This document shows, one piece after another, positions 1 to 29,748 of a stretch of 29,748 nucleotides of DNA. The notes beneath the pieces are model-generated. The model was not told the origin of the DNA and made no database searches. It worked only from the letters and a program-made list of their open reading frames with translations. The translations under genes and the position numbers were made by a program. Each line of letters starts with the position of its first letter. The stretch's first letter is position 1. The stretch is from a virus. The DNA lies in the IMG/VR virus record IMGVR_UViG_3300012964_000044, positions 1 through 29,748 of that record. The stretch is one strand, 5' to 3'.

Positions 1-63
1 ATTTCTTATTGATGTAGATTTACCAGTTCCAGAATTTCCTAAAATTAATACAGCATTATTCAT
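1..63 (-). CDS. P-loop ATPase, N-terminal fragment (runs off the window)
   Basis: Only the first 21 codons are present, read leftward from an ATG at 61-63. They contain a clean Walker A loop, GNSGTGKS, about eight residues from the start, after a hydrophobic strand (AVLIL). Such a very N-terminal P-loop is common in phage RecA-like or AAA ATPases of recombination and replication modules (Sak4-like proteins, for example), but the family cannot be fixed from 21 residues. It follows the small gene at 79-186 by 15 bases, so the two are probably cotranscribed from the leftward promoter at 219-247. The presence of an ATP-binding protein is well supported; its role is not. Confidence 0.7.
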   Translation of the reverse strand, partial: MNNAVLILGNSGTGKSTSIRN

Positions 64-78
64 ATAGTTTAATCCTTA

Positions 79-186
79 TTATTCAATTTCAAACCCTTGA
101 TCATCATTCCATGCCTCGTCATTTCGCTGACATTGTGTATCGTTTTCGTGTTGTTCTTCGTATACTTCATAATTGATTTTATTCAT
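79..186 (-). CDS. Small acidic protein, 35 aa, unknown function
   Basis: A 35-codon leftward frame begins with ATG at 184-186 behind a strong ribosome-binding site (AAGGGGGA, about five bases upstream). The protein is very acidic and polar (many Glu, Asp, Asn, Gln), has one Cys and no membrane segment. It lies between the leftward promoter and the P-loop ATPase gene, so it is the first gene of that leftward transcript. No family is recognised. Support comes from the ribosome-binding site, the position and the tight spacing to the next gene. Confidence 0.55.
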   Translation of the reverse strand: MNKINYEVYEEQHENDTQCQRNDEAWNDDQGFEIE

Positions 187-197
187 TATTTTCCCCC

Positions 198-226
198 TTG
201 ATTTTAATTTACAACAAGAGTATACA
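198..226 (+). promoter_or_regulatory. Rightward sigma70-type promoter
   Basis: TTGATT (198-203) and TATACA (221-226) are separated by exactly 17 bases. The promoter would start transcription near 233 and drive the rightward replication block beginning at 261. It overlaps the leftward promoter at 219-247, so the two probably compete. Confidence 0.5.
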
Positions 227-247
227 TATTTACCTACACAACTACAA
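219..247 (-). promoter_or_regulatory. Leftward sigma70-type promoter overlapping the rightward one
   Basis: On the minus strand, TTGTAG (complement of 242-247) and TATACT (complement of 219-224) are 17 bases apart. The promoter would feed the small acidic gene and the P-loop ATPase gene. Its -10 box shares bases with the -10 box of the opposite promoter. Confidence 0.55.
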
Positions 248-260
248 GAGAAATAAAATA

Positions 261-428
261 ATGAAAGATAAATGTATAGTGAAAGGATGTGATAGACCTA
301 TAAGCGTGAAAAAACATCAACTATGTCATGCTCACACGATGAGATGGTATAGAAATGGCGACATAGGAAAAGGCAAGATACCGAAAAGAAAAAAACACAA
401 GCCTTTTGTATTGACATACAAAGGATAA
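261..428 (+). CDS. Small zinc-knuckle protein, 55 aa
   Basis: The start at 261 is chosen because an earlier in-frame TTG at 198 lies inside the promoter. The protein has a CX4C (CIVKGC) followed by CX2H (CHAH) and then an aromatic/basic stretch (MRWYRNGD). This arrangement occurs in phage HNH-type endonucleases as an N-terminal zinc-binding and DNA-contacting module, here standing alone with a Lys-rich tail. It is the first gene of the rightward block. It may be a small DNA-binding protein or a remnant of a larger endonuclease; nothing in the sequence decides between these. Confidence 0.6.
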   Translation: MKDKCIVKGCDRPISVKKHQLCHAHTMRWYRNGDIGKGKIPKRKKHKPFVLTYKG

Positions 429-467
429 TCTATAACTCATACTCATTTTAATAAAGGAGATAAATCT

Positions 468-620
468 ATGGATAGACAAAGTATGTATCACTTATATAAA
501 GAGTTGCTTTGCAAGTTTGGCGCAATTCCAGAAAAGGGAGAATGCTACGAGCAATTAATAACTTGTTTACTAGATATTTACGAAAAAAAGAACTCATCTT
601 ATCCGGGAGAATATTTCTAA
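468..620 (+). CDS. Small protein of 50 aa, translationally coupled to the primase
   Basis: ATG at 468 follows a good ribosome-binding site (AAAGGAGA at 453-460). The frame encodes a 50-residue, moderately charged protein with three Cys, and its TAA at 618-620 overlaps the ATG of the primase (TAATG). The overlap suggests coupled translation and also fixes the primase start, since longer in-frame extensions of the primase would run across this gene. No domain is recognised. Confidence 0.65.
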   Translation: MDRQSMYHLYKELLCKFGAIPEKGECYEQLITCLLDIYEKKNSSYPGEYF

Positions 621-1537
621 TGGAATTTGACGAAAAGTTATATCAAGCAATGGATAGAGACGGAATACATATTGATGGAACTATAAATTGGGCATCGCGT
701 GATTTTCAAAGATTTAGAGTTAAGAATCACTGGAATAATAAAAAACATCTTTTTGTGGTTTTATTCGGTTATGGGGCATCATATGGCGACTGGAGAAATC
801 CTTCAACATGGAAAACGATTTATGAAAAAACATGGGATGAAACATCAAAAGAAGAAAGAGAGGAAAGAAAACGTCATCAAGAAAAATTAAATTTTGAAAA
901 ACAGGCATTAAGAAGCCATGCGATATGGAGAGCTGCATTAATGCTTAAGCATCAAACATGGAGAGGCGATACATGTCATACAGACACAGAAAATCATCCG
1001 TATGTTAAAATGAAGCGGATAAGAGCTTATTATGGTTATCAAATACGATCTTATCTGATATTGCCAATCACAGATATAAACCGTAATTTGCAATCACTTC
1101 AATACATAAGATCAGACGGATTTAAACGTTTCAAAAAACATGCTAGCCCAAAAGGAGGTATGTTATTTCTTGCTCAAAAAATAAATAAGAATGATATTAT
1201 CCGTGTTTGTGAAGGGTACGCAACTGGATGTAGCATTTACGAGGCGGTTGGCTCGCCGGTAGTTGTTTCGTTTGGAGCAAGTAATATTTTATCTGTATCT
1301 TTATCATTAAGAATGAAATACCCGCTAAATCAGATAATCATTTGTGCTGATAATGACCAATTCAATAAACAAAATACTGGATTAACGTATGGATTAGAGG
1401 CAGCTCAAAAAGCTGGAGCAAAAATTATTTACCCAAAATTTGATAGCTTTGACTTGTCATCAAAGCCAACGGATTACAACGACTTAATGTGTTTAGCAGG
1501 GATTGAGGAGGTAGAAAAACAATTATTAAATTTTTAA
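620..1537 (+). CDS. TOPRIM-domain DNA primase
   Basis: A 305-residue protein with a C-terminal TOPRIM fold. The catalytic Glu is E198 in VCEGYATG, and the metal-binding Asp pair is D244/D246 in ICADND. The N-terminal half contains a GDWRNPSTW stretch typical of phage TOPRIM proteins that lack an obvious zinc-binding domain. It probably synthesises RNA primers for phage replication together with the RepA-like ATPase encoded next. The start at 620 is preferred over an in-frame ATG at 509 because 620 couples to the stop of the preceding small gene. A hairpin with short T-run follows the stop codon. TOPRIM assignment is firm; the exact primase subfamily is inferred. Confidence 0.85.
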   Translation: MEFDEKLYQAMDRDGIHIDGTINWASRDFQRFRVKNHWNNKKHLFVVLFGYGASYGDWRNPSTWKTIYEKTWDETSKEEREERKRHQEKLNFEKQALRSHAIWRAALMLKHQTWRGDTCHTDTENHPYVKMKRIRAYYGYQIRSYLILPITDINRNLQSLQYIRSDGFKRFKKHASPKGGMLFLAQKINKNDIIRVCEGYATGCSIYEAVGSPVVVSFGASNILSVSLSLRMKYPLNQIIICADNDQFNKQNTGLTYGLEAAQKAGAKIIYPKFDSFDLSSKPTDYNDLMCLAGIEEVEKQLLNF

Positions 1538-1542
1538 AAAAA

Positions 1543-1572
1543 CCCCTGCTAATAACAGGGGAATAAAATTTT
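1543..1572 (+). terminator. Weak intrinsic terminator or attenuator after the primase
   Basis: CCCCTG (1543-1548) pairs with CAGGGG (1556-1561) around a 7-base loop and is followed by an A/T-rich tract with TTTT. The next gene starts only about 30 bases later, so this may lower rather than stop transcription. Confidence 0.55.
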
Positions 1573-1589
1573 ATTTGTCACGGAGCATT

Positions 1590-2603
1590 ATGGAAGATAT
1601 AGACGAAAAAATCAACAAACACAACCAGAAAACAGGTGAAGAAATAGCCAGATCACACAGAGTTTTATCAATTAGTGACATTATAAAGGAAGAATGCAAA
1701 CCGATAGAGTTTATTCTTGAACCTTGGTTTAACAAACAAGGTTTAGTCATGGTTTTCGCAGAGAGGGGAGTTGGTAAAACTCACTTTTCTCTAAATACAG
1801 CTCACGCTATAGCAAGAGGTGGGGAGTTTCTGAAATGGGAAGCTCCAGCAGCAAGGAAAGTTTTATATATTGACGGTGAAATGCCTTTCTTTGCAGTAAA
1901 AGAAAGAATACTTGCTATGAATAAAATGTATGGTTTTGATCCTGAAATAGATAATTTAAGATTGATAACACCGGATAAATATAATCGAACCATTCCAGAC
2001 CTATCATCAACACAAGGCCAAAATGAAGTAGATCAAATCATCGATGAAGAAAACATAGAAGTTGTCATAATCGACAATATTGCTTGTCTCATGCCAAAAA
2101 TAAAGGGCAATGATAATGACTCGTGGAATACCATGATCCAAGGCTGGCTATTATCGCTCAGGCGTAGAAACGTAGGTGTCATGATAGTTCATCATGCGGG
2201 TAAGCCTAAAAAAGACGAGAAATCATCGGGAAGGGGCAGCTCGGGGAAAGAGGACATACTTGATACCGTCATATCTTTGAGTAGACCGCTAGGCTATAAC
2301 GCATCAGACGGCGCAAGGTTTATTGTTGAATTTACAAAAAATAGACACTTTTACGGAGATGATGCGGAACCGCTAGAAGCTTGGCTAAAAAATGACAGTA
2401 ATGGAGAACCATTCTGGTCACGAGACAATATCATTGAATCTACATATAGCCAAGTCTGTACAATGATGAATGATGGAATGAGACAATCAGAAATAGCCGC
2501 CAAGCTAAAAATATCTAGACAGCGAGTTTCTAAGTTAGTTCAAAAAGGTTACGAACAGCAAAAAATTACAATCTTCAACGATTCTTTTTCAGTGAAAAGT
2601 TGA
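1590..2603 (+). CDS. RepA-like replicative ATPase/helicase (RecA fold, AAA_25 type)
   Basis: A 337-residue protein whose RecA-type core has Walker A at residues 57-64 (AERGVGKT) and a Walker B strand ending in D162 (VVIIDN), followed by a VHHAGK motif. This is the pattern of hexameric RepA-type helicases of plasmids and phages. The last ~50 residues (RQSEIAAKLKISRQRVSKL) look like a helix-turn-helix, suggesting DNA or origin binding. The ATG at 1590 is preferred over an in-frame TTG at 1575 because CGGAG lies just upstream of it. It lies downstream of the primase and upstream of the motif-rich non-coding stretch, as expected for a replication initiator/helicase near its origin. Confidence 0.82.
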   Translation: MEDIDEKINKHNQKTGEEIARSHRVLSISDIIKEECKPIEFILEPWFNKQGLVMVFAERGVGKTHFSLNTAHAIARGGEFLKWEAPAARKVLYIDGEMPFFAVKERILAMNKMYGFDPEIDNLRLITPDKYNRTIPDLSSTQGQNEVDQIIDEENIEVVIIDNIACLMPKIKGNDNDSWNTMIQGWLLSLRRRNVGVMIVHHAGKPKKDEKSSGRGSSGKEDILDTVISLSRPLGYNASDGARFIVEFTKNRHFYGDDAEPLEAWLKNDSNGEPFWSRDNIIESTYSQVCTMMNDGMRQSEIAAKLKISRQRVSKLVQKGYEQQKITIFNDSFSVKS

Positions 2604-2657
2604 CAAACATAGACGCAGTAGACATGGTGTGACCTCATTTAACAATGGAGTTACACT

Positions 2658-2912
2658 ATGAAAATAGCTAAAAATTTAAAAACATTACGATTAAAATTAA
2701 ATTTATCTCAAAATCAATTCGCCAAATTGCTTGGTGTTACAAAGAGTTTCATTTCTCATTGTGAAAGTGGAAGAAGAACACCAAGTTATTCTATTGCACA
2801 AAAAATGAACTCACTAGCTGATGTGGCAAAAATTAATTTTAAACTATCTTATATTTTTGAAAAACCAGAAATCGAAAAAATTAACCCTGATGATTTAGTG
2901 TTTATAGAATAA
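2658..2912 (+). CDS. XRE-family helix-turn-helix regulator
   Basis: An 84-residue protein with a classic XRE/Cro-C1 domain in the first ~60 residues: LSQNQFAKLLGVTKSFISHC is the helix-turn-helix, followed by ESGRRTPS. A ribosome-binding site (TGGAG) precedes the ATG. The C-terminal tail is short and acidic, without a LexA-like peptidase domain. The gene sits immediately upstream of the dense inverted-motif region at 2937-3198, which may hold its operators. It could be a Cro-like switch protein or a replication copy-control protein. The fold is clear; targets are inferred. Confidence 0.85.
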   Translation: MKIAKNLKTLRLKLNLSQNQFAKLLGVTKSFISHCESGRRTPSYSIAQKMNSLADVAKINFKLSYIFEKPEIEKINPDDLVFIE

Positions 2913-2936
2913 TTTTCATCACCTCCCGCCATCCAC

Positions 2937-3198
2937 CTGTTGATAGCAAGGGTGTTGCTCTGTATCTGTTGACAAAACCCTGTAACGCCCGTGGCTCAAG
3001 GCCTGCGTTGTCAACAGGCTTTGTCAAGGGGGGTTGATAGCCTGATGACAACTTAATATCTGTGTGCAATAATTGATCATGCTATCAACAGTTGTCAAGG
3101 GGGGGTTGATAAAGGTGTTGACACTATAAGTATATGATTTATATAGATATTTATATAATTGTCAACAGCTAGCGGAGAAACACAGGGGTTGTTGACAG
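2937..3198 (+). repeat. Array of TGTTGAYA motifs in both orientations (iteron or operator cluster)
   Basis: The only gene-free stretch of this size on the left side (2913-3198). Copies or close variants: CTGTTGATAGC 2937-2947, CTGTTGACAA 2966-2975, TTGTCAACAG 3008-3017, TTGTCAA 3021-3027, GTTGATAG 3033-3040, ATGACAA 3046-3052, GCTATCAACAG 3081-3091, TTGTCAA 3092-3098, GTTGATAA 3105-3112, TGTTGACAC 3116-3124, TTGTCAACAG 3159-3168 and TGTTGACAG 3190-3198. A larger unit, TTGTCAA + G6 or G7 + TTGATA, occurs twice (from 3021 and 3092). The location next to helicase, primase and XRE genes suits an origin with iterons or a repressor operator array. Confidence 0.7.
3118..3147 (+). promoter_or_regulatory. 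Rightward promoter inside the motif array
   Basis: TTGACA at 3118-3123 matches the -35 consensus and is part of one TGTTGAYA motif. A/T-rich -10 candidates are TATATA (3140-3145, 16-base spacer) or TATAGA (3142-3147, 18-base spacer). It would drive the small genes from 3229 on, and a protein binding the motifs would cover it. Confidence 0.5.
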
Positions 3199-3228
3199 AT
3201 GACAGTAGCAAACCAACAAGGAAGAAGC

Positions 3229-3444
3229 ATGGGAAGAAACAAGTTAACGGATGAACAGCTAAACGAAAGATTGAAAAAATGGGAAAACTGTATATATTGC
3301 AAGCAATGCGGATATAGACCGGTGTTTTGTTTTTGTTCACAAGGAGGGTTAGACGATGTTAAGCGAAAAGCAAAAATACGAGATGCACAAAAAATTCAAA
3401 GTCGGGGAAAAGATGACGCCAGAGAAAAAGGCGGAACTCAATAA
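3229..3444 (+). CDS. Small Cys-rich protein, 71 aa
   Basis: Start at 3229 follows AAGGAAG at a normal distance; an in-frame ATG at 3199 would add ten residues but falls at the end of the last TGTTGACAG motif. The protein begins with a charged helix (LTDEQLNERLKKW), then a cysteine cluster (CIYCKQCG, then CFC) that may bind zinc, and ends in a basic tail. The 3' part overlaps the gene at 3356 by 89 bases in another frame, and that gene has the stronger ribosome-binding site, so the C-terminal tail of this one deserves caution. No known family. Confidence 0.5.
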   Translation: MGRNKLTDEQLNERLKKWENCIYCKQCGYRPVFCFCSQGGLDDVKRKAKIRDAQKIQSRGKDDAREKGGTQ

Positions 3445-3595
3445 GCAAATATTCTCTATGCGAACACAAAAGCCAGAGAATGAACAGTTTTCGATCATAA
3501 AGGAACAATGGCCAACGGTTTGCGATTTCGGTTTTGCGTGTTTTAGTCTCGGGTTCGGGTTTGTATGGCCTAAAAACGAAGAACAAGCGGCGTAG
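3356..3595 (+). CDS. Hypothetical protein, 79 aa
   Basis: The ATG at 3356 is preceded by a very strong ribosome-binding site (AAGGAGGG at 3341-3348). The N-terminal half is Lys/Glu-rich and probably helical; the C-terminal half is aromatic (DFGFACFSLGFGFVW) and may pack as a small beta unit. No recognisable domain. It overlaps the end of the preceding gene, and a well-placed ribosome-binding site for a very short frame follows its stop. Confidence 0.6.
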   Translation: MLSEKQKYEMHKKFKVGEKMTPEKKAELNKQIFSMRTQKPENEQFSIIKEQWPTVCDFGFACFSLGFGFVWPKNEEQAA

Positions 3596-3605
3596 GAGGT
3601 TATTT

Positions 3606-3662
3606 ATGGTTGAGTCGCTACGTATCAACCTGTTAATTGTTTCGAGTCTCCACGGCCTTTAA
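3606..3662 (+). CDS. Possible 18-codon leader peptide
   Basis: ATG at 3606 lies behind GGAGG (3596-3600), one of the best ribosome-binding sites in this region. It opens an 18-codon frame ending at 3660-3662, with a hydrophobic centre (LLIVSSL). It could be a leader peptide or a decayed gene. The protein at 3677 has no good ribosome-binding site of its own, so reinitiation after this peptide is possible. Nothing beyond the site supports expression. Confidence 0.3.
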   Translation: MVESLRINLLIVSSLHGL

Positions 3663-3676
3663 ATTGAGTTTAAACT

Positions 3677-3991
3677 ATGTGTCAAAAACATTCAGTCGCA
3701 GATAGATTCCTCTGGGGGGATGATTGTACTCTCAACAAGTGTCGTATTTGTCGTTATGAGGTGTACAAAAATAACTACGCTCAAAACAAAGAGCGGATAC
3801 TTGATAGACAAAAAAAGAACAAGCCGGCGTATAGAGAGAGAATCAGGAATCTGAAAGCAACATACGGTTTTGACCCGAGAATCAAAAATCAGGAAGAGAT
3901 TAAGAAAACGAAAATGTATATCATGCTCGAAGAGCTATTGATTAAAATACGGAGCGTTGAAAGTGAATTTAGAAGACTTGGACAGCATTAA
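3677..3991 (+). CDS. Cys-containing basic protein, 104 aa
   Basis: The first ~30 residues hold cysteines ending in CRIC (CTLNKCRIC), a likely zinc site, followed by a Lys/Arg/Asn-rich helical segment (NNYAQNKERILDRQKKNK). This combination is seen next to HNH nuclease domains in phages, but no HNH motif is present here. The remaining residues are helical and charged. It overlaps the next gene by 29 bases. Function unknown; a small nucleic-acid-binding protein is the best guess. Confidence 0.6.
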   Translation: MCQKHSVADRFLWGDDCTLNKCRICRYEVYKNNYAQNKERILDRQKKNKPAYRERIRNLKATYGFDPRIKNQEEIKKTKMYIMLEELLIKIRSVESEFRRLGQH

Positions 3992-4157
3992 AAAAATAGC
4001 ACTAACTTTGGTGGACAAAGTTTTATCAAAAAAGGGTGACGAAGAAGAAGTAAGAATGTTTTGCAAGCTGTCTAATGTCGTTTTATCAGCAGTCAAAACA
4101 GAATTAGCAATAAAGATGATTGAGAAAAGAAATTCAGAAATCCGAATGATTGAGTAA
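3963..4157 (+). CDS. Hypothetical helical protein, 64 aa
   Basis: A GTG at 3963 is the likely start because CGGAG (3950-3954) is eight bases upstream; the TTG at 3957 is too close to it. The protein is short and charged, predicted to be two or three helices (KKIALTLVDKVLSK, then EEEVRMFCKLSNVVLSAVKTELAIKMI). It overlaps the end of the preceding gene and is followed within a few bases by the gene at 4161. No family is recognised. Confidence 0.5.
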   Translation: MNLEDLDSIKKIALTLVDKVLSKKGDEEEVRMFCKLSNVVLSAVKTELAIKMIEKRNSEIRMIE

Positions 4158-4160
4158 AAT

Positions 4161-4328
4161 ATGATTAGATTAATAATAAAATGGTTGAAATGTAAAATTG
4201 CTGGCCATCATTTTGAGCTGTATTACTGCCCAGAGAAAAAAAATTATCCGCTTGCAGACTGGGTTGATAATCCGATTTTTAAATGTGTGACGTGTGAAAG
4301 ACTTGCCGTGATCAAAAGTGAAAAGTGA
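4161..4328 (+). CDS. Small zinc-ribbon-like protein, 55 aa
   Basis: The frame starts three bases after the preceding stop and ends inside the stem of the bidirectional terminator. It has a short N-terminal hydrophobic/basic helix, a GHHF motif, a Cys (YYCPE) and a CVTC pair near the end (FKCVTCER). The layout resembles the protein encoded on the other strand at 4648-4833 (GFHRY, then FCCISCKR), suggesting the two are distant relatives. It is the last gene of the rightward left-arm transcript. Function unknown. Confidence 0.55.
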   Translation: MIRLIIKWLKCKIAGHHFELYYCPEKKNYPLADWVDNPIFKCVTCERLAVIKSEK

Positions 4329-4364
4329 AAGTGGAACTTTTTTATTAAAAAAATGTTCCACTTT
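4328..4364. terminator. Bidirectional intrinsic terminator between convergent operons
   Basis: AAAGTGGAAC (4328-4337) pairs perfectly with GTTCCACTTT (4355-4364). The inner sides are T6 and A7 runs, so either transcript gets a hairpin with U-rich flanks. It lies exactly where the rightward (ending 4328) and leftward (ending 4372) gene blocks meet. Confidence 0.8.
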
Positions 4365-4371
4365 TGATGAC

Positions 4372-4554
4372 TTAATTTGCGAAAGCCCATACTAAACTGA
4401 CTACCCAGCCAATCAATGTCCATCCTAACAGTGTATTAAGTATACAAATTGCATCGGCATTTTTTGATTTACGTTTGTAAGCTGCATATGACGGTAAAAA
4501 GTACAAAAATACAATTGCAGCTAGTATCAGAATTGCAATTATTGAATCGATCAT
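4372..4554 (-). CDS. Superinfection immunity membrane protein (Imm_superinfect family)
   Basis: A 60-residue protein with two predicted membrane segments: residues ~3-22 (IIAILILAAIVFLYFLPSY) and ~40-58 (LLGWTLIGWVVSLVWAF). The signature FLPSYAAYKR, then a short polar linker, then LNTLLGWTLIGW matches the superinfection-immunity family related to T4 Imm, which sits in the inner membrane and blocks DNA entry of related phages. The ATG at 4552-4554 is chosen because GAGGAG lies upstream; an earlier in-frame ATG at 4608 lacks this. It is the last gene of the leftward operon and is followed by the terminator. In T4 this gene acts early; here it may serve a lysogen or infected cell. Confidence 0.85.
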   Translation of the reverse strand: MIDSIIAILILAAIVFLYFLPSYAAYKRKSKNADAICILNTLLGWTLIGWVVSLVWAFAN

Positions 4555-4580
4555 GTAAAAATACTCCTCGTTTTGTTTAG

Positions 4581-4661
4581 TTAAATAATTATTGCGAAAA
4601 TTAAACACAAAGTGACAAACACATAAAATAAAATATTCTCTCTATCATTATTGCTTATCAT
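4581..4661 (-). CDS. Tiny single-span membrane peptide, 26 aa
   Basis: ATG at 4659-4661, six bases after AGGGG, opens a 26-codon frame that overlaps the end of the upstream gene by 14 bases. After nine polar residues it is almost entirely hydrophobic (ILFYVFVTLCLIFAIII), a probable membrane span. It lies between two operon genes and directly before the immunity protein, so a membrane-associated accessory role is possible. Its small size means expression must be shown. Confidence 0.45.
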   Translation of the reverse strand: MISNNDRENILFYVFVTLCLIFAIII

Positions 4662-4833
4662 TGTTAGCCCCTTTATATTTTTGCATTTCGATTGATCGTG
4701 TTGTTATTCTTTTACAGCTAATGCAGCAAAAGATTGCGCTAGCCATTGCTTTGTCATCTGTCTCTCGCTGAAAAGAGAATAATTTTTTATAACGATGAAA
4801 CCCAAGCATGTGACACAAGATTAATTCCAGCAT
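4648..4833 (-). CDS. Small Cys/His protein, 61 aa
   Basis: The start at 4833 follows GGGAG at a spacing of seven. The protein has an N-terminal hydrophobic segment with Cys and a GFHRY motif, then a CCISC cluster (AIFCCISCKRITTR) and a basic tail. It resembles the protein at 4161-4328 on the opposite strand in length and in the order GxH, then FxCxxC. It overlaps the upstream gene by 13 bases and the downstream peptide by 14. A small zinc-binding protein of unknown role. Confidence 0.6.
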   Translation of the reverse strand: MLELILCHMLGFHRYKKLFSFQRETDDKAMASAIFCCISCKRITTRSIEMQKYKGANNDKQ

Positions 4834-4973
4834 TTGCTATCTCCCACCGGTTTGATAATCAAAGCCCCGTGTGCCTTGCCGAGCATTGTTTTTTTTAGGG
4901 TCATCATCTTAAAGTAAGTGCCCGATGACAATACGATAACGCGACCATGATTTAACTCTATTAACTGATACAT
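4821..4973 (-). CDS. Hypothetical protein, 50 aa
   Basis: The ATG at 4971-4973 lies behind AAGGAG at good spacing. The 50-residue product is basic and slightly hydrophobic, with beta-like stretches (GRVIVLSSGTYFKMMTL, ALIIKPVG). The stop overlaps the start of the next gene by 13 bases, as elsewhere in this operon. No family is recognised. Evidence is the ribosome-binding site and operon packing. Confidence 0.55.
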   Translation of the reverse strand: MYQLIELNHGRVIVLSSGTYFKMMTLKKTMLGKAHGALIIKPVGDSKCWN

Positions 4974-5001
4974 TCTGTTTCTCCTTGATAAAAATTATAT
5001 T

Positions 5002-5142
5002 TTAACCGCCATTTAGTGTTATCGGTCTATTCGCACACGCAGCCGCTTGCATAACGTGGTCAATGTGTGTGTAGTAAATGCTTACGCCGAGCAATACTGT
5101 TAATAATATATTCATAACGATACTTCCGAAATTGTTGTCCAT
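5002..5142 (-). CDS. Small membrane protein, 46 aa
   Basis: The ATG at 5140-5142 follows AGGGA; an in-frame ATG five codons earlier has no ribosome-binding site. Residues ~7-25 (SIVMNILLTVLLGVSIYY) form one membrane span, followed by a short hydrophilic tail with His, Cys and Pro. It is the second or third membrane peptide in the leftward operon. Function unknown; an envelope-located exclusion or lysis-modulating role would be speculation. Confidence 0.5.
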   Translation of the reverse strand: MDNNFGSIVMNILLTVLLGVSIYYTHIDHVMQAAACANRPITLNGG

Positions 5143-5167
5143 TTCCCTGTTCTCCATTTGATAAAAG

Positions 5168-5314
5168 TTAAATATTTTTAATGTACATTTTTGTTAAGTC
5201 AGATATTAAATTTTTTAGTATTTTCATTTTCCCGTTTTTGTAATCTTCTTCTGTGCATCCTGCGTAAACTTGCGATATAAAAGTGCATAGTTTTTTTGCT
5301 TCTTCCCGTGTCAT
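5168..5314 (-). CDS. Hypothetical helical protein, 48 aa
   Basis: The ATG at 5312-5314 overlaps the TGA of the preceding gene (ATGA), indicating coupled translation. The product is Lys-rich and probably two helices (REEAKKLCTFISQVYAG, then KMKILKNLISDLTKMYI). No family is recognised. Confidence 0.55.
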   Translation of the reverse strand: MTREEAKKLCTFISQVYAGCTEEDYKNGKMKILKNLISDLTKMYIKNI

Positions 5315-5502
5315 TTCTCTTTAGTCCTTAGTTTGTTTAACATGTCATTGTATTTTTTATCTAGTTTTGATTTTTCAAGTCTTGCTTTGTCACCGCACTC
5401 CTCGCATCTTGTGTCACTTGACGAGTGAAACGTGGTTGTTTCTACTTCACAGCCGCATTCGCGGCATGTGTAGTTATATAAATTGAATATTCTTTCTAGC
5501 AT
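5311..5502 (-). CDS. Zinc-ribbon protein, 63 aa
   Basis: Two CX2C pairs (CRECG near residue 13 and CEECG near residue 33), about 20 residues apart, form a standard zinc ribbon, with a Thr/Ser-rich connection. A Lys-rich C-terminal helix follows. AAGGAG precedes the ATG by eight bases. Small zinc ribbons of this kind are common in phages as nucleic-acid or RNA-polymerase-binding proteins. It is coupled to the next gene through an ATGA overlap. Confidence 0.65.
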   Translation of the reverse strand: MLERIFNLYNYTCRECGCEVETTTFHSSSDTRCEECGDKARLEKSKLDKKYNDMLNKLRTKEK

Positions 5503-5514
5503 TTAGTTTTCTCC

Positions 5515-5736
5515 TTAAACTAATTCCAATTTTTTAAATCTAACGTATACTTTTTGTTTTAATTCTTCGTTTTGTATGTTTGTGAGTATTATTGTTGCGT
5601 AGTCCATGTAGTCTTGGTCATCGTTCTCAGAATCAAGTACCGCTTGTGAAAAATAAGTTTCATTTAGGTTTGTTAAGAATAAGCTCAGCATTTCTTGCGT
5701 TCTTTCGATATGTTTTCTAAATACTTTCACTGTCAT
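5515..5736 (-). CDS. Hypothetical acidic helical protein, 73 aa
   Basis: The ATG at 5734-5736 directly follows AAGGGGGA, and the gene is the first after the promoter at 5770-5801. The protein is helical and rich in Asp, Glu, Asn (AVLDSENDDQDYMDYATIIL), without Cys. No family is recognised. Its place as promoter-proximal gene means it should be among the most strongly expressed of the leftward set. Confidence 0.6.
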   Translation of the reverse strand: MTVKVFRKHIERTQEMLSLFLTNLNETYFSQAVLDSENDDQDYMDYATIILTNIQNEELKQKVYVRFKKLELV

Positions 5737-5769
5737 TCCCCCTTGTTAATGTCATCAATCTATAAGAGC

Positions 5770-5801
5770 ATAATATACTATTGTTTGCTTCTTGTAAACA
5801 T
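5770..5801 (-). promoter_or_regulatory. Leftward promoter with operator-like inverted repeat (copy 2)
   Basis: On the minus strand TTTACA (complement of 5793-5798) and TATTAT (complement of 5770-5775) are 17 bases apart. The -35 region lies in an inverted repeat with core TGTTT-N9-AAACA (arms about 5781-5789 and 5793-5801). The same boxes, spacing and repeat core occur before the J-domain gene at 6385-6416. Confidence 0.65.
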
Positions 5802-5832
5802 TTAATTTAAGTATTTTTACACGAGCGGCGCA

Positions 5833-6336
5833 TTAAGCGGCCGCTAGTTTTGAGTTTTCGCGTACTATTATTTTTTTGCTACCGTGAGCCTCGCGTATCT
5901 TGTCCATGTCCCACGTTTTGCGGTTAAAAGACTTGTAATCAGCAGGGCGGAAATACCACTGTTTCTTTTTTGGTGCAAATTTAAAGCCAGCATTTTTCAG
6001 GGCTTCGCGGTGAGGATATGTATTGCCACCAATCCAAAGCCATGAGCCACATAATTCGATATCTAGCCCTAGACCTGCTATTGCTTGCAATGCTGCGTTA
6101 ATGTTTTCGCCGTAGTTTTCTGCGCCCTCTTCTTCTACTTCTACGCCTAATACTGGCTCGTAGTTTTCTAGTGCATCATAAGCGCAATTTACTAATTTCA
6201 TCATCTCAGCCCCAGCGGGATTGCGGTCTGGGTGGTATTGTGCGCACGCTTTACGATAAGCTTGTTTAATTAATTCTTTTGTAGCGTCCAGTTTTAAACC
6301 CAAAATGTGTAACGCATCTTTGTTTGACATTTTCAT
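5833..6336 (-). CDS. J-domain (DnaJ-like) protein
   Basis: A 167-residue protein. Residues ~6-60 are a J domain with the invariant HPD at 35-37 (YHPDRNPAG), the part that stimulates DnaK ATPase. A short acidic linker (VEVEEEGAENYGEN) leads to a C-terminal module (~90-155) containing GSWLWIGGNTYPHREALKNAGF and PKKKQWYFRP, which accompanies J domains in phage and plasmid proteins and may bind a client. It probably redirects host DnaK, for replication or assembly. It is the first gene of the leftward operon, behind the promoter at 6385-6416. Starts at 6336 or two codons later are both possible. Confidence 0.85.
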   Translation of the reverse strand: MKMSNKDALHILGLKLDATKELIKQAYRKACAQYHPDRNPAGAEMMKLVNCAYDALENYEPVLGVEVEEEGAENYGENINAALQAIAGLGLDIELCGSWLWIGGNTYPHREALKNAGFKFAPKKKQWYFRPADYKSFNRKTWDMDKIREAHGSKKIIVRENSKLAAA

Positions 6337-6384
6337 TGCTATTCATTCCTTTTTGTTAATGTTGTTAATCACTCTATGAAACGA

Positions 6385-6416
6385 ATAATACTAGAATGTT
6401 TGCATGTTGTAAACAT
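6385..6416 (-). promoter_or_regulatory. Leftward promoter with operator-like inverted repeat (copy 1)
   Basis: On the minus strand TTTACA (complement of 6408-6413) and TATTAT (complement of 6385-6390) are 17 bases apart. The arms ATGTTTGCA (6396-6404) and TGTAAACAT (6408-6416) are inverted with a 3-base gap and match at eight of nine positions. A repressor bound here would cover the -35 box. Boxes, spacing and repeat core match the promoter at 5770-5801. Confidence 0.65.
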
Positions 6417-6484
6417 ATATTATCAATTATTTTCATGTTTTTTTTTCGGACGCGGTTTTAAGAAGTGAAAAATTGCATCCGCAA

Positions 6485-6513
6485 TTGATTTTGGTCATTT
6501 TTAAAGCTAAAAT
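6485..6513 (+). promoter_or_regulatory. Rightward promoter for the terminase/lysis block
   Basis: TTGATT (6485-6490) and TAAAAT (6508-6513) are exactly 17 bases apart, about 30 bases before the DUF1064 gene. It uses the same -35 hexamer (TTGATT) and spacing as the promoter at 198-226. The 202-base gap from 6337 to 6538 holds this promoter and the opposite one at 6385-6416; nothing else is seen in it. Confidence 0.5.
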
Positions 6514-6544
6514 AGACGTATGACACTACATAGCGAGCTTGATT

Positions 6545-6859
6545 ATGAAAGTACGTCACAAATTTAATGCAAAACCGGTCAAAGATGATGGTTTTCACTA
6601 CGCATCAAAACTTGAACACAGGTACAAACAAAAACTCGATCTACTGCAAAAAGCGGGTGAAGTGTTGTTTTATCTAGCGCAAGTGCCGATTCGATTACCC
6701 GGCGGCGTGAAATACGTAATTGACTATCAGGTCTTTTATAAAGATGGAACGGTTGATTTTGTCGACGTGAAAGGATATGACACGCAAAACTCAAAAATAA
6801 AAAGATCTATTGTTGAGTCAATTTATCCATTAACAATAAATGTAGTAAAAAAAGTATGA
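6545..6859 (+). CDS. DUF1064 family protein (nuclease-like fold)
   Basis: A 104-residue protein with the DUF1064 pattern: KFNAKPVKDDGFHYASKLE, then YKQKLDLLQKAGEV, a beta region (QVPIRLPGGVKYVIDYQVFY) and DFVDVKGYDT. The D...E/D-x-K arrangement (IDYQ ... VDVKG) is like the PD-(D/E)XK nuclease core, so a small endonuclease or resolvase-like role near packaging has been proposed for this family. ATG at 6545 is preferred to TTG at 6539. Its TGA overlaps the start of the HNH gene (ATGA). It lies where many phages encode packaging-associated nucleases, just before the small terminase. Confidence 0.75.
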   Translation: MKVRHKFNAKPVKDDGFHYASKLEHRYKQKLDLLQKAGEVLFYLAQVPIRLPGGVKYVIDYQVFYKDGTVDFVDVKGYDTQNSKIKRSIVESIYPLTINVVKKV

Positions 6860-7254
6860 AAAAATCTTGTCTTTTTTGTAAAAAAATATTACTAGCTGCC
6901 AGATCAAGAACTAAATTTTGCTCAAAATTGTGCTTTGGTAAAAACTCAAAAGGGAAAAAGGTAGGAGATGGGTTTTGGTATGAGAACGGATATAAAGTCT
7001 TATACACAGAAGACGGAAAAGGAATAAAAGAACATATAAAAATTATGGAAGAAAAAATAGGAAGAAAAATAACAAAAAACGAAGTAGTGCACCATATTAA
7101 CGAAATAAAAGACGATAACAGAATAGAAAATTTACAACTTATGACTAGATCAGAGCATTCTTCTTATCACAGAAAATTAGAAATAAAAAACGGGACTTTT
7201 CAAAACGGAAGACATGGGAAATCCAAGCATCAACAAGAAATCGTCGGGGTTTAA
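6856..7254 (+). CDS. HNH endonuclease, free-standing, homing type
   Basis: A 132-residue protein. C5/C8 and C22/C26 (CLFC ... FCSKLC) form an N-terminal zinc finger. The HNH motif lies at residues ~77-105: VVHHINEIKDDNRIENL followed by RSEHSSYH, with H79/H80, N92 and H101/H105 as likely metal and catalytic positions. The gene is markedly A-rich and sits between DUF1064 and the small terminase with an ATGA overlap upstream and one base to the next start. Such free-standing HNH genes next to terminase are usually selfish homing endonucleases, although some HNH proteins assist terminase in cos cleavage. Both readings are open. Confidence 0.85.
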   Translation: MKKSCLFCKKILLAARSRTKFCSKLCFGKNSKGKKVGDGFWYENGYKVLYTEDGKGIKEHIKIMEEKIGRKITKNEVVHHINEIKDDNRIENLQLMTRSEHSSYHRKLEIKNGTFQNGRHGKSKHQQEIVGV

Positions 7255-7255
7255 A

Positions 7256-7810
7256 ATGGAAGAAAAAAAGAAAAAAGGTAGACCTTCATCATTTAGTCAA
7301 GAGATAGCAAACGAGATTTGCGAAGCAACAGCAAAAACATCTCGCGGATACGATCGATTACGTGAAAAAAATCCTCATTGGCCATCAGAAAAAACAATGC
7401 AAAGATGGGAGAAAGATATAGAATCTTTCCGACTGCAATACGCACTAGCTAAGCGCGATCAGATCGATTTTATGGCTCGCGAAATCATCGATATTGCAGA
7501 CAACGGAACGAATGATTTTTACGAAGATTCCGAGGGAAAATTAAAACCGGATATTGAACATATCAATCGATCAAGATTGAGAGTTGATACGAGAAAATGG
7601 TACACGTCAAAGCTCGCACCTAAAATTTACGGCGAGAGACTTTTCAATGAACAAAAAGTAGAATTTAGCTATGACAAAATAGACGCTATGAGCGATGCAG
7701 AGTTAAGTGAGTTTGTCTCAAAAGCACCACAGCGTTTACATGATGCGTTCATCAAAGACTTTGCGAAAAAAGCGAAAGAAGCGAAGGAAGGAAAGAAAAA
7801 AGTAAGATGA
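7256..7810 (+). CDS. terS: Terminase small subunit
   Basis: A 184-residue protein with a Lys-rich start, an N-terminal helix-turn-helix-like region (FSQEIANEICEATAKTSRGY, then PSEKTMQRWEKD), a central helix (FRLQYALAKRDQIDFMAREI) and the signature RSRLRVDTRKWYTSKLAPK followed by YGER. This matches small terminases that recognise the packaging site and recruit the large subunit. ATG at 7256 is one base after the HNH stop; an ATG at 7214 in this frame would overlap the HNH gene by 41 bases and is less likely, though the upstream ribosome-binding site for 7256 is weak. It is unusual that the large subunit lies 4.3 kb away, beyond lysis and fibre genes. Confidence 0.8.
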   Translation: MEEKKKKGRPSSFSQEIANEICEATAKTSRGYDRLREKNPHWPSEKTMQRWEKDIESFRLQYALAKRDQIDFMAREIIDIADNGTNDFYEDSEGKLKPDIEHINRSRLRVDTRKWYTSKLAPKIYGERLFNEQKVEFSYDKIDAMSDAELSEFVSKAPQRLHDAFIKDFAKKAKEAKEGKKKVR

Positions 7811-7953
7811 TAGTGAGCAAATGTCACAATGCGGACGTAAATGTAATGTACACAGAAATCGAGGATTATTATCAGTGCGAACATTGTTTTATGCCATGTC
7901 AGACGATGTTTGTGCTTGATCTAAACAGGAATGATGACGATGACAGTGTTTGA
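7807..7953 (+). CDS. Small Cys-rich protein, 48 aa
   Basis: The ATG overlaps the small-terminase TGA (ATGA). The 48-residue protein has Cys at residue 6 with His next to it, then CEHCFMPC near residues 24-31, a probable zinc site, and an acidic tail (NRNDDDDSV). It overlaps the start of the endolysin gene by 14 bases. No family is recognised; it belongs to the group of tiny Cys-rich proteins seen across this window. Confidence 0.55.
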   Translation: MIVSKCHNADVNVMYTEIEDYYQCEHCFMPCQTMFVLDLNRNDDDDSV

Positions 7954-8449
7954 CGATGCAATAAACTACACGCTTAAGTACGAAGGCGGGCTTGTCGAAA
8001 ACGCAAAGGACAGCGGAGGCGTCACTAATCTCGGCATCTCTCTACGTTTTTTGCAGACGATTAACGAAGCTGCGACACGTGATGACATTATCAATATGAC
8101 TCTTGATACAGCTAAAGAGCTGTATAAGACATATTTTTGGCGCGAGCGATTCGAAAAAATAACATCGTCTCAAGTTGCTATATACTTGTTCGACTTCTGC
8201 GTTAATGCCGGTGAACCTGTAGCCGTGAAACATCTACAGCGCGCTTGCTGGTCAGTTGCTAAAGATATGACACTCAAAGATGACGGCATGATCGGAGACG
8301 TGACAATCGATCAAGTCAATCATTCCGGATTTTTGCTGATGCCCGCTTTCAGAGCTGAGCGAGCGAATTACTACAGAAAAGAAGTCATTAAAAACCCTGA
8401 CAATGCTCTATTTATCAATGGCTGGCTCAAGAGAGCGTATCAACTATGA
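7940..8449 (+). CDS. Endolysin, glycoside hydrolase family 108 (N-acetylmuramidase)
   Basis: A 169-residue enzyme that would cut peptidoglycan glycan strands at lysis. The N-terminus has KYEGGLVENAKDSGGVTNLG: E15 in the EGG motif is the expected catalytic Glu, and DSGGVTNLGIS is the GH108 signature. A C-terminal part (~residues 90-165) contains the peptidoglycan-binding-like segment VKHLQRACWSV and GMIGDVT typical of this family. The third ATG (7940) is chosen because AGGA then lies at proper spacing. No signal peptide is visible, so release should depend on the holin encoded next (ATGA overlap). Confidence 0.88.
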   Translation: MTVFDDAINYTLKYEGGLVENAKDSGGVTNLGISLRFLQTINEAATRDDIINMTLDTAKELYKTYFWRERFEKITSSQVAIYLFDFCVNAGEPVAVKHLQRACWSVAKDMTLKDDGMIGDVTIDQVNHSGFLLMPAFRAERANYYRKEVIKNPDNALFINGWLKRAYQL

Positions 8450-8925
8450 CTAACCCTTTAATCTCTTTGATCGAAAAAAGCGCCCCACTTCTCGCTGGCG
8501 CTATTGCCGGCCCATTCGGTAGCGTGGCCGTCTCTCTCGTTTCCGCTCTTTTCGGAGCAGATAGCAGCAATATAAACGATGTTGTAAGTAAGATCACAAC
8601 CGACCCAGAAGCTGCGATAAAGCTAAAACAGCTAGAGATGCAGCATCAAGAAGCTCTAGAGCTGATAAAGTCTCAGCAATACGAGAAAGAACACGACGAC
8701 ATTGACGACGCTAGAGACTTTATTAAGGATGGCAATCACAGACATACAGTCACATTTTTAATCGCTGCGTGCTTCTCATTCATTGTTTTATGCTTTCTCG
8801 CTCTATACTGGTTTGATGACGACAAATCAGTGATTGCGCTCATATCAGCATTGCTTACTACACTCATGCACCAAGTACACAAAATATACAGTCTATTTTT
8901 TGGTGACAGTAAAGACAATGACTAA
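8446..8925 (+). CDS. Holin (3TM, GTA-holin-like)
   Basis: A 159-residue membrane protein. Hydrophobic segments are ~12-36 (APLLAGAIAGPFG, then VSLVSALFG), ~102-122 (VTFLIAACFSFIVLCFLALYW) and ~128-145 (VIALISALLTTLMHQV). A long charged helix (~55-95, Glu/Gln/Lys-rich) separates the first from the last two. This matches three-TM holins found with GH108 endolysins. It probably permeabilises the inner membrane to release the endolysin encoded upstream, whose stop overlaps this start. No spanin genes are obvious nearby. Confidence 0.8.
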   Translation: MTNPLISLIEKSAPLLAGAIAGPFGSVAVSLVSALFGADSSNINDVVSKITTDPEAAIKLKQLEMQHQEALELIKSQQYEKEHDDIDDARDFIKDGNHRHTVTFLIAACFSFIVLCFLALYWFDDDKSVIALISALLTTLMHQVHKIYSLFFGDSKDND

Positions 8926-8940
8926 GTTTTGACATAATAT
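8912..8940 (+). promoter_or_regulatory. Possible promoter before the fibre genes
   Basis: AAGACA (8912-8917) and TAATAT (8935-8940) are 17 bases apart, overlapping the end of the holin gene. An eight-base T-run and GGGG (ribosome-binding region) follow before the ATG at 8971. The -35 match is poor, so this is tentative. Confidence 0.3.
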
Positions 8941-8970
8941 AGTTGTAATTCTTTTTTTTGGGGTGCAGCA

Positions 8971-10551
8971 ATGCCACAAGTCGCAACGAAACAAATTTCA
9001 GGGCTAGTCATCAATCCCGCTCCAGCGTTAACAGACGTACTTGCAATAGATAACGCGATTGCTAAGACATATAAAACAACAATGGCACAAGTAAGCCAGC
9101 TAATCGGAGGCTTGACTTGGGTATCGAATACAAACGCATCTATCACGCTAGCCAAAAATAACGGCTACATCTCAGACAGCTTGACTACCAACACCTATGC
9201 ACTGCCCGTGACGGCAGCCGAGGGCGAGGTGTACGCTGTCTCTGGCGGCGGCGCTAGTGCATGGTCAATCACAATCGGAAGCGGTCAAGCAATTTTAATC
9301 GGTAATGACGTGTTTACGGGTATTACGACGATTAACTCAAATACGCCGAATGATATTGTCTATCTCATTTGTATCAAAGCTAACTCTGTATTTTTGATTT
9401 ACGCATCTAATAACGCGTATTTCATGGGTACAGGCTTTACGCCGGTTAATTTAACACCAGCAAACTCAAGCGTAGAGGCTTATTTAGCTGCAATCGACGC
9501 TAAGCTGTCCGGAATATCGTGGCACGACATAAGCGTGGGCGGCGCGATTTTATCGGGTAACACAAATTACAAAGCAACTAATGCGGGTGGTGTTGCGTTA
9601 ACAATGCCAGCATCGATGCCATTAGATGCGACAGTCGAAGTGGCTTTTGCTAATGGTTCATCTAGCAATTACATTTTCTTGAGTAGCTTGCAGTCTCTCA
9701 CGATTAACAGCGAGACAATCACAGCAAGCGCTGGCACGATAACAGGGCTACAAACAACAGCTAATACGCTAAATCAAGATATCAGGATATTAACAAAGAC
9801 AGCTAACACGGCATTTCAAGTAACAAACACATATGGGATTTATAACACGTTTTCACAATCCGGTGTGCTTTTATGGCTAGATGCTAATGATCCAGCCGGA
9901 AACGGAACGCAACCGGCTAACAATACATCTATGGCGACGATAGTCGACAAGTCAGGTAATGGGTACAATGCAACACAGAGTACGGGGGCGAATCAACCAG
10001 TTTTTGTAATAAATCAACAAAACGGATTGCCGGTACTGGTTGGAACTACCGTGACAAGTGTCACTTTTACAAATTCATTCATTTTAAATTTTGCGACTGA
10101 TTACTCTATTATGATTGTGATTAAACCTGCCGCTCAGCTCTCTGCCGGTCAGTTTGCTTTTTCAGCTCAGCCCGACAGCTTAAACAATAGACTGGCATTC
10201 TTCTTAAACAATTCTGGCGATACTAGTATGTATTCCGATTATGGCAACATTTCGCCTGGCCCAGGAGGTTTGAGAGTGGTTTCCGCAGAAGTGGGAAATT
10301 TCGGTGTTGCATATGTTCATACCGCGATTCTCAATATCGCTTCTAAGACGGGTTATATCTATAGAGGATTGACGCAAACAGCGTCAGTAACTATCGGCGC
10401 AGTGCCGTCATTCACACCGGGAACAAAAACCGGACAAATGATTTTTGTTGGTAATCTTTGCGAAGTGATAGTATTAAATCATTCTCTCTCAGCGGCTGAG
10501 CTATCATTCTATAATAACTATTTTGCAACGAAATGGGGTGTGACAGTATGA
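8971..10551 (+). CDS. Tail fibre or receptor-binding protein with LamG-like C-terminus
   Basis: A 526-residue beta-rich, Thr/Asn/Ser-rich protein without Cys clusters or signal peptide. The first ~60 residues (VATKQISGLVINPAPALTDV) look like an attachment region. Residues ~60-300 are repeats of fibre-type strands. From about residue 300 the sequence LLWLDANDPAGNG, VDKSGNGYNATQ, NGLPVLV is characteristic of concanavalin/LamG-like domains, ending in LCEVIVLNHSLSAAELSFY. Such domains bind sugars or proteins and are found at fibre tips. The stop overlaps the next start (ATGA). Placement between lysis genes and the large terminase is unusual for a fibre. Confidence 0.7.
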   Translation: MPQVATKQISGLVINPAPALTDVLAIDNAIAKTYKTTMAQVSQLIGGLTWVSNTNASITLAKNNGYISDSLTTNTYALPVTAAEGEVYAVSGGGASAWSITIGSGQAILIGNDVFTGITTINSNTPNDIVYLICIKANSVFLIYASNNAYFMGTGFTPVNLTPANSSVEAYLAAIDAKLSGISWHDISVGGAILSGNTNYKATNAGGVALTMPASMPLDATVEVAFANGSSSNYIFLSSLQSLTINSETITASAGTITGLQTTANTLNQDIRILTKTANTAFQVTNTYGIYNTFSQSGVLLWLDANDPAGNGTQPANNTSMATIVDKSGNGYNATQSTGANQPVFVINQQNGLPVLVGTTVTSVTFTNSFILNFATDYSIMIVIKPAAQLSAGQFAFSAQPDSLNNRLAFFLNNSGDTSMYSDYGNISPGPGGLRVVSAEVGNFGVAYVHTAILNIASKTGYIYRGLTQTASVTIGAVPSFTPGTKTGQMIFVGNLCEVIVLNHSLSAAELSFYNNYFATKWGVTV

Positions 10552-10820
10552 GCATGGCTATTACGTCAACTAGCGCACAATATCTTCAGACAGCTAACGC
10601 GCAAATCATGGCTAATGCTGGCATACCAACAGCCGATGGTAAAACAACGTCATGGGCTACGCCGCAATTAGCTCATAATCAAACGTTTTATTACATCATG
10701 GCTCCCGATGCCGGCGGATGGAACGGAGTGTCATACAATCAAATGATGCAAAATGTAATTAACGCGAATGTATCGCTAGTGGCTTTTAGCAATACATGGG
10801 TAGCACCTATCCCAACATAA
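10548..10820 (+). CDS. Hypothetical virion or fibre-associated protein, 90 aa
   Basis: The start at 10548 overlaps the preceding TGA; an in-frame ATG at 10533 is less likely. The protein is rich in Ala, Asn, Gln, Thr and aromatic residues (WATPQLAHNQTFYYIMAPD, WNGVSYNQMM), with no charge clusters or Cys. Composition resembles neighbouring fibre proteins. It may be a small fibre tip, chaperone or decoration protein. No domain is recognised. Confidence 0.6.
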   Translation: MSMAITSTSAQYLQTANAQIMANAGIPTADGKTTSWATPQLAHNQTFYYIMAPDAGGWNGVSYNQMMQNVINANVSLVAFSNTWVAPIPT

Positions 10821-10833
10821 TGAGAGATAAATA

Positions 10834-11571
10834 ATGGCAATACATTCAGCACTTGGATCACAAGCAGAAACAATGGCGTATTTAAACCCGTACTTATTCG
10901 TAACGGGTGCGATAACGCTAACTTCCGCTTATTTTTATAACACAGTCGCTTGCTCAACTTCCGTTGCATCTTACGCAGTTGCATTACCGTCGGCGGCTTC
11001 TTCTGCTGGCGCTTGGATTAGATTTATAGCTCAGTCGGGTACAGGCGGAATAGTGACGCTAAATATTGGTCTCGGCGGTCTTAATCCTGTAATCGGTCAG
11101 GGCGAAGAGCTGACTTTGTTTTCTGACGGCACGAGCTGGTATATCGTGTCATCTAACACACAAAAGAGTCATTTTTTAGCAACACCGGCTGTCAATCAAA
11201 GTTTACTTAATAATACCCCCGCTATGGTCGGCTTCGGCACTATCTTAGCGGTTGGGTGTACGATGACAAGTACGATGACCGTTACTTATCCCGGTAATTA
11301 TTTCTTCAATGCCTCTGTCATGCTTGCAGCAGTTACAGCAGGTACAAAGCTGACGGTAGGCTTGTGGTATAACGGTGCGTTACTTGTTAGCACATCAAGT
11401 GAAGCATTAACGGGTAATGATTGCGTTGCAACTATCAGCGGATTTAGTCAAGTTATGAATGTTGGTGATACAATGTTTTTGCAAGCACTGCAAGTTTCAG
11501 GCGTAGCGCAAACGATTACAGCGGCTCCCGTGCAGACATATTTCAGCGGCCAACGAACAGCACAATATTAG
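10834..11571 (+). CDS. Fibre-like structural protein with jelly-roll-type C-terminus
   Basis: A 245-residue beta-rich protein, preceded by a GAGA-type ribosome-binding site. Residues ~25-105 (ITLTSAYFYNTVACSTSV, IRFIAQSGTGGIVTLNI, ELTLFSDGTSWYIVSSN) form a module common in phage fibres, where SDGTSWYIV ends the unit. Residues ~120-245 (STMTVTYPGNYFFNASVML, GTKLTVGLWYNG, VGDTMFLQALQVSG) resemble TNF/C1q-like jelly rolls found at fibre tips. The neighbours are also fibre-like. Receptor binding is a reasonable guess. Confidence 0.65.
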   Translation: MAIHSALGSQAETMAYLNPYLFVTGAITLTSAYFYNTVACSTSVASYAVALPSAASSAGAWIRFIAQSGTGGIVTLNIGLGGLNPVIGQGEELTLFSDGTSWYIVSSNTQKSHFLATPAVNQSLLNNTPAMVGFGTILAVGCTMTSTMTVTYPGNYFFNASVMLAAVTAGTKLTVGLWYNGALLVSTSSEALTGNDCVATISGFSQVMNVGDTMFLQALQVSGVAQTITAAPVQTYFSGQRTAQY

Positions 11572-11579
11572 AGGTAATT

Positions 11580-11966
11580 ATGGCACTTAAAAAACAGTAT
11601 CAAGTTGCAGTCGTTAACGATAGCAATACAACAACAACAAGTGTTGTATTTACCGGCACAACATCATCTATTTTAGATTGCGGTGGTACATCGCCAACGG
11701 GTATTTTGCTGCCTGCTAACTGGTTACTTTCAACTTTGACTTTTAATGTCGGCAAGTTTTCATCAAGTCTGGTTCCTCTGTCTGTATTTGACAACGGCAC
11801 AGTAAGCTACTCAATCGCAACACCTGCGGGCGCGGTATTTATCCCATTAAACCCGGCTATGTTTAATTCGGTGTTATTCTTGCAACTCGTATCGAGTGTA
11901 AACCAGACAAATTCGCCAACAGTTGATTTTATGCTTTCCCCTGTTTTTCAAGGTGTTCACAATTAG
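11580..11966 (+). CDS. Hypothetical beta-rich virion protein, 128 aa
   Basis: A short Thr/Ser/Val-rich protein with alternating strands (QVAVVNDSNTTTTSVVF, GILLPANWLLSTLTFNVGKF, FNSVLFLQLVSSVNQ). The segment ILLPANWLLSTLTFNVG, then PAMFNSVLFLQLVSS, resembles small phage capsid-decoration or fibre-associated proteins. AGAGGTAATT lies just upstream of the ATG. It is the last of four probable fibre or appendage genes. No firm family. Confidence 0.6.
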   Translation: MALKKQYQVAVVNDSNTTTTSVVFTGTTSSILDCGGTSPTGILLPANWLLSTLTFNVGKFSSSLVPLSVFDNGTVSYSIATPAGAVFIPLNPAMFNSVLFLQLVSSVNQTNSPTVDFMLSPVFQGVHN

Positions 11967-11987
11967 CAAACATTGGAGGGTTGATCA

Positions 11988-12140
11988 ATGAATATGCAAT
12001 CAGTAGATTTACTCTTACTGTTTAACTTCATCAATTATATCCCTCCTATTCCAGCAGGCATGATTTACTGGGTTGACGATGCAAAAGATTTCATGGTTGA
12101 TGACTTTGGCAACTTCATGATATTCAATCCGGGTACTTAA
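11988..12140 (+). CDS. Small acidic/aromatic protein, 50 aa, coupled to the large terminase
   Basis: GGAGGG precedes the ATG by seven bases and the TAA overlaps the terminase ATG (TAATG). The 50-residue protein starts hydrophobic (MQSVDLLLLFNFINYIPPIP) and ends in an acidic/aromatic stretch (WVDDAKDF, DDFGNFMIF). It could be a small virion or packaging accessory protein. No family is recognised; the strong ribosome-binding site and overlap support expression. Confidence 0.6.
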   Translation: MNMQSVDLLLLFNFINYIPPIPAGMIYWVDDAKDFMVDDFGNFMIFNPGT

Positions 12141-14917
12141 TGTCGGATTACATAAAGTACGCATTGCAAGAACTCGAGGAAAGAGACAGCGCAGAAGCGT
12201 CACTAAGCGAGTTTATTAAGCAATCGTGGCATGTTCTACACCCAACATCCCCTTATATCCACAACTGGCATATTGACGCCATAGCCGAGCATTTAACAGC
12301 TATAACAAACGGGAAAATAACCCGCCTCCTTGTCAACGTGCCCCCGGGCAGCTTAAAATCTCTGTTGGTCAATGTGTTCTGGCCCGCGTGGGAATGGGGC
12401 GCAAAGAGAATGCCAGAAATGAGCTATCTATGTGCCGCTCATATGGAAAAGCTGGCAATACGCGACAATATGAAGATGCGCCGGTTAGTATCGAGTGAGT
12501 GGTATAAAAACCGCTATCCTCACATCATTTTAACAAGTGATAGAAACTCTAAGTCAAACTTTGAAAATACCGAGACTGGATTTAGAGAAGCTATGGCAAT
12601 CGGAAGTTTGACAGGGTCGAGAGCGCATAGAGTGACATGTCTGCCATATAATGCCAAAATATGGACGTCAGATGGTTTGATTTCTATAGGTGAAATAGTA
12701 GAAAAAAAACTTGACGTATTAATAGCTGGAACTGATTTAAAAACTATTACATGGCAGAAGATAGAAAATTATGAAAAAAATGAACCTAGAACCATCATCA
12801 GAATCGAATTTGATTGCGGATTCATTGAATGCACAGAAGATCATAGAATCTATACAGACTCAGGATGGAAAGAAGCAAAAGACATTACAGACAAAGATAA
12901 AATATATAGAAACAATCACATTAGAATGTTTGAATTGCAAAAAATCATTTCATCCGAGAAAGAAAGCAGAAACAACGCCGATATATGGAACAGAGAAACA
13001 GAGAATGTATTGGAAGAAGTTGTTATTAGAAAAATTGAAAAAATAAATAGGAAAGATGAGTTTTCATACAATATAAAAGTAAATCCTCACCATAATTATT
13101 TTTGCAATGGGATATTAGTTCATAACTGCGATGACCCGTTAAGTGCCGAGGATGTCACATCGGACACTAAACTAGATAACGCTGATTTCGTATTTAGCGA
13201 AGTCATCCCAACTCGCTTGGTTGACCCGATTAGGTCGGCAATTATCGTTATCATGCAACGATTACACGAGAGAGACACGAGCGGTATCATATTGTCTCGC
13301 AATCTCGGCTATGAGCATTTATGTTTGCCGATGGAATTTGAGCCTCTAAGACGATGCACAACATCCATCGGTTTTAGTGACCCGCGTACAGAAGATGGGG
13401 AGCTGTTATTTCCTCAGCGTTTCCCCAAAGAAGTCGTAGAGCGCGATAAAAAAATACTTGGAATTTATGCCTGTAATCCATATGAAGCTCCTGTTTTAAT
13501 GGGGGATTTATCATTAAAACCTATTGGTGAAATAAAAATAGGTGATGAAATTATAGGATTTGGGGAAAGAGAAAATAATATTAATAAAAATAAAAAATAC
13601 GGAAGACAACATTTAAAAAAAACATTAGTAGTAAATATTTTTAAATCAATTAGACCTGTAGTGAAGATCACATTTGAAAGCGGAGAAGTCATTCGATGCA
13701 CACCAGATCACAAATGGTATAGAAAACAAAGAAAAGATACTGAAAACAACAAAGGGGCTTACCGACCCGCAAAAATAGGATCAAAACTTGCTCGTGTATG
13801 TGATCCAAGTTTGATGGAATTATCAAAAGAAGATGAAAGAATAGCTGGCTGGATAGCTGGATTTTTTGACGGAGATGGAAGTGTATCATCTCATTCAAAA
13901 ACAAAAGGAGATAGAAATTCGTCATCTATTTGCTTTTATCAAGGAGCAGGAAGAAATTTACCTATTTGTACTTATTTAGAATCATCATTAAAAAGATTTG
14001 GATTTGAATATACTTATAGTGAAGACCTTAGAAAAGATTTAAAAAGTAATTTTGGATATGGTTATAGACAATACAGACTAAAAATAGATGGTTTGCCTAC
14101 ATTTCAAAAATTTTTACATATCGTAAGACCTAATAAATGGAAAGAAAGACTCATATCCGGCGCATTAGGAACGAAATTCATAAAAAAAAGAGAAAAAGTA
14201 ATTAGCATTGAGCCTGACGGAGAGGAAGAAGTTTTTGCGTTAGAGACAATAACAGGAAATTATGTAGTATGGGGATTAGCTTCCTCAAATTCAGCCGGGC
14301 AGTTTCAACAACGGCCGTCACCCCGTGGCGGTGGATTGATCAAAGAAGAATGGCTTTCACAGAGATTTAAGCTATTGCGTGACGGTGCCGGAAAAGTTGA
14401 TTTAAAACAATTTTCTGAGATATATCAGTCATGGGATACTGCATTTAAAGAAGGCGAGGAGAATGATTATTCAGTCTGCACAACGTGGGGATTGAAAGAC
14501 AATAAAATACACCTCATTCATCTAGCCCGTGTAAAAATGGATTTTCCCACACTGGAGAAGCGAGCTATTGAGCTTGCTGCACACTTCTGCCCTAATCAGA
14601 TTTTGATAGAAGATAAAGCAAGCGGTCAGTCACTTGTTCAGGCATTCAAACGTAAAACACGATTGCCGGTTAAGGCAGTCATACCACAGCGCGACAAGAT
14701 AGCGCGTGTTAACTCTGTCACTGGGTACTTTGAGGCAATGCGCGTTTGGCTACCGGAAAATGAACCGTGGTTAATTGATTACATTGACGAGATGACAACG
14801 TTTCCAGCAGGCGCCCACGATGACCAAGTGGACTCGACAACCCAATTTTTTATACAGATAGTTTTAAAGAGGGAGGCATCATTACAAGCGCTAGAGGTCA
14901 CAATGATGTCGCGTTAA
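12140..14917 (+). CDS. terL: Terminase large subunit precursor containing two inteins
   Basis: The 925-codon frame encodes the DNA-packaging motor plus two in-frame inteins (residues 167-329 and 445-717). After excision the exteins total 489 residues, the usual large-terminase length. The ATPase has a Walker A variant PPGSLKS (68-74); the Walker B region is HRVT-CDDPL, split by intein 1. The segment LGIYA-SAGQFQQRPSPRGGG is split by intein 2. The C-terminal RNase-H-like nuclease shows D766 (SWDTAF), E824 (LIEDKASG) and D894/D895 (HDDQVDS). Splicing is needed for a functional enzyme, as both inteins interrupt conserved motifs. Start overlaps the preceding stop. Confidence 0.92.
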   Translation: MSDYIKYALQELEERDSAEASLSEFIKQSWHVLHPTSPYIHNWHIDAIAEHLTAITNGKITRLLVNVPPGSLKSLLVNVFWPAWEWGAKRMPEMSYLCAAHMEKLAIRDNMKMRRLVSSEWYKNRYPHIILTSDRNSKSNFENTETGFREAMAIGSLTGSRAHRVTCLPYNAKIWTSDGLISIGEIVEKKLDVLIAGTDLKTITWQKIENYEKNEPRTIIRIEFDCGFIECTEDHRIYTDSGWKEAKDITDKDKIYRNNHIRMFELQKIISSEKESRNNADIWNRETENVLEEVVIRKIEKINRKDEFSYNIKVNPHHNYFCNGILVHNCDDPLSAEDVTSDTKLDNADFVFSEVIPTRLVDPIRSAIIVIMQRLHERDTSGIILSRNLGYEHLCLPMEFEPLRRCTTSIGFSDPRTEDGELLFPQRFPKEVVERDKKILGIYACNPYEAPVLMGDLSLKPIGEIKIGDEIIGFGERENNINKNKKYGRQHLKKTLVVNIFKSIRPVVKITFESGEVIRCTPDHKWYRKQRKDTENNKGAYRPAKIGSKLARVCDPSLMELSKEDERIAGWIAGFFDGDGSVSSHSKTKGDRNSSSICFYQGAGRNLPICTYLESSLKRFGFEYTYSEDLRKDLKSNFGYGYRQYRLKIDGLPTFQKFLHIVRPNKWKERLISGALGTKFIKKREKVISIEPDGEEEVFALETITGNYVVWGLASSNSAGQFQQRPSPRGGGLIKEEWLSQRFKLLRDGAGKVDLKQFSEIYQSWDTAFKEGEENDYSVCTTWGLKDNKIHLIHLARVKMDFPTLEKRAIELAAHFCPNQILIEDKASGQSLVQAFKRKTRLPVKAVIPQRDKIARVNSVTGYFEAMRVWLPENEPWLIDYIDEMTTFPAGAHDDQVDSTTQFFIQIVLKREASLQALEVTMMSR
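12638..13126 (+). mobile_element. Intein 1 in the large terminase (mini-intein)
   Basis: Residues 167-329 of the precursor (163 aa). It begins with Cys (CLPYNAKIWTSDG, block A), has block B with TEDH (FIECTEDHRIY), block F (FSYNIKVNPHHNYF) and ends CNGILVHN with the canonical His-Asn, followed by Cys as the +1 residue. All splicing residues are present, so it should be active. It lacks a LAGLIDADG or HNH motif in frame. Between blocks B and F is a ~45-residue stretch that in the +1 frame spells a zinc-finger-like sequence (see findings), suggesting loss of an insert. The DNA is more A-rich than the exteins. The insertion lies directly before the Walker B aspartates. Confidence 0.9.
13472..14290 (+). 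mobile_element. Intein 2 in the large terminase, with LAGLIDADG endonuclease
   Basis: Residues 445-717 of the precursor (273 aa). It starts with Cys (CNPYEAPVLMGD, block A), has TPDH in block B (VIRCTPDHKWY), an endonuclease insert with the LAGLIDADG-type helix AGWIAGFFDGDGS, and ends VVWGLASSN before Ser (+1). The last residue is Asn, but the penultimate residue is Ser instead of the usual His. One LAGLIDADG motif is clear; a second is not obvious. The DNA is very AT-rich compared with the exteins, as expected for a recent arrival. The site is the conserved A/S-AGQ-QQRP motif. An endonuclease suggests it can still home. Confidence 0.88.
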
Positions 14918-14986
14918 AATGCAAGTATTTTGTGTTTTTTTTGGTTATACTAAACAATATTAACTCACTCAAAAGGATTTCTTAAC

Positions 14987-15664
14987 ATGGCTAAATATCT
15001 CTCAGCACCTTGGGCGCCCTATCAAATTGGTTCAGCAGCATTCGCAAAAAAATGGATGTTGATTGATACGGTAAGCTCCTATGCTCAAGTAACAACAGCA
15101 GGTTACCTATCCGACCAACAAGCATTAGGTCACGTGTTCAGTGCTAACGATTTAATGTACATTCAATATTTAGGCGGTGCTGGCTGGTTTAACCTGTCTA
15201 TTGATGTTAACAACAATATTACATTATCAGGATCAGCTATCATTGCGTCAAACATGGCTAGCGTTGCGATCACAGCAGCTCAGTTTCTTGGTATGTACGC
15301 AGCTCCAGTGCAATTAATCGCGGCTCCCGGTGCAAATAGATTAATAGTGGTTAATAGTATGCAATTAGTGTTGACCTACGGCACAGCGGCATTCGCTGGC
15401 GGTGGTGTGGTTGCGGCTCAATATGACTCTACAGTACATGGCGCTGGCGTATTAGCGACAAACAGCGAAGCAGCAGCAGATTTTGCAGTCACCGCAAGTA
15501 CGACATTTAACTTTATCAGTGAAAGCGGTAACACAGTCGGCGCTCTCCCATTCTCCACAACCGTGAACAAAGGTCTCTATCTGTCTAATGCGACAGGCGC
15601 ATTCACAACAGGTGATAGCACCATCGTTGCTAAAGTTCGCTACGAAATCATTGCTACAGCGTAA
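14987..15664 (+). CDS. Hypothetical structural protein, 225 aa (possible head decoration protein)
   Basis: An Ala/Gly/Thr-rich beta protein without Cys, preceded by AAAGGA. It has strands such as WMLIDTVSSYAQVTTAG, DLMYIQYLGGAGWFNLSID, NRLIVVNSMQLVLTYG and TIVAKVRYEIIATA. The composition is typical of abundant virion proteins. A strong intrinsic terminator follows, so it is the last gene of the transcript that passes through the large terminase or is transcribed by itself. A head decoration or fibre-type role is a guess. Confidence 0.6.
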   Translation: MAKYLSAPWAPYQIGSAAFAKKWMLIDTVSSYAQVTTAGYLSDQQALGHVFSANDLMYIQYLGGAGWFNLSIDVNNNITLSGSAIIASNMASVAITAAQFLGMYAAPVQLIAAPGANRLIVVNSMQLVLTYGTAAFAGGGVVAAQYDSTVHGAGVLATNSEAAADFAVTASTTFNFISESGNTVGALPFSTTVNKGLYLSNATGAFTTGDSTIVAKVRYEIIATA

Positions 15665-15674
15665 CATGGACAAG

Positions 15675-15697
15675 AGCGGCTTTAACTAGCCGCTTTT
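15675..15697 (+). terminator. Intrinsic terminator
   Basis: AGCGGCT (15675-15681) pairs perfectly with AGCCGCT (15688-15694) around a 6-base loop. AA before and TTT after add further pairing and a short U-run. It separates the gene at 14987 from the head operon. Confidence 0.75.
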
Positions 15698-15718
15698 AAA
15701 TGCACAGGAGTACAAGAT

Positions 15719-15898
15719 ATGTATCAGCCAAAATTTCAACCGATTAAGCCAAATCCAGCAGGCGAAAACAACCGCGCACCTTCTCCAATGTCTAAAGGTA
15801 AATCCTATCGAAGCACTGGCGTATCTGGTGGCGCACAAACAAATCCACGTCAGATACCAACCACACAGGGCTTTACTGGTAAACGCATTAAAAAGTAA
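15719..15898 (+). CDS. Small basic, Pro/Gly-rich protein, 59 aa
   Basis: AGGAG precedes the ATG by eight bases. The protein is low-complexity and probably disordered (FQPIKPNPAGENNR, SPMSKGKSYRSTGVSGG), ending in a basic tail (TGKRIKK). It lies directly upstream of the portal gene, where small unstructured head-associated proteins occur. No family is recognised. Confidence 0.6.
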   Translation: MYQPKFQPIKPNPAGENNRAPSPMSKGKSYRSTGVSGGAQTNPRQIPTTQGFTGKRIKK

Positions 15899-15913
15899 TG
15901 GGATTATTATCTG

Positions 15914-17503
15914 ATGATGCACTCCTCTACACATTTTGTAGGTGCTGATTCAAGTGGCGGTTCGCATGGCAAGAATGATAAGTTCATATCTCGCTATGCT
16001 AACCGCTTTCAGCTTGAATTAGATAAAGATTGGTCTATAAGAGAAACAAAGCTGCATATATTGCAAATGTTTCTCGATGGTTCTATTTACGACAACCTAC
16101 AGCCGTTTTATCAAGAGTATCAAGGCGGTAGCGGTGCATATGTTAAACTGATTAATAGACGACCTTCTATTCTTTATGGTCTCTGCAAAATTGTCGTTGA
16201 TGAATCAATATCAATGCTTTTTGATGAACAGCATTTTCCACGTGTACGATGCAGCGATCAAGGGCACGATAACACAGCGGATTTTCTAGACTACATTACA
16301 AGAGAATGTAATTTAAAAAGTGTAATGATAAATGCTGCGAGAATCGGTTCTATCGGTAGCGTGGCTATTGTTGTGAAAGTGTTAAACGGCAAGTTTTACT
16401 TTGATGTTTTATCTACAAAGCACTTAAACCCTGTATTTAGTCAAGAATGCCCCGATGAATTGCTTTCGGTTGTTGATAAAAGAAAGTTAGACGGTGCGTC
16501 GTTAATGGAGCTGGGTTATGACATTCCAAAGGAAAATAAGAATAAGTATTATTTTCTGGAAAGAGAATGGGACGATCAGCAAGAAATTTACTACATGCCG
16601 TATCTCACTGACGACAAGAGTGCGCATGACGACAAAGACGTTGATAATGATAGGTCAACGGTTCACGGGCTTGGTTTCTGCCCTGTAGTCTGGATTCAAA
16701 ACCTACCTAAAGCTCACCATACAGACGGTCATTCTACGTTCGAGCATATCATTGATATCTCAATAGAGATTGACTATCACTTAAGCCAATTAGGTCGAGG
16801 GTTATATTATAACTCTGATCCGACACTGGTCGTAAAAAACCCGACAAGCATTGAAGGTCAGCAGTTTGTTAAGAATGTGAAAATACTTAATCTTGATGAA
16901 AAAGGGGACGCCTATTACGCAGAAATCACGGGTAAATCTACATCAGCCGTGATTGAGTACGTAAAAATATTGCGTGAGTATGCGCTTGAAGTATGCCGTG
17001 GTAATAGAACATCCCCCGATAAGATAAGCGCGGCTCAATCAGGTAAAGCAATGCGAATGCTAAACAATCCACTTGTGTCACTGGTTAGCGAGATGCGTTT
17101 AACATATGGCGATAAAGGGTTGATTAAGTTGTATTCAATGTGTATTGACATATACAACAGCGGATCGTTTGAGATAGAAACAGGAGACACTAAACCTGAC
17201 GAGCTAGATTGCAACGGCCATTTATTTTTGCAATGGCCAGAATGGTATCCGATTACAGGACAAGACAAGGCACAAGAAGCGCAAGCACTTAAAACTTATC
17301 TTGAAACTGGAATTTTAAGTCGTGAAACAGCAATGCAGTCTATCGCAGACGAGTACGACATTACTAATATTGATGATGAAAAATACAGTATTGACAATGA
17401 TAAAATGAAAGATCAAAATAAAACCAATGAGAAGGCGATGGTGGAACCAAAGCCAAAACCAAAGGTGGAACCGGCGGATAAACTCAAAAAAGGTGATAAA
17501 TGA
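15914..17503 (+). CDS. Portal protein
   Basis: A 529-residue protein located after the terminase and before scaffold and capsid genes. The core shows portal-like features: an early VKLINRRPSILYGLCKIVVDESISMLF segment, then DISIEIDYHLSQLGRG and ALEVCRGNRTSPDKISAAQSGKAM, and a long helix (LVSLVSEMRLTYGDKGLIKLY) matching the portal stem/clip region. The C-terminus is Lys/Pro/Glu-rich and probably disordered. It would form the dodecameric ring through which DNA enters. No clear ribosome-binding site is visible for the ATG at 15914. The stop overlaps the scaffold start. Confidence 0.8.
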   Translation: MMHSSTHFVGADSSGGSHGKNDKFISRYANRFQLELDKDWSIRETKLHILQMFLDGSIYDNLQPFYQEYQGGSGAYVKLINRRPSILYGLCKIVVDESISMLFDEQHFPRVRCSDQGHDNTADFLDYITRECNLKSVMINAARIGSIGSVAIVVKVLNGKFYFDVLSTKHLNPVFSQECPDELLSVVDKRKLDGASLMELGYDIPKENKNKYYFLEREWDDQQEIYYMPYLTDDKSAHDDKDVDNDRSTVHGLGFCPVVWIQNLPKAHHTDGHSTFEHIIDISIEIDYHLSQLGRGLYYNSDPTLVVKNPTSIEGQQFVKNVKILNLDEKGDAYYAEITGKSTSAVIEYVKILREYALEVCRGNRTSPDKISAAQSGKAMRMLNNPLVSLVSEMRLTYGDKGLIKLYSMCIDIYNSGSFEIETGDTKPDELDCNGHLFLQWPEWYPITGQDKAQEAQALKTYLETGILSRETAMQSIADEYDITNIDDEKYSIDNDKMKDQNKTNEKAMVEPKPKPKVEPADKLKKGDK

Positions 17504-18042
17504 TGGAAGAAGTATTACACGAACAAGTTAAAGAGGGCGCAAGCTCTTTAAGCGAAACAGAGCAGAAAGAAGTAGCTAGCCTATCGGATAATGATATTAA
17601 GTGGCGCTCTAAGTACAAGTCGAAGAATGCCGAGTTTGAAGATTTTAAAAATCTGACTCAGAAAGAAAAAGAAGATTTATTAAGCAAAGTAAACTTGGAA
17701 AATCAGAGACGGGCGACCATGGAAAATCAATTAATCGATGCAAAGATAGAAGCAATAGCTGTATCAGCAGGATTACGAGATATAGAACTCGTGAAACTGA
17801 TTGATAAAAAAGACATTAAGCTGGGTGAAAACGGTGAAATTGTTGGTATTAATGAGGCCGTTACTGCCTTTAAAACAAGAAAACCCGAATATTTCGCTCA
17901 AGAAAAACGAGTTTCAACATCAACAAACTCGGCAGTTAATACAGGATCAAATGTTAAACCCCAGTCTAAGAACGCATGGGATTTAACAAAAGAAGATTGG
18001 AAAATGAATAAATCTCGCTATATGAGCGGGAATTTTACTTAA
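17500..18042 (+). CDS. Capsid scaffolding protein
   Basis: A 180-residue, highly charged protein that overlaps the portal stop (ATGATG). Residues ~35-85 form a coiled coil (KSKNAEFEDFKNLTQKEKED, then LENQRRATMENQL). The C-terminal part holds a low-complexity Ser/Thr/Asn stretch and a short WDLTKEDWKMNKSRYM motif, typical of scaffold capsid-binding ends. Its place between portal and major capsid genes is the usual one. It probably guides procapsid assembly and is then removed; no protease gene is seen nearby. Confidence 0.75.
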   Translation: MMEEVLHEQVKEGASSLSETEQKEVASLSDNDIKWRSKYKSKNAEFEDFKNLTQKEKEDLLSKVNLENQRRATMENQLIDAKIEAIAVSAGLRDIELVKLIDKKDIKLGENGEIVGINEAVTAFKTRKPEYFAQEKRVSTSTNSAVNTGSNVKPQSKNAWDLTKEDWKMNKSRYMSGNFT

Positions 18043-18062
18043 GAACATTGGACAACGCCGCG

Positions 18063-18145
18063 CTATAGAGTGGAGCTTTATAGTGTGAGTGCCTTCTGGG
18101 GTGGATCCTCTAAAGGATAAGAAGTCGAAAAAAGTTTGCTTTTTT
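18063..18145 (+). promoter_or_regulatory. Three-hairpin leader before the major capsid gene
   Basis: The 129-base gap before the capsid gene contains CTATAGAG/CTTTATAG (18063-18070, 18076-18083; one G-U), ATCCT/AGGAT (18105-18109, 18114-18118) and AAAAAAG/CTTTTTT (18128-18134, 18139-18145). The last ends in a T-run and could act as an attenuator. GGAG (18161-18164) is the ribosome-binding site for the capsid gene. Confidence 0.45.
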
Positions 18146-18171
18146 TACTTATTATTTTTTGGAGATTCACT

Positions 18172-19554
18172 ATGAGCTTTATGTCATTCCCACCCCAATT
18201 AGTTAATGCGATACAAACCGGATTTTTAGAAAGAGCGTTTGTTGATCCACTATTAAACGTATTAAATTATCGTGTTATTGCTGACCGTGAAGTGTTCCCC
18301 GGTCGAATTGGCGACACGATTACAAAAACACGTTTAGGCTTGATGCTGCCAAACATCACAGCTCTTGATCCTTCAACCAACACCGGCCTCGATAACGGTA
18401 TTACAAATCCACAGCAATACTCAGACGAGCAATACGTTCTTGGTATTGGTCAGTACCCACAAGTTGCGCCTCCTATCAACTTGATTGATGACGAGACAAC
18501 CATTGCATCTTTTGCTATGGCGAACGCTGAAAGACTCGGTATTGCTCAAGCAACCGCAATCGATCGCTTAGCACGTAATGCGCTATTCGGTTCGTATATG
18601 GGCGGAAACTCTGCTATTACATCAGCAGCAAACAGCATAACACAGCGTGTCGATGACCTTCGCGGATTTCAATCAGTTGTGGTAAATGGCAATGTTGTTG
18701 CAGTTAGCAACAGCGCGCCTCTAGCGGTATTTGTAAATGGTGTTGCTAATACAGTCGTAGGCTATGCAGCAGATGCGGTTAACGTATCAACAGCAATCGG
18801 CACAGGCGGTATCTCTGGAACTGTAACCCTTGGTTCTAGCGTTAACTCAAGCGTGGGTTGGGCTATCATAAGCCAATTTGCACCGTTTATTGTACGTCCA
18901 AATGGTCGCGCTACATCGGCAGCTTTAACCAGCTCTGATTTATTAAATATGACCTCAATTTTCCAAGCGGTTAGTTTCTTGCGTAACAACGCAGTGCCAA
19001 AAATTGACGGCGCATATAACGTATACTTGAACTCAACCTCGATGCAAGAACTGTATCAAGACTCTGAATTCCAAATCTTAAACCGTGGTGTTTCGACACG
19101 CGATCCTAACTACGAAAACGCTTGGGTTATGGGCGAATTCTTAGATGTTCGCTTTGTAATGACCACAGAAACTTTCGTACAGGCTCCAGTAGCTAACGGT
19201 AGCTATTCAGTAACCCAAACCGTACAACGTCCTATTGTTGTCGGTAAAGGCGCATTAGTTGAGGGTGTATTCACCAAGGGCTTAGATGCAATTCGCAACA
19301 TGACTGCATCTTTAGGCGTTGGCAGAATGGAAACATTCCCACAAGTAGTAAACGTATTGAATGAAAAATTCATTTACGAAGGCTTTTATTACTACATGCG
19401 TCCACCTTTAGATCAATTGGCGCAAATTATCACACAGACATCTAACTATATCGGTGGTTTCACTGTTCCAACAGACGTAACCACAACTAGCTCGATCATT
19501 CCAACCGCTAGCAATGCTTACTACAAACGTGCTGTCATCATCGAGACCGCATAA
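18172..19554 (+). CDS. Major capsid protein (probable HK97 fold)
   Basis: A 460-residue protein; ATG at 18172 is chosen over an in-frame TTG at 18136 because GGAG precedes it. The N-terminus (VNAIQTGFLERAFVDPLL) and the order scaffold, then this gene, then connectors are typical of the major capsid. A spine-helix-like region (IASFAMANAERLGIAQATAIDRLARNALFG) is followed by a beta-rich insertion at ~165-250 (VVVNGNVVAVSNS, GISGTVTLGSSVNS) and the P- and A-domain-like segment IDGAYNVYLNSTSMQELYQD. The insertion probably projects from the capsomer surface. Codon choice is more balanced than in neighbours, fitting high expression. Confidence 0.85.
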   Translation: MSFMSFPPQLVNAIQTGFLERAFVDPLLNVLNYRVIADREVFPGRIGDTITKTRLGLMLPNITALDPSTNTGLDNGITNPQQYSDEQYVLGIGQYPQVAPPINLIDDETTIASFAMANAERLGIAQATAIDRLARNALFGSYMGGNSAITSAANSITQRVDDLRGFQSVVVNGNVVAVSNSAPLAVFVNGVANTVVGYAADAVNVSTAIGTGGISGTVTLGSSVNSSVGWAIISQFAPFIVRPNGRATSAALTSSDLLNMTSIFQAVSFLRNNAVPKIDGAYNVYLNSTSMQELYQDSEFQILNRGVSTRDPNYENAWVMGEFLDVRFVMTTETFVQAPVANGSYSVTQTVQRPIVVGKGALVEGVFTKGLDAIRNMTASLGVGRMETFPQVVNVLNEKFIYEGFYYYMRPPLDQLAQIITQTSNYIGGFTVPTDVTTTSSIIPTASNAYYKRAVIIETA

Positions 19555-19808
19555 TGAGTAAAAAATCTGGCAATAGAAATGAAAGCGCGGGCCAAAAACC
19601 CGCGCTAGCTCCTCGAGAAAGAATTGGTGTAATGATGAAATTATTTGTTGAGTCAAACAAATATAGCCCCTCACATCATTATTCATGCTTAAAGAGATGG
19701 GAGGCCGGTAAGGTCATTTATAATGCCGCTGATATTGACAGGCTTTTATCTCTCAATGCGCCAATAAAGGTATATGTAGAAGATGCTGACGGATGCGCAG
19801 AAAGATGA
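19554..19808 (+). CDS. Hypothetical protein after the capsid gene, 84 aa
   Basis: The ATG overlaps the capsid stop (TAATG). The protein begins with a basic, disordered stretch (KKSGNRNESAGQKP), then RIGVMMKLFVESNKYSPSHH and KVYVEDADG. It may be a head-tail or head-completion accessory. A strong GC-rich hairpin (19584-19606) lies within its first 20 codons. It overlaps the next gene by 26 bases. No family is recognised. Confidence 0.6.
   Translation: MSKKSGNRNESAGQKPALAPRERIGVMMKLFVESNKYSPSHHYSCLKRWEAGKVIYNAADIDRLLSLNAPIKVYVEDADGCAER
19584..19606 (+). other. GC-rich hairpin just after the capsid gene
   Basis: AGCGCGGG (19584-19591) pairs with CCCGCGCT (19599-19606) around CCAAAAA. It is a strong 8-bp stem in an AT-rich genome, 30 bases into the following gene, without a T-run. 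It could pause RNA polymerase or protect the 3' end of the capsid mRNA. Confidence 0.5.
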
Positions 19809-20166
19809 CATAAGGCGTCATTGCGGGTTTCCTGTTTATGGTGCTGGTGTTGGCTCGTCCCCTCCTTCATTCGGGTATCGATATAACTATTGGTATCTGA
19901 TTTTAGAGTATAGGATGAACAACCTGTCATCTAATCAGGAAACGTTATTAAACACGGTCTATATTCCAAATTGTAATGCAGCTCTTACGGCGATTCAGAC
20001 GGCATCAGCTAATCTTGATACCGATAAGGCCGCTGTATGGACTCACAACAAGAACGAAGTAAGAGATAGATTTAATCTGTATAAACTGCAATGTCAGCTC
20101 ATGATCCAGTTTTTAGGATTAGAAAGCCCCGGAAATACAATTAACGGTATTAGCATGGTGGTTTAA
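19783..20166 (+). CDS. Head-tail connector (adaptor) protein
   Basis: A 127-residue protein in the classic adaptor slot after the capsid gene. It is mostly helical: LTDAQKDDIRRHCGF at the start and CNAALTAIQTASANLDTDKA, RDRFNLYKLQCQLMIQFLGL later, as in adaptors that extend the portal ring. The motif TDAQKDDIRRHCGFPVYG resembles starts of such proteins in myophages. The next gene starts on its stop (TAATG). The role is inferred from position and architecture. Confidence 0.6.
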   Translation: MLTDAQKDDIRRHCGFPVYGAGVGSSPPSFGYRYNYWYLILEYRMNNLSSNQETLLNTVYIPNCNAALTAIQTASANLDTDKAAVWTHNKNEVRDRFNLYKLQCQLMIQFLGLESPGNTINGISMVV

Positions 20167-20864
20167 TGGATGGATCGTTGATACAAAATAGAGTGTCATT
20201 CGGTTATGCGAAAGCAGCAAGCATACTCGGTGCGCCCTTTAATTTGTATCGTTCAGCAACGCCCATTAATCCCCTAGCCGTTGGCAATCTAATTACACAA
20301 GTTAAGGCGAGTACAAATATCACTTGGGAATATATGAAGGGGAATCGATATGGCAATGCGCTTTATCAAATTCTTATCGATGCTCAATATTCTACGTCAC
20401 CCAATAGTGTTATTTTGGGCGATTATATTGTTGGTATTGCTGATGCCAATGGTCATGTCTTGGATAATCATACGTACTTTGTTGTAAGCCTTGAGTATCT
20501 ATTACCACCACAAGCGATTCAATGTAATTCAGTCATTAGTGTTGCACGCCCCAGTCAAACAACCGGAGTGGGAAATGTGGGATATTCTGGGTATACAGTT
20601 TCCCCAGTCAATTCCCAGACGGTTATGACGGCAATGCCTGCATCAGTTTTGATTGAATCTCGCGGTGAAAAGTCGCCGATTGATTTACCTACGGATACAA
20701 AAGAGCCAAATTGGTTGATATTGTTGCCGAATCTAGGCAATGTTCAGATAAGAGTCGATGATATTATCTTTGATGCAAACAATCAGAGTTTTGTCGTGAC
20801 AAATAATGAATTAACCGAGTTTGGCTGGCGTTTACAAGCTCAACAAGTCATTAACGCGAGGTAG
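20166..20864 (+). CDS. Head-tail joining or neck protein, 232 aa
   Basis: A 232-residue beta-rich protein. It has elements such as LYRSATPINPLA, GDYIVGIADANGHVLDNHTYFVVSLEYLLPP and PNLGNVQIRVDDIIFDANNQSFVVTNNELTEFGWRLQAQ, as expected for stoppers or neck proteins that form beta-barrel rings. It is coupled to the adaptor by TAATG. The sequence does not match a family I can name. Confidence 0.6.
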   Translation: MDGSLIQNRVSFGYAKAASILGAPFNLYRSATPINPLAVGNLITQVKASTNITWEYMKGNRYGNALYQILIDAQYSTSPNSVILGDYIVGIADANGHVLDNHTYFVVSLEYLLPPQAIQCNSVISVARPSQTTGVGNVGYSGYTVSPVNSQTVMTAMPASVLIESRGEKSPIDLPTDTKEPNWLILLPNLGNVQIRVDDIIFDANNQSFVVTNNELTEFGWRLQAQQVINAR

Positions 20865-20865
20865 T

Positions 20866-21660
20866 ATGGCGGGTCTATTTGACGTACTTAATACTCTCTC
20901 CTCATTGGTGACATCGGCGGTTTATCCCAATGGAACCGGTTTACCCTCTGTCACAGGTAAACAAGTGACAATCCAACAGGGATTCCCTATTAGAACGCAG
21001 CAAGATATAGACTTGCTTGCCGGATATTCTCATGTATCCGTTTACCCAACGTCTAAAGAAAGAGTAGTTACAAAGTATCAACGAGATTACCAGCCTTTGA
21101 CCTCAACCCCTGCAACGCTTACAACGACTGTATCTGGGCAAACGGTTACGATTGGCGGTACAGTTTCCACGCCTCAAGCAGTTATTTTGATAGTAAATAA
21201 GATTGGATATGGATATCAGGTTCAAAACAATGACACCTTAAATACTATTGCGGCAAGCCTTGCGGCGTTGATTCCGGGAGCGACAGCGACAGGGAATGTT
21301 ATCACTATAACAGGTGCTTATAGCATTATTGGCAGGCTATCAACACCTTACACGGCAGGCGAGGAATTGTGCCGTGTTGATCGCGTTTTTGAGATTATTA
21401 TTTCGTCTCCTAATCCAACAGATAGAGCAACGCTCATCAATGCAATTGATGTTGCCATGAAATTGAATTATCGAATTACATTATCTGATGGGTTCACGGG
21501 CATGGTTTTCTATGCCGACACACGTGTTGACGACATGCTGGAAAAACAAGGCGAGTATCAAGGAATACTTGATTACACCATCCAATATCCAACAACCTTG
21601 ATAAATATATTTACCGGTATTGCTGACCCTTACGTTAATAGTATCACGGCGACATCATGA
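20866..21660 (+). CDS. Neck or tail-terminator-region protein, 264 aa
   Basis: The ATG at 20866 follows GAGGTAGT; an in-frame upstream ATG (20821) is inside the preceding gene. The protein has an N-terminal structural region (GFPIRTQQDIDLLAGYSHVSVYP), a central repeat-like domain (~85-170, VSGQTVTIGGTVSTPQAVIL, then YGYQVQNNDTLNTIAASLAALIPGA) and a C-terminal beta region (YRITLSDGFTGMVFYADTRVDD, LDYTIQYPTTL). The central domain resembles an inserted decoration module with a LysM-like look. It lies just before the sheath gene, where tail terminators are found. Confidence 0.6.
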   Translation: MAGLFDVLNTLSSLVTSAVYPNGTGLPSVTGKQVTIQQGFPIRTQQDIDLLAGYSHVSVYPTSKERVVTKYQRDYQPLTSTPATLTTTVSGQTVTIGGTVSTPQAVILIVNKIGYGYQVQNNDTLNTIAASLAALIPGATATGNVITITGAYSIIGRLSTPYTAGEELCRVDRVFEIIISSPNPTDRATLINAIDVAMKLNYRITLSDGFTGMVFYADTRVDDMLEKQGEYQGILDYTIQYPTTLINIFTGIADPYVNSITATS

Positions 21661-21824
21661 ATAATTGGATGAAAAAAAAACCAAAAAAACGACAAGAACC
21701 CCATAACGACTTTGAAACAATGAAAAAGAAAATGCTATTATATAAACAACTCGGTGAGATAATCGATAAAGATTTATACGACCTGAATGAACCTCTAAGG
21801 AAGGATACAGAATTATGTCAATAG
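21657..21824 (+). CDS. Small highly basic protein, 55 aa
   Basis: The ATG overlaps the preceding TGA (ATGA) and the frame runs 10 bases into the sheath gene. The product is Lys-rich at the start (MKKKPKKRQEP) and helical/charged after that (LLYKQLGEIIDKDLYDLNEP). It is the only plausible gene in this 150-base interval. No family is recognised. Confidence 0.5.
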   Translation: MNNWMKKKPKKRQEPHNDFETMKKKMLLYKQLGEIIDKDLYDLNEPLRKDTELCQ

Positions 21825-24157
21825 TCCCAGCAGGCACAACGAATCTCGCGGCAGCGGGCGTCCCCAATGTTTTAGTGCAGATTGTCCCACCCAATCCATT
21901 ATTAAATGGCGTTCCTACTAATATTGTAGGTGTTGTAGGTACAGCAACATGGGGTCCAATTAATTCTCCAACCACTATTGGAAGCCTTGCCGAGCTTATT
22001 TCCGACTTTGGCAATCCACAAAACGCGCTTTATGATCTTGGTACACCTGTTTACAATGCCATGCAGCAGGGCGCAAATGATTTTCTATGTATTCGCGTAA
22101 CAGACGGAACAGACGTTAATGCTCATCAAAACATACTTGATAATGCATCAGTTTCTGGCGTAACACTCACAGCTCTATATTCAGGCACGCAAGGCAATCA
22201 AATCAATGCGGTTCTGAGTGTTGGATCATCTAACACAGTGGTAATTGGAGCTAACCCAACAAACTACAATTCATACAAGCTCACTATTTATATGAACGGT
22301 GGAGTCGCTGAAGTATTCGACAACATCCCTTGCCCAGTTTCCGCGCCTTTCGCTTCTTTCTGGACTGCACTAGCTAATGCGGTGAACCTTGGTCAAAGCA
22401 ATCTTCGCGGCCCGTCTCAGTTAGTGACAGCAACGACAGCAACGAATATTCAGTCTGTTACCGTTACAGCAGCCGGAAGCTATGCAACGATGCCAACACT
22501 GGGAACAAGTGGTTCTGGTTCGGCCGCAACATTAGCACCGGACATGAAGGCGGTAAGCGCAACAGTGACAACGCCGGGAACTGGATACATTCCAGCCGAT
22601 ACAATTACATTGACCGGCGGTGTACATTCTACATCGGCAATTTTAACGGTTGACACTGTACAACTTGACTCGGTTGTACTTAACGCAGCAGGTACAGGCT
22701 ATAACGTTAACGATTTAATCGTGCTGGCTGGCGGCACATTTAGTACAGCAGCAATATTAAAAGTCACCGCAATTGGTGTTGCGGGTGCGGTTTCCACGTT
22801 TACGGTTCAAAGTGGTGGATCGTATACAGTAGAAACAGCAACATTTACACAAGGTTCCACCAGCGGAACGGGTAGCGGTGCTACATTCAATACAGCAGTA
22901 TGGGGCGTTAATACGGCTCACGTATCAACAGCAGGATCATTCACGACATTGCCCGCTAATCCAGTATTGCAAGGCTCGACTTCTGGTGTTGGTACAGGCG
23001 CACAATTCACCGTGCTATGGGGATTATTGTCTGTCATCGTTAGTGCTGGTGGTTCTGGCTATACTGCTAGTTCTGGATTCACTGTTACAGGTGGCGGTGG
23101 AACAGGCGGAGCAACAGGACAGCTTGTTCTTGGCTCGGCGTCCTACCCAAATCTGCCTAATGGCACCTCCACATTGCCAACACAAACTCTTACATTAGCA
23201 AATGGAACAAATGGTAATGCTGGCGTAACTGATGCAACACTCATTGGCTTCGATGTTCCTACCGTGATTAACGGCGTAACATACAACCGTACAGGTATGT
23301 ATGCACTGAGAAATACCGCAGCAAGTATCTGCATGTTAAGCGACCAAACAAATTCAAGTTATTGGGCTACTCAAGTAACCTTTGGTCTGAATGAAGGTAT
23401 GTACATGATCGCCGCAATGGCTAACAGCTACAGCAGTAACATTGCTGGCGCAGTGGCATTAAAGAGCGCGGCAGGCGTTAACAGTTACGCAATGAAACTC
23501 ATGTTAGGTGACTGGTGCTTGATGAATGATCCTTTCAACAACGTACAGCGCTTTGCGTCACCTCAAGGTTTTGTATGCGGCATATTAGCAACACTTGATC
23601 CAAGCGGTTCCTCATTGAATAAACAAATGACTGGGGTCATTGCCACTCAAAAAACAGCGAATCAACAAATATACAGTGAAGCAGATTTACTGCAATTGGT
23701 TGGTGGCGGTATTGATGTTATTACCTCGCCTATACCATTATCGCCTAGCAGCACGATTTTTGGGTGCCGTATTGGTTGCAATACTTCAAGTGATATCACG
23801 GTAAACGGTGATAACTACACAAGAATGATTAACTTTTTAGCTGAAACTTTTAATTCTGGTTTGGGCGCGTTTATTGGCTTGCCCCAAACGGCAGACGTTC
23901 AAAGACAAGCTAAAAACATGCTGCAATCATTCCTACAGAATCTAGTTCAAGCTGGAACGATTGGCGCATTATATGGCGCACCTGCGTTCAAGGTAACACT
24001 AGATTCAACAAATAACCCACCTAATCGCATTGCATTAGGCTTTATGCAAGCAGACGTGCAAGTTACTTTGTGGTCTATTATTCAGAAATTCGTTATTAAC
24101 TTACAAGCTGGTCAATCTGTACAGATACAGGTTCTACCCGCTCAACTTGCAGCCTAA
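21815..24157 (+). CDS. Tail sheath protein with a large repeat insertion
   Basis: A 780-residue sheath subunit. The N-terminus (~1-205) has VPPNPLLNGVPTNIVGVVGTA, TWGPINSPTTIGS and ANDFLCIRVTDGT, the usual sheath start. The C-terminal half (~455-780) has TLANGTNGNAGVTDATLIGFD, then YVTG-like sheath-core segments and the final LRIVVNxQAGQS-like part (IQKFVINLQAGQSVQIQVLP). Residues ~207-445 are a Gly/Thr/Ser-rich insertion of six repeats of ~35-42 residues, each with a GTGYxxxxTxTxxGG pattern. It should contract to drive DNA injection. The insertion makes it much longer than usual sheaths of ~390-500 residues. Confidence 0.88.
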   Translation: MSIVPAGTTNLAAAGVPNVLVQIVPPNPLLNGVPTNIVGVVGTATWGPINSPTTIGSLAELISDFGNPQNALYDLGTPVYNAMQQGANDFLCIRVTDGTDVNAHQNILDNASVSGVTLTALYSGTQGNQINAVLSVGSSNTVVIGANPTNYNSYKLTIYMNGGVAEVFDNIPCPVSAPFASFWTALANAVNLGQSNLRGPSQLVTATTATNIQSVTVTAAGSYATMPTLGTSGSGSAATLAPDMKAVSATVTTPGTGYIPADTITLTGGVHSTSAILTVDTVQLDSVVLNAAGTGYNVNDLIVLAGGTFSTAAILKVTAIGVAGAVSTFTVQSGGSYTVETATFTQGSTSGTGSGATFNTAVWGVNTAHVSTAGSFTTLPANPVLQGSTSGVGTGAQFTVLWGLLSVIVSAGGSGYTASSGFTVTGGGGTGGATGQLVLGSASYPNLPNGTSTLPTQTLTLANGTNGNAGVTDATLIGFDVPTVINGVTYNRTGMYALRNTAASICMLSDQTNSSYWATQVTFGLNEGMYMIAAMANSYSSNIAGAVALKSAAGVNSYAMKLMLGDWCLMNDPFNNVQRFASPQGFVCGILATLDPSGSSLNKQMTGVIATQKTANQQIYSEADLLQLVGGGIDVITSPIPLSPSSTIFGCRIGCNTSSDITVNGDNYTRMINFLAETFNSGLGAFIGLPQTADVQRQAKNMLQSFLQNLVQAGTIGALYGAPAFKVTLDSTNNPPNRIALGFMQADVQVTLWSIIQKFVINLQAGQSVQIQVLPAQLAA

Positions 24158-24172
24158 TAGGGAGATAACATC

Positions 24173-24604
24173 ATGGCAGCGAATGGTTTAAGCACTGGTA
24201 TAGATCATAAACTCACGTTTACTGATATTAATGGCGTACAGAATTTTGTTATCTTGGAAAACTTCACCGCTAAAGAAGATGCAACAACCGACAAGGTTGT
24301 TGCAATGGATGGAACAGTAAGACACCCTAAGTTTCATGTGGGCTGGTCTGGTAGCTTTTCTCTGCAAAGATCAAGCAACGTAATGGATAATTACTTTGCG
24401 TTACAAGAGGCTTCTTATTATCAAGGTGTTGATCAATTGCCTATGACCATCACTGAAACAATCACGGAACCGAGTGGTGTTGTTTCTACATATCAATATA
24501 CCAATGTTGTCATTGTTTTTGATGACGCTGGTAACTGGTCAGGTACTGAGATCGTACGTCAAAGAATAAGCTTCTTGGCAAGCCGTAGACAACAGTTAGT
24601 ATAA
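24173..24604 (+). CDS. Tail tube protein
   Basis: A 143-residue beta-barrel protein, next to the sheath as expected. It contains LENFTAKEDATTDKVVAMDG, RHPKFHVGWSGSFSLQRSSN and VVIVFDDAGNWSGTEIVRQRI, a pattern seen in inner tubes of myophages. GGGAG precedes the ATG. It would polymerise around the tape measure and be surrounded by the sheath. Confidence 0.82.
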   Translation: MAANGLSTGIDHKLTFTDINGVQNFVILENFTAKEDATTDKVVAMDGTVRHPKFHVGWSGSFSLQRSSNVMDNYFALQEASYYQGVDQLPMTITETITEPSGVVSTYQYTNVVIVFDDAGNWSGTEIVRQRISFLASRRQQLV

Positions 24605-24616
24605 CCTTAGAGGTAG

Positions 24617-24967
24617 ATGATGAAAGCAAGTGAGAGAATAGTAAAATCGTCATATGACGGAAAAGACATTAAAGACAGTGAAGGTAGGGTAATTAAGTTA
24701 AGAAAGCCTAAATTGCTTGATGTTTATGATTTAATGAAAGCATTGGGTGACGATGCTAAAAACTCGGCTTGCTTAGGTATGGCTTATAACACTCTGTATG
24801 TCGGCATGATTGACGGCATGATTATTGAATGCCCTAAAACCTACCGTGAAGTGCGAGCCATTTTACAAAGACTTGACGATCACGGCATGGCGGCTATCTC
24901 GCAAGCGTTAAGTGACTTCGAAGAAAATAAGACAGAACAGGAGCAGTTAGAAGCTGCAAAAAAATAG
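24617..24967 (+). CDS. Tail assembly chaperone (gpG-like), frame 0
   Basis: A 116-residue protein between tube and tape measure genes. It has KLRKPKLLDVYDLMKALGDDA and CLGMAYNTLYVGMIDGMIIE and ends in a charged, Glu/Lys-rich stretch. Position and size match the first tail assembly chaperone of lambda-type frameshift pairs. Its last codons contain a slippery run (AAAAAAA at 24958-24964) immediately before the stop; a -1 shift fuses it to the frame at 24964-25143. The ATGs at 24617 and 24620 are both plausible starts behind GAGGTAG. Confidence 0.82.
   Translation: MMKASERIVKSSYDGKDIKDSEGRVIKLRKPKLLDVYDLMKALGDDAKNSACLGMAYNTLYVGMIDGMIIECPKTYREVRAILQRLDDHGMAAISQALSDFEENKTEQEQLEAAKK
24958..24964 (+). 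other. Programmed -1 frameshift site (A AAA AAA)
   Basis: The heptamer sits in the zero frame exactly as A-AAA-AAA and is followed by the zero-frame TAG at 24965-24967. A -1 slip leads into a 59-codon open frame without any ribosome-binding site of its own. A run of seven A is among the strongest bacterial slippery sequences. Confidence 0.82.
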
Positions 24968-25143
24968 TAGAACACACACCAACAACCGAGGCGTTGTATT
25001 TAGTTAAGAATGGCGTACCGTTTGACGTGGCCTTTGAGCTTGATGACATAACGCGGTTCGCTTGGTGTGTGACGCTAAATCAGATAGAGTCAGGTCGCGT
25101 TTTCTGCTTCGACAGTATGACTTTTAAAGAAAGAAATAATTGA
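24964..25143 (+). CDS. Tail assembly chaperone extension (gpT-like), reached by -1 frameshift
   Basis: From the slip site the -1 frame continues for 59 codons: VEHTPTTEALYLVKNGVPFD, then VAFELDDITRFAWCVTLN and SGRVFCFDSMTF. The pattern V/LxxGVPFDVAxxLxxxxRxAWxVxLxxxExGxxFDxxxM is common in C-terminal parts of frameshifted tail chaperones. The fusion would be about 175 residues. No start codon or ribosome-binding site is seen at its beginning, so translation by frameshift is the simplest reading. It should bind the tape measure during tail assembly. Confidence 0.8.
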   Translation: MVEHTPTTEALYLVKNGVPFDVAFELDDITRFAWCVTLNQIESGRVFCFDSMTFKERNN

Positions 25144-25156
25144 AACAAAATTAAAC

Positions 25157-25203
25157 TAGAAATATACTTCCAATATTATATTAAACAAGGAAGTGTATTT
25201 CTA
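25157..25203 (+). promoter_or_regulatory. Hairpin covering the ribosome-binding site of the HNH gene
   Basis: The arms 25157-25171 and 25189-25203 are complementary over 15 positions with one G-U pair, around a 17-base A/T loop. The right arm contains GGAAG and ends at the first base of the ATG at 25203, so a full transcript would hide the start. T4 I-TevI uses this strategy. Confidence 0.6.
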
Positions 25204-25979
25204 TGGTTAAATCTGATCGTGCAAAACAGTGCAGACTTAGAAAAAAATTAGGTATTGTATGGCGTCCATTTTACTTAAGTGATTTATGCAAAAATTGCGG
25301 ACAGAAAAAAGATGGCAAAGGAAAATGGCTTTGTAAAAAGTGTGCAACCGCTTACAGTAAAAAATACAAAAAACCGCTAAAGGAAAGAAAACCTAGAAAT
25401 AATATTTGTTCAAAATGTGAAGGAGTCAGAGATAACTACCCGAAAAGTTGGTGTAAGTCTTGTACAAATGAGTACAGTAAAGCAAGAAAAAGAAAAATTT
25501 CTTCATTAAAGCCTAAAAAAGATAAAACTTTATGTTGTAAATGTAACAACAAAAAAGATGTTACTTGGAGTAGCTATTGCAAGGATTGTCGAAGAAATTA
25601 CAATAAGTCTTATCGTTTGAATGAAAATTCAAAGAAAAAATTAAAAATTAGAATCAAAGTAAATTCCCTCATTAAATCAAGAAAAATAATCAAAATGCCA
25701 TGTGAAAAGTGCGGCAATATAAAAACACAGGCTCATCATGATGATTACAACAAGCCTTTAGATGTCAGGTGGTTGTGCCATTTTCATCATAGAGAACACC
25801 ATAGGATGGTAAAAAATAACCCAAACGAAGTAATAAACGATTTAGTTACTAGAAAAAAAGTACCTGGAGTGTGTATAAAATGTAATAATGTTTTAGAAGA
25901 TAAGAAATTAAGTTCGTGTAGAAGTTGTCGGTCAGCTTATGAAAGAGAAAGAAGAAAGAAGAAAAAATTAATTTCATAG
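25203..25979 (+). CDS. HNH endonuclease with four tandem zinc ribbons
   Basis: A 258-residue, very basic protein. Four modules share exactly the spacing CX2C-X11-CX2C: C29/C32/C44/C47, C69/C72/C84/C87, C111/C114/C126/C129 and C224/C227/C239/C242. Each ends in a YSKKYKK- or YERERRK-like basic helix. Between modules 3 and 4 is the nuclease-like part: CEKCG at 167-171, AHHDDYNKP at 177-185 and LCHFHHREHH at 191-200. The gene is A/T-rich with tail genes on both sides and a hairpin over its start. It is most likely a homing endonuclease whose zinc ribbons read a long DNA target. Confidence 0.82.
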   Translation: MVKSDRAKQCRLRKKLGIVWRPFYLSDLCKNCGQKKDGKGKWLCKKCATAYSKKYKKPLKERKPRNNICSKCEGVRDNYPKSWCKSCTNEYSKARKRKISSLKPKKDKTLCCKCNNKKDVTWSSYCKDCRRNYNKSYRLNENSKKKLKIRIKVNSLIKSRKIIKMPCEKCGNIKTQAHHDDYNKPLDVRWLCHFHHREHHRMVKNNPNEVINDLVTRKKVPGVCIKCNNVLEDKKLSSCRSCRSAYERERRKKKKLIS

Positions 25980-25989
25980 CTATGCAATT

Positions 25990-26071
25990 TGAGGAGCGAA
26001 ATTAATGTTAGTACGCCGTTTTAATAACTTCAAAGATTTTGCAAAACTCCTCACTCGAATAAGTGAGGAGT
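25990..26071 (+). promoter_or_regulatory. Possible bistable RNA switch at the tail-completion gene start
   Basis: CTCCTCA (26047-26053) can pair with TGAGGAG of the ribosome-binding site (25990-25996) or with a second TGAGGAG (26064-26070). The second pairing extends to a perfect 10-bp stem (26046-26055 with 26062-26071). The two structures exclude each other. Confidence 0.4.
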
Positions 26072-26508
26072 ATCCACGATATGAACACGCATTTCTCAAT
26101 CAAACCGGCCACTATCTTGCTGATTTCTCAAAAAGTTTAATAGGTCATTTACAGCATGGTGGAATGGCTATTCCAGATTGGAAAGAGCTTGCGCCCGCCA
26201 CTAAAAAAGACAAGACGGACAAAGGCTATGTGTTTAACAGCGAATTTAATCCGTTGTTTCGCACAGGCGATTTAATGAACTCTATCTCTTACTCGGTTGT
26301 ACAGCATACCGTGTATATTGGTTCTGATGATCCGGTTGCGGTTTATCAAGAAATGGGTGTACCAGAAAAGAATTTACCGGCGAGATCGTTTTTGGGTCTG
26401 GCTATGTATAAAAACAAGTTAACTTTAGAACACGCTTTGGGTGATTTTTTGCTAAAATGGATTACATATCGACCACCTATTTTTGACATTAAGAAGATGC
26501 CAACATGA
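26005..26508 (+). CDS. Tail completion / HK97 gp10-like protein
   Basis: A 167-residue protein. It has an N-terminal helical part (FKDFAKLLTRISEEYPRY), then LFRTGDLMNSISYSV, VYIGSDDPVAVYQEMG and LPARSFLGL, the motif order RTGxLxxSI, IGxxxPVAxYQExG, PxRxFLGL of gp10-like and gpS-like tail completion proteins. In most phages it lies before the tail tube; here it follows the chaperones and precedes the tape measure. GAGGAG precedes the ATG. The tape measure start overlaps its stop (ATGA). Confidence 0.75.
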   Translation: MLVRRFNNFKDFAKLLTRISEEYPRYEHAFLNQTGHYLADFSKSLIGHLQHGGMAIPDWKELAPATKKDKTDKGYVFNSEFNPLFRTGDLMNSISYSVVQHTVYIGSDDPVAVYQEMGVPEKNLPARSFLGLAMYKNKLTLEHALGDFLLKWITYRPPIFDIKKMPT

Positions 26509-28286
26509 TAGAAGCATATAAGATAGCGGCAAATCTGAGCATAACAGGCGATGCTCAGAAAAAAATGAATGAATTATCCAAGGCAGCAACAAAGCTTGCG
26601 ACTCAATTTGAAAATATTAATAAACGCCTTCCTGTTTTTGTCCGGCATCTTGAACAATTTGAAAGGGTATCATCTAAGCTAACCCCGTTAATGAATGGAA
26701 TGGCTTTAAGTTTAAAAGCTACGGCGCAAGCAATGCCGTCACTCAACGAAGGGTTCGCGAAATTTAATTCTAGAGCAGCAACCACAGAACGACGACTAGA
26801 ACGTATTAGCGCGAAAGCAAGTAATGCTAGAGCAAGCATTGCGGCATTGGGAAATACAGTTGGCGGAGGAGGCATAGGAACACCAAGAACAAGGATGGGA
26901 GGTCGTGGTCATGGTGCCGTCGGTGGATTTCTTGCCGGTGCTGGCTTGCATTTTGGCTCTCCTGCAATGATGGGAGGAATGGTTGTTGCCGCCCTTGGAG
27001 CGGGGTCGTTTAATGCTTATGGAAAATTTCAGACGCAAACAAATCAATTATCAGGAATGGGATTTAGCGCGTCCGATGTTGCAAGTGGCGTATTATCCGC
27101 GCAATCTTCCAGTGTGCGAGGCGTAAGTCAGAATGAAATGTTACGTTCTATTGTGGATATTGCTAACGCAACAGGAAGCATGGGGCAGGCTACAAAATAC
27201 GGCTCTATTTTAGCTAAGGCAAATTTCGCGAATCAGATAAATATGGGGAAAACATTCAGCCCAGCAGAAGAAGCAAAAATGATTCAGTTTGCAGAAATAA
27301 GAGGGCGATCTGATCCAACAAAGATAATGGGAGCATTAAATATTGCCCAACAAGCATTTTCAGCTAGTGGCGGAAGAATTGCACCAAGTCAATTATTAAA
27401 TTTTTCCCGCATGGCATTAACAGCAGGTTATAAATTGAGCGATACAGGGTTACTGGAAATGCTGCCCGTATTGCAAGAATTGGGCGGATTTAGAACAGGT
27501 ACAGGATTTCAGTCTGGATATAATAGGCTGGTTGGTGGAACTGGATTATTAAGAAATAAAAAAGTGGTTTCAGAAGGGGAAAGATTAGGAATATTGAATA
27601 AAAAAGGCGTTATGAGTGATGCTAATGCTAATTTATTACAGACAGCTCCTGTAGAATTTTGGACAAAAGTATTAAAGCCAGCCTATGCCGCAAAAGGGAT
27701 AACTTCCGATGTTGCAATAGGAAGGGAAAACTCTTTATTGCTTGGAACTACATTTGCAAGACTTATGGATGCAATCCGAGGTAATGAAGATAAATCATAT
27801 CGTATGCTGGGGAAAAATAAAAATGCTTGGGGAATTGAATCAGCTTATTTTGAGTCTCTAGGCACTAATCCAGCTAAATTAAAAGCGCTTACGGCATCTT
27901 TTGAAAATTTTGAAACTGCATTAGGAAAATTAACCTCTCCCGCTGTCACGAAAGGATTGGATTATTTAACCTATTTTTTTGATAGAATGACAATGGGTAT
28001 CTCAAAAATAAGTTCTCTTGGTTCAGACGTTCCCAAGAACACATCATTTATGGGTATACCTCTCCCTATTAAGGCTGACTCAACATCCCCAGCATTAAAA
28101 AGTGACGATCATAAGCGGCCAATTGTTTTGGTAACGAATGAGGGCGTATTAGCAAGATCAACAACGAATGCTCAATCTAAACAGTTTGCGCGATCTGTCT
28201 ATACTCAGAATGGCCAAAGCTCCATTAATTCATTACTTCATCCATTCTCGCAAGGGGTTAACAACTCAGGAGTGCAATCACAATGA
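26505..28286 (+). CDS. Tape measure protein
   Basis: A 593-residue protein between the chaperones and the tail-tip genes. Residues ~1-110 are helical and coiled-coil-like (DAQKKMNELSKAATKLATQF, RLERISAKASNARASIAAL). A Gly-rich hydrophobic region at ~140-175 (GAVGGFLAGAGLHFGSPAMM, then GGMVVAALGAG) is a probable membrane-entry segment. Later parts (MIQFAEIRGRSDPTKIMGAL, then LLEMLPVLQELGGFRTG) match the phage tape measure domain. By the usual scale of ~1.5 angstrom per residue it would set a tail length near 90 nm. The length is modest for a myophage. Confidence 0.82.
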   Translation: MIEAYKIAANLSITGDAQKKMNELSKAATKLATQFENINKRLPVFVRHLEQFERVSSKLTPLMNGMALSLKATAQAMPSLNEGFAKFNSRAATTERRLERISAKASNARASIAALGNTVGGGGIGTPRTRMGGRGHGAVGGFLAGAGLHFGSPAMMGGMVVAALGAGSFNAYGKFQTQTNQLSGMGFSASDVASGVLSAQSSSVRGVSQNEMLRSIVDIANATGSMGQATKYGSILAKANFANQINMGKTFSPAEEAKMIQFAEIRGRSDPTKIMGALNIAQQAFSASGGRIAPSQLLNFSRMALTAGYKLSDTGLLEMLPVLQELGGFRTGTGFQSGYNRLVGGTGLLRNKKVVSEGERLGILNKKGVMSDANANLLQTAPVEFWTKVLKPAYAAKGITSDVAIGRENSLLLGTTFARLMDAIRGNEDKSYRMLGKNKNAWGIESAYFESLGTNPAKLKALTASFENFETALGKLTSPAVTKGLDYLTYFFDRMTMGISKISSLGSDVPKNTSFMGIPLPIKADSTSPALKSDDHKRPIVLVTNEGVLARSTTNAQSKQFARSVYTQNGQSSINSLLHPFSQGVNNSGVQSQ

Positions 28287-28912
28287 CGACATTCCTAACA
28301 CTTGGCCCTATTACTTTTGCGAATTTTGAAATCCCACAGCGCATTAATTTTGGTGGTACACAGGCGTTATCTGTTAAGCAATTAGTCGGTGGAGCGAGAA
28401 TCATTGATGTTATGGGGCGCATTGATGATGACATAACGTGGTCAGGTTTGTTTTTTGGTGAAACTGCCATGTATCGCGCTCAGTATCTTGATAGCCTGAG
28501 AGTGCAAGGCGCACCATTACCTCTTACGTTTTCGAGTTTTAATTACAGTGTAGTCATTAAAGATTTTGCTTGCTCTTTTGAGCGAACCTATCAAATTCCT
28601 TACAAAATAACGTGTACGGTTATTCAAGACCTAAACAAGCCTATTTCTATGTTATTGCCGGTAGGTTATAACGATGCAATCAATAACCTCATGACAGAAG
28701 CTAATGACCTTGCGCTTTTAATAGCGAATCCTAGTGTTACGTCATCAATGGCATTATTGAGCGCAGCAATACAAGCAGTACCATCAATACAAAGTGCCAG
28801 TAGAACCGATTTAATACCAATAGTTAACCAATTGGTAGCAACACAAAACATAGTAGTTTCAGCGGTCACAACGACAGCAGCAGCCGTTCCATTTGGAATA
28901 GTAAAACCTTAG
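28283..28912 (+). CDS. Tail-tip/baseplate protein
   Basis: A 209-residue protein coupled to the tape measure (ATGA). The N-terminal ~120 residues (FEIPQRINFGGTQALSVKQL, then GGARIIDVMGRIDDDITWSG, AQYLDSLRVQGAPLPLTF, IPYKITCTVIQD) form a beta-rich unit as in baseplate or distal-tail proteins of Mu- and P2-related phages. The C-terminal ~80 residues are helical and Ala/Ser-rich. Position directly after the tape measure supports a role at the tail tip. The family is inferred. Confidence 0.7.
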   Translation: MTTFLTLGPITFANFEIPQRINFGGTQALSVKQLVGGARIIDVMGRIDDDITWSGLFFGETAMYRAQYLDSLRVQGAPLPLTFSSFNYSVVIKDFACSFERTYQIPYKITCTVIQDLNKPISMLLPVGYNDAINNLMTEANDLALLIANPSVTSSMALLSAAIQAVPSIQSASRTDLIPIVNQLVATQNIVVSAVTTTAAAVPFGIVKP

Positions 28913-28925
28913 TAGCGAGTTAATT

Positions 28926-29534
28926 ATGACAACAACGCCAACCATAGGATCAAACAATTACGCGCAAGCGATAAATATTACTGCGCTCGGTAATTTGTAT
29001 GCTCTGCAATCTGTTTTACAGCAGCTATACACTAACATTAACTTGATAGAAAATGGCTCTCAAGGTCAGCTTGTTACAGTAACGAATGCGAACCTATACG
29101 CACTTGCCGCGCAATATTATGGAGATGCAACGCTATGGACGGCTATTGCTGAAGCGAACGGGTTAAATGATCCATATATTGAAAATACGATTCAGGTCTT
29201 GCTTGGACCCAATGGTGTGGGTAATGCTATTTTAGTGTTTGGAGTTGGCTCTAATCAGCAGACATTAACGTTGAGTATTACCAACCTACCTTATACGGCA
29301 GGTGGTCAATATGTTACGGCATCTTATACAATGGGTCCAACAGACGACATAACAATATTATGCGCTAAGCTGGCTCAACAAATACCAAATGCTACAGCAG
29401 CACAGAACTCTATTTTATTGCCAAGCATTAGCTCGTTAAATTTACCGGTAACGATTGCGACACCAACAAGATATGTAACATTGACTATACCGCAACAGCC
29501 TGGACCTGCTAGCGGCGGGATATTAGTTATTTAA
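28926..29534 (+). CDS. LysM-domain baseplate protein
   Basis: A 202-residue protein. Residues ~50-95 (TVTNANLYALAAQYYGDATL, then WTAIAEANGLNDPYI) match a LysM domain, which in baseplates contacts peptidoglycan or joins hub and tube (like T4 gp53 and P2 gpX). The rest (VFGVGSNQQTLTLSITNLPY, YTMGPTDDITILCAKLAQQI) resembles the inserted modules in the neck protein at 20866-21660. The fold of the LysM part is clear. It is followed by a structured 170-nt gap. Confidence 0.75.
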   Translation: MTTTPTIGSNNYAQAINITALGNLYALQSVLQQLYTNINLIENGSQGQLVTVTNANLYALAAQYYGDATLWTAIAEANGLNDPYIENTIQVLLGPNGVGNAILVFGVGSNQQTLTLSITNLPYTAGGQYVTASYTMGPTDDITILCAKLAQQIPNATAAQNSILLPSISSLNLPVTIATPTRYVTLTIPQQPGPASGGILVI

Positions 29535-29704
29535 GGCATCCCACGTTATGCCAAACAAGGAATGGCAGGATCAGAAAAACGTAAAGCATAACGTGGTATC
29601 TAACGCCCTATATTAATATCACGCGTAATATTAACAGGGAGAGCAATCGCGATTCTCAGCCTTTCTAATCAACAAAAAGGAACGGCAGATACTAAAGGAT
29701 AATT
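29535..29704 (+). ncRNA. Structured non-coding stretch between tail-tip genes
   Basis: No convincing gene lies in these 170 bases. Inverted repeats: CCACGTTATGC 29541-29551 with GCATAACGTGG 29586-29596 (perfect, 11 bp); the AT-rich palindrome TTAATAT ... ATATTAA at 29613-29634 around ACGCGT; GAG/CTC and AAT/ATT pairs in 29639-29657; CCTTT/AAAGG at 29660-29664 and 29676-29680. Alternative short helices (GGCAT/ATGCC, TGCCA/TGGCA) compete with the first. It could be a structured RNA, a leader with a switch, or an inserted element. Type is uncertain. Confidence 0.4.
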
Positions 29705-29748
29705 ATGTTAAGTTCAACGTTTTCACCCTATCAAAATCAACTTTATTC
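29705..29748 (+). CDS. Next tail gene, N-terminal fragment (runs off the window)
   Basis: ATG at 29705 follows AAAGGA at a normal distance and opens a frame to the end of the window (MLSSTFSPYQNQLY...). It is 14 residues plus a partial codon, so the product cannot be identified. A baseplate protein is expected here from gene order. Confidence 0.5.
   Translation, partial: MLSSTFSPYQNQLY

Follow-up and report, generated by a model that had tools for sequence, protein, structure and literature searches.

Homing genes of T4-like phages are among the closest described systems to the locus reported here. In I-TevI, I-TevII, I-TevIII, and SegB of T4, and in MobE of Aeromonas phage Aeh1, long transcripts fold into an RNA hairpin that masks the ribosome-binding site, and a promoter near the gene gives a transcript that is too short to form the hairpin (PMC2988022). 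MobE is, in addition, a free-standing gene of the HNH type that lies inside a host gene. In the open-access papers that were searched, accounts of a start-hiding hairpin with a nearby promoter concern T4-like phages and their homing genes (PMC2988022). Mobile ORFs that displace the end of a gene are known from fungal mitochondria, specifically from atp6 of Allomyces and from atp6, atp9, cox2, and nad3 of Glomus (PMC3630166).

Here we describe an HNH gene in a 29,748-nucleotide stretch of viral DNA (IMG/VR record IMGVR_UViG_3300012964_000044, positions 1 to 29,748; hereafter the window). Like I-TevI and MobE, this gene is predicted to have its start hidden in long RNA and to escape the hairpin by means of a nearby promoter. 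Unlike those genes, which use T4 middle or late promoters, it is preceded by a predicted sigma70-like promoter whose -10 box itself lies in the inhibitory arm, and it belongs to a different HNH family that has tandem zinc ribbons and occurs in other phage groups, the arrangement being seen across 44 nonredundant members. As with the fungal mobile ORFs, the host gene carries a diverged, in-frame replacement C-terminus and the native end is left downstream (PMC3630166); the fungal elements, however, are LAGLIDADG or GIY-YIG ORFs of mitochondria, whereas in the window the element is HNH, the host is a phage tail gene, and ~12-16 codons are replaced. The ShiLan insertion in phage DNA methylases likewise has an HNH gene without a recognisable intron or intein and repeated host-like residues at the edge of the insertion, but it sits out of frame inside its host gene and is read through, whereas in the window the host gene reaches its stop ahead of the element (PMC11855218).

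Predicted insertion of an HNH gene into the 3' end of a tail-chaperone gene

The window encodes a tail assembly chaperone, G (24617..24967, + strand; phrog_20383, E = 9e-24), that ends at an A7 slippery run (24958-24964). In the -1 frame G is extended by T (24967..25143, + strand), which adds 58 aa, stops at TGA 25141-25143, and has a frame that is conserved in relatives. Using the tail tube gene we found ten related loci, and in all of the aligned relatives (from among L032-L039, L185, and L186), as in the window, both the A7 run and the -1 frame are conserved; the relatives' frame ends like KFNF..M.FEE. Together, run and frame read as a clear programmed frameshift of the G/GT type.

The HNH gene is absent from all ten related loci. 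In the eight that were measured, the gene order after the tail tube is the same and the gap between the chaperone and tail-completion genes is ~170-175 bp, compared with 1037 bp in the window. Related phages thus contain the uninterrupted tail-gene junction that the initial annotation of this DNA had supposed them to have. Note that the tail-completion protein, when used as a probe in viral contigs, gave no matches.

Two copies of the T end flank the HNH gene. The upstream copy (25099..25143, + strand), with which the window's T frame ends CFDSMTFKERNN, keeps the protein motif; at the DNA level it is no more like the native ends than random stretches are (score 7.8, compared with a null of 6.8). 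The downstream copy, NFIAMQFEERN* (25964..26005, + strand), matches the empty-site relatives, and its mean score against native ends of 17.5 equals the best of 1000 random stretches (null 6.8). It includes the native Shine-Dalgarno sequence GAGGAG (25991-25996) of the tail completion gene (26005..26508, + strand; phrog_26, E = 7.5e-12), which forms the downstream flank of the insertion, and the last codons and stop of the HNH gene fall within it. Thus T still closes, because a diverged substitute end stands upstream of the HNH gene and the native end downstream. These findings indicate that an insertion broke into T at its 3' end, with a replacement now upstream and the original displaced downstream, a rearrangement that the initial annotation did not record. 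The replacement end appears to have come with the insert. When a duplicated host-gene end was sought in other members of the HNH family, none of those tested gave a convincing one, the window standing alone in this respect.

A hairpin covers the start of the HNH gene

The start of the HNH gene lies in a hairpin that spans 25157..25203 (+ strand), with its left arm at 25157-25171, its loop at 25172-25188, and its right arm at 25189-25203. The arms, TAGAAATATACTTCC and GGAAGTGTATTTCTA, form 15 pairs, one of which is G-U, and the right arm takes in both the Shine-Dalgarno sequence GGAAG (25189-25193) and the A of the ATG. The initial annotation was therefore correct that a 15-pair stem hides the ribosome-binding site and the first base of the start codon; its A/T-only loop has to be amended, as the 17-nt loop contains a single C at 25186. 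No other stem of at least 13 pairs (loop of at most 30 nt) occurs in the 29.7 kb window. In dinucleotide shuffles of the whole window, stems of at least 15 pairs arise ~0.03 times per window at any position, and a stem of 15 pairs placed exactly on a start codon is therefore expected to be far rarer still.

Overlapping the hairpin is a promoter-like sequence, TTGAAA-N17-TATACT (25140..25168, + strand), that resembles the sigma70 type and matches at 10 of 12 positions. Its -35 element (25140-25145) overlaps the stop codon of T and its -10 element (25163-25168) lies within the left arm. The predicted transcript start is at ~25175, inside the loop, and because the -10 box sits in the left arm, the predicted internal transcript would lack that arm. 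The earlier suggestion that the loop holds a promoter thus stands as regards the start, which is predicted within 25165-25190, and falls as regards the -35 and -10 elements, which are not confined to the loop. Note that the promoter match by itself is within chance (7 found in the window compared with 5.0 expected). On the minus strand the palindrome 25157-25203 also contains a promoter-like TAGAAA-N17-TATAAT (25203 to 25175) whose score equals that of the plus strand.

The predicted accessibility of the HNH start rises from 0.18 in read-through RNA to 0.44 in RNA from the internal start, which is a partial opening. Two other genes of the window, TerL and ORF 2658, show comparable changes without such a stem, and the case for a switch in the window would therefore be weak without the family.

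The HNH protein belongs to a family with tandem zinc ribbons

The HNH endonuclease gene (25203..25979, + strand) encodes 258 aa, in which four CX2C-X11-CX2C ribbons of equal spacing around an HNH core can be read directly, in agreement with what had been proposed. Ribbons 1 (CKNC-X11-CKKC, 25287..25343), 2 (CSKC-X11-CKSC, 25407..25463), and 3 (CCKC-X11-CKDC, 25533..25589) are N-terminal to the core (25701..25802), and ribbon 4 (CIKC-X11-CRSC, 25872..25928) is C-terminal to it, all on the + strand. In an alignment with 25 relatives the cysteines of ribbon 2, the last three cysteines of ribbon 3, and core residues H178, H179, D180, D181, Y182, P185, W190, L191, C192, and H196 are invariant; in the window the core reads CEKC...HHDDYNKPLDVRWLCHFHHREHH. 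A match to the phrog_2340 endonucleases (E = 4e-14) covers residues 28-206, that is, the ribbons and the core, and stops at the core, so that ribbons plus core are shared with those proteins and the fourth, post-core ribbon is the window's addition. A match to phrog_11793 covers the core. Nothing usable came from searches of the protein against Pfam, NCBIfam, and PADLOC, and its sequence matches in the PDB were attributed to chance. An AlphaFold model (mean pLDDT 82, pTM 0.43) has well-formed modules whose mutual arrangement is uncertain; a Foldseek search with this model gave no significant match.

We gathered relatives of the HNH protein from viral contigs, genomes, and isolate phages, and assembled a set of 44 nonredundant multi-ribbon members that includes the window. 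These members mostly have three to five N-terminal ribbons (range 2-6), with a spacing of 11 residues in 95 cases and of 13 in 57. Tandem ribbons are thus usual in this family, and the claim that the ribbon layout is unlike that of other phage HNH proteins is wrong for it. What is unusual in the layout is the ribbon after the core, which the window protein alone has among the 44. A quick preliminary tree puts the window protein, together with all of the multi-ribbon members, in a supported clade of 59. The tree does not place it firmly within that clade and so lends no support to a shared origin of the window leader and the other leaders, or to the idea that the window element came with its leader straight from the group found at capsid genes.

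The predicted switch recurs across the family

Stems of at least 10 pairs are present at 37% of ribbon-HNH starts, compared with 5.6% of 585 control starts from the same loci, where starts were called by rule and most leaders are from metagenomic contigs. Moreover, 82% of the 44 multi-ribbon members have a -10 box between -55 and -22, with positions that peak at -40 to -31. When members were classed by the number of CxxC motifs before the core divided by 2, which makes the classes only relative because this count runs too low, the fractions with a -10 box were 0.94, 0.74, and 0.75 in the multi-ribbon classes, compared with 0.32-0.36 in shuffled leaders, and 0.12 in single-ribbon relatives as well as in control genes; a few members classed as single truly have more ribbons (for example L042, L046, and L079). 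Full promoters, defined as at least 9 of 12 matches with a spacer of 16-18, were found in 48% of the family, 4% of shuffled leaders, and 3% of controls. On the reverse strand, which is less enriched than the plus strand, the figure was 16%, as is in part expected because the leaders are palindromic.

Predicted start accessibility across the 44 members increased from 0.285 in read-through RNA to 0.553 in RNA from the internal start, compared with 0.453 to 0.502 for controls and 0.47 to 0.544 for shuffled leaders. A start fixed at -28 gave the same result, which argues that the choice of promoter does not drive the gain. Each of the 44 leaders pairs its start region with sequence further upstream, and the mean share of pairing partners that precede the predicted transcript start is 87%.

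In one clade (L041, L003, L050, L047, L053, and L055) the leaders can be aligned closely, and there the leader is paired with codons 2-5 in one helix, with the ribosome-binding site hidden in another. The upstream sequence TTAGGCTTGA of L041, L003, L050, L047, and L053 pairs with HNH codons 2-5, so that the coding sequence is part of the switch in that clade. In this small set of six sequences, with a structure derived from one of them, changes on both sides were found in six pairs (9 cells, compared with 1.9 and 2.1 in shuffles; none of 500 was as high), and the signal was weaker when the pairing partners were slid. Only this clade was used, a pairwise count over the loosely alignable leaders being uninformative.

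These results bear on an alternative in which the inverted repeat acts at the DNA level as an operator that overlaps the promoter, serving autorepression by the HNH protein or control by a phage regulator, with RNA folding secondary. The dyad does overlap the -10 box, and autorepression of I-TevI takes place at an operator that covers its promoter (PMC2988022). However, the compensatory changes, the G-U pairs, and the helix between leader and codons 2-5 in one clade fit RNA better, and arm sequences vary widely among members with the start still hidden. We therefore regard a primary operator as improbable, although operator and RNA switch could both be true.

Occupied and empty junctions differ

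The multi-ribbon members other than the window are found in other phages, downstream of one major-capsid-like gene, with the proviso that a few of the upstream ORFs end at contig edges and not all were identified individually. As a control we used 37 nonredundant empty copies of this capsid junction. A -10 box was present at 81% of occupied and 13.5% of empty junctions (Fisher p = 1e-9), and accessibility in read-through RNA was 0.287 at occupied and 0.533 at empty junctions of similar G+C (p = 1e-11); these p-values are optimistic, as family members are related. The contrast argues that the switch belongs to the element. The hairpin and promoter logic of I-TevI, to which the initial annotation had likened the locus, thus recurs across the family and is absent from empty copies of its main insertion junction.

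A third junction is occupied by L042, L046, and L079, which lie before a gene that we take to be gp4-like. The predicted opening of the start is clear in two of these three members (0.09 to 0.46 and 0.22 to 0.61) and slight in L042 (0.23 to 0.30). The tail gene of the window is the remaining insertion site.

The empty junctions also speak to the possibility that the hairpin serves the upstream structural gene in termination or RNA processing, its overlap with the start being incidental. A hairpin is not in itself strange at such a place, since a short GC hairpin follows the capsid gene at most of the empty junctions. Those hairpins, however, leave the next start open, whereas the HNH leaders do not; the family stems have no T run after them, no stem in the window received a terminator call, relatives with an empty version of the window's site leave no room for one between the genes, and -10 boxes in the arm are not something that a terminator would predict. 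On these grounds we rejected the terminator reading as unlikely.

Other mobile elements in the window and among relatives

The large terminase gene of the window (12140-14917, 925 aa) has two matches to intein splicing domains and a weak LAGLIDADG match, and the phage thus carries several kinds of mobile element. A second HNH gene (6856-7254; HNH_3, Pfam E = 2e-13), of another family, is flanked by small genes and located upstream of the structural region; no comparable switch is present in its leader.

Among the relatives, HNH sequences of the same core type are found inside a DNA C5-methyltransferase gene (L021, L023, L026, and L030, also L025 and L031). The frame spans the methyltransferase N-terminus, the HNH sequence, and then GGFP, and in four loci a stop codon comes immediately ahead of the remainder of the CQD motif; these loci resemble the ShiLan insertion (PMC11855218). 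In Bacillus phage BSP12 (L221, 542-3607) a single-ribbon relative is flanked by two segments that carry a DNA polymerase I annotation, which suggests an intron or a split gene.

Discussion

The best explanation for the window, and one that we consider likely, is that a free-standing homing element of the HNH type occupies the 3' end of T and has an expression switch like that of I-TevI and MobE. The HNH gene is probably mobile. The protein would cut or nick the uninterrupted junction between T and the tail-completion gene in co-infecting relatives, and repair would copy a cassette made up of the substitute T end, the promoter, the hairpin, and the HNH gene. Once copied, the cassette would keep GT functional, and the altered site would no longer be a target. 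Long transcripts of the tail operon would fold the hairpin and so hide the ribosome-binding site and the start, whereas the promoter with its -10 box in the left arm would give a transcript that begins in the loop, lacks the left arm, and can be translated. We infer this switch from sequence, from its recurrence, from the controls, and from covariation in relatives. Every step of this scheme has a counterpart in published systems (PMC2988022, PMC3630166).

It could be argued instead that the HNH gene serves the phage itself, in packaging, recombination, or the exclusion of competitors, and that the switch does no more than set when it is expressed. Phage HNH proteins have in some cases been described as belonging to packaging machines (PMC5304195). 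Here, however, the HNH gene is far from the terminase gene and absent in ten relatives, its family members occupy three or more unrelated junctions, its insertion broke and patched a host gene, and the protein has no match to a defence family; a role of this kind seems highly unlikely. An endonuclease encoded by an intron or intein was dismissed, as Rfam gave no match up to E = 1 in 24600-26300, the HNH protein contains no intein domain, and T has its own stop before the HNH gene.

Returning to the homing element, we cautiously favour a broader view, namely that multi-ribbon HNH elements are widespread in tailed phages and carry as a standard part of their cassette an I-TevI-like switch with a sigma70-type -10 box in the inhibitory arm. 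They would occupy three unrelated structural-gene junctions, with a replacement host-gene end in addition in the window, and the RNA switch would be characteristic of the element rather than peculiar to T4. The window offers a compact case, in a phage, of an element that patches what it has broken, here a tail gene whose product needs a ribosomal frameshift, and such patching would explain how the element persists inside an essential gene. If the family result holds, phages unrelated to T4 have a general and maintained way to silence a DNA-cutting gene within an operon of structural genes, and dozens of natural variants are at hand with which the switch can be tested.
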